64,000 bases of DNA, taken from assembly GCA_943736015.1 (NCBI GenBank), contig OX031062.1:51076962-51140961 (forward strand). The letters run 5' to 3'. Every line of letters begins with the position of its first letter. Positions within the stretch are counted from its first letter, which is position 1. A program made the translations under genes and the position numbers. The notes below the pieces were generated by a model that was given only the letters and a program-made list of their open reading frames with translations, did no database searches and was not told the origin of the DNA. Origin of the DNA: Tridacna crocea (lineage: Eukaryota > Mollusca > Bivalvia > Cardiida > Cardiidae). Positions 1-64,000 of this stretch are shown one piece after another.

Positions 1-1235
1 TGCTCGTCAGATTTTGAAATCATTTTACAGAGATGTTCCTTGGGTGACCCTTTTCAAAAATTGTAGGCGAATTTGTAACCCCGTAAGAAACATGGCTCTG
101 GTGAATGAGGGCTACTTGCACTGAACGGAAATGAAGAAATTCTTGAAAATTCTTCTTGAAACCGCTGGTCAGATTTAACATAATTTCACAGAAATGTTCC
201 TTGGGTTACCCTTTTCCAAAATTGTTCGCGAAATTTGATGTCAAGAGACTCTGTTGAATGCCAATGAATTGGGGCTACTTGCACTATACAGAAATGAAAA
301 AAAAATCTAAAAAATCTTTATTTTGATCCATCAATATACACTCCTCTGATGAATGGGGGCTACTTGCACTATGGCCATGAAGAAATTCTTAAAAATTCTT
401 TTTCTCAGAAACCGATGGTCAGATTTTGGAATCATATCACAGATATTTTCCTTGGATGACCTTTTTCAAAAATTGTTCGCGAATTTTGATCCGTCAATAA
501 ATACCAGTATAGCTCTGGTGAATGGGGGCTACTTGCACTATACAGAAAATTCTTCTTCACTGAAACGGCTGGTCAGATTTTGAAATAATTTCAGAGAGAT
601 GTTCCTTTGGTGACCCTTTTCAAAAACTGTTCGCGAAAATTGATCTGTCTAGAAACATGGCCCTGGTTGGGATACGGGTGGCCACTTGCACTATACGGCC
701 ATGAAGAAATTATTAAAAATTCTTCTCTGGAACGGCTTGTCAGATTTTGAAATACTTTCACAGAAATGTTCTTTGGATGACCCTTTTCGCAAAGTGTTTT
801 GATCCATCAAGAAACAGGGCTCTGATGGCTATGGGCTATTAACACTGTATGTTCATGAAGAAATTTAAAAAAAAAATCTTCTCTGGAATGGCTGGTCAGA
901 CTTTGAAATAATCTCACAGAAATGTTCCTTGGGTGACCCTTTTCAAAAATCGTTTTGGAAATTTTTAATCCGTCGAAAAACAACAGCTTATTGCTGGCAC
1001 CTGCATGTGGTTCTCTCGTTGGACTCATGATTTTAGTCACTTTCGAGCATGTGCTCTTCTGCAAGAAATTGTTGTTGGGTGATCTATCCTAAGTTTATTT
1101 GCAGAATTCTGATTCATCAAAATCATTGATGTGGTGATGATAGTAGGGGTGGTGACAGATTTCGAAATGACTTTTACAGGTGACCTTTTTAAATTGTTTC
1201 GCAAAATAATGATTTTGTTTCCAACGTTTCAATTA
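1..1235 (+). mobile_element. family H1 element, core array, left end outside window
   Basis: About seven diverged copies of a ~166-bp core are visible. Each carries GTTCCTTGGGTGACCC, TTGTTCGCGAA and GGTGAATGGGGGCTACTTGC. The tail near 1170-1235 (ACAGGTGACC, then CAAAATAATGATTTTG) matches the distal end of the copies ending at 23930 and 26540, so the order is the same as in those copies. The hairpin terminus lies upstream of the window, and the last ~90 bases of the distal end are missing. Confidence 0.8.
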
Positions 1236-2900
1236 TATGTAAAGAATTATGTTGATGACTGAATAATGATTCGTAAACTGCATAATGCAAATTCATGTAT
1301 CTAGACCATTCAAACACATGCTGTGTTTATCATTCTCGTACTTCTAAAAGAAAATATTTTTCATTATTTGTGCTTAAGTGTGGGCTGCATTTGCGACAAA
1401 AGAACGAAAAATTTTATATATGGACCATTCGGTCTAATCAAAAGCTATGCAGAAGTGTTTTCAAAATTTAGATACACTAATGTTAAACAGTATTTTTCTA
1501 ACGTGACAATACCAGTCCATTGTATTTTCATACATGCAATCATGTTCCATCCAACAAATGAACTAAATTTTGTACAGAAAGATATTAATGGAAAACCAAA
1601 TTTTACGTCCTGACTAATTATTTACAGAAAACTAAAATTTTGAAAGGGACCCCTCTTGAATCGGTGCCGAGTAACATAGTCAGAGCCGGTCCACATAATC
1701 AGAGCCCTTCTTTATTTTTATCAATTCTTGTGCTTTTCTTTTCAATTTTTGACCAGTAGTGAATGTAACATTTCAGGACATTAGTTCACGGCTTTGGGAC
1801 AGTAAGACCCTCTCTTACTTGCCAATTAAATGGTAATAACAGACTGAATTTATCTCCGAGACGTATTATTTTGGCTACGGTCAATCCACGCTACAAATGA
1901 TTCAGACAACATAGTACACCTACTCCAACTTTCCATAATGCAGAAAACACGTTGAAAGACCAGAGCATCGAATGACATTCTCCTTTTTTTGAATTTCAAA
2001 GACATAAGAACACATAATAACAAATATTGACATGCCTTCCTGTCTTGGGATTGTTTTCCAGCCGACATCTTCAGAAACGGAAGACCAACACAACATTTTC
2101 TCGTCGAAGCCATTGGCTCTGAATATGAAGTTTCCTACCCGTGGTAAACCTTACGAGGACACGAGTTTGACTTTCTTGAATAAAAAGGCATTAGTTAACT
2201 TTGTGTGTGTGTGGGGGGGAGGGGATAAAATTCTTGTAACCAGCATTTTCTGCTTTTCTAACAAGCCCCATTATTTGAGCTAACGGAGGTAAATGTTTAA
2301 GTTGGAATACAGAAACAAACGACGATGAACAAAACGCCTATTTGAAATCATTATGGGAAAAGGAGAAATGCTGTAATTGGTTTCTTTTTTTTTTCTATCT
2401 ATCTTATATAGTCTGCTCCCATTTTAACCCTTCACTATGCGACTCCAGGTTGTGTACTTATATAGAAATCCTTTGAAAATATTCAAAAAAAGAAAATACT
2501 TTCTACATTTAAGAATAGCAAATAATGCTAACATTTAGTATTTTCGTATTTTCCAAGTATATTTTCTATCCCCTAAAAGACAAATACTCTGAATTTACTG
2601 TTAAATGCTTTAATTTGAACAAGGCCAAACTTTGCTGTTTGGTAAAGAGTTACACGTAACCCTTAACATCACAAACCCGAATTTAAACGACCAAGAAACG
2701 ACTAAGAAAGATTTTTTGAAAACCTGGTGGGAAAAGGAGAAAATGCTGATTCCAAAGTATTTAACTTTTCTTCCGTGTTAGTCACACTACGAAGAAGCAA
2801 AACAGTTACAAAAATCTGTTTTTGAATCACAGTTCATTCAGTGTCTTCTGCATAATAATGTCTTCAACTTAAACAATTCTATAAACGATTCTTCATTTGC
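1236..2900. other. no gene recognised; degenerate MITE fragments
   Basis: A 96-codon open frame at 1323-1613 (+) is AT-rich and resembles nothing I know; I do not call it a gene. Stretches at 2205-2380 and 2560-2800 keep pieces of the family A MITE (GTAACCAGCATTTTCT, GGGAAAAGGAGAAA, TTGGTAAAGAGTTA), too decayed to delimit. The rest shows no repeat or coding signal I can support. Confidence 0.5.
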
Positions 2901-3132
2901 TCAACCCTTTACCAAACAGTCAATGGTTTTTACGACCCTGAGATAGAAGCCTTTAGAAAAGCAAAGTAGGAAAGGGAGAAAATGCTGGTTGCCAGCATTT
3001 TCTCCTTTTCCCACAATATTTTATACCCTACTGGAAACAAATCTCAATTTTTGAGTTAACGTTTATCTTGTCGACTGCAAGTGCTGCCAATTTGGACCAG
3101 CCTAAATTTTTCATCGTTTGGTAAAGAGTTAA
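2901..3132. mobile_element. family A TTAA MITE, near full length
   Basis: The left end is TCAACCCTTTACCAAAC (TTAA decayed to TCAA) and the right end is GGTAAAGAGTTAA. The palindrome centres on GCTGGTTGCCAGC. Its right TTAA (3129-3132) is also the left TTAA of the next copy, so the two inserted at abutting sites. Confidence 0.85.
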
Positions 3133-3357
3133 CCCATTACCACACAATCCCTACTTTTGACGCCCCTGAAAAGGAAGCCTTTTGAAAACACTGAAGGAAA
3201 AGGAGAAAATGCTGGTAACCAGCATTTTCTTCTTTTCCCACAGTGTTTTCTACCCTTCCCAGAACCAATTTCAATTTTTCAGTCACCTTTATATTGTCTT
3301 CTGCAAATGCTTTCATTTTGAACCAGTCTAAAATGTTGTCGTGTGGTAAAGAGTTAA
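3129..3357. mobile_element. family A TTAA MITE, full length
   Basis: TTAA at both ends, 229 bp. The palindrome arms read AAGGAGAAAATGCTGGTAACC and its complement. It ends 80 bp before exon 1 of the galaxin-like gene. Confidence 0.88.
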
Positions 3358-3437
3358 ATTGTTTAAAGGAAATCCCTCTCCTTGAGACGAATGTACACTG
3401 TTTCAGCGCCGTCAGTACTTTGATTTTACTTTTTCAG

Positions 3438-3560
3438 CGAGCACGAACGGCCTTTGGCTGTGCGGCTACCATCCGTTTCGTAAAGTCATGTATGATCCTT
3501 TAGTCAAGGAATGTAAGGACGGAAAAGTAGTTCCTCGAACAACTACACCCACTTTGTCAG
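3438..3560 (+). CDS. galaxin-like gene, exon 1 visible (123 bp)
   Basis: The exon is opened by the acceptor TTTTACTTTTTCAG at 3437 and closed by the donor GTATCT at 3561. In the frame starting AGC at 3440 it reads LCGYHPFRKVMYDP then VKECKDGKVVPRTTT, a galaxin-like half-repeat (Cys-Gly, Tyr-Asp-Pro, Cys-x-Asp-Gly). It is phase 1 at both ends, so its length is a multiple of three and it can be duplicated without breaking the frame. It is a clear paralogue of the start of exon 2: both read KVMYDP and KECKDGK, and both follow an intron ending CAGCGCCGTCAGTACTTTGA. Galaxins are secreted Cys-rich proteins known from coral skeletons and mollusc relatives; a matrix role here is inference. The signal-peptide exon is not visible upstream. 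Confidence 0.65.
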
Positions 3561-3738
3561 GTATCTTTATAGCTTCAGAAAAATAAAATAATATATATAT
3601 ATTATATTTTGAAGTACTTATTAGTGTTTTACAAAACAAAATATACAATAAATAAAAGAATTAATTAAGAAAAAAAATCAATTAATAGTGTAAATAAAAT
3701 GTCAAACAGCGGCGAAAAAATCTTAGTACGAGGACTCT

Positions 3739-3962
3739 TTAAGCCTTCACCACACAATGACGACTTTTGACGACCCTGAAAGAGAAGGCATTAGAAAACA
3801 TTGAGGGAAAAGGAGAAAATGCTGGTAACCAGCATTTTCTCCTTTTCCCACGATGTTTTCTAACCTTCCCATAGCAAATTTTAACTTTTTAGTCACGTTT
3901 ATTTGTCGTTTGCAAATGCTCTCAATTTGGACCTGTCCAAAAGTCGTTTGGTAAAGATTTAA
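3739..3962. mobile_element. family A TTAA MITE in intron 1
   Basis: Ends TTAAGCCTTCACCACAC and GTTTGGTAAAGATTTAA. Palindrome complete; 224 bp. Confidence 0.83.
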
Positions 3963-4027
3963 AACAATGTTGCGTGGAAAATGGAGGACATTCTAGAAAC
4001 CAGCTTTATCTCTTTTCGTCACAAGAT

Positions 4028-4330
4028 CCGTCATTTGGTTGGTTGGTTGGTTGTATTGGGGTTTAACGCCACTTTAACAGCTTAGGTCATATCATGGCGG
4101 TCGGTGACGCACATGTATTTCCTGGCTTTCTCACACCGGTACTCACCGGTACTTACCACTACTATTTTTTCCAAAGCCACTGACTTCTTTTCTCACATGC
4201 TTCAGCAGAGGTGAGAGGCGAAAATACGCCGAAAAGAAAGTTCGCCTCAACCGGGTATCGAGCTCACAACCATCAGGTCATGAGTCCGACACGCTCACCA
4301 CTGAGCCACCCGGGTGAGCCCGTCATTTGG
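4028..4330 (-). mobile_element. tRNA-derived SINE with 11-bp TSD
   Basis: Read on the minus strand, the head has a tRNA-like A box (TGGCTCAGTGG) and B box (GAGCTCGATACC). The unique body follows, and the tail is an (ACCA)n-type run, GGTTGGTTGG on the plus strand. The body (4039-4319) is flanked by the direct repeat CCGTCATTTGG at 4028-4038 and 4320-4330. The tRNA head and mollusc context suggest a V-SINE such as RUDI, but I cannot confirm the family. Confidence 0.85.
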
Positions 4331-4387
4331 CCACAGAATAAGTGCTGAATGCGGTCAATAAAATAATCTCTTCACAAAACAAACGAC

Positions 4388-4584
4388 GTTAAGTAAGATA
4401 TATAAAGGATAATCAACTGGTTGTTTTTGATATGAAAAATATCTCACGAGGATGCGTTGTTAGGCGTTGAAAAAACGAGTGCGCAGCACGAGTTTTTTGA
4501 GCGCCTTACGACGCGTCCGAGTGAGATATTTTTCATATCAAAAATAACCAGTTGATTATTCTATTTATTATATATCTTATTAAC
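4388..4584. mobile_element. palindromic MITE with long inverted arms
   Basis: GTTAAGTAAGATATATAA at the left mirrors TATATCTTATTAAC at the right. The arms continue through AATCAACTGGTT and GATATGAAAAATATCTCAC with few mismatches, giving ~80-bp arms. The loop itself pairs AAAACGAGTGCGC with GCACGAGTTTTTT. No protein. Superfamily not assigned. Confidence 0.7.
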
Positions 4585-4967
4585 ATCATTATTTGTTATT
4601 TTGCGTTTGAAAGTCGAAAAAAATGTAGTCGAAAAAAAAAAAAGTAGTTCCCAAATTATGGCAGGAAGTGAAAATGAAAGTTGATATCGTCACTAGTGAC
4701 GATATCAAAATTTATTACACTGGGAAATTCCAGGATTTCACTGCTAGGTATATAATAAATATTTTTAAATCAATTTGGACAAAGAAAAAAATGCTGATAC
4801 CACATATGTTTAACACAATTCCGAGTTGTAACGGCCTTTAGAAGAAATGCAGGCAAAGGAATCCTTGTGCAACAGCAGAAAATTCTTGAAATAATGTGGA
4901 ATAGTGAATACTACTTCAAATGCTAAATCAGTTTGAAAAAAGCTGAAATTTTTCCGTTTGGTAAATG

Positions 4968-5196
4968 TTAACTCATTACCAAACGACAACATTTCATGTT
5001 TGTCCAAATCGAAAGCATTTGCAGACGAAAAATTAAAATGACTGAAAATTTGAAATTTGTTTTGTGAAGGGTAGAAAACATTGTAGGAAAAGGAGAAAAT
5101 GCTGGTTACCAGCATTTTCTCCTTTTCCCACAATGTTTTCTAAAGGCTTCTCTCTCAAGGTCGTCAAAAGTATGGATTGTGTGGTAATGAGTTAAT
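4968..5196. mobile_element. family A TTAA MITE, full length
   Basis: 229 bp between TTAA copies. The orientation is opposite to 3129-3357: the ACACGACAACATT end lies left and GGATTGTGTGGTAATGAG right. The palindrome is nearly perfect. Confidence 0.87.
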
Positions 5197-5430
5197 CCTT
5201 TAGCACAGAGACCCGATCTTAAAATATCCTGAGAAAGGCCTTTGAAAATATTGAGGGCTAAAGAAAAAAAAGTGCTGATTACTAAGATATTTTTTTGCTT
5301 TTCTCTCAGGGTTATTCACACAACAAAAATAGGGAAATTTCTGTTTTTGAATCAACGTTTCATGTGTGTTCTGAAAATGATTTCAATATGGACAATTTTG
5401 TGTAGAATTTTGTAGTTTGGACTAAACGGG
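5193..5430. mobile_element. degenerate family A MITE
   Basis: Begins TTAATCCTTTAGCACAG, sharing TTAA with the preceding copy. The palindrome has decayed (AAAAGTGCTGATTACTAAGATAT) and the right end is lost after GACAATTTTGT. Confidence 0.55.
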
Positions 5431-5508
5431 ACTTTCTTCAATTGAGCCAAATGTACACTATAATGCTGAAGCTCTCGATATGCACAAGTTCAAAATTGTA
5501 TCGTCGAA

Positions 5509-5731
5509 TTAACCCATTACCAGATGACAAAATTTTAGACTGGTCTAATTTGAAACAAATTGCAGACGACATTTTAAAGTGCATTTAAAATACGTGTCAT
5601 ATAGGGTAGAAAAGATTGCGAGGAAGAAGAAATTGCTTGTTACAAACAATTTCTCCATTTCTCACAATGTTTTTCAGAGCTATACATATTGTTAGTGCGT
5701 CAAAATGCTGCATTGTGTGGTAATGGGTTAA
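5509..5731. mobile_element. family A TTAA MITE, variant palindrome
   Basis: TTAACCCATTACC to GTGGTAATGGGTTAA. The centre reads GAAATTGCTTGTTACAAACAATTTC, unlike the common CTGGTAACCAG core, yet still pairs with itself. Confidence 0.75.
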
Positions 5732-6095
5732 GAAATAATCTTCTTTCTGTCGTTATCGTTCAATAAACCACAGTTATGAGTCATGAGGTACATTAAATAA
5801 TCCAAGAGGGCGATAGGTCGAGTGGTTTATTAATCGTGTCATATAGCTCATAGCATGGTTTATTTAATTATAAACCATGACAGAAATCATATTATTTCGA
5901 TCCTAACATGACCAGCTCTTCATCAAATGGAAAACCCTTATAATACATAGAGTGAAAAGGGGGATGCAGATTATATTTCACTGAATAACTTACTTTATAC
6001 ACAATGGAGCCATTCTATATAGAATAACGTAGATTTTATCACGATTTTGTTGCACTGTGTGTAATAGAGCCGAATAGACGTGTCATGTTAGAATG
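5732..6095. mobile_element. palindromic element Q, copy 1
   Basis: Shares its layout with 59822-60187: GAAATAATCTTCTT, then TCGTTCAATAAACCACAG, GAGTGGTTTATT, and a unique half ending GTGTCATGTTAGAATGG. The first ~170 bp fold on themselves through the AATAAACCAC/GTGGTTTATT arms. This copy is more decayed than copy 2. No coding capacity. Confidence 0.65.
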
Positions 6096-6102
6096 GAGAG
6101 AG

Positions 6103-6331
6103 TTAACCTTTTACCAAACAATCCCTGGTTTTTACAACCCTGAGATAGAAACCTTTAGAAAACAATGTTGGAAAAGGAGAAAATGCTGGTAACCAGCATT
6201 TTCTCCTTATCCCATAATGTTTTCTACCCTGCTAGAAACAAATTTCAATTTTTGAGTTACGTTTATTTTCTCGTCTTCTAGTGCTATCAATTTGGACCAG
6301 TCTAACACTCTGTCGTTTGGTAAAGTGTTAA
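6103..6331. mobile_element. family A TTAA MITE before exon 2
   Basis: 229 bp from TTAACCTTTTACCAAAC to TTTGGTAAAGTGTTAA, ending 43 bp before exon 2. Palindrome with central GGTAACC. Confidence 0.87.
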
Positions 6332-6374
6332 ACATTGGTATCAGCGCCGTCAGTACTTTGATTTTTCTTTTCAG

Positions 6375-6726
6375 CGAGCATGAACGGCAAGAGGCTTTGT
6401 GGATTTCAACCAAATAAAGTCATGTATGATCCATCAGTGAAGGAATGTAAGGACGGAAAACTAGTTCCTCGAACAACTACATCAACCTTCTCTGATAAAC
6501 TGACAACGGCTCCCACAAATTCAAGCTCTGTACTTCATCTTACAACCACAGGAGCTTTAAAATCAACGGAAGATGTTTTAAAGGGAAGGAACTGCAATGA
6601 GAAGCGTATACCACGTGTTTATAAATGCTGCGGATCGAAGCAAGTGTATCGCCCTGATTTTGACACGTGTTGCCGAGAGATGTCGAAAGTCGCAATTTAT
6701 CCAAATTCTCCCGAGAAAGAGAACGT
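6375..6726 (+). CDS. galaxin-like gene, exon 2
   Basis: The acceptor is TTTTTCTTTTCAG at 6374 and the donor is a consensus GTAAGT at 6727. It enters in phase 1, matching the single G left by exon 1, and leaves in phase 2. The first part (residues ~1-35) repeats exon 1: LCGFQPNKVMYDPS, KECKDGKLVPR. A Ser/Thr-rich linker follows (TTTSTF...LTTTGAL). Then comes a second unit, VYKCCGSKQVYRPDFDTCCRE, with the CCG-x3-Y-x-P-x5-CC spacing typical of galaxin repeats. Secreted location and matrix function are inferred from family resemblance. The frame would stop two codons past the donor if unspliced, which supports the splice call. Confidence 0.72.
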
Positions 6727-6828
6727 GTAAGTTTTGTAAACATAAAACGATTTATAGGACTATCCCAACAAGCTCGACTTTTATCCCCTCCAGCACCATA
6801 AGGCGAAAACATAGGCTTTTGACGAGGG

Positions 6829-6885
6829 CATAGATCTAGATCAGACTGCACAGAACGTGCAGTCTGATCTTCGATATATGCCGTC
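6829..6885. mobile_element. family D palindromic fragment
   Basis: AGATCAGACTGCAC and GTGCAGTCTGATCT arms around AGAAC, just downstream of exon 2. The TTAA ends of this family are not recognisable here. Confidence 0.6.
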
Positions 6886-6939
6886 TGCTTGTTTAATCTA
6901 ACCTTTTAGCTTAGGTCTAAGGCTTCTAACTCATCGGTA

Positions 6940-7105
6940 AACTGGTTAACAGCATTTTCTTCTTTTCCCACAATATTTCGTACCCTATCAAGTACATTGT
7001 ACACAAAGCATTCAACATCATTTGTTTGTTTTACTTTTGATTTCTCACCTGGAGGCACTGTCAATCTGGTCTATTCCAAAACGTTGTCGTTGGGAATGGT
7101 TAACT
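6940..7105. mobile_element. family A MITE, right half only
   Basis: Begins inside the palindrome (GGTTAACAGCATTTTCTTC) and ends TTGGGAATGGTTAAC. The left half is absent. Confidence 0.5.
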
Positions 7106-7810
7106 TGTTCACTATGCATAAGCCGACACATCTTCGCGAGCCAAGTTTACGATCACTACGAGGATCTTATCTTGGCTGATTGAGCCCGATTTCGAGATTC
7201 CTGCGATGCGCCCTCTATTGGATGCTGGTTGTTACGCCCCCTCCCCCTCCCTTTACATCATATTTCTAAAAGCAACTGAACTATCGTTTTACAAACCGCT
7301 TACGAATACACATAAAGCGATAAGCAGACATCCACGTGGGTTTCCATGTTTACCTTCTATTCGAAAGGTAGCGACCTTGTTCTATTTTTATCAAAGATGA
7401 AATGCTACGAGCGATTTCATTCGTTGCAGCTTGAGCTGGCTGCATCCAATGAAAAAGCGTACCGGGTGAATGTAAAAATCAAGCTCGATCCGCCAAGGGT
7501 AGAGTAGCGTAGTGAATCGTCAGCCTTGGCTTTCGAAGATGAAGCCGACAAAAATTGTGACCATTTTTACGTGGCGAATTTTGATACCAGGTCTACAATT
7601 TTAATGGTATTGTTAATGGTCCACTAAGGAAGGTTCATGCAAAATTTTCACTACGTGTAACCCTGTGCGAAATTTGTGGCCCCCAACACGGGACCAACTT
7701 TGCTTCAACTGCTAAAATTTGAATGGTTTGGTAGCAGTCGAACAGACAGCGCTACATACGAAATTTGCAACAAACGAAATTTGTATTTCTGCGGTAAGAA
7801 TCAAAGAATC
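7106..7810. other. intron 2 sequence, nothing recognised
   Basis: I see no conserved motif, repeat family or convincing exon here. It contains a C-rich run (CGCCCCCTCCCCCTCCC near 7235). Confidence 0.4.
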
Positions 7811-7813
7811 CTT

Positions 7814-8042
7814 TTAACCCTTTCCCAAACGGCAAATTTTGGACCAGACCAAATTGAAAGCATTTTGCAGATGACAAATTAACAGTTGCTGAAAAGATGA
7901 TTTTTCTATATGATAGGGTAGAAAACATTGTGGGAAAAGGAGAAAATGCTGGTTACCAGCATTTTCTCCTTTTCCCACTATGTTTTCAAAAGGCTTGTAT
8001 TCCTGACCCGTAAAAACCAGGGATTGTTTGGGAAAGGGTTAA
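7814..8042. mobile_element. family A TTAA MITE, full length
   Basis: 229 bp, TTAACCCTTTCCCAAACG to GTTTGGGAAAGGGTTAA. The TIR carries TTTCCC where others have TTTACC, and both ends share the change. Confidence 0.88.
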
Positions 8043-8185
8043 AGATTTTTGAAAATTTCTCTTCAATTTGTTGCGGTAGCAACCAGACTTTCCTAAGAAA
8101 TTAAACACTTTTCAACATTTTGAAGGACCTTGATCCAAAAGTAAAATAGTATTAATGTGAAGCTGGGAATTGATAGGCCGTATTC

Positions 8186-8628
8186 TTAATCCTTAAAGCG
8201 CTGGAACCGCCTTAACTTGTTTGTGTGGACAGTGTAGATTCAGATCAGACTGCACAGAACGTGCAGTCTGATTTTAGATTTACACTGCCCACTATTTTGT
8301 AACATATTCTTGCCAAAAACAAAATCTTGGTATAGCAATATTTCAATTTTTTTTCCTATTTAAAAGTGTCTCTTGCTTTAACCCTTTCCCAAACGACAAA
8401 CATTTGGACTAGACCAAATTGAAAGCATTTGCAGACGACAATTCAACTCTTGCTGAAAAGATTATTTCTGTCTTTGATAGGGAAGAAAACATTGTGGAAA
8501 AAGGAGAAAATGCTGGTTACCAGCATTTTCTCCTTTTCCCACAATGTTTTCAAAAGACCACTATTCCAGACCCGTGAAAACCAGCGATTGTTTTGGAAAG
8601 GGTTAATTCAGCGCTTTAAGTGTTAGGG
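8186..8628. mobile_element. family D TTAA MITE, interrupted
   Basis: The left end is TTAATCCTTAAAGCGCTG. The palindrome CAGATCAGACTGCAC/GTGCAGTCTGAT is at 8243-8276. The mirrored right end CAGCGCTTTAAG reappears only after the family A copy at 8378-8606, which therefore inserted into this element. Without the insert it is ~215 bp. Confidence 0.7.
8378..8606. mobile_element. family A TTAA MITE nested in a family D MITE
   Basis: 229 bp with TTAA at each end. Host sequence TCTCTTGCT precedes the left TTAA and TTCAGCGCTTTAAG follows the right one, so the 4-bp target was duplicated on insertion. Confidence 0.88.
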
Positions 8629-8681
8629 AGCAAAAGAGGCATACAGAAAGTCATTTATTTCAACTTCAATTATTTTACAGA

Positions 8682-8811
8682 TGTTGTGGAACTCACATTT
8701 ACCCAAGAACCAAGCCGGTATGTAGACATCCCGCCCTAAACGACAGGCTATGGGAAACGCACCCACGTGTTGACAAAAGGGCTTACAAAGATCTGTGTAC
8801 TGCCAACTATG
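8682..8811 (+). CDS. galaxin-like gene, exon 3 (frame problem)
   Basis: The acceptor is ATTATTTTACAG and the donor is GGTAAGG. Joined in phase to exon 2 (GT + A = Val) the exon starts CCGTHI, the expected galaxin repeat start. The remainder, YPRTKPVCRHP to YKDLCTANYG, is clearly coding-like, but as I read the bases it lies in the adjacent frame. One extra T near 8700 would join both halves. This could be an assembly indel, a real frameshift, or my misreading. The exon leaves in phase 1, which fits the start of the last exon. Confidence 0.55.
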
Positions 8812-8982
8812 GTAAGGATTATGACTACATGAACTGATTTACAGATATGTTATATCTTGTTTCCATTTTCCTGTCTTTTACTTGGTCAAATTTTCAGGAG
8901 AAAAAAAAAAGACTGTAAATAAGTTTTGCAGAGTATATTTCTAATATTAATGGTTCATGGTGCATAATCAACATTTTTCCCG

Positions 8983-9212
8983 TTAAACTCATTACCACAC
9001 GACAAAATTTTAGGTTTGTCCTAATTGAAAGCATTTACAGACGACAAAGTAAAAGTGGCTGAAAATTTGAAATTTGTTTTGTAAAGGGTAGAAAATATTG
9101 TGGGAAAAGGAGAAAATGCTGGTTATCAGCATTTTCTCTTTTTCCCACAATGTTTTCTAAAGGCTTCTTTCTCGGGGTCATCAAAAGTCGAGATCGTGTA
9201 TTAATGAGTTAA
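8983..9212. mobile_element. family A TTAA MITE in intron 3
   Basis: TTAAACTCATTACCACACG to GTATTAATGAGTTAA; 230 bp. It fills half of the 455-bp intron between exon 3 and the last exon. Confidence 0.86.
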
Positions 9213-9266
9213 TTCAAATCACAATCCTAGTATTATTTTTAAACACTTTTTTCAATATATTGACAG

Positions 9267-9380
9267 TTTTCCGCATCAAAGCTATATCGCAGAGAGAACA
9301 AATCGTCCTGCAACCCGTCAAACCAACGGGCAAAAGACTACAGTTACCTTTCAAAACAGATAACTACACACCAACAACTA
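9267..9380 (+). CDS. galaxin-like gene, 5' part of split last exon
   Basis: The acceptor is CAATATATTGACAG, with phase 1 entry (G + TT = Val). It reads VFRIKAISQREQIVLQP, then a Lys-rich stretch to NYTPTT, where the transposon begins. Read through into the transposon the frame runs another 37 codons (CCKLYGTKC..., encoded by the TIR) and stops at 9491-9493. As it stands, this allele would encode a changed C-terminus. Confidence 0.6.
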
Positions 9381-10823
9381 CACTGTGTTGTAAGCTGTAC
9401 GGTACGAAATGTGTAGTCACTTCCAAGATGGCGGACTGTTTACATGGAGAAAGGTGGATGTCACATTTTATCATCAATAACTTTTTTTCTTGAAACCTTC
9501 GAGTCATGATACTTATAATTTATTGTTGGGGAATGATGTGGTAAGCCTCGGTACTTTATAGCAAAGAGCCAGTGCCATTATTCGATATGTTATATCGGCG
9601 TAAACATTGCCATTCGGTAAAATTTAAATTTGAAGTGAGGAACTTGCATCGTTTTTAGTTATAGAATGGAAAATAAGCCAATGCAGTGGATGAAGGTTGT
9701 TGATTATGTAGGTATTCATCATGCACTTTCCAATGATTACGGTAATTTTTGTGAAAAATGTCTAGAAAGACCCGAAAACATGTGTTTTGTATATCGCTAA
9801 TGCAGCGGTGTAGTCCACATCAACAATTTCACACACAGCGGTGTAGACTCAATATTTTTTGAACGGTTTAGACACAATTTAAAGCACAATGTATGTACGG
9901 TTTAGACACAAATTTTGGCTTGGTCTTGAAATGAATGTATTCTTTTCTGAATATAATGTAACTTGGCGTTAATCCAGAATCCTGAAAATTGGCACCAATA
10001 GTTCGAGACAGTCTCCCTTATCACCGACACCCACCAAAGGAATCGTCTGGAAACGACAAGGGATCATCGTTGAACGAAGAGAGATAGTTGGGAACAAAAG
10101 AGTGCATCGAGAGATTATTTATGATATTATTTATGTAATAGTCAGTATTATATCACGAAAAAATAAATTATGAAATTACGAATGAATGTTTGTGCAATTA
10201 TAAATCAATTCCAGCATGCTGGCAGCTATAATTTCAATCATTCACTTTGTATGATAATTACCATCCTGGAATTGCCAATCATTTTTATTTCGGAGTTGTT
10301 TGAAATACTTTCGCTGATTAAGATGGAATAGACGATTTGCCAATTAGATTTGACATAAGCGATATTTCCATTTTATCGTAAGCGGTGCACCACACGTATT
10401 ACGTGACACCGGACAATCATAGCATTATTTCAATAACAAATGCAGTATGTCCTGTTTGCAAATCCTTTAAATTTGGACAAATTCATAACTGAAAAGGAAG
10501 AGGCATAGCAAGAAATCTATGGAAATCAATTCTAACACAATTCAAACATATTTCATGATATTGCCTTCGAAAAAAATAATTATAAACAGACAAAATATGC
10601 ATTTTATGAAATCGTATTGAAATAAAGGGCATGTAGAGACTAAGAATGGACTTACCCTCTGAAACCTGTATAAAATTCATAATCCTGACCATTAATGATC
10701 ACCAAAGGGGTAAATTAATATGAAACAAAAGATTAGAAGAGTCAATTAATGTAACACGTGTGTGCTAATCTGTAAGAAGCAAGTACATTACAGCTATTCT
10801 AAAGGTCACCCACCCTGCAGTGC

Positions 10824-11752
10824 GGTACCGAGATCAAAGGAACACCGATTTAACCCTTCACCCATTTTTTTTTTTAGTTAGACTTCATTAGATACATATT
10901 TTTAAATACTCAAAATGAAGCTTGAAGAAGTTATGGAAGTCTGAAATTTGATCTGAAGCCATATTTCTTTTGTTCATGATCTATAACATGAAGTTATTCG
11001 TCAATTGGTACATGCCTGAAAGTGCAACTAAAATGTTTGATAGTAGTGCTTTAAGATCAGTAAATGGACCGTCCCCGTCTTTCTGAAGACACTGGATAGA
11101 TAATCAACCTTTTCTAGTAACCAAACTTTTCCCTTGCTATCCTTCCTAAAGAAAATTTCATTTTTAAGCCACATTCAAATTATTTTCTGCAAAGGCTTTC
11201 AATTTGGGCAAGTCTCAAATTTTTGTTTCGTAAAGAGTTGTGAAAGATTCAGTGTTTTAAAAAATGGGGTGTAGGGGGATAACATCAATATATTAACTGC
11301 AGAAGACCTTTCCTATTTTTATGTCTGATTATTCAACCAATGTTTGCGAAGTTTGTAACGTACAGACTCGTCGTCCAGGAATCTGTGGTTTGATTTATTT
11401 AAACTATTAATGTGATAATTTTTCCAAAAAATCCTTCCAGTATCTGCTTAAAGACAGACACAGTCTACTAACAAAAAACTGGGACATCAAACATTTTGAA
11501 TTTATAGCAAAAACCTTAACTTTGAAATAACATTTTTAAAAATCTGTATATTTGCATGTTTGCCATGTTCATGTCAACTACCATATAAGTTAGCTATCGT
11601 AATAACAAAGTTTAAGTCAAATTTCAAACCTTCCATTCCTCTCTAGAAGAAAAGATGTTAGAGATTCATTTTTAGGAAGTGAATACGTGCTATACTTATT
11701 TTCATTGAAAAGCTAGTAAAGGGTTAGCTGGGTGTTCGTTTGATCTCGGTAT
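10824..11752. mobile_element. inverted-repeat element nested in the 4.28-kb transposon
   Basis: The left end GGTACCGAGATCAAAGGAAC is mirrored by GTTCGTTTGATCTCGGTA at the right. Both are followed inward by AACCCTT-type sequence. Inside lies a decayed family A right half (11095-11235, CTGCAAAGGCTTTCAATTTGG). Confidence 0.5.
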
Positions 11753-12059
11753 TTCACCGTCAAAGTGGATGATCTATATGAAAAGCTGTTGTGTTCTTTT
11801 TAGGCACCGACTAACTCACAAGTGTCATAATTAAGTGTTTATCCCATTTAGTCTTACGTTGATCACTTGTAAAAGTTTGGAATTGTTAAAATCTGTGACG
11901 GAGGGTAAGTCTGTTCTAATTACTGTCGCTAAAAGATGCATTTTTCTGCCCGAATTTTTTTTTTCAAATGCATTATTATGTAACCTGGGTTAACAGGTCC
12001 CACTTTAATGGTATATTTGCACTAATTTCTTTAGGAATGGAGTTTTTTTTTAGTTAAAC

Positions 12060-12263
12060 ATTGTCTTACTAAATGAATTATATGCCACTTCTAAAGCGGA
12101 TAGTAAAACCTCAAAACTTATTTCAAAGGAATATCTCGAGAAAAAAATATCTCCTTATAGGATAATGTAGATCTAGGATCAGACTGCACGTTCTTCCTGG
12201 TGTGATCTGAATCTATATTGTCCGCAAAAGTCATTGAGTCGCGCTTGGCAGCCTAAGGGTTAA
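12060..12263. mobile_element. family D TTAA MITE
   Basis: Palindrome GGATCAGACTGCACG with the decayed partner GTGTGATCTGAATC. The right end is GTCGCGCTTGGCAGCC then AAGGGTTAA. The left end is eroded. It lies within the 4.28-kb transposon. Confidence 0.6.
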
Positions 12264-13667
12264 TGCAGTCTGCATACAAAAAGCTCTATCAACACGCCTG
12301 GCAGGAGACAGCGCTTATGATACCGCTTTACTCTCTGAAGTCTACCGTAAAATTGATAAAACAAGTTTTTTTTGTGCGTGTCTTCGAAAAAGATAACTGA
12401 TAAAACTACCGACACGGCCGTTTTATGTGTTTTGTCTTATTTATCGCATTTAGGGTGTAATCCATTTGAAAAATATGACCCTTTCACTATTCGGGTATAT
12501 ACAAGATTGGGAAAGATTGTCCGGTGGAAAGGGAAGTAACTCGTGGCGACGCGTCAGTAACGGTATTTGGCAAATGGTCTATTCCGTGTGATCGATATTC
12601 ACAATTTTCATTTACCATTGTACAGTTTGATTTCATAATATACGGGCCATGGATTTATATTGATAAAATCGAATGTTACCCATTAAGATAAGTTACTAGT
12701 ATCTCATAAAGTTTTTTATCGTTTTTCGAATGTTCCTATCGGCCTCGGACTACATCTGGTAGGTCAATAGGCAGACCCATTCGCGAAGTACCAAAGAAAT
12801 TTTAATTTCCCATATTTTGATAGAAAGACAGTCGATGATTAGTGAAACACTTTCAAATCATGAATTATTCCTATTTGATATAAGTTTGTCTTTTAGAATA
12901 TACAGGAGAGCAATAATATTGTATTTCCAAAAGCCCTGATGCTATTTTTGTTCCATGAAGTGTCGAACAACACTTTCGAAATCTCCAAATGGGCATTGAG
13001 ATATAAGATAGACAAAATATAAGATAGACAAAGTGTTTTTTTTTTTAAGCAGGTAAATGGTATGTAACACAAATATCAAAAGACCAAGTCTTTCCAGTTC
13101 ATATGTCTAGACCACAGATACGGTCAAATTTTATGTCTAAACCGTACAGAATATAAAGCTTATGTCTGTGTCTAAACCGTTCAGAAAACAACATGTCTAC
13201 ACCGCTGTGTGTGTATATGTTGATGTGGACTACACCGCTGCATTAGCGATATACAAAACACATGTTTTTGGGTCTTTCTAGACATTTTTCACAAAAATTA
13301 CCGTAATCATTGGAAAGCGCATGATGAATACCTACAGAAACAACAACCTTCATCCACTGCATTGGCTTATTTTCCATTCTATAACTAAAAACGATGCAAG
13401 TTCCTCACTTCAAATTTAAATTTTACCGAATGGCAATGTTTACGCCGATATAACGTATCGAATAATGGCACTGGCTCTTTGCTATAAAGTACCGAGGATT
13501 ACCACATCATTCCCCCACAATAAATTATAAGTATCATGACTCAAAGGTTTCAAAAAAAAAAGTTATTGGTGATAAAATGTGACACCCACCTTTCTCCATG
13601 TAAACAGTCCGCCATCTTGGAAGTGACTACACATTTCATACCGTACAGCTTACAACACAGTGAACTA

Positions 13668-13819
13668 GGCTGCCAAAGAATAGTATCATACTTGCGACCA
13701 GAAAGGACCTGTCCAAGGCACATGACTTCATTGCTACTGGAACAGATACATTCTATACAGTGAGAAGACAGCGAAAGTCTCGTAGAAAGCTGCAACGAGC
13801 GCTACGACGTAGATGTTAG
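13668..13819 (+). CDS. galaxin-like gene, displaced 3' part of last exon
   Basis: With the transposon and one AACTA removed, codon 9380 joins 13668-13669 (A + GG = Arg). The frame then runs LPKNSIILATRKDLSKAHDF to a very basic end (RRQRKSRRKLQRALRRRC) and stops at TAG 13817-13819. About 50 codons stay open exactly in the predicted frame, which is good evidence that this was one exon. No AATAAA is close downstream. Confidence 0.6.
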
Positions 13820-14363
13820 AGTAGAGGAACAAAAGTGGTCTAGATTTTTATTATGATTTCTTAATTCAGTTAATTGTCTAAGACAACAGCTGTGAAAATC
13901 TGAAGGTCAGCCGCACAAACGGTTCATCACACCAGTGTGGTACGAAAGGAAGCAGACCCAATCCAGTACATTGGGCCAAGATTAAGGGGCCATCCGGTCT
14001 GTGGAGAAGGAATTGAATGGAAGCGCAAGACTGAAAGAACAATCATTTACGTGAAATTTAGTAAGAGATTAATGAGACGCCAGATACATAATGTTGCCAA
14101 AGTAAAGTCCTGGATATTGCCAAAGTAAACTACTGGATTGTCGGAGGATGGGAGTTAGTTTTTCCCCGTTGATTACATACCAAAAGAATGTACGGGTTCT
14201 CTGATGAACTGGTATCCATTTGTGGGAAAATACGAAGTACAAAGAAATGAGTTCTGCGCGAAATATTATTTTATTATAAACTCTACCTCTTTCGACGACT
14301 AAAAATACGATCCACTGAAACCCAGACTAATTTTTCATTTAAATGGCCTGACTAAACAAAGGA
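13820..14363. other. probable 3' flank of the galaxin-like gene
   Basis: Probably begins with the 3' UTR. The GTAATTT-like AT-rich part near 14260-14290 lacks a clean poly(A) signal. No repeat family recognised. Confidence 0.35.
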
Positions 14364-14426
14364 CGGTAAAAATCTAAGATCATACTGCACGTTCTGTGCT
14401 TTCTGATCGTGATCTTTACGGTCAAT
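14364..14426. mobile_element. family D fragment
   Basis: AGATCATACTGCACG against GTGCTTTCTGATC, with imperfect arms and outer GGTAAAAATC/GATCTTTACGG pairing. Confidence 0.45.
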
Positions 14427-14853
14427 TACAGCCCATGTTTTAGCCAAATGGTGCTGGAAGAATTTACAAACATGGGGTAGACAGCAGTCTCCGAGCAGAG
14501 TTGTCGTTCGTTACTCTCACCATACATGGGAATGATCCGTAGTGCAAGAGAGTGGGGTAGACAGATGGATTATAAAGTGTGCTTCCATACCGGTTACATG
14601 TGAAACCCCCCCTTGTTCCCGCAGTCATTCAGTGGCAAACCGAGGACCAGTTCATCCAGTTTCCATGACAACAACAGGCGTTAAGTTATGTGTGGAGCTT
14701 ATAATACTCTTTATTCATTCTAAGTTATGTATGGAACCTTATCTACATTCAAAAGTGATTGCATGTAATATATGTGTGTAAATTTCTTTCGATTTTATGC
14801 ATGTTCAATTTAATTTAGGCCATGTTAGGCGAAAGAGGGGTTGAGACATCTGG

Positions 14854-15056
14854 CGGAACAAAAGTGACAGCATGCATGTCGTAAAAGGCGACAAAAGGGG
14901 CATCATTTTGTGTTTTGTCCATTCCTCATTTATCATGTTTGTCTTATGTTGTTGCACATGTATTTTATTTTCACCTCGCATTATTGTTTACTAAGTATAA
15001 GTGCGCCCAATATGACCTAAGTTGTCGACGGGCCTTATAGCGCTATTCATTCATTC
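14854..15056 (+). mobile_element. 503-bp retroposon family, 5'-truncated copy
   Basis: Matches the 3' ~200 bp of 17007-17509: GGAACAAAAGTGACAGCATG, the AAAAGGCGACAAAAGG segment, and a TATTCATTCATTC tail. The flanks share TGAGACATCTGG (14842-14853 and 15057-15068), part of which is microhomology with the element. 5' truncation is typical of target-primed insertion. Confidence 0.7.
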
Positions 15057-15339
15057 TGAGACATCTGGAAAAGGAATCGACTGAGGTCAGCCAGCGCAGT
15101 CCGAATAGGCGACCCTAAATCAAAAGTATTTGCTAATATTAGTCGATTTTTTTGCACATCAAAGGACCATTTAACCTCATGATTCAGTTGTTGGACAAGA
15201 TGGACTGTATGGATCAAGAATTACATGATGATTTACTTGGTATGATTTATCACGAACATACACTAAAATCCCTTTTCTAATAGCGGGCCGTTTTTTCTGT
15301 TTTCTTTTTCATGTTTTCAATATTTTTTTAGCTGATTGC

Positions 15340-15487
15340 TGGTCAAGCTCGGTAGCTCATCCTCAATCGGTAATGATTAGGGCTTAAACTTGAAACCGAT
15401 TTCACGCTGGTTCGATTTCCAGCTGGGCCAAATTCTTTCTGGCGACTGATGATAATCATTGCAACAGGATGCATCCCTGTCCCATCT
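15340..15487 (+). mobile_element. tRNA-like SINE fragment
   Basis: Contains GGTAGCTCATC and a B-box-like GGTTCGATTTCC followed by AGCTGGGCCAAATTCTTTC, homologous to the SINE at 53948. The tail is lost. Confidence 0.5.
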
Positions 15488-15488
15488 A

Positions 15489-15650
15489 TTCACCGTTTAC
15501 CAAACAATCCCAACTTTTGACGACCTTGAGAAAGAATCCTTTAGAAAATATTGTGGAAAAAGGAGAAAATGCTGGTAACCAGCATTTTCTCCTTTTCCCA
15601 CAATGTTTTCTACCCTGCTAGAAACACATTTCAATTTTTGAGTTACTTTG
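15489..15650. mobile_element. family A MITE, right end truncated
   Basis: Left end TTCACCGTTTACCAAACAATCC, intact palindrome, stops after CAATTTTTGAGTTAC. Confidence 0.75.
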
Positions 15651-16198
15651 ATAAGCTAAAGAGGATGAAATTCACGCTTTCTTTGATTGCAATTTGTACT
15701 CTGATCTGCGCCAACAGTATAGATCTATAAGCCCTGATGCAGTACCTACAAGAAATAGGAAAATTGAATTCAGAAATTCTGAAAAATGTAGCTCTTTTCG
15801 TTTTTCACTTAATTAAAAGGCGAAAGGGCATAATATAGTTCACAATAATTCATTTACTTTTTATGATTAGTTTGATATCTCATCTATGTTTAAAACTAAA
15901 ACGTTGTCTTTTTCCCAATATTTATGTAAGCTGGGATAATTATACACTGTTTATCTACTATAATCTACTACAACTCGTTTTGACGGTGTTTAAAAATGTA
16001 TTCCTTATACTGTAATCGTTTTTTCCTTTTCCCTACAATGTTGAAAAATCAGCTGGAAACAAATTTCAATTTTTGAGTTATGTTTATTTTGTTGCCTACA
16101 AGTGCTTTCAATTTGGACCGGTCTATAATTTTTTTTTTGGTCGTTTGGTCTTCAAAAATGTAAGTTAGATTGTTTGTTATTTTGCTACCTACCTGTAT
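15651..16198. other. no gene; decayed MITE half
   Basis: Unique AT-rich sequence with a family A right half at about 16018-16150 (TTTCCCTACAATGTTG ... TTTGGACCGGTC). Confidence 0.45.
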
Positions 16199-16422
16199 TT
16201 AACCCATTACCACACAAACCCTATTTATGACGACCTTGAGAAAGAAGCCTGTAAAGGACACTGTGAGAAAAGGAGAAATTGCTGGTAACTAGCATTTTCT
16301 CACAACGTTTTCCTGCTCTTCCCAAATCAAATTTCATTTTTTCTATTCAACAATCATATTGTCTTCTGCAGATGCTTTCAATTTGGACTATTCCAAAATA
16401 TTGTCGTTTCGTAAAGAGTTAA
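16199..16422. mobile_element. family A TTAA MITE
   Basis: 224 bp between TTAA copies. The right arm of the palindrome has lost CCTTTTCC, reducing symmetry. Confidence 0.82.
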
Positions 16423-16441
16423 CTTTTTGCCTATACAGCCA

Positions 16442-16665
16442 TTCAGGCTTTCCCGATGGGACGTTACATACATACTCCCGATGAGAAGTGTAATAATAAA
16501 GTTGTATTGTATTCTATTTGTATTGTATTGTATGTAAAATTTACCTTTGTATCCGTATGTTTATTCCTTGTGCTGTGTATGTATCATGCTGTTATTTTCA
16601 TGTGTAATGGGCCGGAGGCCTAAGTCACCAATAAAAATATTGTATTGTATTATTGTATTGTCGTC
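16442..16665 (+). mobile_element. probable non-LTR retrotransposon 3' ends
   Basis: Two successive (TTGTA)n tails, the first after AGTGTAATAATAAAG and the second after GGGCCGGAGGCC then CACCAATAAAA. This looks like one LINE 3' end inserted beside another. The family cannot be named from this piece. Confidence 0.4.
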
Positions 16666-16721
16666 TGCAAGGGCTTTCAATTTGGACCAGTCTAAAATTT
16701 TGACGTTTTGTAAGGGGTTAA
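16666..16721. mobile_element. family A MITE right terminus
   Basis: TGTCGTCTGCAAGGGCTTTC to GTAAGGGGTTAA. The rest is displaced by the retrotransposon tails. Confidence 0.6.
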
Positions 16722-17006
16722 CATAGTTTCAACGATGTGTATCTAGGTGAACAGCCAATTGCCGTAATAACATATTGTGCGAAGTACTGGTGCGAAGAAA
16801 TTCTACTGCAGCATTGATCGGTGCACTCGCCGCCTCAATATATCTGAATTACGTTACAAATCGTCAGTTTACTTCAAGAACCTCTTAACTACAGCTTGCT
16901 TTTAGCTGTAGTTACCAGGTTTTAGAAGTATATAGATATTAAGCAACATGTCAAATCCAGTCCAACACCACCGCCTAGTCAAAAACCGAGTAGCTCACAT
17001 ACATGT

Positions 17007-17509
17007 TCCCTGTGGGGTCCCGTTTTTTTTTTTACTGTATAGAATAGGACATCGGCCTTTCTCTATAGCATGTCGTAGAAGGCGACTAAAATTAGAGACA
17101 AACGGCTGCTTTCCTCGTAATTCGTAGGATTGCAGCAGGCTGGGTGGTTCTTGTTCCAAATCCTATATTTTTTTCTCGATGTAAATAGGGTTTGGAATGG
17201 GAATCAATTGGCCTGTGGGACCCCGTGTGGTTTAATCGGGGGGTATAAGAATAAACCACTGCAATCCCACAATCGTCACCCGCGATCGTCACATCTGCCT
17301 TTACATCTGGCGGAACAAACGTGACAGCATGCATATCGTAAAAGGCGACAAAAGGGGCATCATTTTGTGTTTTGTCTATTCCTCATTTATCATGTTTGTC
17401 TTATATTGTTGCACAAGTATGTTAATTTCAACTCGCATTATTGTTTATTAAGTAAATGCGTCCAATATGGCCTAAGTTGACGACGGGCCTAAAAACCCTA
17501 TTCATTCAT
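17007..17509 (+). mobile_element. 503-bp retroposon, full length, 12-bp TSD
   Basis: Flanked by TCACATACATGT at 16995-17006 and 17510-17521. It starts CCCTGTGGGGTCCCG plus a T run. It contains CATGTCGTAGAAGGCGACTA, then AAAAGGCGACAAAAGGGGC, and ends CCTATTCATTCATT. It is identical in length to the copy at 50549-51051. I find no tRNA A/B boxes. It may be a SINE with another head or a non-autonomous LINE derivative. Confidence 0.8.
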
Positions 17510-17582
17510 TCACATACATGTATAAATGCCAACTCCAAAATAATGCTAGTTGCTAACTTCTCCTTCACACACATTTTTTTGT

Positions 17583-18421
17583 GGTATTTGTCGAAGACAA
17601 TACCATTATGAGTTCAATATTGAATTTGAAGACCATGTATCGTGTTTTGTGCAAAGTCGAAGGAAATAAACCCAATTAGACTCAGTTTTTCTCAGACAAA
17701 TGAGATTTCCGGCAGTACTCAGATATGTAATTGGAAATGGCGTATTAAAATACACTAGGTGAGGCCATCGATCGGGAAATACTAATTTTTAGATTAGCGA
17801 AGCTAGTCTATAGGTATCCAATTTGAACCAGACTCATGTAAACAAATTAAAGCGTTGAGAACGCTGAAGTGGTATTTGTCAAGGAAACCCATTGCGTGGG
17901 TTCAATAGTTTGAAAGAAAAAAGAGACATATTGTTCAAATATTGGCTTAAAAGCAAATGAATACCTTTTCGGTGGAAGAGAGAGTACTCATGTACCTTAA
18001 AACTACAATTTTGAAATATCTTTAGCCTTTTGCATTTAATTTCCAACATTACAATCAATTACTTCGATCTATAACTATTCATGAGCAATTGTATGACGAA
18101 CAAGCCATGGAACGAATTTGTTTTGGAACGAAAAAGACCAGGGTCAGTAGGCAAACGTGTATCATTGCGCCAATAAAAAGCTATGAGCGAGAGAAGCTAT
18201 TTTCAATCGAAAATAAGTATCTCAACGACCGATGGCCTCGCCCAATGTATTTCAAAATGCCATTTCAAATTACATATTTATGTGCCACCGAAAAACTCTT
18301 TTGCCTGAGAAAGAATGAGTTTAACTGGGTTTGTTTCCTTCGGCTTTGCACAAAATAAGATACATTGTTATCAAAATTCAATCTTGAACTCATAGTGGTA
18401 TTGTCTTCGGTTGCCAAATAC
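17583..18421. mobile_element. long-TIR non-autonomous element, ~840 bp
   Basis: 17583-17810 is inverted at 18190-18421, sharing GAAGACAATACCA, TTTTGTGCAAAG, GAAGGAAA and GAGGCCATCG. The left tip can also form a small hairpin (GGTATTTGTC...GACAATACC). The ~90-codon frame inside is not recognisable as protein. Confidence 0.65.
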
Positions 18422-18854
18422 TGCCTCACAGAAAAATAATTCTTTCTATCACTAATCTTAAATCTATTATAAAAGACGATTTCGACAAAAACCACAAAAT
18501 CTTTACCGTCACCATTAATTTTGAACATGTTGACTTCAAAAAGTAATAGACGGAACAATGTGGCATTGATAAGGTACAAGATGTTTCCTTATTATGTAAA
18601 TTAAGTGACCTATGCAAATCAGGCACATACGCATACATGCATTTCTACAACATACAGCTGTAGTAGTATTACCGATGAATCTAAAAATAAATACACCAAG
18701 ATAACTTGTAGCAAATCCCAGCAACATTAATGTTCACTGATTAGGGAACCCTATCATATCCTAAGTCATTCATTATTTAGATCATTGTGTAGGTGAACCT
18801 GGTGTGTTAAACTGTTTATTTTACGTCTTGTGTATTCACACTCTACCTCGCAAT

Positions 18855-19005
18855 CACAAAATTTAACTAAACTGGGGAAGATGCCCCGTGAAAACATAGC
18901 GGGAAAAGGAGAAAATGTTGGTAACCAGCATTTCCTCCTTTTCCAAAATTGCTTTCCGCCCTTTCAGCATCAATTTTCATCGATTCAGCCATAATTTATC
19001 TTTAT
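18855..19005. mobile_element. family A MITE, ends eroded
   Basis: Palindrome preserved as GGGAAAAGGAGAAAATG and CATTTCCTCCTTTTCC. Termini not recognisable. Confidence 0.55.
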
Positions 19006-19092
19006 AATATGGTACAGCTTTGAGTTTGCACAAGTGATTTTTTTTTCACAATTATATCTTGTGCTGTTGAGTAACTTTATAATCCATTAAGC

Positions 19093-19270
19093 TTAACCCT
19101 TAATCTGGTAAATAGAAACTTTCAAGCGGATAGCAAAAACCTGAATATTGCTATTTCAAAGTTATATTTTCGAGAAAAAAAATACCCTTGATGGACAGTG
19201 TGAGTCCAAGATCAGACTGCAGCCTGTGCAGTCTGATCTTAATATACACTGTCTATCTGTTCGTTTGTCC
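19093..19270. mobile_element. family D TTAA MITE
   Basis: Left end TTAACCCTTAATCTGG. AAGATCAGACTGCAG and its complement are nested in GGACAGTGTGAGTC/ATACACTGTC. The right terminus is unclear. Confidence 0.65.
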
Positions 19271-19934
19271 ATCTTGACATATATCTCATAAAATCCTTTT
19301 TGAAAATTGATTAAACTTTGTTCATGATTGTGTTCCTATGATATACCACTGATATATTCATTTTTTCATTTGATGCTGTGTCATGGAAAAAGAGGACTTG
19401 ATGTATATTTCCTTTTGAGCCAATATCTCTTTTAACTAGATCTAATGGACAATATTTTCTGAACCTTTATATTGTTTATCAAAAGCCACAAACAAGCATT
19501 ATTTGTATTCATTTATTGAAATGCCATATTATGAAAAAGAGGTCTTAACGTAATTTTATGGGCCAATAACAAAAAGGCTACGTGTACATGCAAAATGCGG
19601 AACCTCTGGTATGTTTCTATCAAAAAGTGTTTTAGGGGATATCATTTCAATGAAATAACTTGTTTTCAACTGAATATTAACGAAATATATATAATTTTTC
19701 TTATTTTGCCAAATTAGTCGTAAAGAGCGTTGGGTAAAATCAATGGATTGATATGGATTCGGAGAGAACTTAATAACGGAAATGAGCTGGCGGATCTGCA
19801 ATTGACTTAAACCTGAATTTTACAAGTTTTCTTCAATCTTATATAAACCGACTAAGTTTTATCTTTACTATAGCCACTTATTTCAAATTCGCTAATCAGT
19901 ACTTTCAGTACTTTGATTTATCTAAAATAGCTTC
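19271..19934. other. no feature recognised
   Basis: AT-rich. Two similar segments at about 19380 and 19535 (ATGGAAAAAGAGGACTTGAT versus ATGAAAAAGAGGTCTTAACG) hint at an old duplication. Confidence 0.35.
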
Positions 19935-20125
19935 ACTCGCTCATAACCTTCCATTAGCGCAATGATACAAAATTTGTCTGCCGATCGCTTGGTCCAAGGC
20001 TTTTTCTTCCAAAACCAGTTCGTGCCGTGGCATGTTTATCCCGTGATTGTGCCGAATTGATTAGGCATGGATATTTATAGATCAAAATAATTGATTGTAA
20101 TGTTGGGAATTAAATGTTAACGGCC
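19935..20125. repeat. partial inverted copy of the 17583-18421 element
   Basis: ATAGCTTCACTCGCTCATA, GCGCAATGATACA and TTGATTGTAATGTTGG match the reverse complement of 18000-18190. Confidence 0.6.
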
Positions 20126-20207
20126 AAAATATTTAAAGGTGGCCATTCATGTGCCTGGGATCAATACAGGCCCCGCCCTGGGGCTCGCATGTTTGTGGAT
20201 TATTAGT

Positions 20208-20340
20208 TGTATGGTCAAAAACAATCCTTTGTTTTTACGACCCTTGGGAAGAAGCTTTTTGAAAATTGTACAAAAATGAAAAAACTGCTTACCAGTATTT
20301 TCTCCCTTTCCCACAATGTTTTCTGCATGTCAACAACAGA
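20208..20340. mobile_element. family A MITE, decayed
   Basis: AACAATCCTTTGTTTTTACGA, a broken palindrome with CTTACCAGTATTTTCTCC, and no right end. Confidence 0.45.
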
Positions 20341-20635
20341 AAACGTCATCAAACGTCATCTAATTTCGGAACATTCATTTTGCTGTCTGTAAACATTTGG
20401 TTTTACACAAAATTTCAATTATTTAAGAAATGTTTTGCTAACATCAGCCAATGCTGGTTGTTTGTCAGTAACAGGATTTTGTATAATTCTTTATAACATA
20501 TGAAAAAGAAGCAAACGTATTTTAGTCTCTTCCAACAATATAATTATATCAATCTATTTCAAGTAATACCATATGTACACAAAACTGCAGCTTCAAATAC
20601 TTTATCAACTAGAATTATTATTCCTAATAATATAT

Positions 20636-21221
20636 TAACCCTTTCCCAACGATTCTGGGATTTTTCAGTCCTTGAAAAGAGCCCTTTTGAAAACTTTGTG
20701 GAAAAAAGAGAAAACTGGAAACCAACATTTTCTTTGTAAGGGTTAAAAACATTGTGGGTAAAAGTGGAAAATCTTGGTCACCAGCATTTCCTCCTTTTGC
20801 AACATTGTTTTTAAATCTTTTTTCATAGGTACGGACATCATAAAAAAAGTATATTGTATAATATGGTTAAGTGTTAACTGCACGAAATTCTCACTTTATC
20901 TGACATTTTCTTTAAAAATCAAAGATTCTGGAAGAGTCCATTTAATATATTTCTAGTTCTTTTACAAAATATTGAATTTTGGAGATTCCATTTCATTTAA
21001 TCTAGTTCAGCTCTTTAACAAGTGAATGAATTTGGATAAGTCCATTAAATCATTTTAGATTTCTTACAATTCACTGAAATTGGAAGAGTCCATTTATTTT
21101 TAGTGAACCTATTTTTGTAAAAAGGATCCCTGTTGCCTCTTTTTTCCGCCTTGAAAAAATGATGTTTCAATTTCTTAGATTTTGATGAGTCTACTTATTC
21201 TGGATTTATTTTTCTCTTTTT
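20636..21221. repeat. 3.2-kb tandem unit, partial leading copy
   Basis: Starts with TTAACCCTTTCCC and a rearranged family A piece. It then follows the same order as 28440-28790 (ATCTGACATTTTCTTT, AAGATTCTGGAAGAGTCC, then TTCCGCCTTGAAAAAATG). It is cut at the T run where the H element at 21222 begins. Confidence 0.7.
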
Positions 21222-22830
21222 AGCTCATCTTAGCACAAAGTGCTAAAAGTGAGCTATTGTGATCGCCCTATGTCCGGCGTCCGTCGTCCGTCAACAATTT
21301 CTTTAAACATTTTCTCCTCCTAAACCACTCAATCTTCAATCATTCAATCTTCATGAAACTTACCAGGAATGTTACTTGGGTGGAGCTCTACCAAAATTAT
21401 TCAAAGAATTTAATTCCACCCATAACTCTGGTTGCCATGGCAACAAAAAAAAAAAAAACGAAATCTTTGAAAATCTTCTCCTCTGAAACTAGAAGGCGTA
21501 GAGCTTTGATATTTGGTATGTAGCATCTCCTAATGGACTTCTACCAATTTTGTTCAAATTATGCCCCTAGGGTCAAAACTGGCGCCGCCCCGGGGGATAA
21601 CGAGTTTGAGCATAGGAACAAAGAAGGAAAACTTTAAAAATCTTCTCCTCTGAAACTTGAAGGCGTAGAGCTTTGATATTTGGTATGTAGCATCTCCTAG
21701 TGGACCTCTACCAAGTTTGTTCAAATTATATCCCTGGGGTCAAAACTGGCCCAACCCGAGGGGTCACAAATTTGAGCATAGGAACAAAGAAGGAAAACTT
21801 AAAAAAAAAATTTGCTCAGAAACTAGAAAGCGTAGAGCTTTGATATTTGGTCTGTTGCATATCCTTTTAGACTTCTACCAAGTTTATTCAAATGATGTCC
21901 CTGGGGTCAAAACTGGCCCCAACCCAGGGGTCACTAGTTTGAGCATAGCAACAAAGAAGGAAAACTTTAAAATTCTTCTCCTCTGAAACTAGATGGCGTA
22001 GAGCTTTGATATTTGGTATGTGGCATCTCCTAGCGGACCTATACCAAGTTGTTTTAACCATGCCCGTGGGGTCAAAACTGACCCCGCCCTGGGGGTCACA
22101 AGTTCGAACATAGGAACAAAGAAAGAATATTTTGAAATTCTTCTTCTCTAAAACTAGAAGGCATAGAGCTGTGATATTTGGTATGTAGCAATTCCTAGTG
22201 GATCTCTACCAAGTTTGTTCATATCATGCACTTGGGGTCAAAACTGGCCCTGCCCCGGGGGTCACAGGTTCGAACATACAATGGAGCAACAAAGAAGGAA
22301 AACTTTAGAAATCTTCTCTGAAACTGGAAGGTGCAGAGCTTTGATATTTGGTATGCAGAATCTTCTAGTGGACCTCTACCAAGTTTGGTCATATGATGTC
22401 CTTGGCGTCAAAACTGGCCATGCCCCGGAGGTCACAGTTTGGAACATAGGAACGAAGAAGGGAAATTTTAAATTTCTTTTTGTCTTAAACAGGAAGGTGT
22501 AGAGCTTTGATTTGTGGTATGTAGCATCTTTGAGTGGACCTCTACCAGGGTTTGTTCCAAGGATGCTACTTTGGTTAAAACTGACACAGCCGCGGGGTCC
22601 ATAAGTTCGAACATAGGACAAAGAAGGAACTGGAAGGTGTAGAGCTTTGATATTTGATTTCCCTATGTCCGGCGTCTGTCGCCCGTCAACAATTTCTTTA
22701 AACATCTTCTCCTAACCCACTGGGCCAATTTTGATGAAACTTGGCAGGGATGTTCCTTGGATGAATCTTTACCAAAGTTGCTCAAAGAATTGAATTTCAC
22801 TCATAAGCTATAGCCAATGGCCCTCTTGTT
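21222..22830 (+). mobile_element. family H2 element, hairpin end left
   Basis: The terminal hairpin AGCTCATCTTAGCAC-AAA-GTGCTAAAAGTGAGCT is followed by GTCCGGCGTCCGTCGTCC, a degenerate first unit with GGTTGCCATGGCAAC, and ~6 H2 cores of ~166 bp (GATATTTGGTATG, GGTCAAAACTGG). It ends GGCCCTCTTGTT. The right part repeats the CCGGCGTCTGTCGCCC segment, so an internal rearrangement or second terminus is fused in. No ORF of substance. Confidence 0.8.
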
Positions 22831-22833
22831 TTT

Positions 22834-23930
22834 AGCTCACCTGAGCACAACGTGCTCAATGTGGAGCTTTTAGGATCACCCGGTGTCCGTCGTCCGTCAT
22901 CCGTCATCCGTCGTGCAATTCTTTAAACATCAACTCCTCCTAAACCGCTGGACTAATTTGGACCAGACTTGGCTGGAATGTTCCTTGGGAGTCCTCTTTA
23001 AAAATTGTTCACGAATTTTATTCCGTCAAAAACTCTGGTTGCTATGGCAACGAAATGGAATTTTTTAGAAAATTCTTTGAAAATCTTCTTTTCTGAAATC
23101 GCTGGCCAGATTTTGAAATAATTATATAGAGATGTTCCTTGGATGACCATTTATTAAAAATTGTTCGCGAAATTTTGATCCGTCAAGAAACATGGCTCTG
23201 GTGAATGGGGGCTTCTTGCACTATACAGAAATGAAGGAATTGTTAAAAATTCTTCTTCTCTAAAACTGCTGGTCACATTTTGAGATAATTTCACAGAGAT
23301 GTTCTTTGGATGACCCTTTTCAAAAATTGTTCATGAAATATTGATTCGATCTGAAACATGGCTCTGGTGAATGGGGGGCTACTTGCACTAAAGGGCAATG
23401 AAGAAATTCTTAAAAATTCTTCTTGTCTGAAACGGCTGGTAAGATTTTGGAAAATTTTCACAGAGATATTCCTTGTGTGACCCTTTTCAAAAATTGTTCG
23501 TGAAAGTTTGATTCGTCGAGAAACATTGCTCTGGTGAATGGGGGCTACTTGCACTCTATGGAAATGAAAAATTTCTTAAAAATTCTTCTTCTCTGAAGCT
23601 GCTGGTCAGATTTGAAAATTATTTCAAGGAAATATTCCTTGAATGACCTTTCTCAAAATTTGTTCGCGAAATTTTGATAGGTCAAGAAACATGGCTCTGG
23701 TGAATGGGGGTTACTTGCACTGTACGGAAATAAAGAAACTCCTAAGAATTCTTCTTTTCTGAAACTGCTGGTCAGATTTTGAAAGGACTTTTACATATGA
23801 CCTTTTAAAAAACTGCTTGGCAAAATAATGATTTTGTTTCCAGTGTTTAAATACCTTCAAAAAAAAAAGGCTATGGTCCGCTCAAAAATTCAGGTGAGCG
23901 ATCAAGGGCCATCTTGGCCCTCTTGCTTTT
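22834..23930 (+). mobile_element. family H1 element, hairpin end left
   Basis: Hairpin AGCTCACCTGAGCAC-AAC-GTGCTCA, then a CCGTCGTCCGTCATCC microsatellite, the GGTTGCTATGGCAAC segment, about five H1 cores, and the tail GGTGAGCGATCAAGGGCC to CTCTTGC. It sits head to tail behind the H2 element in the same T-run target. Confidence 0.82.
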
Positions 23931-24037
23931 TAAACCCTTCTCATAGTAGCTTGTAAACGTCTGACATTTGGACAAACCACCTATTACACTGTAAAATCTT
24001 AGACTTGCCCAGTTTAAAAGCATTTACTGATGACATT

Positions 24038-24274
24038 TAACCCTTTACCACACAATGACTTTAATACACCTGAAAGAGAATGCTTCTGAAAATATTGTGA
24101 GAAAAGGAGAAAGTGCTGGTTGCCAGTGTTTAAATACCTTCAAAAAAAAAAGGCTATGGTCCGCTCAAAAATTCAGGCGAAAAATCGTTTTATATGAGCC
24201 ACATTGAAACTTCATCAGCAAATGCTTTCAATTGGGACTGGTCTAAAATTTGGTTGTGTGGTAAAGGGTTGAAA
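24038..24274. mobile_element. family A MITE with foreign 55-bp patch
   Basis: Left end TTTAACCCTTTACCACAC. The left palindrome arm runs to GTGCTGGTTGCCA. From there to about 24179 the sequence (GTGTTTAAATACCTTC, an A run, then GGCTATGGTCCGCTC) is the H1 tail of 23845-23893 instead of the right arm. MITE sequence resumes at TCGTTTTATATGAGCC. Confidence 0.75.
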
Positions 24275-24794
24275 ATATGCTCCAAAGGTGGAAAGCTTTC
24301 TTGAAACGATGGAAAACATTTTGGCGAAGGAGAAAATGTTGTTTAACATACCTCCTTTTCTATCAATGATTTTTAAACCTTCCATCATGGTTGGAAAATC
24401 ACCATGGTTGTAATGGGTCAGCTCATTTTGGAAAAAATAAGACATTTCATTGTTTTCTTTGCACGTGTGTTTATTTTAGAATGTGAGTGAATGTCAAATG
24501 TTTGTTGGACCAGTCTAAACATTTTCCCTTTATACCTTCACCACACAATACCAGGTTTAAACAATTTCGAAAAAGAAGACTTTGGAAAATATCGCGGGAA
24601 AAGGAGAAAATGCTGCATATTCTCCATTTTCTCACAATATTTGTTTCCCCTCTGCGACTGAATTTCAATGTTTGGACAGGTCCATAACGTTGATTTCTAA
24701 GAAAGATATAACTGTATATCCATGTATTGGATAGGTCCATTTGATTATTGTGTGCCTGACAAAATATTGCGACATGCTTGCAGCTTGCATTTTT

Positions 24795-26540
24795 AGCTCA
24801 CCTGAGCACAACGTGCTAAAGGGGAGCTTTTAGGGTCACTGGGTGTCCGTCGTGCGTCGTCTGTCGTGCGTCGTCCGTCGTGCGTTGTGCGTCGTGCGTC
24901 GTCAACAATTCTTTAAACATCAACTCCTCCTACACCGCTGGGCCAATTTGAACCAAACTTGGCAGGAATGTTCCTTGGGAGGTCCTCTTTAAAAATTGTT
25001 CACAGAATTTGATTCCATCAAAAACTCTAGTTGCCATGGCAACCAAATGGAATTTTTTAGCAAATTCTTTAAAAATCTTCTCCTCTGAAACCGCTGGTCG
25101 GATTTTGAAATTATTTCACAGATATGTTCCTTGGGTGACCCTTTTCAAAAAGTGTTCGTGAAATTTTGATCCGTCAAAAATTGTGGCTCTGGTGAATGGG
25201 GGCTACTTGCAGTATACAGAAATCATGGAATTCTTTAAAAACTCTTCTCCTCTGAAACTGCTGGTCGGATTTTGAAATAATTTCACAGATATGTTCCTTG
25301 GGTGACCCTTTTCAAAAGTTGTTCGTGAAATTTTGATCCGTCAAAAAATGTGGCTCTGGTGAATGGGGGCTACTTGCACTATACAGAAATCAAGGAATTC
25401 TTTAAAAAATCTTCTTCTCTGAAACCGCTGGTCAGATTTTGAAATAATTTCACAGAGTTGTTCCTTGGGTGACCCTTTTCAAAAATAGTTCGCGAAATTT
25501 TGATTGGTCAAGAAACATGGCTCTGGTGAATGGGGGCTACTTGCACTATAGGGAAATGAGGAAATTCGTAAAAAATTTTCTTCTCTGAAACCGCTGTTCA
25601 GATTTTGAAATAATTTCTCAGGGATGTTCCTTGGGTGACCCTTTTCAAAAGTGTTTGCGAAATTTTGATTGGTCAAGAAACATGGCTCTGGTGAATGGGG
25701 GCTACTTGCACTATAGGGAAATGAAGAAATTTTTAAAAATTGTTCTTCTCTGAAACGGCTGGACAGATTTTGAAATGATTTCACAGAGATGATCCTTGGG
25801 TGACCCTTTCCAAAAACTGTTCACAAAATTTAATTTTGATCCGTCAAGAAACATGGATCTGGTGAATCGGGGCTACTTGCACTAAACAGAAATTCTTTAA
25901 AATTTTTCTTCTCTGAAACGGCTGGACAGATTTTGAAATGATTTCACAGAGATGATCTTTGGGTGACCCTTTTCAAAAACTGTTCACAAAATTTTGATCC
26001 GTCAAGAAACATGGCTCTGGTGAATGGGGGCTACTTGCTCTATATGGAAATGAAGAAATTCTTGAAAATTCTTCTTCTCTGAAACCCCTAGTCAGATTTT
26101 AAAATAATTTGACAGAGATATTCCTTGGGTGATCCTTGCTCTTGTGAATGGGGGCTAATTGCACAATATGGACATGATAAAGTTCTTGAAAATTCTTTCT
26201 CTGAAACCCCTGGTCAGATTTTAAAAGAAATTTTTCGAAATGTTTTTTGGGTGACTCTTTTCAAAACTTGTTAGTAAATTTGATCCATCAAGAAACATGG
26301 GTCTCGTGGATGGGGGATACTTGCTGTTATACAGAAATGAAGAATTCTTAAAATTTCTTCTTTTTGAAACTGATGGTCAGATTTCGAAATTAATTTTACA
26401 GGTGACCTTTTGAAAATTGCTTAGCAAAATTATAAATTTGGTTCCAATGTTTCAATACCTCAAAAAAAAAAAAAAAAAAAATGCTATGGTCATCTTAAAA
26501 ATTCAGGTGAGCGATCCAGGGCTATCTTGGCCCTCTTGTT
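24795..26540 (+). mobile_element. family H1 element, complete, with empty sites
   Basis: Hairpin AGCTCACCTGAGCAC then GTGCTAAAGGGGAGCT. A CGTCGTGCGTCGTC microsatellite occupies ~24844-24905, followed by the GGTTGCCATGGCAAC segment, about nine ~166-bp cores and the tail ending CCCTCTTGTT. The flanks GCATTTTT and CATATTCCC are contiguous in tandem copy 3 (~32895-32906), so the ends are exact. At most a TT could be target duplication. Confidence 0.87.
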
Positions 26541-26702
26541 CATATTCCCACAAGGTTTTCAAAAGAATTAAAAAAAAAATACATCTCCACCTCTCACAAC
26601 ATTTTCTTTCTCCAGTGAGCTTTTGTCTAAGTGGCCTTTTGACCAAGTGGACTTTTGTCAGCTGGCTGCAACAATATAACTAAAATAATGTTGAAAACGG
26701 TG

Positions 26703-26935
26703 TTAAACACTAATCCTCTTTACTAAATGACAAAAGTTTACACTAGTCCAAACTGAAAGAATTTGCAAGACAAAATACATGTACATTCAAGAACTCAAAC
26801 TCAATTTAGGAAGGATAGAAAACATTGTGGGTAATCAGCATTTCCTCCTTTTCCCACAATGTTTTTAAATATCTTCTGTCTTTATCATGGTCATTAAAAG
26901 TCAGCATTTTGTGGTACAGGGTTAAGACAAATAGT
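26703..26935. mobile_element. family A MITE, left palindrome arm deleted
   Basis: TTAAACACTAATCCTCTTTAC to GTGGTACAGGGTTAA. Only GGGTAATCAGC remains of the left arm. A SINE tail piece (GCTGGCTGCAACAATAT) abuts on the left. Confidence 0.7.
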
Positions 26936-27252
26936 TTCATGTATCTACTCGGTGGCCAAGCATGCAAGGCTGGGGATTTGTTGTTGTTGTCAATCCTCAC
27001 TTAAAAATTTTAGACTGGCCTAAATTTGAAAGCACATGCAGACGACAATCTAATTTTTACACAAATTAGATACTTTTCTTTGAAAGGGTTAAAAACACTG
27101 TGGGGGGAAAAGTGTAAAATCTTGATCACCAGCATTTCCTCCTTTTTCAACATTGTTTTTAAATCCTTTTTCATATGTAGAGACAACATAAAAAAGTATT
27201 GTATAACGTGGTTAAGGGTTAACTGCACGAATTTCTCACTTTCATGAAACCT

Positions 27253-27292
27253 CGGCCCCCCCCCCTTTTGTGTGATTTGGGGGGGGGGGGCT
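27253..27292. repeat. poly-C / poly-G facing runs
   Basis: A C run and a G run, each of about ten bases or more, separated by TTTTGTGTGATTT. They could pair as a hairpin, or each strand could form a G-quadruplex-like tract. Repeated in tandem copy 2. Confidence 0.75.
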
Positions 27293-27349
27293 TATCTGGA
27301 TGAATCTATTTATGTTAATGGGTTTAAACTCTTTCAGTACAATTGACCC

Positions 27350-27653
27350 TTAACCTTACAACGACAAAAAATAAAAATTGTCCAAATTAAAAGCATTTGG
27401 AGAAAAATAACCCAAATGTTTCTCAAATTATGGAAGTTTACTTTGATAGGATAGAAAACAATGTGGAAAAGGAGAAAATGCTGGTTACCAGCGTTTTCTC
27501 CTTTTCCCACAATGTTTTCAAAAGCTTTTTTTCTTTACTTATAAAATTCATTATTGGAAGGTTAAGGAGCATTTTCTCCTTTTTCTCACAATGTTTCAAA
27601 AAGGCTTCATTCTCTTGATTTATAAAATTTACTTTAAACTTTGTGAGGGTTAA
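27350..27653. mobile_element. family A MITE with an extra palindrome arm
   Basis: TTAACCTTACAACGAC to GTGAGGGTTAA. After the complete palindrome, a second right arm (AGCATTTTCTCCTTTTTCTC) follows at ~27568. Confidence 0.72.
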
Positions 27654-27879
27654 GAAGTCAGTCCATATAGCTTGGAAGGTTCCATTTATTATTTTGCAAT
27701 GCCTGTATATTCACATTAAATTGTACCCCTGGAACAGTTCACTTTATTAAATAAATCTTTTTCCAAAATCTGAAATGTGGAAGAGTTCATTTATTGTTTA
27801 CCCTTTCTGGCTACAAAAAACTTGGACTTTCCCAAATTCTAAGCTTTTGACATAAAAAATTGGAAGCGTCCTATAACTA

Positions 27880-28750
27880 CAGTGAAGTTGGAAGAGTCCA
27901 TTCTTTCAAAATTTAAAGCTTACCTTTCATTAAATTTGGAAGAGTCCATTATATTCATTTATAGTTTTTTTTCTTAAAGATGGAAGAGTCCATTTTACTT
28001 TTTTTCTGCTCTCCCTATCCATTGAATTTGGAAGAGTCTATTATTTATTTTCAGGGGTTTTTTTAATATGGAAGAGTCCATTCTACTTATTTTTTGGCGG
28101 GTCTCATTATTCATTCATATTGGAAGAGTCGATTTCATTTTGAACATGTTTTAGTATAGAAATTATTGAAATTGGAAGAATCCATTCTAGCCTTTTTCAA
28201 TTGCATTGCTTATCATTGAATTTGGAAGAGTCCATTCCATAAAAATGCAGTTTCCTCAACATTCTTTGAATTTAGACAAGTCAGTTCCATAGAAAAATTT
28301 CATTTGTCTTACAGTTGTTTGAATTTGGAAGAGTCCATTATTAACTTTGGGTTAATTTCTTTTCATCTTTCAAATTGGAAGAGTCCATTTGAAATATATT
28401 CTGTTGACTTGGAATTAATTGAATTTGGAAGCCTCCACTTGATTTTATCTGACATTTTCTTTGAAAATCAAAGATTCTGGAAGAGTCCATTTAATATACT
28501 TATAGTTCTTTTACAAATCATTGAATTCTGGGGAGGCCATTTCATTTAATCTAGTTCACTTCTTTAACAAGTGAATGAAAATTGGATCAGTCAATTCAAT
28601 CATGTTTTAGACCCCTTACAATTCACTGAAATTGGAAGAGTCCATTTATTTTCAGTGAGCCAATTTTTATAAAAAGCTATCTCTGGTGCCCTTTTCTCCG
28701 CCCTGAAAAAATGATGTTTCAAGTTCTAGGATTTGGATGAGTCTATTTTT
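27880..28750. repeat. phased TGGAAGAGTCCATT motif array, copy 1
   Basis: About 17 occurrences of TGGAAGAGTCCATT or close variants, one every ~45-55 bp, often preceded by ATTGAATT. The spacers are AT-rich and mostly unlike each other. The motif is part-palindromic (TGGA...TCCA). No coding frame. Confidence 0.75.
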
Positions 28751-28887
28751 TCTGGATTTATTTGTCTCTCTCTCTCTCTTTTTAACCCTTCTCATAGTAG
28801 CTTGTAAATGTCTGATATTTGGACAAACCACTTACTACACTGTAAAATCTTAGACTTGCCCACTTTGAAAGCATTTGCTGATGACAT

Positions 28888-29090
28888 TTAACCCTTTACC
28901 ATACAATGACTTTTAATACCCCTGAAAGTGAAGGCTTCTGAAAACATTGTGAGAAAAGGTTGCCACCATTTTCTCCTTTTCCCAAAATGTTTTCTATCCT
29001 ATCTTTTTATATGAGCCACATTGAAACTTTCATAAGCAAATGCTTTCAAGTTGGACTGGTCTAAAATTTGGTTGTGTAGTAAAGGGTTGA
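28888..29090. mobile_element. family A MITE, palindrome shortened
   Basis: TTAACCCTTTACCATAC to AAAGGGTTGA. The left arm lost GGAGAAAATGCT, leaving GAAAAGGTTGCCACC. Confidence 0.7.
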
Positions 29091-29842
29091 AAATATGATC
29101 CAAAGATGGAAAGATTTCTAGAAATGATGGAAAACATTGTGGGCGAAGGAGAAAATGCTGTTTAACAGATCTCCTTTTTTATCAATGATTTTTAAACCTT
29201 CCATCATGGTTGGAAAAACACTATGATTGTAATGGGTTGGTTCATTTTGGCAAAATAAGACATTTCATTGTTTTCTTTGCATGTATGTTTATTTTAGAAT
29301 GTGAGTGAATGTCAAATGTTTGTTGGGCCAGTCCAAATATATTCCCTTTATACCGTTACCACACAATACCAGGTTTTAACAATTTCGAAAAAGAAGACTT
29401 TGGAAAATATCGTGGGAACAGGAGAAAATGTTGCATATTCTCCATTTTCCCACAATATTTTTTCCCCTCAGCGACTGAATTTCAATGTTCGATTCATGTT
29501 AATTTTGTTACTGCAAGTGCTTTGAGTTTGGACAGGTCCATGACGTTGTCTTCTAACAAAGAAATAAATGTATATACATGTATTGGATAGGTCCATTTGA
29601 TTATTGTGTGCTTGACAAAATATTGCGACATGCTTGCAGTTTGAAATTTTCGTATTCCCACAATGTTTTCAAAAGTGAAAAAAAAAAATACATCTCCACC
29701 TCTCACAACATTTTCTTTCTCCAATGAGCTTTTGTCCTAGTGGGCTTTTGTCCAGTGAGCTTTTGTCCTAGTGGGCTTTTGTCCAAGTGGACTTTTGTCA
29801 GCTGGCTGCAACAATATAACTAAAATAATGTTGAAAACAGTG

Positions 29843-30060
29843 TTAAACACCATTCTTCTTTACCAAATGACAAAAGTTTACACTAGTTCAAACTGAAAGA
29901 AGTTGCAAGACAAAATACATGTAATTTCGAGAACTAAAAACTCAATTTAGGAAAGATAGGAAACATTGTAGATAAAATGCATTTTCTCCTTCACGCAGTG
30001 TTTTCAAATGTCTTCTTTCTCAAGTTCATTAAACGTCAGGATTGAGTGGTAAAGGGTTAA
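29843..30060. mobile_element. family A MITE (counterpart of 26703-26935)
   Basis: TTAAACACCATTCTTC to GTGGTAAAGGGTTAA. The palindrome is degraded to GTAGATAAAATGCATTTTCTCC. Confidence 0.7.
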
Positions 30061-30402
30061 GACAAATAGTCTCATGTATTTACTCAGTGTCCAAAGCATG
30101 CAAGGCTTGGGATTTGTTGTTGTTATCAACCCTCGAATTTTGTACCCCACTTCAAATTTTAGACTGGCCTAAATTTGAAAGCAAATGCAGACGACAATTT
30201 AATTGCTACACAAATTAGATACTTTTCTTTGAACGGGTTAAAAACATTGTGGGGAAAAAAGTGTAAAATCTTGGTCACCAGCATTTCCTCCTTTTTCAAC
30301 ATTGTTTTTAAAATTCTTTTTCATAGGTACGGACATCATAAAAAAAGTATTGTATAATGTGGTTAAGGGTTAACTGCACGAAATTCTTACTTTCATGAAA
30401 CC

Positions 30403-30447
30403 TATCCCCCCCCCTTTTGTGTCCAGTGTGATGTGGGGGGGGGGGGC
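30403..30447. repeat. poly-C / poly-G facing runs, copy 2
   Basis: As at 27253 but with TTTTGTGTCCAGTGTGATG between the runs. Run lengths differ between copies. Confidence 0.75.
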
Positions 30448-30507
30448 GCTTATCTGGATGAATCTATTTATGTTGAATGGGTTTAACTCTTTCAGTACAT
30501 TTGACCC

Positions 30508-30890
30508 TGTACCTTACAACGGCAAAAAATATAACTTGTCCAAATTAAAAGTATTTGCAGAAAAATAACTCAAATGTTTCTCAGATTATGGAAGTTTGCT
30601 TTGATAGGATAGAAAACAATGTGGAAAAAGGAGAAAATGCTGGTTACCAGCATTTTCTCCTTTTCCCACAATGTTTTCAAAAGCTTCGTTCTCTTGACTG
30701 ATAAAATTCATTTTGTAATGTAAAGGAGCATTTTCTCCTTTTCCCACAATGTTTTCAAAAGCTTCGTTCTCTTGACTGATAAAATTCATTTTGTAATGTA
30801 AAGGAGCATTTTCTCCTTTTTCTCTCAATGTTTCAAAAAGGCTTCATTTTCATGAATTATAAAATTTACTTTAAAATTTGTGAGGGTTAA
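30508..30890. mobile_element. family A MITE with 78-bp tandem expansion
   Basis: From 30651 the right arm plus GTTTTCAAAAGCTTCGTTC and AAAATTCATTTTGTAATG occurs twice with no difference I can see (30651-30728 and 30729-30806). A third start follows at 30807. The counterpart at 27350 has one fewer unit. Confidence 0.8.
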
Positions 30891-31009
30891 GAAGTCAGTC
30901 CATTTAGCTTGGAAGGTTCCATTTATTATTTTGCAATGCCTGTATATTCATATTAAATTGTACCCCAGGAACAGTTCACTTTATTAAATAAATCTTTTTC
31001 CAATTTCTG

Positions 31010-31975
31010 AAATGTGGAAGAGTTCATTTATTGTTTATCCTTTGAGACTACAAAAAACTTGGACTTTCCCAAATTCTAAGCTTTTTACATAAAAGAATTG
31101 GAAGAATCCAATAATTAAAGTGAAGTTGAAAGAGTCCATTCTTTTAAAATTTATAGCTTACTTTTCATTGAATTTGGAAGAGTCTTTTATAATCATTTGT
31201 AGTTGTTTTTTTTAAGATGGAAGAGTCCATTTTACTTTTTTCTGGTCTCGCTATTTATTGAATTTGGAAGAGTCTATTTATTTGCAGGGGTTTTTTTAAG
31301 ATGGAAGAGTCCATTCTACTTATTTTTTCGGGTTTCATTATTCATTCAATTTGGAAGAGTCAATTTCATTTCGAAGAATGTTTAGTATAGAAATTATTGA
31401 CATTGGAAGAGACCATTCTAGCTTTTTTTCTATAGCATTAGTTATCATTGAATTTGGAAGAGTCCATTCCATTACAATGCAGGTTCTCATCATTCTTTGA
31501 ATTTGGAAAAGTCAATTTCATAGAAAAATTTTGGTTGTCTGACAGTTTTTGAATTAGGAAGAGTCCATTATTAACTTTGGGTTAGTTTTTTCCATCTTTC
31601 AAGTTGGAAGAGTCCATAAGAAATACATTCTATTGACTTGGAGTTCTTTGAATTTGGAAGGGTCCACTTGATTTTATCGGACATTTTCTATAAAAATCAA
31701 AGATTCTGGAAGAGTCCATTTCATATGTTTCTAGTTCTTTTACAAATCATTGAATTTTGGAGAGTCCATTTCATTTAATCTGGTTCAGTTCTTTGACAAG
31801 TGAATGAATTTGGATCAGTTCATTCAATTATGTTTGAGACCTTTTTCAACTCACTGAAATTGGAAGAGTCCATTTATTTTCAGTGAGCCTATTTTTGTAA
31901 AAAACTTTCCCTGTTGCCTTATTTTCCGCCTTGAAAAAATGATGTTTCAATTTCTTAGATTTGGATGAGTCTACT
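31010..31975. repeat. phased TGGAAGAGTCCATT motif array, copy 2
   Basis: Same order of motifs and spacers as 27880-28750, with point differences and small indels. The motif positions are better preserved than the spacers by eye. Confidence 0.75.
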
Positions 31976-32008
31976 TATTCTAAATTTATTTTTCTCCCTT
32001 TTTTTTTT

Positions 32009-32976
32009 TAACCCTTCTCATAGTAGCTTGTAAACGTTTGATATTTGGACAAACCACTTACTACATTGTAAAATCTTAAGACTTGCCCACTTCGAAAGCA
32101 TTTACTGATGACATTTAACCCTTTACCACACAATGACTTTAATACACCTGAAAGAGAAGGCTTCTGAAAAACGTTGTGAGAAAAGGAGGAAATGCTGGTT
32201 GCCAGCATTTTTTCCTTTTCCCAAAATGTTTTCTATCCTATGAAAGAAAAATCTTTTTATATGAGCCACATTGAAACTTTCATCAGCAAATGCATTCAAT
32301 TGGGACTAGTCTAAAATTTGGTTGTGTGGTAAAGGGTTGAAAATATGTTCCAAAGATGGAAAGCTTTCTTATAATGATGGAAAACACTGTGGGCGAAGGA
32401 GAAAATGTTGTTTAACAGACCTCCTTTTCCATCAATGATTTTTAAACCTTCCATCATGGTTGGAAAAACACTATGATTGTAATGGTCAGTTCATTTTGGA
32501 AAAAATAAGACATTTCATTGTTATCTTTGCACGTGTGTTTATTTTAGAACGTGAGTGGATGTCAAATGTTTGTTGGGCCAGTCCAAATATTTTCCCTTTA
32601 TACCTTCACCACACAATACCAGGTTTTAACAATTTCGAAAAAGAAGACTTTGGAAAATATCGCGGGAAAAGGAGAAAATGCTGCATATTCTCCATTTTCC
32701 CACAATATTTTTTTCCCCTCAGCGACTGAATTTCAATGTTTGATTCATGTTAATTTTCTTATTGCAATTGCTTTGAGTTTGGACAGGTCCATAACGTTGA
32801 TTTCTAAGAAAGATATAACTGTATATACATGTATTGGATAGGTCCATTTGATTATTGTGTGTCTGACAAAATATTGCGACATGCTTGCAGTTTGCATTTT
32901 TCATATACCCACAATGTTTTCAAAAGAATTAAAAGAAAAATACATCTCTACCTCTCACAATATTTTCTTTCTCTCA
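32009..32976. repeat. 3.2-kb tandem unit, partial copy 3
   Basis: Parallel to 28788-29755, diverging after TATTTTCTTTCTC. It contains the uninterrupted GCATTTTTCATATACCC that marks the empty site of the H1 element at 24795. Confidence 0.8.
32115..32340. mobile_element. family A MITE
   Basis: TTAACCCTTTACCACAC to GGTAAAGGGTTGA. The palindrome reads GGTTGCCAGCATTTTTTCC. Confidence 0.8.
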
Positions 32977-33076
32977 GTGACCAAATTTCATTGTTGGATT
33001 AATGTTCACTTTGTCATGTGGAAGCGCTTAGATTTTGGGCAGGTCCATAATTTTGTTTTCTGGCAGTGATATAATT

Positions 33077-33304
33077 TTAACCCTTTACAAAATGACAAAA
33101 TCTTAGACTGGTCGAAATTGAAAGCATTTTCAAACAAGAAAATAAACATAACTCAAAAATTGAAATTTGTTTCCAGCAGGGTAGAAAACAATGTGGGAAA
33201 TGGAGAAAATGCTGGTTACCAGCATTTGTCCTTTTCCCATAACGTTTTTAAAAGGATTCTATCTCAGGGTCGCAAAAACCAGGGATTGTTTCGGAAAGGT
33301 TTAA
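33077..33304. mobile_element. family A TTAA MITE
   Basis: 228 bp. TTAACCCTTTACAAAATGAC to GTTTCGGAAAGGTTTAA. The right arm lacks TCTC of TTTTCTCC. Confidence 0.83.
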
Positions 33305-33351
33305 GATATTGGATAGGCTGGTGACCTGCATTTTTCCCTTTTCCCACTATT

Positions 33352-33578
33352 TTAACCTTTTATCACACAATGACGACTTTTAACGACACTGAGGAAGCAG
33401 CCTTTTGAAAATATTGTAAGAAAAGGAGACAATGCTGGTAATCAACATTTCTCCTTTTCCTATAAAATTTTCTTCTGTATCAAAGCAAAATTGCTCCATT
33501 TAAGCCACTTTGAAATTGTCGTCTGCAAATTCTTTCAGTTTGGATTGGTATAAAATTTTCCATATGGTAACAAGTTAA
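33352..33578. mobile_element. family A TTAA MITE
   Basis: 227 bp, TTAACCTTTTATCACAC to ATGGTAACAAGTTAA. The centre is GGTAATCAACATTT, partly asymmetrical. Confidence 0.78.
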
Positions 33579-34067
33579 AAAGTTTTCTTCCTGAAGCTTC
33601 TTTCTTAGAGGATTATCGAGTAAAGGGTCTTTTTTTTATTTTATTTTTTTCATGATCATCAGGAAACTGGAAATAAAGAAAACATGCAATTAAAAAAAGT
33701 GTTATTTATTTTCCAAAATGACATAATTCAGCATAAAATAACTTGATCATACATTCAAACAACTTACAAAAATTTGTCTTCACTTGTTCTTTATATTTTA
33801 TCACATAACTTCCCCCTCCCCCTCCCATCTGTTACCACGCCGCAAAAATTTAGACCTATCCAAATAAAAAGCATTTGTAGATGATCATTTCAATATGTGG
33901 CTAAAAAGGAATATTTAGAAGTTTTATCAATCGGGACAGAAACATTTTGAGAAAGGTAGGCGATGACCATTGAACAAAATTTTGTTCCTATCAGACCAGG
34001 ATCGGGATAAATAGAAATTTAGATTTTAAAGTGTTAAAATTTCCCAAAACATATAAAACAAGAGGGC
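33579..34067. other. no gene; MITE remnant
   Basis: A decayed family A left half lies at 33829-33960 (TTACCACGCCGCAAAAATTTAG). The rest is unassigned AT-rich DNA. Confidence 0.4.
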
Positions 34068-36027
34068 CATGGTCCTGGAACACTCACCTTAGACTAAAGC
34101 TTATGAGTGAAATTCAGTTCTTTGAACAACTTTGGTAAAACTTCACCCATGGAACATCCCTGCCAAGTTTCATCAAGATTGGCCCCGTGGGTTAGGAGAA
34201 GATGTTTTAAGAAATTGTTGACAGATGACGGACGAGCAACATAGGGCAATCAAATATCAAAGCTCTACACCTTCCAGTTTCAAAGAAGAATTTTAAATTT
34301 TCCTTTTTTTGTCATATATTCGAACTTGTGGTCCCATGGGCTGGGTCAGTTTTGACCAAAGCAGCATTCTTGGGAGAAACTTGGTAGAGGTCCACTCAAA
34401 GATGCTACATACCACAAATCAAAGCTCTACACCTTCCCCTTTAAGAGAAAAAGACATTTAAAATTTTCCTTATTTGTTCCTGTGTTCGAAACTGTGACCT
34501 CCGAGGCAGGGCCAGTTTTGACGCCAGGGACATCATATGACCAAACTTTGTAGAGGTCCACTAGAAGATTCTGCATACCAAATATCAAAGCTCTGCACCT
34601 TCAAGTTTCAGGGAAAAGATTTTTAAAGTTCTACTTCTTTGTTGCTATGTTCGAACCTATGACCCCACCCACCCGGGACAGGGCCAGTTTTGACCCCAAT
34701 GGCATAATATGAACAAACTTGGTTGAGATCCACTAGAAATATCGTAGCTCTATGCCTTCTAGTATTAGAGAAGAATTTCAAAATTTTCATTGTTCTTAAG
34801 TTTGGACTTGTGACCCCGGGGCGGGGACAGTTTTCACCCCACGGGCATGATTTAAACGAACTTGGTAGAGGTCCTCTAGGAGAGGCCACATATCAAATAT
34901 CAAAGCTCTAAGCCATCTAGTTTCAGAGGAGAAGAATTTTAAAGTTTTCCTTCTTGTTCCTATGTTCAAACTAGTGACCCCCGGGGTGGGGCCAGTTTTG
35001 ACCCCAGGGCATCATTTGAACAAACTAGGGAGAGGCCCAATAGGAATGATCCCCGGGGTGGGGCCAGTTTTGACCCCAGGGCATCATTAGAACAAACTAG
35101 GTAGAGGTCAACTAGGAGATGCCAAATACCAAATATCAAAAGCTCTATGCTTTTTAGTTTCTGAGGGAAAGAATTTTAAATGTTTCCTTCTTTGTTCTTA
35201 TGCTAAAAAATGTGACCCCCAAGGTGGGGCCAGTTTTGACCCCAGGGGCATAATCTGAACAAACTTGGCAGAGGTCCACTAGGAGATGCCACATACCAAA
35301 TATCAAAGCTCTACGCCTTCAAGTTTCAGAGGAGAAGATTTCTAAAGTTTTCCTTCATTGTTCCCATGCTGAAACTTGTGACCCCAGGGGTTGGGCCAGT
35401 TTTAACCCCAGGGGCATAATTTGAAAAAACTTGGTAGAGGTCGTTTAGGAGATGCTACATACCAAATATCGAAGCCTTCAAGTTTCAGAGGAGAAGATGT
35501 TTAAAGTTTCCTTCTTTGTTCCTATGCTCAAACTTGTGGTCCCCGGAGCGGGGCCAGTTTTGACCCCAGGGGCATAATTTGAACAAACTTGGTAGAGGTC
35601 CACTAGGAGATGCCATATACCAAATATCAAAGCTCTACGCCTTCAAGTTTCAGAGGAAAAGATTTTTTAAGTTTTCCTTCTTTGTTCCTATGCTCAAACT
35701 TGTTATCCCCCGAGGTGGGGCCAGTTTTCACCCTAGGGACATAATTTGAACGAACCTGGTAGAAGTCCATTACGAAATGCTACATACCAAATATCAAAGC
35801 TCTACGCCTTCTAGTTTCAGAGGAGAAGAATTTCAAAGATATCATTTTTTTTGTTGCCATGGCAACCAGAGTTATGGGTGGAATTAAATCCTTTGAACAA
35901 TTTTGGTTGAACTTCACCAAAGGAACTTTCCTGCCAAGTTTCATGAAGATTGGCCAAGTGGTTTAGGAGAAGGAGATGTTTAAAGAAATTGTTAGCTCAC
36001 CTTTAGCACTTTGTGCTAAGGTGAGAT
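34068..36027 (-). mobile_element. family H2 element, hairpin end right
   Basis: Starts AACAAGAGGGCCATGG, followed by ~9-10 H2 cores (ACCAAATATCAAAGCTCT, CCAGTTTTGACCCC) and TTGCCATGGCAACC. It ends with the hairpin AGCTCACCTTTAGCAC-TTT-GTGCTAAGGTGAG. The GACGG microsatellite normally before the hairpin is missing here (AAATTGTTAGCTCACC). Confidence 0.83.
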
Positions 36028-36214
36028 AAAAATGGGGAAAAATAATAAAAAAAAAAAAACGGAAAAAAAGTGACAAAAAGTTCCATCCTGGGGTCAAACG
36101 GTTCTGTGTCGAGGCAGGCAGACAGACAGAAGGGTGAGCGAAAAAATATAAAGCAAGTTGAGGTAGTGTGGAAGGAGGAAAAAAAACTACTTTTAAGATG
36201 TTCAAGGTGAGCCA

Positions 36215-36493
36215 CATAATTATCATCCTCGGATACCCTGGGGGTCTCCCTATTTGCTACGCTACATCGACCCCTGGGACAATTGACTAATAAAACTTTG
36301 AATCAGCCGCCGAAAATCGATACGAAACGTCATAGCGTACAGTACACTCGCCCATCACAAAATGATGATGGAACCAATGAAAAGCCAGCATTCGGCCAGC
36401 GGTAAAGTGAGGGAAATTCAATTAATTGTCCCAGGGGTCTATGTAGCGTAGCAAATAGGGAGACCACGGGGTATCCGAGGATGCATAATTATT
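36215..36493. mobile_element. ~280-bp MITE with ~70-bp TIRs
   Basis: ATCCTCGGATACCC, CTCCCTATTTGCTACGCTAC and CCCCTGGGACAATT are mirrored at the right. Both ends are flanked by ATAATTAT, which may be an 8-bp TSD or part of the TIR. No coding capacity. Confidence 0.7.
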
Positions 36494-36655
36494 GAACATG
36501 ATTAAAACTTAGTCTTAGCTATACCTTTCTCAAATCAAACAACTCAATACTGTAATGCTGTTACCGAGAGACTTTAGAACTCAAAAGAAAGGGCGGGCCC
36601 AGAGACACAAGTAAAGGGTATACGTGTATATCAGAACGTCAGAACAGTGAATACA

Positions 36656-36871
36656 TTAACCCTTTCCCAAACAATCCCTGGTTTTTACGGGTCTGGAAAA
36701 GTAGCCTTTTGAAAACATTGTGGGAAAGGAGAAAATGCTGGTAACCAGCATTTTCTCCTTTTCCCACAATGTTTTCTATCCTATCATAAACAGAAATCAT
36801 CTTTTCAGCAAGAGTTGAATTGTCGTCTGCAAATGCTTTCAATTTGGTCTAGTCCAAAAGTTTGTCGTTAA
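36656..36871. mobile_element. family A MITE, right tip shortened
   Basis: TTAACCCTTTCCCAAAC left. The right side ends GTTTGTCGTTAATG, lacking the usual GGTAAAGGG before TTAA. It precedes the probable exon at 36936. Confidence 0.78.
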
Positions 36872-36935
36872 TGAAGATTTGAATTTAGACTTTTATCTGT
36901 TCTTTCCTTATCTATTACTAATACTGTTCTTTTAG

Positions 36936-37180
36936 CTCTTGCCAACAAATTATTTTCCCCCAAACCGTTGTTTTCTGCATCTGATTTATGTCAAACGGAA
37001 TGCCCACGTCTTCCTTTTAAGCTTATCTACTGTCGTTCCTGGCAGCCGGGAGTTGTTCGACCCTTCCTCTTGTCAAGACTCTATATCTGTCTACGCCTTC
37101 ATCCGCTGTATTGTTTTCCTGCACATGTTTCTCTATGTAAACCTGAAAGGAACTTGGCACGATTAACTTCATGCGTCTAA
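36936..37180 (+). CDS. probable last exon of an unidentified Cys-containing protein
   Basis: A good branch/acceptor context (TATTACTAATACTGTTCTTTTAG) opens the exon at 36936. The frame starting at 36938 runs 80 codons to TAA at 37178, and AATAAA follows at 37191. It reads LANKLFSPKPLFSAS, then LCQTECPRLPF, YCRSWQPGVV and ends RLTSCV. It would enter in phase 1, like the galaxin-like exons. A second frame (starting LPTNYFPPN, stop at 37166) is also open, so frame choice is uncertain. I recognise no family, and no upstream exon is visible. Confidence 0.4.
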
Positions 37181-37190
37181 TTTTACTGCT

Positions 37191-37196
37191 AATAAA
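37191..37196 (+). terminator. poly(A) signal AATAAA
   Basis: AATAAA 11 bp after the stop of the probable exon at 36936-37180. The short spacing is unusual but possible. Confidence 0.4.
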
Positions 37197-37343
37197 TCAA
37201 ATTTTAGGGTTCTATCAACGTTAATGCTTTAATAGGTCTTTTTCTTTTGCCAAAATCAAAATAAGGCATATCTCAAAGAACTGCTTATTTTTCAACCTCA
37301 TCTGGCAAAAGAAAACAGTCTCTGGCAAAAGAAAACAGTATCT

Positions 37344-37558
37344 GGCCGGTGTAATGCAGAGAAATGACCCCCATCACAAAATGACCTACGGTCATTTCTC
37401 GACGTAGAGTAATGACCCATGGGTCATTTCTCTACGTCGAGAAATGATCCCCGGGTCATTTCTCGACGTAGAATAATGACCCGGGTCATTCCTCTACGTC
37501 GAGAAATGACCCGGGGGTCATTCTGTAATGAGGGTCATTTTTCTGCATTACACCGGCC
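37344..37558. mobile_element. 215-bp element built of nested palindromes
   Basis: Outer arms GGCCGGTGTAATGCAGAG and TTCTGCATTACACCGGCC. The interior repeats TCATTTCTC-GACGTAGA and AATGACCC-GGGTCATT several times in alternating orientation, so each block is itself a palindrome. TCT on both sides may be a TSD. Two copies of a 20-bp repeat (TCTGGCAAAAGAAAACAGT) precede it. Confidence 0.7.
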
Positions 37559-37889
37559 TCTCTAGCAGCAAAACGAAATTATACTTGCACTTTTCAGCAA
37601 TTCTAATTGATGATGTGATCCATTTATTCTCGTATTACAAATCAAGCTCAAAGCAATGAACTGCTCTGGCCCTCGGACAAGTTAGAATTGAACATTTGCA
37701 CAATTCATTGAAATCGATTGCAAAACCATTGACGGTAGGTATGTACACCCCAGCGTTGGTCTAGCATATGAAATCAAAGCGCTGACGCATTAAAGGCAGC
37801 GGGTTTGTGCCAGTTACAGATCTTATAATTTTCTTTGCACAGGTTTCACTTATACTTGACTTAAAAAAAGTGACAAGGGACCTTGATTG

Positions 37890-37960
37890 ATCTGCAAAAA
37901 GTATAGACTTAGATCAGCCTGTGCAGTATATATAGGCTGACCAGGGCTGAAACTTTTCGT
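37890..37960. mobile_element. family D-like fragment
   Basis: TTAGATCAGCCTGTGCAG and TATAGGCTGACCAG form short arms. This is the GATCAGCCTG version of the motif seen at 60648 and 63136. Confidence 0.4.
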
Positions 37961-38222
37961 CGCCATTGGTCAATTTTTTGTACATCGGAAGATCGGTCTA
38001 CCAAACAACGAAGCAGGTTGTTAGAAAAAGAAGCTATCATGGATCAATAATTATTTATGTCTTACTTGGAATAATCCATGCACAAGGATGCAAGAAGCCC
38101 CCTTTTGCCAAAGCACAGTTCATTTAAACAAAGATATTTAATACATTTTAATATAAAATTGGTAAGACATAGCACAAAACTACCGCTGGGTAGCTTTTCC
38201 AAACCTTAAATTCAAGTTATTA

Positions 38223-38430
38223 AACAAGAATGTGGTGGGGCCAGTTTTGACCCTAGGAATTAAATTCTTTGACCAATTTGGTAGAGCTTCACCCAAGGAA
38301 CATTCCTGCTAAGTTTCATGAAGATTGGACCTGTGGTTTAGGCGAATATGTTTAAAGAAATTGTTGACGGACGCCGGACATAGGGCGATCACAATAGCTC
38401 ACCTTTAGCACTTTGTGCTATGGTGAGCTA
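38223..38430 (-). mobile_element. family H2 element, terminal modules only
   Basis: AACAAGAATGTGGTGGGGCC joins directly to the terminal unit (GAATTAAATTCTTTGAC, GACGGACGCCGGACATAGG) and hairpin. The core array has been lost, as expected from recombination between cores. Confidence 0.75.
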
Positions 38431-38912
38431 AAAACTTACAAAAAACAAAGCCATAAAATAAGAAAGTCAGCTTTTATTGTTCATTGATTTTAGAAAAAAC
38501 ATACAAAATTATTTAGGACTGTCACAAAGCAGACTCGTACACCATCAAGTACCTTTGCATAAAATTGTTAAGACACAGCACAAGACTACCGCTGTGTAGC
38601 TTTTCCAAACCTTAAATTCAAGTTAATAAAAAACTTATAAAAACAAAAAGAAGACCTTAAAATAGGAAAACCAGCTTTTATTTTTCAATGATTCAGAAAA
38701 AACATACAAAATTATTTAGGGCTGTCACAAAGCAGACTCATTCACCATCAAATGCTTTGGCACTGAAGCAACACAACTTTCATACTAAGGTCTCAAAAGA
38801 CCTTGACCTTTCACCCATGTGACCCAAAGACAGTGGTTCACCTATTTGGACCAAAGGCAAACTTGTTTAAATTTTAAGTTCCAAGGTAAAGTGCTTTTGA
38901 GTTGAACAGAGA
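38431..38912. repeat. linker with ~205-bp tandem repeat
   Basis: CAGCTTTTATT, AAAACATACAAAATTATTTA and CACAAAGCAGACTC occur at ~38470 and again at ~38675. The end of a third unit precedes 38223. It contains the intact site CTTATAAAAACAAAAAG, empty of the H1 element found in copy 2. Confidence 0.7.
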
Positions 38913-41346
38913 AACAAACAAAGGGGACATTGGCCCTGGAACCCTCACCTTAGACTATAGCTTATGGGTGAATTTCAATTCTTTGAGCAACTTTGGTAAA
39001 GCTTCACCCAAGGAACACCCCTGCCAAGTTTCAACAAGATTGGCCCAATGGGTTAGGAGAAGAATATGTTTAAAGAAATTGTTGACGGGCGACAGACGCC
39101 GGACATAGGGCAATCAAATATCAAACCTCTACACCTTCCAGTTTCAAAGAAGAATTCTAAATTTTCCTACTTTGTCCTTTGTTCGAACTTATGGTCCCCG
39201 GGACTGGGTCAGTTTTAACCAAAGCAGCATTCTTGGAACAAACTTGGTAGAGGTCCACTCAAAGATGCTACATACCAAATATCAAAGCTCCACATCTTCC
39301 CGTTTAAGAGAAAAAGAAATTTAAAATGTTCATTCTTTGTTCCTATGTTCCATCCTGTGACCTCCGGGGTATTGCCAATTTTGACGCCAGAGACACCATA
39401 TGACCAAACTTGGTAGAGGTCCACTAGAAGATTCTGCATACCAAATATCAAAGCTCTGCACCTTCAAGTTTCAGAGAAGATTTCTAAAAGTTTCCTTCTT
39501 TATTGCTATGTCCCAACCTGTGACCCCCCGGAGCAGGTCCAGTTTTGACCCCAAGGGCATAATATGAACAAACATGGTGGAGGTCCACTAGGAGATGCCA
39601 CATACCAAATATCAAAGCTCTTCGCCTTCAAATTTTAGAGGAGAAGATTTTTTAAAATTTTCTTTCTTTGTTCCTATGTTCGAACTTATGACCCCCGTGG
39701 CGGGGCCAGTTTTGGCCCTACGGGCATGATTTAAGCAAACTTGGTAGATGTTTACTAGGAGATGCCACATACCAAATATCAAAGCTCTATCCATCTGGTT
39801 TCAGAGGAGAAGAACTTTAAAGTTTTCCTTCTTTGTTCCTATGCTCAAACTAGTGACCACCGGGTCGGGGCTAGTTTTGACCCCAGGGACATCATTGAAA
39901 TAAACTTGGTAGAGGTCCACTAGGAGATGCAACATACCAAATATCAAAGTTTTACACTTTCTAGTTTCTGAGGAAAAGAATTTTAAAGTTTTCCTTCTTT
40001 GTTCCTATGCTCAAATTTGTGACCTCCGGGGTGGGGTCAATTTTTACCCCAGGGACATAATTTGAACAAACTTTGTAGAGATCTACTAGGAGATGCCACA
40101 TTCAAAATATCTAAGCTCTACGCCTTCAAGTTTCAGAGGAGAAGATTTTTAAAGTTTTCCTTCTTTGTTCCTCTGCTCAAACTTGTGACCCCCCTGTCGG
40201 GGCCAGTTTTGATCCCAGAGGCATAATTTGAACAAACTTGGTAGCGATCTACTAGGAGATGCTACATACCAAATATCAAAGCTCTACGCCTTGAAGTTTC
40301 AGAGGAGAAGATTTTTAAAGTTTTCCTTCTTTGTTCCTATGCTCAAACTCGTTATCCCCGGGGGCGGGGGCCAGTTTTGACCCCATGGGTATAATTTGAA
40401 TAAATGTGGTAGAGGTCCATAAGGAGATGCTACATACCAAATATCAAAGCTCTACGCTTTCTAGTTTATGAGGAAAGGAATTTTAAAGTTTTCCTTCTTT
40501 GTTCTTATGCTCCAATTTGTGACCCCCGGGGTGGGGCCAGTATTGACCCCAGGGACATAGTTTGAACAAACTTGTTAAAGGTCCACTAGGAGATGGCACG
40601 TACCAAATATCAAAGCTCTTCGCCTTTAAGTTTCAGAGGAGAAGATTTTTAAAGTTTTCCTTCTTTGTTCCTATGCTCAAACTTGTGACGCCCCCTGTCG
40701 GGGCCAGTTGGGGCCAGGGGCATAATTTGAACAAACTTGGTAGAGGACCACTAGGAGATGCCACATACTAAATATCAAAGCGCTACGCCTCCAAATTTTA
40801 GAGGAGGAGATTTCTAAAGTTTTATTTCTTTGTTCCTATGCTCAAACTTGTGACCCCTGTGGTGGGGCCAGTTTTGACCCTAAGGATATAATATGAATAA
40901 ACTTGGAAGAGGTCCACTAGGAATATCAAAGCTCTACGCCTTCAAGTTTCAGGAGAAGATTTTTAAAGTTTTCAATCTTTCTTCCTATGCTCAAACGCGT
41001 TATCCCCCTGGGCAGGCCAGTTTTGAATAAACTTGGTAGAGGTTCATAAGGAGATGCTACATACTAAATATCAAAGCTCTACGCCTTCTATTTGCAGAGA
41101 AGAAGATTTTCAAAGATTTCGGGTTTTTTTTTCTTTGTTCATGGCAACCACAGTTATGGCTGGAATTAAATTCTTTGAACAATTTTGGAAGAGCTTCACC
41201 CAAGGAACATTCCTGCCAAGTTTCATGAAGATTGGTCCCGTGGTTTACGAGGAGAAGATGTTAAAAGAAATTGTTGACGGACGACGGACGCCGGACATAG
41301 GACGATCACAATAGCTCACCTTTAGCACTTTGTGCTAAGGTGAGCT
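38913..41346 (-). mobile_element. family H2 element, ~11 cores
   Basis: The start has changed to CAAACAAAGGGGACATTGGCC. Cores of ~165 bp vary at the CCCCGGGGTGGGGCC segment. It ends GACGGACGCCGGACATAGG and a perfect hairpin. It is paired with 46333-48764. Confidence 0.83.
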
Positions 41347-41684
41347 AAAAATAGGTCGAAATCCAGTTCATTCAGTTGCACCAAAAAAAGAATACTCTCA
41401 CCTTGCTGGAAGTAATGCAGCACGGCCCTCTGCTCTCACATAACCGTTTGCTGCTTCGTCAAACACAGAACTGATACCTTCTTTACTCAAAATTCCTAAT
41501 ACAAACATCTGTTGACTGAATAGTAGGCTGATTACCAGGTTACAAGCTGAAAGAATAAACTGATGTAACTAATGGTGTTTTACACTCATTTCATCAATAT
41601 TTCAGTCATGAAACAGCCTTAGTTTCACAGATTAGTGTGCCTCCTAAGTTCCAGCAATGAGGCTTTGGCTTATCTTGCCCAGGT

Positions 41685-42243
41685 GTAGGACAAGAGCACA
41701 CTAGGACAAAAGCCTAAGCCCATCGTGACAAAGGCCCACTAGACAAAAGCCTAATTTTAGTTATAATCATGTGTTTAATAAAAAAAAATATAAACATGAT
41801 GGGACTCTTCTATAAAGGAGTAAAAACATGAGGTGAAACGCAGAAAAATGCCGGTAAGCAGCATTTTCTCCTTCTCTCCTTCTCTCACATTGTTTTCAAA
41901 ACTCCAGCATTTTCTCTTTTTCATACAATTTTTTTTTAAAGTCTTCTTTTACATGGTTGTTATAAGTATTGGAAATATTGCAGAGAATAAAAAATTGAGT
42001 AGAAAGAAAGGCAATTTGATCATTCTGATCATGAAATTCCTTATATATTTTTTCCTTCAAAAATGATAAAAAAATGATTTTCTAAACCTTTTTATAAGCA
42101 GTGGGTTTATATCCTAGTGGGCTTATGTCCTAGTGGGCTTTTTTCCCAGTGGGCTTTTGTCCTCCCTGTCAAAATTAGCACTGGGCTTATGTCCTTGTGG
42201 GCATCTGTCCTAGTGGGCTTTTGTCCCAGTGGGTTTTTATCCG
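41685..42243. mobile_element. foldback-like element with 16-bp minisatellite arms
   Basis: The left arm (41685-41752) repeats AGGACAAAAGCC. The right arm (42100-42243) repeats the complement, GTCCTAGTGGGCTTTT and variants. The middle has two palindrome remnants (GCCGGTAAGCAGC, CTCCAGCATTTTCTC). Same arrangement at 49101-49624. Confidence 0.6.
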
Positions 42244-42375
42244 TTCCCCTTCTTGCCCAAAGGCAGTAGCCACAATACTACTACATTAACCCAGTGTCTC
42301 TCGTGAAAGTTGAACCAATGGCCCCTTGGTTCCTAATCTTATCTCTTACCAAAAGCCAAACAGGATTTGCCAAGC

Positions 42376-42604
42376 TAAACCCTTTACCAAACAATCCCTG
42401 GTTTTTACGACCCTGAGATAGAAGCCTTTTGAAAACGTTGTGGGAAAAGGAGAAAATGCTAAAAACCGGCATTTTCTCCTTTTCCGACAATGTTTTCTAC
42501 CCTGTTGGAAACAAATTTTAATTTCTGAGTTGTATTTATTTTGTCGTCTGCAAGTGCTTTCAGTTTGGACCAGTCTAAAATTCTGTTGTTAGGTACAGAG
42601 TTAA
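42376..42604. mobile_element. family A MITE
   Basis: Left CTAAACCCTTTACCAAAC, right TAGGTACAGAGTTAA. The centre reads GCTAAAAACCGGC in place of GCTGGTAACCAGC. Confidence 0.78.
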
Positions 42605-42736
42605 AGAGCCATAAATGACAATATGCACAGCATGATAAGACAGCTCTAGATTACTGGGGTATACATACATGAAATCATTTACAGGCAACACTCAAAATTC
42701 ATCTCAAATGATAGGAATACCAATTGCTAGTTCAGA

Positions 42737-44444
42737 AAACAAGGTATTGGCCTTGGAACGCTCACCTTAGTCAATAGCTTATGAGTGGAATTCAATTCTT
42801 TGAGCAACTTTGGTAAAGCTTCAACCAAGGAACATCCCTGCCAAGTTTCATCAAGATTGGCCCAGTGGGCTAGGAGAAGAAGATGTTTAAAGAAATTGTT
42901 GACGGACGACGGACGACTGGCGACGGACGACGGATGACGGACGCCGGACACAGGGCGATCGAAGTAGCTCACCTTTAGCATCTTTAGCACTTTGAAGATG
43001 TTTAAAGAAATTATTGACGGGAGACAGACGCCGGACATTGGGAAATCAAGTATCAAAGCTCTACACCTTCCAGTTTCAAAGAAGAAATTTAAATTTTCCT
43101 TCTTTGTCCTATGTTCGAATTTGTTGTCCCCGGGGCTGGGTCAGTTTCAACCAAAGCATCATCCTTTGAACAAACTTGGTAGAGGTCCACTCAAAGATGC
43201 TACATACCAAGTATCAAAGCTCTACACCTTCCCGTTTAAGAGATAAAGAAATTTAAAATATTCCTTCTTTGTTCCTATGTTCCAAACTGTTACCTCGGGG
43301 GCATGGCCAGTTTTGACGCCAGGGACATCAAATGACCAAACTTTGTAGAGGTCCACTAAAAGATTCTGCATACCAAATATCAAAGCTCAGTACCTTCAAG
43401 TTTCAGAGAAGATTTCTAAAGTTTTCCTTCTTTGTTGCCATGTTCGAACCTGTGACCCCCCCGAGGCAGGGCAAGTTCCGATCCCAAGGGCATCATATGA
43501 ACAAACTTGGAAAAGATCCACTATGAATTGCTACATGCAAAATATCATAGCTCTATACCTTCTAGTTTTAGAGAAGAATTTAAAATCTTCTTTCTTTGTT
43601 CTTATGTTCGAACTTAGGACACCCGGGGCGGGGCCAGTTTTGACCCCACGGGCATGATTTAAACAAACTTTCTAGAGGTCCACTAGAAGATGCCACATAC
43701 CAAATATCAAAGCTCTACGCCATCTAGTTTCAGAGGAGAAGATTTGCAAAGTTTTCCTTCTTTGTTCCTATGCTCATACTAGTGATCCCCGGGGTGGGGA
43801 CATAATTTGAACAAACTTAGTAGAGGTCCACTAGCAGATGCTACATACCAAATATAAAAATTCCACGCCTTCAACTTTCATCAGAAAAGATTTTTAAAGT
43901 TTTCCTTCTTTGTTCCTATGCCCCGGGGTGGGGCAATTTTTTACCCCAGGGGCATAATTTAAACAACTTGGTAGAGGATCACCAAGAGATGTCACATACT
44001 AAATATCAAAGCTCTATGCCTTCAAGTTTCAGAGGAGAAGATTTTTAAAGTTTTCCTTCTTTGTTCCTATGCTCAAACTCGTTATCCCTCGGGGCGAGGC
44101 CAGTTTTGACTCTAGGGGCATAATTTGAACAAACATGGTAAAAGTCCATTTGGAGATGCTTTATAACAAATATCTAAGCTTTACGCCTTTAAGTTTCAGA
44201 GAAAGAGATTTTCAAAATTTTCGTTTTTTTCTTTTTGTTGCCATGGCAACCAGAATTATGGGTGGAATTAAATTCTTTGACCAATTTGGTAGAGCTTCAC
44301 CCAAGGAACATTCCTGCCAAGTTTCATGAAGATTGGACCTGTGGTTTAGGAGAAGATGTTTAAAGAAATTGTTGACGGACGCCGGACGCCGGACATAGGG
44401 CGATCACAATAGCTCACCTTTAGCACTTTGTGCTAAGGTGAGCT
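42737..44444 (-). mobile_element. composite family H2 element (two termini joined)
   Basis: A first AACAAGG start with terminal unit and GACGG repeats reaches AGCTCACCTTTAGCA at ~42980. It then runs straight into a second terminal module (AAATTATTGACGGGAGAC) and ~8 cores, ending in an intact hairpin at 44444. Confidence 0.78.
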
Positions 44445-44660
44445 AAAAACTTACAAAAAAAAAATAAAAATAAAACATAGAATAAGAAAATCAGCTTTTA
44501 AATTTCACTGATTCAGAAAAAACATACAAAATTATTTAGGACTGTCACAAAGCAGACTCGTACACCATCAAGTGCCTTTGCATAAAATTGTTAAGACATA
44601 GCACAAGACTACCGCTGTGTAGCTTTTCCAAACCTTAAATTCAAGTTAATAAAAACTTAT

Positions 44661-46062
44661 AAACAAGAGGGCCAAGATGGTCCTGGATCGCTCACCTGAA
44701 TTTTTTTGAAGATATTGAAACACTGGAAACAAAATCATTTTTTTGCCAAGCAATTTTTAAAAGGTCACCTGTAAAAGTCCTTTCAAAATCTGACCAGCAG
44801 TTTTAGAAAAGAAGAATTTTTAGGAGTTTCTTAATTTCCGTACAGTGCAAGTTGCCCCCATTCACCAGAGCAATGTTTCTCGACGAATCAAACTTTCACG
44901 AATAATTTTTGAAAAGGGTCACCCATGGAATATCTCTGTGAAATTATTTCAAAATCTGACCAGCCGTTTCAGAGAAGAAGAATTTTTAAGAATTTCCTCA
45001 TTGCCCTATAGTGCAAGTAGCCCCCATACACCAGAGCCATGTTTCTTGACGGATCAAAATTTCGCGAACAATTTTTGAAAAGGGTCACCTTAAGGAACAT
45101 CTCTGTGAAATTATTTTAAAATCTGGCGAGCGGTTTCAGAGAATAAGAATTTTTAAGAATTTCTTCATTGCCCTATAGGGCAAGTAGCCACCATTCACCA
45201 GAGCAATGTTTCTCGACGGATCAAAATTTCACGAACATTTTTTGAAAAGGGTCATCCAAAGAACATCTCTGTGAAATTATTTCAAAATCTGACCAGCGGT
45301 TTCAGAGAAGAAGAATTTTTAAGAATTTCTTCATTTCTGTACATAGTGCAAGAAGCCCCCATTCACCAGAGCCATGTTTCTTGACGGATCAAAATTTCGC
45401 GAACAATGTTTGAAAAGGATCACCCAAGGAACAACTCTGTGAAATATTTCTAAAATCTGGCGAGCCGTTTCAGAGAAGAAGAATTTTTAAGAATTTCTTC
45501 ATTTCTGTATAATGCAAGAAGCCCCCATTCACCAGAGCCATGTTTCTTGACGGATCAATATTTCGCGAACACTTTTTGAAAAGGGTCACCCATGGAATAT
45601 CTCTGTGAAATTATTTTAAAATCTGGCCTGGGGTTTCAGAGAAGAAGAATTTTTAGGAATTAGTTCACTTCTGTATAGTGCAAGAAGCCCCAATTCACCA
45701 GAGCCATGTTTCTTGACGGATCAAAATTTCGCGAGCAATTTTTGAAAAGGGTTACCCAAGGAACATCTTTGTGAAATTATTTTAAAATCTGGCCAGCGGT
45801 TTCAGAGAAGATTTTTAAAGAATTTCCTAGAAAATTCCATTTCGTTGCCATGGCAACCATAGTTTTTGACGGAATCAAATTCTGCGAACAATTTTAAAGA
45901 GGACCTCCCAAGGAACATTCCAGCCAAGTTTGGTCCAAATTGGCCTAGCAGTTAGGAGGAGTTGATGTTTAAAGAATTGTTGACGACGCATGACGACCGA
46001 CGGACGACGGACGCCGGGTGACCCTAAAAGCTCCCCTTGAGCACGTTGTGCTCAGGTGAGCT
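44661..46062 (-). mobile_element. family H1 element, complete, with empty site
   Basis: AAACAAGAGGGCCAAGATGG, tail with GATCGCTCACCTGAA, ~7 cores, TTGCCATGGCAACC, GACGACGCATGACGACC, hairpin AGCTCCCCTTGAGCAC-GTT-GTGCTCAGGTGAGCT. The flanks CTTAT and AAAAACAAAAAG are contiguous in copy 1 (~38635-38650), so the insertion is clean with at most a few ambiguous A bases. Confidence 0.87.
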
Positions 46063-46332
46063 AAAAACAAAAAGAAGACCATAAAATAGGAAAACCAGCT
46101 TTTATTTTTCATTGATTCAGAAAAAACAAAATCATTAAGGGCTGTCACAAAGCAGACTCATACACCATCAAATGCTTTGGCACTGAAGCAACACAATTTT
46201 CATACTAAGGTCTCAAAAGACCTTGACCTTTCACCCATGTGACCCAAAGACAGTGGTTCACCTATTTGGACCAAAGGCAAACTTGTTTAAGTTTTAAGTT
46301 CAAAGGTAAAGTGCTTTTGAGTTGAACAGAGA

Positions 46333-48764
46333 AACAAACAAAGGGGGCATCGGCCCTGGAACCCTCACCTTAGACTATAGCTTATGGGTGAATTTCAATT
46401 CTTTGAGCAACTTTGGTAAAACTTCACCCAAGGAACACCCCTGCCAAGTTTCAACAAGATTGGCCCAATGGGTTAGGAGAAGAATATGTTTAAAGAAATT
46501 GTTGACGGGCGACAGACGCCGGACATAGGGCAATCAAATATCAAACCTCTACACCTTCCAGTTTCAAAGAAGAATTCTAAATTTTCCTACTTTGTCCTTT
46601 GTTCGAACTTATGGTCCCCGGGACTGGGTCAGTTTTAACCAAAGCAGCATCCTTGGAACAAACTTGGTAGAGGTCCACTCAAAGATGCTACATACCAAAT
46701 ATCAAAGCTCTACACCTTCCCGTTTAAGAGAAAAAGAAATTTAAAATTTTTCTTCGTTGTTCCTATGTTCCAACCTATGACCTCCGGGTCATGGCCAGTT
46801 TTGACGCCAGAGACATCAAGTGACTAAACTTGGTAGAGGTCTACTAGAAGATTCTGCATAACAAATATCAAAGCTGTGTACCTTCAAGTTTCAGAGAAGA
46901 TTTCTAAAAGTTTCCTTCTTTGTTGCTATGTTCCAACCTGTGACCCCAACCTGTGACCCCCTGGGGCAGGGCCAGTTTTGACCCCTAGGGCATAATATGA
47001 ACAAACTTGGTGGAGGTCCACTAGGAGATGCCACATACATGTAACAAATATCAAAGCTCTACGCCTTCAAATTTCAGAGGAGAAGATTTTTTAAATTTTC
47101 TTTCTTTGTTCCTATGTTCGAACTTGGGACCCCCTGGGCGGGGCCAGTTTTGGTTCTACGGGCATGATTTAAATAAACTTGGCAGACGTCCGCTAGGAGA
47201 TGCCACATACCAAATAGCAAAGCTCTATGCCATCTAGTTTCAAAGGAGAAGAATTTTAAAGTTTTCCTACTTTGTTCCTATGCTCAAACTAGTGACCACC
47301 GGATCGGGGCTAGTTTTGACCCCAGGGACATCATTGAAATAAACTTGGTAGAGGTCAACTAGGAGATGCCACAGACAAATATAAAAGCTCTCCGCTCTCT
47401 AGTTTCTGAGGAAAAGAATTTTAAAGTTTTCCTTCTTTGTTCCTATGCTCAAATTTGTGACCCCCGGGCTGGGGTCAGTTTTGACCCCAGGAACATAATT
47501 TGAACAAACTTTGTAGAGATCTACTAGGAGATGTCACATACAAAATATCAAAGCTCTACGCCTTCATGTTTCAGAGGAGAAGATTTTTGAAGTTTTCCTT
47601 CTTTGTTCCTATGCTCAAACTTGTGACCCCCATGTCGGGGCCAGTTTTGACCCCAGAGGCATAATTTGAACAAACTTGGTAGAGGTCCACTAGGAGATGC
47701 TACATACCAAATATCAAAGCTCTACGCCTTCAAGTTTCAGAGGAGAATATTTTAAAAGTTTTATTTCTTTGTTCCTATGCTCAAACTTGTGACCCCTGTG
47801 GTGGGGCCAGGTTTGATCCAAGGGATATAATTTGAACAAACTTGGAAGAGGTCCACTAGGAAATGCTACATACCAAATATCAAAGCTCTACGCCTTCCTG
47901 ATTTAGAGGAGAAAATTTTTTAAAGTTTTCCTTCTTTGTTCCTATGCTCAAACTTGTGACCCCCATGTAGGGGCCAGTTTTGACCCTAGGGGTATAATTT
48001 GAAAAAAATTGATAGAGGTCTATAGGGAGATGCTACATACCAAATATCAAAGCTCTACGCTTTCTAGTTTCCGAGGAAAGGAATTTTGAAGTTTTCCTTC
48101 TTTGTTCTTATGCTAAAATTTTTTACCCCCGGGATGGGGCCAGTTTTGACCCCAGGGACATAATTTGAACAACCTTGTTAGAGGTCCGCTAGGAGATGCC
48201 ACGTACCAAATATCAAAGCTCTACGCCTATGCTAAAACTTGTGACTCCTGTCGGGGCCAGTTTTGACCCCAGGGATCTAATTCGATCAAACTTGGAAGAG
48301 GTCCACTAGGAAATTCTACATACCAAATATCAAAGCTCTACGCCTTCAAGTTTCAGGAGAAGATTTTTAAAGTTTTCCTTCTTTGTTCCTATGCTCAAAC
48401 TCGTTATCCCTCGGGGCGGGGCCAGTTTTGACCCTAGGGGCATAATTGGAATAAACTTAATAGAGGTCCATAAGGAGACGCTACATACCAAATATCAAAG
48501 CTCTACGTCTTTTAGTTTCAGAGAAGAAGATTTTCAAAGATTTCGGTTTTTTTTTTTTATGGCAACTACAGTTATGGCTGGAATTAAATTCTTTGAACAA
48601 TTCTGGTAGAGCTTTACCCAAGAAACATTCCTGCTAAGTTTCATGAAGATTAGTCCTGTGGTTTAGGAGGAAAAGATGTTAAAAGAAATTGTTGACGGAC
48701 GACGGACGCCGGACATAGGACGATCACAATAGCTCACCTTTAGCACTTTGTGCTAAGGTGAGCT
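46333..48764 (-). mobile_element. family H2 element, ~11 cores
   Basis: Twin of 38913-41346, including the altered start CAAACAAAGGGGGCATCGGCC. It has a small duplication, CCAACCTGTGACCCC, near 46935. One core is fused (CTACGCCTATGCTAAAAC near 48228), showing unequal exchange within the array. Confidence 0.82.
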
Positions 48765-49100
48765 AAAAATAGGTCGAAATCCAGTTCATTCAGTTGCACC
48801 AAAAAAAAAATACTCTCACCTTGCTAGAAGTAATGCAGCACAGCCCTTTGCTCTCACATAACCGTTGGCTGCTTCGTCAAACACAGAACTGATACCTTCT
48901 TTACTCAACATTCCTAATACAATGGATAGTAGTCTGATTACCAGGTTACAAGCTGAAAGAATAAACTGATGTAACTAATGGTGTTTTACACTCATTTCAT
49001 CAATATTTCAGTCATGAAACAGCCTTGGTTTCACAGATTAGTGTGCCTCCTAAGTTCCAGCAATGAGGCTTTGGTTTATAGGTGTCTTGCCCAGGTTTAG

Positions 49101-49624
49101 GACAAGAGCCCATTAGGACAAAAGCCTAAGCCCACCGTGACAAAAGCCCACTAGACAAAAGCCTACTTTAAGTTATAATCATGTGTTTAATAAAAAAAAT
49201 TATAAATATGACTGGACTCTTCTATAAAAGAGTAAAAACATGTGAAACGCAGAAAAATGCCGGTAAGCAGCATTTTCTCCTCTCACATTGTTTTCAAATC
49301 TCCAGCATTTTCTCTTTTTCTCACAACTTTTTCAAGTGTTCTTTTACATGATTGTTATAAGTATTGGAAATGTTGCAGAGAATAAAACATTGGGTAGAAA
49401 GAAAGGCAATTTGATCATTCTGATCATGAAATTCCTTATATATTTTTTCCTTCAAAAATGATTAAAAAAAATGATTTTCTAAAACTTTTTAAAGCAGTGG
49501 GCTTACATCCTAGTGGGCTTATGTCCTAGTGGGCTTTTGTCCTCCCTGTCAAAATTAGCACTGGGCTTATGTCCTTGTGGGCATCTGTCCTAGTGGGCTT
49601 TTGTCCCAGTGGGTTTTTATCCGT
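49101..49624. mobile_element. foldback-like minisatellite element, copy 2
   Basis: Left AGGACAAGAGCCCATTAGG, right GGGCTTACATCCTAGTGGG onward. The right arm is two units shorter than in copy 1. Confidence 0.58.
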
Positions 49625-49755
49625 TCCCCTTCTTGCCCAAAGGCAGTAGCCACAATACTACTACATTAACCCAGTGTCTCTCGTGAAATTTGAACCAATG
49701 GCCCCTTGGTTCCTAATCTTATCTCTTACCAAAAGCCAAACAGGATTTGCCAAGC

Positions 49756-49983
49756 TTAACCTTTTACGAGACAATCCCAGGTTTTTACGACCCTGAGATA
49801 GAAGCCTTTTGAAAACGTTGTGGGAAAAGGAGAAAATGCTAAAAACCGGCATTTTCTCCTTTTCCGAAATGTTTTTTACCCTGTTGAAAACAAATTTTAA
49901 TTTCTGAGTTGTATTCATTTTGTCGTCTGCAAGTGCTTTCAGTTTGGACCAGTCTAAAATTCTGTTGTTAGTTACAGAGTTAA
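49756..49983. mobile_element. family A TTAA MITE
   Basis: TTAACCTTTTACGAGAC to TTAGTTACAGAGTTAA. Shares the GCTAAAAACCGGC centre with its twin at 42376. Confidence 0.8.
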
Positions 49984-50116
49984 AGAGCCATTAATGACAA
50001 TATGCACAGCATGATAAAACAGCTATAGATTATTGGAGTATACATACATGAAATCATTTACAGGCAACACTCAAAATTCATCTCAAATGATAGGACTAGC
50101 AATTGCTAGTTCAGAA

Positions 50117-52552
50117 AACAAGGCTATTGGCCTTGGAACGCTCACCTTAGTCTATAGCTTATGAGTGGAATTCAATTCTTTGAGCAACTTTGGTAAAGCT
50201 TCAACCAAGGAACATCCCTGCCAAGTTTCATCAAGATTGGCCCAGTGAGCTAGGAGAAGAAGATGTTTAAAGAAATTGTTGACGGACGACGGACGACAGA
50301 CGACAGACGACTGGCGACGGACGACGGATGACGGACATAGGGCGATCAAAGTAGCTCACCTTTAGCACTTTGAAGATTTTTAAAGAAATTATTGACTGGC
50401 GACAGACGCCGGACATAGAGAAATCAAATATCAAAGCTCTATACCTTCCAGTTTCAAAGAAGAATTTAAAATTTTCCTTCTTTGTCCTATGTTCAAATTT
50501 GTTGTCCCTTGGGCTGGGTCAGTTTTAACCAAAGCAGCACCCTTTGAATAGAATGGAATAAAATGAATAGTGTTTTATGGCCCGTCGACAACTTGGGTCA
50601 TATTGGGCGCACTTACTTAGTAAACAATAATGCGAGGTGAAAATAACATACATGTGCAACAACATAAGACAAACGTGATAAATGAGGAATGGATGAAACA
50701 CAAAATGATGCCCCTTTTGTCGCCTTTTACGACATGCATGCTGTCACTTTTGTTCCGCCAGATGAAATGGCAGATGTGACGATCGCGGGACTGCAGTGGT
50801 TTATTCTTATACCCCCGATTAAACCACGCGGGGTCCCACAGGCCAACTGATTCCCATTCCAAACCCTATTTACATCAAGAAAAAAAAATATAGGATTTGG
50901 AATAAGAACTACCCAGCCTGCTACAATCCTACGAATTACGAGGAAAGCAGCCGTTTGTCTCTAATTTTAGTCGCCTTCTACGACATGCCATAGAGAAAGG
51001 CCGAGGTCCTATTCTATAAAGTAAAAAAACCCCGGGATCCCACGGGGAAGTACCCTTTGAACAAACTTGGTAGAGGTCCACTCAAAGATGCTACATGCCA
51101 AGTATCAAAGCTCTACACCTTCCCGTTTAAGAGAAAAAGAAATTTAAAATTTTCCTTCTTTGTTCCTATGTTCCAAACTGTGACCTCTGGGGCATGACCA
51201 GTTTTGACGCCTGGGACATCATATGACCAAACTTGATAGAGGTCCACTAGAAGATTCTGCATACGAAATATCAAAGCTCAGTACCTTCAAGTTTCAGAGA
51301 AGATTTCTAAAGTTTTCCTTCTTTGTTGCTATGTTCGAACCTGTGACCCCCTCCCCCCGGGGCAGGGCCAGTTCTGACCCAAAGGGCATCATATGAACAA
51401 ACTTGGAAAAGATCCACTAGGAATGCTACATGCAAAATATCATAGCTCTATACCTCCTAGTTTTAGAGAAGAATTTTAAAATTTTCTTTCTTTGTTCTTA
51501 TTTTCGAACTTAGGACACCCGGGGCGGGGCCAGTTTTGACTCCACGGACATGATTTAAATAAAATTTGTAGAGGTCCACTAGAAGATGCCACATACCAAA
51601 TATCGAAGCTCTACGCCATCTAGTTTCAGAGGAAAAGAATTGCAAAGTTTTCCTTCTTTGTTCCTATGCTCAAACTGGTGACCCGCGGGGTGGGGACATA
51701 ATTTGAACAAACTTAGTAGAGGTCCACTAGGAGATGCCACATACCAAATATCAAAACTCCACGTCTTCAAGTTTCATTAGAGAAGATTTTCAAAGTTTTC
51801 CTTCTTTGTTCCTATGCTCAAACTTGTGTCCCCAGGGGTGGGGGCCAGTTTTGACTCCAGGGGCATAATTGAACAACTTGGTAGAGGACCACTGGGAGAT
51901 GTCACATACTAAATGTTAAAGCTCTACGCCTTCAAGTTTCACCAGAGAAGATTTTTAAAGTTTTCCTTCCTTGTTCCCATGCTCAAACTTGTGACCCCTG
52001 TGGTGGGACCAGTTTTGACCCTAGGGATATAATTTGAACAAACTTGGTAGAGGTCCACTAGGAGATGCTACATAACAAATATCAAAGCTATACGCCTTCA
52101 ACTTTCAGAGGAAAAGATTTTTAAAGTTTTCCTTCTTTGTTCCTATGCTCAAACTCGCTATCCCCCGGGACAGGGCCAGTTTTGACCCTAAGGGCATAAT
52201 TTGAATAAACGTGGTAGAGGTCCATTAGGAGATGCTACATACCAGATATCAAAGCTCTACGCCTTCTAGTTTCAGAAGAGAAGATTTTCAAAGATTTCGT
52301 TTTTTTCTTTTTCTTTTTGTTGCCATGGCAACCAGAGTTATGGGTGGAATTAAAATTCTTTGAACAATTTAGGTAGAGCTTCACCCAAGGAACATTCCTG
52401 CAAAGTTTCATGAAGATTGGCTCAGTGGTTTAGGAGGAGAAGATGTTTAAAGAATTTATTGACGGACGATGGACGACAGACGACGGATGCCGGATGCCGG
52501 ACATAGGGCGATGACAGTAGCTCACCTTTAGCACTTTGTGCTAAGGTGAGCT
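50117..52552 (-). mobile_element. composite family H2 element with retroposon insert
   Basis: Twin of 42737-44444, with expanded GACGGACGAC repeats (~50280-50338) and a short join AGCTCACCTTTAGCAC to GAAGATTTTTAAAG. The core array is interrupted at 50549-51051. Ends GGATGCCGGATGCCGGAC and hairpin. Confidence 0.8.
50549..51051 (-). mobile_element. 503-bp retroposon, full length, 10-bp TSD
   Basis: Flanked by ACCCTTTGAA at 50539-50548 and 51052-51061, which is H2 sequence (CATCCTTTGAACAAAC in twins). Minus-strand copy of 17007-17509 with the (ATTC)n tail degraded to ATTCATTTTATTCC. Confidence 0.83.
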
Positions 52553-53078
52553 TAAAACCAATAATCTGATAAAACGGTACTTATCTGTCTTTGGCCGCTA
52601 ATTTCAATGCATTCAAGTTACATTGCAACTGCTTTTTCCATGTTTCACACACTAAGTCTTAAAACAGATGTCATGGCGTCGGCGAATTAGTTTGCCTCTG
52701 TTTCGATGGGTAGATGCTGTGGTAGCAGAAGACTGTCTCGTGGTTTATGGATAGTCCTCAATCCTTCTCTCTAGTTTGAACTCCTCTATGTACCCAATAT
52801 GCGGGTTTCAAAAAACAGCTCTACTGGTTACTGCTCCATAAGCCTAAGGAAGATATATCACTATTTTAGTGAATGCGCCACGTGGTCCTCTATCAAGCGA
52901 AATTGAGTACGGCTTATCTGCAAGCGAGCCTCTGATAGAATGACTTTAACATACACGCATACCACACGGGTTGCCCCGTGCACAACCGAAATATATGTTT
53001 TTCGAGCAAGTATCGATAAGACATCTATTTCTTACGGAATACCGTTAGGGCCATCGCCTTTGAATGTGCTAATTTGAA
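52553..53078. other. no feature recognised
   Basis: Balanced base composition, no repeat family and no convincing frame. This is one of the few apparently single-copy stretches here. Confidence 0.4.
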
Positions 53079-53660
53079 ACACGATACTCGATAGTACGAT
53101 GACGAAAACGCGAAACAAGGAAACCACGATGGTGAAAACGCGATAGTACGATGACGATAACACGATACTACGATGGTGAAACTACGACAATACGATAGTA
53201 CGATGATGATAGTGCGATAGAGTATCGTTTTTTCACCGTCTTACTGTCGCAATTTCATCATCGTAGTATCGTATTTTCACCATCGTGCTATCATAGTATC
53301 GCATTATCACTATCGTACTATCGTATTATCGTCATCGCACTGTCGTTGTTTCATCATCGTAATACCGTGTTTCCGTCATCGTACTATCGTAGGGTCACCA
53401 TCGTATTATCGTGTTTTCACCATCGTGCTATCGTTATTTCACTATCGTACTATCGTGTTATCGTCATCGTACTTTCGTGTTTTCACCATCATACTATCGT
53501 ATTATCATCATCGTACTATCGCGTTTTCACCATCGGACTATCGTCTTCCGGTGCGCATGCGCATCCTCCAATATTCAAGACCTACAGGACAATAGTTTAT
53601 TCAAAGTCATTTTGAGAGTGGCTATGCCTGTAAATTGGGTATTCTACCCTCTTAGACAAT

Positions 53661-53734
53661 GGACTCAATGGCCTTATGGATAGGTCACTTGTTCAGAGTG
53701 AAGAAGATCAAGGTTCAAATCCGATATAGAACTC
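53661..53734 (+). pseudogene. tRNA-Arg-like sequence
   Basis: GGCCTTATGGATAGGTC resembles the D-arm region of arginine tRNAs (GGCCTAATGGATAAGGC), and AGGTTCAAATCC is a good B box. A T run follows, as for Pol III termination. The T stem and acceptor do not pair well, so this is a tRNA pseudogene or SINE head rather than a working tRNA. Confidence 0.5.
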
Positions 53735-53947
53735 TTTTTTTTCAACTAGCTTTTATCCACTATCTTAACTTTTTTTTTTAAACATTGATATAGTCTGAAA
53801 TATAATTTGTATCAAGAACTTTTGCCTTTGACTTCAACAAATTTGTATCAGTGACTGAAGAAAGGGGTATTTGGGCAAAAAAATGGCTTCTTTTGTTTTT
53901 CCCATAATTGGGTACGACTTATTGTCTAGAGCATAATTTTCCAAGCT

Positions 53948-54258
53948 CTGGTATCTCAGTCGGTAGTGTACAAGACTTGAGAACAGAGGTCACTGGTTTC
54001 ATCCGCAGCTCGGCCAATTTCTTTCCGAGAATTGATGATAGTCATTGTGACAGGATTCATTCTTCATTCATCTCTCTCTGCTGATCATTGTTCTGATGAT
54101 AGTTATGTGGGAAAACAGCCAGTAGCTCGACAAAAATATTGTGGGGAGTACCGGAAACAAAATTTACAGGAAAGCATGGATAGGTGGACTGGCTGCAGTA
54201 ATAAAACTAAAATAATACTGATAATGATGTAAAACACCATACAACCAAACAACTAAAA
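53948..54258 (+). mobile_element. tRNA-like SINE in the foldback loop
   Basis: Head GGTATCTCAGTCGGTAGTG, weak B box GGTTTCATCCG, body GATGATAGTCATTGTGACAGG. The tail CTAAAATAATACTG then GTAAAACACCATACAACC also occurs as fragments at ~26650 and ~29790. No clear TSD found. Confidence 0.6.
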
Positions 54259-54369
54259 GATAATGTGTATATTCCTTTCATAAACTTTTGTCTTTCTTCC
54301 ACAAACAAATCAAACCTATATTTAACAAGCTATTTTTTAGATTTACCAATCCCATTTTACCTTATGTTT

Positions 54370-54599
54370 TTAACTCTTTACCACACGACAAAATTCTAGA
54401 CTGGTTCAAATTGAAAGCATTTGCAGACGACAAAAATAAAGGTGACTGAAAAATTGAAATTTATTCTGGGAAAGGTAGAAAACACTGTGGGAAAAGGAGA
54501 AAATGCTGGTTACCAGCATTTTCTCCTTTTCCTACAGTGTTTTCAAAAGGCTTCTTTCTCAGGGGTGTCAAAAGTAGGGATTGTGTGGTAATGGGTTAA
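54370..54599. mobile_element. family A TTAA MITE
   Basis: 230 bp, TTAACTCTTTACCACACG to GTGTGGTAATGGGTTAA, with a nearly perfect palindrome. It lies inside the foldback loop. Confidence 0.88.
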
Positions 54600-55449
54600 T
54601 ATATACTTATAGAAGAGGAAAATGTTTTTTTTTTAAATTGACAGGTATGTGTTGTTCCATAATCTAGTTGGGTTAATGTTTCCTGTAACTTTTTTGCCAC
54701 CAAAAAGAAAAATAATGATAAATTCAGGGTATTTCAAAGCTTGAACTTAGATTACTCTTGTACTGTAAGATGGTTTTGCTAAAACAAAAAGCGTCAGGTA
54801 GCAGACTTCACTTTCTAATTCACAGTCTCAGCTCTCCAAAAGCGATTTTAATCCCCACGGGCAGTGGAAGCGGTAAAGAACTTCGGTACTGGAAAAATAT
54901 CGGATATCTATGGACTAGTATAGCCTCGCTCAAATGACTTTATTTAAACTCGTCCATGTGTATTATTGCCCTGTAGGTCTTATATATATACTTGCGCACC
55001 GGAAAGCGATAGTACGATGGCGAAAACGCGATACTACTATGATAATAATACGATAGTACGATGGTGAAAACACGAAAGTACGATGACGATAACACGATAG
55101 TATGATGATGAAACCACGATAGTACGATGACGATAACACGATAGTACGATGACGATAATACGATAGTGCGATGGTAAAACTACGATAGTGCGATGGTAAA
55201 AAACATGACAGTACGATGATGAAACCACGATAGAACGATGACGATAACAGATAGTACGATGACGATAATACGATAGTGCGATGGTGAAAACACGAAAATA
55301 CGATACTACGATGGTGAAATCGCGACAGTACGATTGTGAAAACACGATACATTATCACACTATCATCATCGTACTATCGTATTGCTGTGGTTTCACCATC
55401 GTCGTATCGTGTTATCGTCATCGTACTATCGCGTTCATCATAACAATGG

Positions 55450-55572
55450 CAGAAAATTATCCGAAGGGGCAGAAAACACTGTTACGAGCAATTTCTCCTT
55501 TTTCCACAGTGTTTTCTAAAGACTTGTACTACAAGCACGTAAAAAACCAGGGCTTGTTTTGGAAAGAGTTAA
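55450..55572. mobile_element. family A MITE, variant core, left truncated
   Basis: The core reads GTTACGAGCAATTTCTCC, the GCTCGT type also seen at 61677. Ends TTTTGGAAAGAGTTAA. It abuts the foldback element. Confidence 0.65.
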
Positions 55573-55674
55573 TTATACTAGTATACAAGAAGTAAGATAA
55601 AAAAAAGTAAAAGGCAAGGAAACCAAGTGCCTATAAGCTCATCCATCGAATGAGTTGTTTTTGTTTTCAGTTTA

Positions 55675-55911
55675 TTAACCCTTTACTAAACAATGCCTGG
55701 CTTTTACGACCCTGAGATAGAAGCCTTTGAAAACAGTGTGGGAAAAGGAGCAAATGCTGGTATCCGGCATTTTCTCTTTTTCCCACAATGTTTTCTACCC
55801 TTTACAAAACAAATTTCAATTTTTGACGTTTAGATCTATGTTTATTTTGTCGTCTACAAGTGCTTTAAATTTAGACCAGTCTAAAATTTTGTCGTTTGGT
55901 TAAGAGTTTAA
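55675..55911. mobile_element. family A TTAA MITE
   Basis: TTAACCCTTTACTAAAC to GTTTGGTTAAGAGTTTAA, 237 bp, with a small insertion GACGTTTAGATCTATG on the right side. Confidence 0.83.
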
Positions 55912-56039
55912 AGATCGACTCAGGACTATTGTATGCCTACTTCCGTAAACAAATACAGTGTTTATGACTCTAAGTGTATCACTGTAGATCTATATTATTG
56001 ACTTATCAAGATTAAAAATCGCACTGACATCATCAACAT

Positions 56040-56110
56040 ATGCGAAAACTTTGTGGCAACAGGAGAAATTGCTCGTACCGAATAATTACGCCTTTTCCCA
56101 CAATATTTCA
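56040..56110. mobile_element. family A variant palindrome remnant
   Basis: GTGGCAACAGGAGAAATTGCTCG against TAATTACGCCTTTTCCCAC. Only the palindrome survives. Confidence 0.45.
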
Positions 56111-56350
56111 TAAACGAGCTTCTGCTGCGAGTCAAAAAGAGGAAAAATAGCCATAAGAATATGAAATTTACACGTTTAGATTTTTCTATGTAAGTTGAAT
56201 GTTCTGGCTTTTGAAATACTTTTTCACACTGATAGCAAATAAACAAAAAGAAACTGCTATAAAACATGCAGACATGTTTGTTTCAAGGACCCCTTCCTAT
56301 ATTTGCAGGCGAATTTACGCAGTCTATCTTGTCTTAATGATTACATATTT

Positions 56351-56564
56351 TTAACCCTTTCCCGAGCGACAAAACTTAAGACTGGTCCAAATTCAAAACA
56401 TGTGAAGACGACAAAATTGAAATTTGTTTCCATGGGGGTAGAAAACAGTGTGGGAAAAGGAGAAAATGCTGGTTACCAGCATTTTCTCCTTTTCCCACAA
56501 TGTTTTCAAACGACCTCTACCTCAGGGTCCTAAAAACCAGGGATTATTTGGTAATGGGTTTTAA
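56351..56564. mobile_element. family A TTAA MITE
   Basis: TTAACCCTTTCCCGAGCG to TTGGTAATGGGTTTTAA. Missing ~15 bp between AGACGACAAAATTG and AAATTTG. Confidence 0.83.
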
Positions 56565-56598
56565 AATAAAAAAAAATTGCAAAGCTCTGCTACTTTGA

Positions 56599-56827
56599 TT
56601 AACCCATTACCACACAATCCCTACTTTTGACGCCCCTGACAAAGAAGCCTTTAGAAAACATTGTGAGAAAAGGAGAAAATGCTGGTAACCAGAATTTTTC
56701 TCCTTTTCCCACAATGTTTTCTACCCTTCACAAAACAAATTTCAAATTTTCAGTAACTTTTATTTTGTCGTCTGCAAATGCTTTCAATTTGGACAAGCCT
56801 AAAATATTGTCGTTTGGTACTGAGTTG
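56599..56827. mobile_element. family A MITE, right TTAA lost
   Basis: TTAACCCATTACCACAC left. The right reads CGTTTGGTACTGAGTTGT, where TTAA should stand. Confidence 0.82.
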
Positions 56828-56968
56828 TTCTCTTGTAGAAAGGGAATACCAAGAAAGTCATCACATAAAAATGAGTCCAAAACATCCTTTTTCTAGAAAA
56901 ATAACTAATGAATCATAAGACAGATTGACCCTTTGATATGAAAAAAAAAGAAGTATATATACATTCAT

Positions 56969-57256
56969 ACCAGATCAGGCCCGCCCGGTGGCTCAGTGGT
57001 TCAGACTCGTGACCAGGTGGTTGTGAGTTCGATACCCGGTTGAGGCGAACTTTCTTTCCGGCGTATTTTCGCCTCTCACCTCTGCTGAAGCATGTGAGAA
57101 AAGTAGTCGGTGGCTTTGGAAAGAAAGTTGTGTTAATACTGGTATGAGAAAGCCAGGAAACACATGTACGTGCGTCACCGATCGCCATGATATGACCTTA
57201 GCTGTTAAAGTGGCATTAAACCCTAATATAACCAACCAACCATCAAACCAGATCAG
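56969..57256 (+). mobile_element. tRNA-derived SINE with 10-bp TSD
   Basis: TSD ACCAGATCAG at 56969-56978 and 57247-57256. A box GTGGCTCAGTGG and B box GAGTTCGATACCC lie in the first 60 bp. The 3' part contains GATATGACCTTAGCTG and GTTAAAGTGGCATTAAACCC with an AACCAACCAACC tail. Same family as 4028-4330, but 13 bp shorter and in the opposite direction. Confidence 0.88.
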
Positions 57257-57460
57257 CCTACACCGACTGCAAAGGCTGACCTGAATCGATAAGTTTTGCA
57301 GATGCATTAAGCCCCCTTTTCACAGAGTTTAGATTCTCACTGCAAGCGTTTAAAATAAAAGTGGAAGAGTGCATTCGAAGTACTACTATTCGGTAAAAAA
57401 TTGCACGGTATGATAGTTTGGTAACTGTTTATAATAAGATATGGATTCGTATTCAACAAC

Positions 57461-57611
57461 CATTCTAAAGAACAGACTCAGTCTTATCCTCCAATATTTC
57501 CTACATTTGAACGTAACACAACATCTGATTGGCTAAACCATTTGGTTTAGCCAATCAGAATTTGTGTTACTTTCCAATATAGAAAATCTTGAAGAATAAG
57601 ACTGAGAATGG
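57461..57611. mobile_element. ~150-bp palindromic MITE
   Basis: The centre is a perfect inverted repeat, TCTGATTGGCTAAACCA facing TGGTTTAGCCAATCAGA. Outer arms CTCAGTCTTAT and ATAAGACTGAG with GTAACACAA/TTGTGTTAC inside. Confidence 0.7.
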
Positions 57612-57747
57612 TTTGTGCATGTGAACTCCGGCAGGCGTCATGACATCTCACTTATTTGAGTACGATCTGATAGGAACCAGGCTTGCAACTGCTTAACTGA
57701 CATCCTCTTAACGATTTGCGAAGTTCTTAACGTAATCTTAAAATTTC

Positions 57748-57951
57748 CTAACTCTTTACCGAACGACAAAATTTTAGATTGGTCCAAATTGAATGCATTT
57801 GCAGACGACAAAATTGGTAGGGTAGAAAACATTGAGGGAAACGCAGAAAATGCTGGTAACCAGCATTTTCTCCTTTTTCCTGATGTTTTCAAAAGCCGCG
57901 GTTTCTTTTTCAGGGTAGTTAAAAACCAGGAATTGTTTAGGAAAGTGTTAA
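57748..57951. mobile_element. family A MITE
   Basis: CTAACTCTTTACCGAACG to TTAGGAAAGTGTTAA, with a ~25-bp deletion next to GACAAAATTGG. Confidence 0.78.
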
Positions 57952-58218
57952 GAGACTTCGTATTCAATTAAATGAAAAAATTCAAAACTTGTTTTCATTT
58001 TCAACGCACCTTCCTTTCTTATTTGGTCATTAGTACCGGTTATTATCTTACTTAAAATAGTGATGAGTAATTTTGAAGTTATGTGAAATAATAAAAAAAA
58101 AAAAACCCGGATAGCTTCCTGTAAAGTTACAAACTAGGTCAGTGAGAATATACTGAACTAAAAAACCATGCATGCTAAACGTCTTATTCACTATTTATAC
58201 ATATCCTGTTTAATAACT

Positions 58219-58664
58219 TTGAACTCTTTACTAAACGACAAAATTCTAGACTCGTTAAATTTGAGAGTATTTGCAGACAACAAATCTAATGCGACTCAAA
58301 AACTGAATGCTATTTTGGGAAGGACAGAAAACATTGTGGGAAAAGGAAAAAATGCCAGTTACCAGCATTTTCTCACAATTTTTTCAAAAAGCTTCTCGTT
58401 AACTCTTTACCACACGAGAAAATTTTAGACTGGTCCAAATTGAAAGCATTTGCAGACAACAAAATAAAGGTGACTGAAAAATTGAAATTTGTTCTGGGAA
58501 GGGTAGAAAACACTGCGGGAAAAGGAGAAAATGCTGGTTACCAGCATTTTCTCCTTTTCCCACAGTGTTTTCAAAAGGCTTCTTCCTCAGGGTCGTCAAA
58601 AGTAGGGATTATGTGGTAATGGGTTAAGGGACGTGAAAACCAGGGATTGTTTGGTAAAGGGTGA
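58219..58664. mobile_element. family A MITE split by another family A MITE
   Basis: The left part runs from TTGAACTCTTTACTAAACG to GCTTCTCG. The right part, GGGACGTGAAAACCAGGG to GGTAAAGGGTGA, resumes after the copy at 58399-58627. Putting the two together gives a standard copy with TTAA at the junction. Confidence 0.78.
58399..58627. mobile_element. family A TTAA MITE, nested
   Basis: 229 bp with TTAA at each end and a nearly perfect palindrome (GCGGGAAAAGG has one mismatch). The target was a TTAA inside an older copy. Confidence 0.88.
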
Positions 58665-58679
58665 GAGAAACTTTCCCAT

Positions 58680-58797
58680 CGACAGTAAAAACCCAAGTTT
58701 TGCTATTTCAAAGGTTACTTTGTGGTGGGTGGGGAGGAGGGCATTTCCTTATCGGACAGTGTAAATCCAAGATCAGACTGCACATTTTGTGGTTTAA
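58680..58797. mobile_element. family D MITE, truncated
   Basis: CGACAGTAAAAACCC and GGACAGTGTAAATCC AGATCAGACTGCAC are present; the mirrored half is missing. Confidence 0.55.
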
Positions 58798-58903
58798 CCT
58801 TTGACTAATATTGAAGAACTTTGAAATTCTCTCCGACGGTACCTCAACATTGTTACAGTTAGCGGATCAGTGGTTATTATTACAAAAAGTAGAAACTATT
58901 GAT

Positions 58904-59133
58904 CTATCTCTTTACCACACAAGAAAATTTTAGACTGGTCCAAATTGAAAGCATTTGCAGACGACAAAATAAAGGTGACTGAAAAATAGAAATTTGTTCT
59001 GGAACGGAGAGAAAACATTGTGGGAAAAGGAGAAAATGCTGTGTTACCAGCATTTTCTCCTTTTCCCACAGTGTTTTCAAAAGGCTTCTTTCTCAGGGGC
59101 GTCAAAAGTAGGGATTGTGTGGTAATGGGCTAT
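58904..59133. mobile_element. family A MITE flanked by CTAT
   Basis: CTCTTTACCACAC and GTGTGGTAATGGG termini are intact, but the flanking 4 bp are CTAT on both sides (58904-58907 and 59130-59133) instead of TTAA. Confidence 0.85.
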
Positions 59134-59402
59134 AGTAATATAATGGCGTTTTTTTTTTTACCGTCGTATACGGAGATGCAGGAAGCCCCCTTTTATCGGA
59201 GCATGGCTTAATCATAATTGATACTGCAGGGTCAACTGCTGTTAAATGTCATTAAGATTGGCTAGAGTACTCCGCGCCACAAAGGGGAAAAAATCGAAAT
59301 AGCTATTTTTTTTTTTTACAACGCAATTTTAATACACGACCCTTCGAAAATCTGCTGTAGGCCTATCTGCTGCGTTCACAGAGGCATATTATATAGAGGA
59401 TA

Positions 59403-59524
59403 TTTTTTTTTCTGTGAAAGATCTGAATTTATTTCATCGAGTGGACACCATCGGTAATATTTTCATGAGTGGCGCAGATGGTGTTCACGAGATGAAATAA
59501 ATTTCGATCTTTCACCGAAAAAAA
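59403..59524. mobile_element. ~120-bp palindromic element
   Basis: GTGAAAGATC, ATTTATTTCATC and ACACCATC on the left pair with the complement on the right across GGTAATATTTTCATGAG. Confidence 0.6.
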
Positions 59525-59821
59525 ACAACAAATAATCTATTTATTTTACGCTTTTAACCCTTTCTGGGAGGAGCTTTATCAAATTCCAATACAGTTCTGT
59601 TAAGTTATTCCCCGTGGCGTACCCTTCCCGCATAGCAACGCATTACATTACATCAAGCGCGAGAAATGTAAGGTAAATGACGTCATATTTCCATCTGGTT
59701 GAGAGGCACGCGCAATTAACCTAGGCAACAAGGACGTGAAAATCGGTATTTTCACTGGTGGTATCAGTGTATGATCGAAAAATGTTTTCACTTCTATTTC
59801 TCGATATCCTACCGGAAAGTT

Positions 59822-60187
59822 AAGAAATAATCTTCTTCCTATCGTGGTATATCGTTCAATAAACCACAGTTGTGAGTTATGAGGCACAATAAATAATCCA
59901 CGAGGGCGATAGCTCGAGTGGTTTATTCATTGCGTCTCATAACTCACAACGTGGTTTATTGAACGATATACCACGATAGAAAGAAGATTATTTCGATTCT
60001 AACATGGTCAATTCTTAATTACAGGAAAACAAGTTCAAACGTAGAGTAAAAACGCGGATAAATATTATTTTCCATTGAATAACCCACTCAGTGAATGACG
60101 TCACTCTGCGTGGTTTGTCGCAGATTTTACCACGCTTTCCTTGCACTGTGTTTATAGAGCGGAATTCGCGTGTCATGGTAGAACATG
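59822..60187. mobile_element. palindromic element Q, copy 2
   Basis: The left half folds nearly perfectly: GAAATAATCTTCTT, CGTGGTATATCGTTCAATAA, ACTCACAACG against their complements around AGCTCGAGT. The right half (to GTGTCATGGTAGAAC) is as in copy 1 at 5732. Confidence 0.7.
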
Positions 60188-60342
60188 AAATAAACAACTG
60201 TAATATGCATCCGTTGGTACAGGGTCAAAGTATAAGTCCACAAGTAAACAAATCTTGGTAACTGAAGCTGAAATAGATGGCCTTGAACTGTTGCCTCACG
60301 CTTCTGACTCAACGGGTCCTTGCACTATCTGACATCTACATT

Positions 60343-60510
60343 TAACACTTTACGACACTTTCTCGAATTTTAAAGACCCTGAAGATGAAGCAAACCATTG
60401 GTAATCAGCATTTTCCCCCCTTTTTTCTACATTGTTCTGTACGACATCATTTCTTTTTTCTTTGACAATTTGAAATTGTCCTGTGCAGATCCCTTCTATT
60501 TCGGGAAGGT
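60343..60510. mobile_element. family A MITE, decayed
   Basis: TTTAACACTTTACGAC left. The left arm is replaced by CCATTGGTAATCAGC, and the right side stops after GGAAGGTTTGTCG. Confidence 0.5.
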
Positions 60511-60647
60511 TTGTCGAGCAAGAAAAGATTTACCCAGCAAGCCGAAACCCAACCATTATGATCGTAACGTTCAAACTGCTGAGTGGTAATGACGTGTTGT
60601 TTCAGAATATTTTGAAGCACGATTTTAACCTTCTTCTACAATGGCTT

Positions 60648-60899
60648 GCAACACACGAAAAGGGGCATTCAAACATTTGCGTAAAGTGTCGTCTCGGATC
60701 AGCCTGCGCAGTCCGCGCAGGCTAATCCGAGACGGCACTTTACGACTACATTAGATTTTGTGCTTCAGTAGACTTACGATAAACAGAAATTTACATAGAA
60801 ACGGAAAGTGTCGTTTCGGATTAGCCTGTGCGGACTGCGTAGCCTGATCCGAGACGACACTTCACGCAAATGTCCGAATGCCCCTTTTCGCGTATTGCA
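60648..60899. mobile_element. ~250-bp MITE with a hairpin in each arm
   Basis: Outer TIR TGCAACACACGAAAAGGGGC mirrored at 60880-60899, continuing through CATTTGCGTAAAGTGTCG. Each arm also contains its own hairpin (CTCGGATCAGCCTGCGC facing GCGCAGGCTAATCCGAG at left; TCGGATTAGCCTGTGC facing its complement at right). A four-way fold is possible. Confidence 0.75.
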
Positions 60900-60949
60900 G
60901 GCCCAATGGAAAGCAAACAGTAACACTTTTCCTGCTAAATGAATTAATT

Positions 60950-61134
60950 AAAATTTTTAATCCGACAGTAAAAAACGAAATAATGATATTTCAAACTTAA
61001 CTTTTAGAGAACAATATCTTCTTTTCGGACAGTGTGTAGATCAAGATCAGACTGCACGTTCCGTGCGGTGTGACCTTGCTTTTCACTGTCCGCATGGGGT
61101 CAGTGAGTCGCGCTTTTAGAAGCCCAAGGGTTAA
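60950..61134. mobile_element. family D TTAA MITE
   Basis: AAGATCAGACTGCACG with partner CGTGCGGTGTGACC. The right end is GAGTCGCGCTTTTAG to CCAAGGGTTAA, sharing TTAA with the next family A copy. Confidence 0.65.
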
Positions 61135-61366
61135 CTCTTTACTACACAGTACCGAGTTTTAAGAGACCCTAAAAAGATGTTTTTCTTTTTTAAAAATATG
61201 GCAGGAAAAGATAAAAATGCAGGCAGGCCTAACTAGCGTTTTCTCCTTCCACAGTGTTTTCTATACTCTTATACTGATTTAACCAAATCAGCCACATTTG
61301 ATTGTTGTCTGCAAATCCTTTCAATTTGGATGTGTCTTAAATTGCCTCGTTTGGTTAGAGAGTTAA
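61131..61366. mobile_element. family A TTAA MITE, diverged
   Basis: TTAACTCTTTACTACAC to TTGGTTAGAGAGTTAA. The palindrome is broken (AATGCAGGCAGGCC). Confidence 0.75.
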
Positions 61367-61588
61367 AACCCTTTAGCAAACAATCACTGATTTTTACGTG
61401 TCTGAGAGAGAAGCCTTTAGAAAACATCGTGGGAAAAGGAGAAAATGCTGGTAACCAGCATTTTCTCCTTTTCCAACAATGTTTTCTACCCTTCACAAAA
61501 CAAATTTCAAATTTTCAGTCACTTTTATTTTGTCGTCTGCAAATGCTTTCAATTTGGACAAAAAATATTGCCGTTTGGTAATGAGTTT
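61363..61588. mobile_element. family A MITE
   Basis: Shares TTAA with the previous copy. The palindrome is complete. The right tip GTTTGGTAATGAGTTTCA has lost TTAA. Confidence 0.83.
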
Positions 61589-61676
61589 CACATCGACGGT
61601 TGAAGTCCAAGTGCGTTGAAGTTCGTGGACACTGTAAACAAATAATTCGTGATTCCATGGACTTCTTCTTGGTGTA

Positions 61677-61905
61677 TTAACCCTTTACCCCATAAGGCAT
61701 TTCTATGGTATCTCTAATTGACCCTAAATAACAGCAAGGATGAAGCCGTTTCTTATGTGTATATGACACCTTTTGATAGTGTAGAAAATATTGTGGCAAA
61801 AGGTGAAATTGCTCGTCACGAGCAATTTCACCTTTTGCCACAATGTTTTCTAAAAGCTCCTACAAGCAATGTATAGAAATGAGTATCTATGGAGTAAAGG
61901 GTTAA
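61677..61905. mobile_element. family A variant MITE with a co-varied palindrome
   Basis: Exactly 229 bp between TTAA copies, ends CCCTTTACCCCATA and GGAGTAAAGGG. The palindrome arms read GTGGCAAAAGGTGAAATTGC and the exact complement around TCGTCACGA, so many positions differ from the common type on both arms together. The outer segments (TATCTCTAATTGACCC) hardly resemble the main type. Confidence 0.85.
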
Positions 61906-62068
61906 TAGCGAGGCCGAAAACTTTTTAAAATCCCATAAGAATAGTCCGAGTCAGTTTACTGAGTCATGGAAAAAAAAAATAGATGAAATATGCTGAAAAC
62001 CCAGATCGTGAATTTTTCACCCGTGTAAGGAAATATGCGAAAAGGGAGAGTTTTGCAAACAACTCAAG

Positions 62069-62125
62069 GTCGAGATCAGACTGCACAGAGCGTGCAATCT
62101 GATCTTGGATCTATAGCATCCGCTT
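62069..62125. mobile_element. family D fragment
   Basis: GAGATCAGACTGCAC-AGAGC-GTGCAATCTGATCTTGGATC. Confidence 0.55.
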
Positions 62126-62392
62126 TGTTGGTCAAGTCTATGACAAAAGTAGTTGATTACAAAAATAGTTGTAGATCTAGATCTGTATGTATCTTCAGCT
62201 GTCGTAAGGCCGAAATTATTTTTGGCCTAATAATGGGAAATCTTTAACTCTTAAAAACGAAACCAGCGACTTTAGAGGAATTTTCGAATGCGTCATTTTG
62301 ACTATGCCATATAGATCTATATATTAAAGGAAGGCCTAGATTTATTTCAAAAGCTTTCTCGACTTCGAAGAGTTCATTTCAGATTGGAAAAA

Positions 62393-62462
62393 ATGGCATT
62401 TAGTAGCAAGATCGAAACATTAGTACTTCTCAGTTTAGCGATTTCTTTCATACAGGCTACTC
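62393..62462 (+). CDS. first exon with signal peptide of a secreted protein
   Basis: ATG at 62393 in a favourable context (AAAAATGG) opens 23 codons, MAFSSKIET then a hydrophobic core LVLLSLAISFI and QAT. It is closed by a consensus donor GTAAGT at 62463. This is a standard secretory signal exon. It leaves in phase 1, the same phase in which the galaxin-like exons 1 and 2 enter, so it may begin a neighbouring paralogue. That link is inference, as the following exons lie outside the window. Confidence 0.55.
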
Positions 62463-62517
62463 GTAAGTTGAAGGTTTTACCTAATAATTCATTCATACTA
62501 TATTCTTCACTAATACC

Positions 62518-62739
62518 TACTCTAACTCTGAAGTATTTAGGACTTGTCCAAATTGTAATATTTGCAGACGATAGTTTAAACTTTGCTCAAATGATGAAAT
62601 TTGTTTTTAATATGGAAGAAAACATTGTGGAAAAAGGAGAAAATGCTGGTTACCAGCATTTTCTTCTTTTTCCACATTGTTTTCAGAAAGCCTCTTCTTG
62701 AAAGTTGTTAAAGCTCAGGGTTGTGACGTAAAGGACTAA
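62518..62739. mobile_element. family A MITE in the first intron
   Basis: CTCTAACTCTGAAG left and GTAAAGGACTAATT right, both eroded. The palindrome is clear (GGAAAAAGGAGAAAATGC). Confidence 0.72.
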
Positions 62740-62928
62740 TTAAATCAATTTAAATGAATTTTCAGCAGATGAAACGAGATAAACTTTATTAAAATTAAAA
62801 CGTCCCAAGAAATTAGAAAAAGAAGACTGTTTTATTGTTGTGTAAGCTATCGGTTAGGTTTATGATTTATCGCTTTATCTCACGCGAAATTCATACCAGG
62901 TTACCTGTTTACATTTATGATATTTCCT

Positions 62929-63098
62929 GATGAAAGCATTTGCAGACGACAAAATAATAGTGACTGAAAATTTGAAATTTGTTTTGTAAAGGGTACGTAG
63001 AAAGCATTGTGGGAAAAGGAGAAAATGCAGGTCACAATGTTTTCTAGAGGCTTCTTTCTCAGGGTCGTCAAAAGTAGGCATTGTGTGTAATGGGTTAA
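62929..63098. mobile_element. family A MITE, left end and one palindrome arm lost
   Basis: Starts at GAAAGCATTTGCAGACG. GAGAAAATGCAGGTCACAATG shows deletion of most of the right arm. Ends AATGGGTTAA. Confidence 0.72.
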
Positions 63099-63135
63099 TC
63101 TACCGTTCGCCACCAATGGTGTATTTTCCGGAGGG

Positions 63136-63195
63136 CATAAAGTAAGATCAGCCTGCGCATACGTTCCGTCTGATCTTGCTCTAACTCTCTGCTGT
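63136..63195. mobile_element. family D-like fragment
   Basis: AAGATCAGCCTGCGC and TCCGTCTGATCTTGC, an intermediate between the CAGACTGCAC and CAGCCTGCGC versions. Confidence 0.45.
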
Positions 63196-63246
63196 TCTGT
63201 CAGTGGTCACCGATCATGCAACCTCAATTTAATGGCAATGATCTTA

Positions 63247-63467
63247 TCAACCCTTTCCCAAACAATTCCTGGTTTTCACGACCCTGAGAAAGAAGCCTTT
63301 TGAAAACATTGTGGGAAAAGGAGAAAATGCTGGTAACCAGCATTTTCTCCTTTTCCCACAATGTTTTCTACCGTTCACAAAACAAATTTCAAATTTTCAG
63401 TCACTTTTATTTTGTCGTCTGCGAATACTTTCAAATTGGAATTTTGTCGTTTGGTAATATGTATATT
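63247..63467. mobile_element. family A MITE
   Basis: TCAACCCTTTCCCAAAC left, TTTGGTAATATG right. Perfect-looking palindrome with GGTAACC centre. Confidence 0.82.
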
Positions 63468-63715
63468 TGAGCTAACAAACAGGTTTACATTCGGCAGGGA
63501 TAAAGGTTAACTCTTTATCATTTTCGCTCGACAAAATTTTACACTCGTCTATACAAGCCTTTATCATGTCATTCGCAACCAAAGATGGCCTATAGCAAAC
63601 TGTTTCGACCAGGATCGACCTGTGTCGACTGAGCAGATTGATCGGAGTCCATGTTGTTGCAGATGTTGTGATCTCCGTTTTCTGACAGAATGGCTCACTG
63701 TGTTTGTCCACGTCT

Positions 63716-63943
63716 TTAACTCGTTACCGAACGACAATTTGTAGACTGGTCCAAATTGAAAGCACTTGCAGACGACAAAATAAAAGTGACTGAAAATTTG
63801 AAATTTGTTTTGTGAAGGGAAGAAAACATTGTGGGAAAAGGAGAAAATGCTGGTTACCAGCATTTTCTCCTTTTCCTACAGTGTTTTCAAAAGGTCTCTT
63901 TCTCAGAGTCGTCAAAAGAAGGGATTGTGTGGTAATGGGTTAA
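63716..63943. mobile_element. family A TTAA MITE
   Basis: 228 bp, TTAACTCGTTACCGAACG to GTGTGGTAATGGGTTAA. A decayed left end of another copy lies at 63507-63560. Confidence 0.87.
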
Positions 63944-64000
63944 CCCCTTTTCTGTTGGCAACTTTTCAAACCTTGTTTAGAGGAACATGTTTTCTCTATC

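Follow-up and report, generated by a model that had tools for sequence, protein, structure and literature searches.

A 64,000-nucleotide stretch of the Tridacna crocea contig OX031062.1 (the window) holds a long element with inverted ends in the middle of an exon, which raises the question of what kind of transposon this is and what moved it. Both copies of AACTA that a preliminary description of the window had placed around the element were located, with the 4,282-bp element between them (Table 1). Its two ends each start with CACTGTGTTGTAAGC. They are indeed long and share a start, and are slightly shorter than the ~570 bp first given: alignment of both ends shows 96% identity over 496 bp ungapped, and extends to terminal inverted repeats (TIRs) of 537/538 bp (93.7% identity over 538 columns, one gap). 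The element contains no stop-to-stop ORF of at least 100 aa.

Table 1 Features of the element and of the gene that it interrupts, in window coordinates.
Feature	Position	Strand	Basis
Upstream host-gene exon	6380..6727	+	sub-threshold galaxin/IGFL similarity
Last coding exon of host gene, 5' part	9267..9380	+	acceptor AG at 9265-9266 (by eye), homology
Left target site duplication (TSD) AACTA	9376..9380	.	sequence
Host frame running on into left TIR, 37 codons then stop	9380..9493	+	ORF 9161-9493
Whole TIR element, 4,282 bp	9381..13662	+	same boundaries in other copies
Left TIR, 537 bp	9381..9917	+	alignment, 93.7% to right TIR
Terminal 16-mer CACTGTGTTGTAAGCT with RSS-like heptamer CACTGTG	9381..9396	+	genome-wide exact occurrences
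GCCATCTTG, YY1-type site identical to ProtoRAG TR5 9-mer	9424..9432	-	inverted relative to ProtoRAG; motif from available part of PMC7481187
Right TIR, 538 bp	13125..13662	-	alignment to left TIR
GCCATCTTG in right TIR	13611..13619	+	sequence
Terminal 16-mer, right end	13647..13662	-	sequence
Right TSD AACTA	13663..13667	.	sequence
Last coding exon of host gene, 3' part, up to TAG stop	13668..13819	+	homology

When the element and one AACTA are removed, the frame is open across the junction and for 50 more codons to a stop. The 87-aa joined peptide aligns end to end with C7:51150551-51150811, the uninterrupted exon of a tandem paralog (residues 1-87, 57% identity, no stop, E 3.7e-21), and the host exon at 6380-6727 is matched by sequence lying 3.5-3.7 kb upstream of the exon in the paralog. 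Junction frame and paralog exon thus agree with the earlier claim of a split coding exon: judged by homology, the split frame is coding, and the insertion is predicted to swap the last 50 codons of the host gene for ~37 read from the TIR. The age proposed for the insertion needs tempering. The frame survives, and private substitutions at ~1.2% of 4,259 sites, relative to eight other copies, indicate a copy that is fairly young, as proposed, and not brand new.

The element is one of many: The terminal 16-mer CACTGTGTTGTAAGCT occurs exactly 467 times in the 1.05-Gb genome, corresponding to about 230 elements, while no place in the genome has its first 15 bases with A, C or G as the sixteenth. 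A perfect 5-bp TSD flanks 25 of the 28 two-ended copies read (24 independent sites), so the TSD length seen in the window is that of copies elsewhere. The remaining three are near-misses: L034 matches at 4/5 bases, and of the two elements in L030 one has a TSD that fits with a changed terminal base and the other only with an extra base. Among the 25 copies with a perfect TSD, 50/50 ends carry CAC and 49/50 CACTGTG; the two inner ends of L030, outside this count, deviate from the pattern. Where both TIRs are intact, the ends are 92-97% alike over 500 bp. A search with variant-end patterns returned 41 + 49 places (6 + 3 for the reversed control), and of the matches listed most differ from the family end at a single base. 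The right end of L042, which shares only 16 bp, was considered as a different type and rejected, a hairpin repeat having inserted 8 bp from the end. Dispersed copies with common ends, TIRs and a fixed TSD length make this a family of TIR DNA transposons. Its targets are AT-biased, with 21% GC in the TSDs (25/120 bases, 24 TSDs) versus 37% (0.372; P 1.4e-4), and the preferred target reads as a palindrome around a single central base.

We recognised no transposase in any of the copies read, and the family thus looks non-autonomous, in line with what was first suggested; a rare coding copy may exist. The longest stop-to-stop ORF among 19 copies is 137 aa, and other copies reach 169 aa (L032), 153 aa (L040) and 122 aa (L042). 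Pfam searches with six-frame pieces from parts of L019, L032 and L034 gave nothing at the curated cut-off, the sub-threshold matches in L019 being DUF6650 (E 0.025) and SF3a60 (E 0.38). Several candidate autonomous copies were rejected: L030 consists of two elements inverted relative to each other, the long ORFs of L031 and L013 belong to nested retrotransposons (reverse-transcriptase type, by eye), L032 carries a ~3-kb insertion with no Pfam match, and L016, L039 and L040 showed no transposase (L013, L016, L039 and L040 judged by ORFs and blastn only). The commonest class, of ~3.67 kb, was suspected because the 40 listed places of an interior probe all fell outside it; it too was rejected, being 97.8% identical to L032 over the 501 bp from which it is known.

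We then consider a partner elsewhere in the genome. The autonomous Transib or RAG1-like partner that the preliminary description looked to did not emerge: three probes, each behind a coarse first filter, gave no convincing gene, with best E values of 5.55 for the mouse RAG1 core, 0.68 for a Transib consensus sequence (413 bits to HzTransib), and 5.71 for segments of lancelet RAG1L. The RAG1 Pfam model PF12940 matched nothing in the genome, nor any of 14 controls, which makes its result uninformative. Re-scoring the probes on the hit loci gave E values of 1.1e-4 (L035), 4.7e-4 (L029) and 0.003 (L038), which are circular because the loci had been chosen by the same queries; an HMM gave 0.86 or worse on L029 and L035-L038. 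As partner genes these loci were rejected, the ORFs of L029 looking by eye like something else and the matching frames of L035-L038 being 55-79 aa long with stops. L036 may be an old, broken Transib relic, since its two weak pieces (HMM E 0.86 and 18) share one frame and keep their order.

Which known system do the ends resemble? The family shares the 5-bp TSD and CAC termini with Transib, whose heptamer has the form CACWATG; CACTGTG is one base off this form, and one base off each of CACTATG and CACAGTG. At ~540 bp the family TIRs are long for Transib, and the targets are AT-biased where those of Transib are GC-biased. In the available part of PMC8289069, GC targets are favoured by ProtoRAG, Transib and RAG. 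This bias, usual but not strictly defining for Transib/RAG-like elements, is absent from the family.

ProtoRAG and RAGL elements likewise have a 5-bp TSD, and the family heptamer matches ProtoRAG TR1, CACTATG, at 6/7 positions. The ProtoRAG TR5 9-mer, GCCATCTTG, stands at TIR positions 44-52 in 25/25 left and 21/25 right TIRs (absent from the right TIR of L021, L031, L041 and L042). It lies 36 bp inside the heptamer, close to the distance of 27 or 31 bp that ProtoRAG has in the excerpts of PMC7481187 and PMC8289069, and in the opposite orientation. The match was a post hoc observation. Mobile elements commonly contain YY1 sites, and the 9-mer is weaker support for a Transib/RAG origin. ProtoRAG prefers asymmetric TIRs, according to the accessible text of PMC8289069, whereas the family ends are nearly alike. 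Against the protostome RAGL TIR consensus CACTWMCAAACKTYKBB, the family ends fit CACT and fail at positions 5-15. Protostome RAGL transposons carry RAG1L and RAG2L genes in convergent arrangement; searches of the genome with the mouse RAG1 core and lancelet RAG1L probes found no RAG1L genes.

V(D)J recombination descends from transposons of the Transib/RAG kind. CACTGTG differs from the V(D)J heptamer CACAGTG solely at position 4, the position with the least base discrimination in a screen (PMC9723617, in the sections available), so that its description as leaning towards the RSS form is fair. In the same screen CACTGTGTT stands first in the TT-spacer column of mouse RAG with 1.141, where the top value among the entries shown is 1.168, which ranks the family's CACTGTGTT with the heptamer contexts that mouse RAG favours most (PMC9723617, same sections). 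By eye, no nonamer-like ACAAAAACC is present 12 or 23 bp from the family heptamer, and the V(D)J signal is a receptor-gene signal whereas the family heptamer is a transposon end. In the open full-text literature CACTGTG was met in an RSS context, among the matches listed; the family may still be a published one.

On balance we favour a non-autonomous cut-and-paste family of ~230 copies that is probably mobilised in trans, most likely by a transposase of the Transib/RAG kind, the superfamily itself being uncertain. For the group membership first proposed, the 5-bp TSDs and CAC ends hold up and the CACTGTGTT context speaks in its favour, while the lack of a convincing partner with the three probes, the AT-biased TSDs and the misfit to the protostome consensus weigh against it. 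Under the Repbase rule, a non-autonomous element is placed in a classified family when its TSD length is equal and its terminal positions 1-11 align with no more than 1 mismatch (PMC4455052). An undescribed RAG/Transib (CMCT) lineage can be entertained tentatively: it would cut an RSS-like CACTGTG, have near-symmetric ends with a TR5/YY1 site, insert into AT-rich targets with a YR step at either edge and be too diverged for RAG1 and insect Transib probes.

The strongest competitor, itself on the unlikely side, places the family in a different branch of CMCT (EnSpm/CACTA, Chapaev or one that has no name), or in a superfamily yet to be described whose members have CAC ends, make 5-bp TSDs and use AT-rich targets. 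It would account for ends that begin CACT, for targets that misfit known RAG/Transib and for the RAG1/Transib probes giving nothing convincing. However, no partner gene was seen for it either, Chapaev has TSDs of 3-4 bp and, within CMCT, we know of a 5-bp TSD for Transib only. The CMCT clade, which includes Transib, has CA..TG termini in most cases and TSDs of 2-5 bp, in keeping with the family, but the EnSpm TSD is 3 bp (PMC12730594, in the excerpt available).

That a hAT transposase from the group with 5-bp TSDs (hAT5) mobilises the family seems improbable. The TSD length given for hAT5 in the same excerpt (PMC12730594), 5 bp, matches the family, but no hAT domain appeared in the scanned parts of L019, L032 and L034. 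The palindrome centred on one base also sets the family targets apart. The hAT target is nTnnnnAn; hAT TIRs share with the family ends an A in position 2 and a G in position 5, but usually carry A or G at position 3, where 50/50 family ends have C. Ginger2 was set aside because its elements start TGT. Its TSDs are 4 or 5 bp (PMC10045372, part of the text). The reading as an artefact of assembly or of chance, with an inverted repeat whose 5-bp flanks match by accident, had in its favour that nothing beyond a single locus was apparent at first sight, and is practically negligible, being already refuted by the other copies: 467 exact 16-mer ends, consistent boundaries, and 5-bp TSDs in 25/28 two-ended copies where a matching 5-mer flank has a chance of ~0.0013 per copy.

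For the favoured family mobilised in trans, we infer a DDE transposase, most likely of the Transib/RAG kind, that would recognise the conserved terminal bases CACTGTGTTGTAAGCT, presumably its recognition and cleavage site, with the heptamer as the point of cleavage; the YY1-type site may also have a role. The transposase would excise the element and join its two 3' ends to the two target strands at points 5 bp apart, probably at flexible pyrimidine-purine steps, and repair of the staggered joints would yield the 5-bp duplication.

The split exon and its intact tandem paralog offer a clean example of a C-terminus predicted to be replaced by TIR-encoded residues. If another group proves true, the family would caution instructively against identifying Transib from CAC ends and 5-bp TSDs alone. 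As it stands, it is a ~230-copy family whose ends combine a near-perfect RSS heptamer context with the ProtoRAG YY1 9-mer, and if its transposase is found, it would provide many natural substrates for testing how the heptamer, the inner element and target preference evolved.

The element that splits the last coding exon of the host gene carries matched inverted arms (96% identity over 496 bp ungapped, or 93.7% across 537/538 bp with one gap) and has AACTA on both sides, which bears out and strengthens the preliminary description of it. We searched for its family in the 1.05-Gb genome (31 contigs): A query made of the target-site duplication (TSD) and first 120 bp returned 524 candidate places; the 40 that were scored each showed 98-100% identity. 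The first 16 bases of each end, CACTGTGTTGTAAGCT, occur 232 + 235 times genome-wide (reversed control, 1 + 0), and no place in the genome has the first 15 of these bases with A, C or G as the next base. Half of these 467 occurrences gives roughly 230 elements. Copies were sampled from ~299 kb of the genome, a partial set biased in part to window-like copies. Members range from 518 bp to 8.2 kb and differ through large internal deletions and nested insertions; the commonest size, among the 39 listed plus/minus 16-mer pairs on contigs 1-3, is 3.65-3.69 kb (17 pairs, hand count). None of the best 40 of 1,243 candidates for an interior probe lies inside these 17 pairs, and a 501-bp stretch of one member of this size is 97.8% identical to the family copy L032.

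TSD length in other copies, proposed earlier as a check, proved to be 5 bp: identical 5-bp flanks bound 25 of 28 two-ended copies (L013, L016 and L039, with one end each, were left out), none of the 25 extends to a longer match (up to 11 bp), and the per-copy probability of a chance 5-mer match is 0.0013. L009 and L012 have identical flanks and were counted once, so that the 25 copies represent 24 independent sites. In L034, four of five TSD bases match. At L030, one element has TGTAT on both sides with its terminal base changed, and the other is bounded by ATATT on both sides only when an extra base is granted at its inner end; this pair suggests that the source copy could still move despite a changed end. 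When the 24 sites are oriented by the element, a pyrimidine (C or T) precedes the TSD in 21 and a purine (G or A) follows it in 19; the TSD itself opens with A in 13 and closes with T in 14. The target is thus palindromic, YA-NNN-TR, with a single base at its centre, the form that a symmetric 5-bp stagger should produce.

Among 25 copies, 49 of 50 ends begin with the RSS-like heptamer CACTGTG, all 50 with CAC and 47 with the exact 16-mer; many copies were picked by one end, so that the far end alone is unbiased, and the counts leave out two deviating inner ends at L030. Mean departure from the majority base (18 of 25 copies; seven with a duplicate site or rearranged TIR left out) is 0.000 left and 0.006 right at TIR positions 1-20, 0.000 and 0.008 at positions 41-60, and 0.000-0.067 elsewhere, suggestive of terminal conservation. 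Positions 44-52 read CAAGATGGC in 25/25 left and 21/25 right TIRs. The chance of such a 9-mer within the first 60 bp is ~2e-4, but the motif was spotted after the fact, and mobile elements often carry YY1 sites. The reverse complement, GCCATCTTG, is described in PMC7481187 and PMC8289069 as the TR5 element of ProtoRAG and a YY1 site; in ProtoRAG its distance inward from the heptamer is 27 or 31 bp, whereas in the window family the distance is 36 bp and the motif is inverted. The exact first nine bases of the family ends, CACTGTGTT, top the TT-spacer column in Table 1 of a study that screened randomised RSSs for use by mouse RAG (PMC9723617).

The window element has no stop-to-stop ORF of 100 aa. 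Pfam searches gave no match in L034 or the interior of L032 and two sub-threshold matches in L019; with nothing above threshold, the members seen show no transposase, and a rare autonomous copy could exist. The Transib or RAG1-like partner suggested earlier as a search target did not emerge from three genome-wide probes run through a coarse first filter, which can miss diverged genes: best E values were 5.55 (mouse RAG1 core), 0.68 (Transib pseudo-consensus, a probe scoring 413 bits against solved HzTransib) and 5.71 (lancelet RAG1L segments). Re-scoring by tblastn gave 1.1e-4 for L035, 4.7e-4 for L029 and 0.003 for L038, values that are circular, being restricted to probe-selected loci; HMM re-scoring of such loci gave E 0.86 or worse. 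The minus strand of L036, also a probe-match locus, holds two weak collinear pieces in one frame, with Transib HMM E values of 0.86 and 18, possibly an old Transib relic or chance. Transib can be rare, as shown by a survey across mollusc genomes that recorded a single element (PMC10294476).

The family is probably Transib/RAG-like. The 5-bp TSDs, CAC ends and lack of a visible transposase agree with the non-autonomous, Transib/RAG-like element first proposed. Repbase practice classes non-autonomous elements by TSD length and first 11 bp (PMC4455052). Target composition counts against the Transib/RAG assignment: TSDs are 21% GC (25/120; P 1.4e-4 against 0.372; window, 0.373), whereas a preference for GC-rich targets is described for ProtoRAG, Transib and RAG (PMC8289069). 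Rival assignments are hAT5, a hAT group that itself has 5-bp TSDs, and another lineage of CMCT (the clade including Transib) or an undescribed one (PMC12730594).

Features of the window and of other loci read
Feature	Location	Observation
TIR element	9381-13662	AACTA at 9376-9380 and 13663-13667
Upstream exon	6380-6727	counterpart C7:51146836-51147099, two pieces, 57% and 55%
Degenerate extra copy of upstream exon	3446-3679	45% identity, 3 stops
Splice acceptor, left flank	9265-9266	plausible, by eye
Stop in host frame with insertion	9491-9493	after 37 codons of TIR
Paralogous exon	C7:51150551-51150811	~10 kb beyond window
Hairpin	9089-9159	33 bp, 94%, just upstream of disrupted exon; similar sequence at 30649-30866 and L018 insertion site
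Tandem arrays	21453-52305	many, ~166-bp unit; both orientations by eye
Nested retrotransposon in member	L013 1200-7600	two long ORFs, 526 and 1,249 aa
ORF cluster	L029 1-3507	resembles large mobile or virus-like element, by eye
Two inverted members	L030 51-8756	~2.1 kb apart; same internal make-up, different flanks; inner terminal base altered in both
Hairpin repeat	L042 4430-4855	~410 bp, near-perfect, inserted 8 bp from member's right end; apparent 8-bp TSD AGCTTACA; 1,477 first-look genome candidates, 40 scored

The claim of a split coding exon with ~50 codons left to a stop is upheld: 50 codons remain, and the joined 87-aa peptide matches the paralogous exon on contig C7 over its full length (57%, no stop). 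Because both exons have C7 counterparts, we recognize two tandem genes ~64 kb apart with a common exon order, the paralog exon being uninterrupted; the degenerate exon copy brings the locus to at least three related units. The upstream exon has sub-threshold Pfam matches to IGFL (0.00043) and Galaxin_repeat (0.033), and the joined exon has no Pfam match. With the insertion, the host frame runs into the TIR and loses its last 50 codons. Over 4,259 sites, 52 substitutions are private to the window copy in a comparison with eight other copies (7-61 in each of those): the insertion is therefore not extremely recent, yet, as first suggested, young enough for the 261-bp host frame to have survived.
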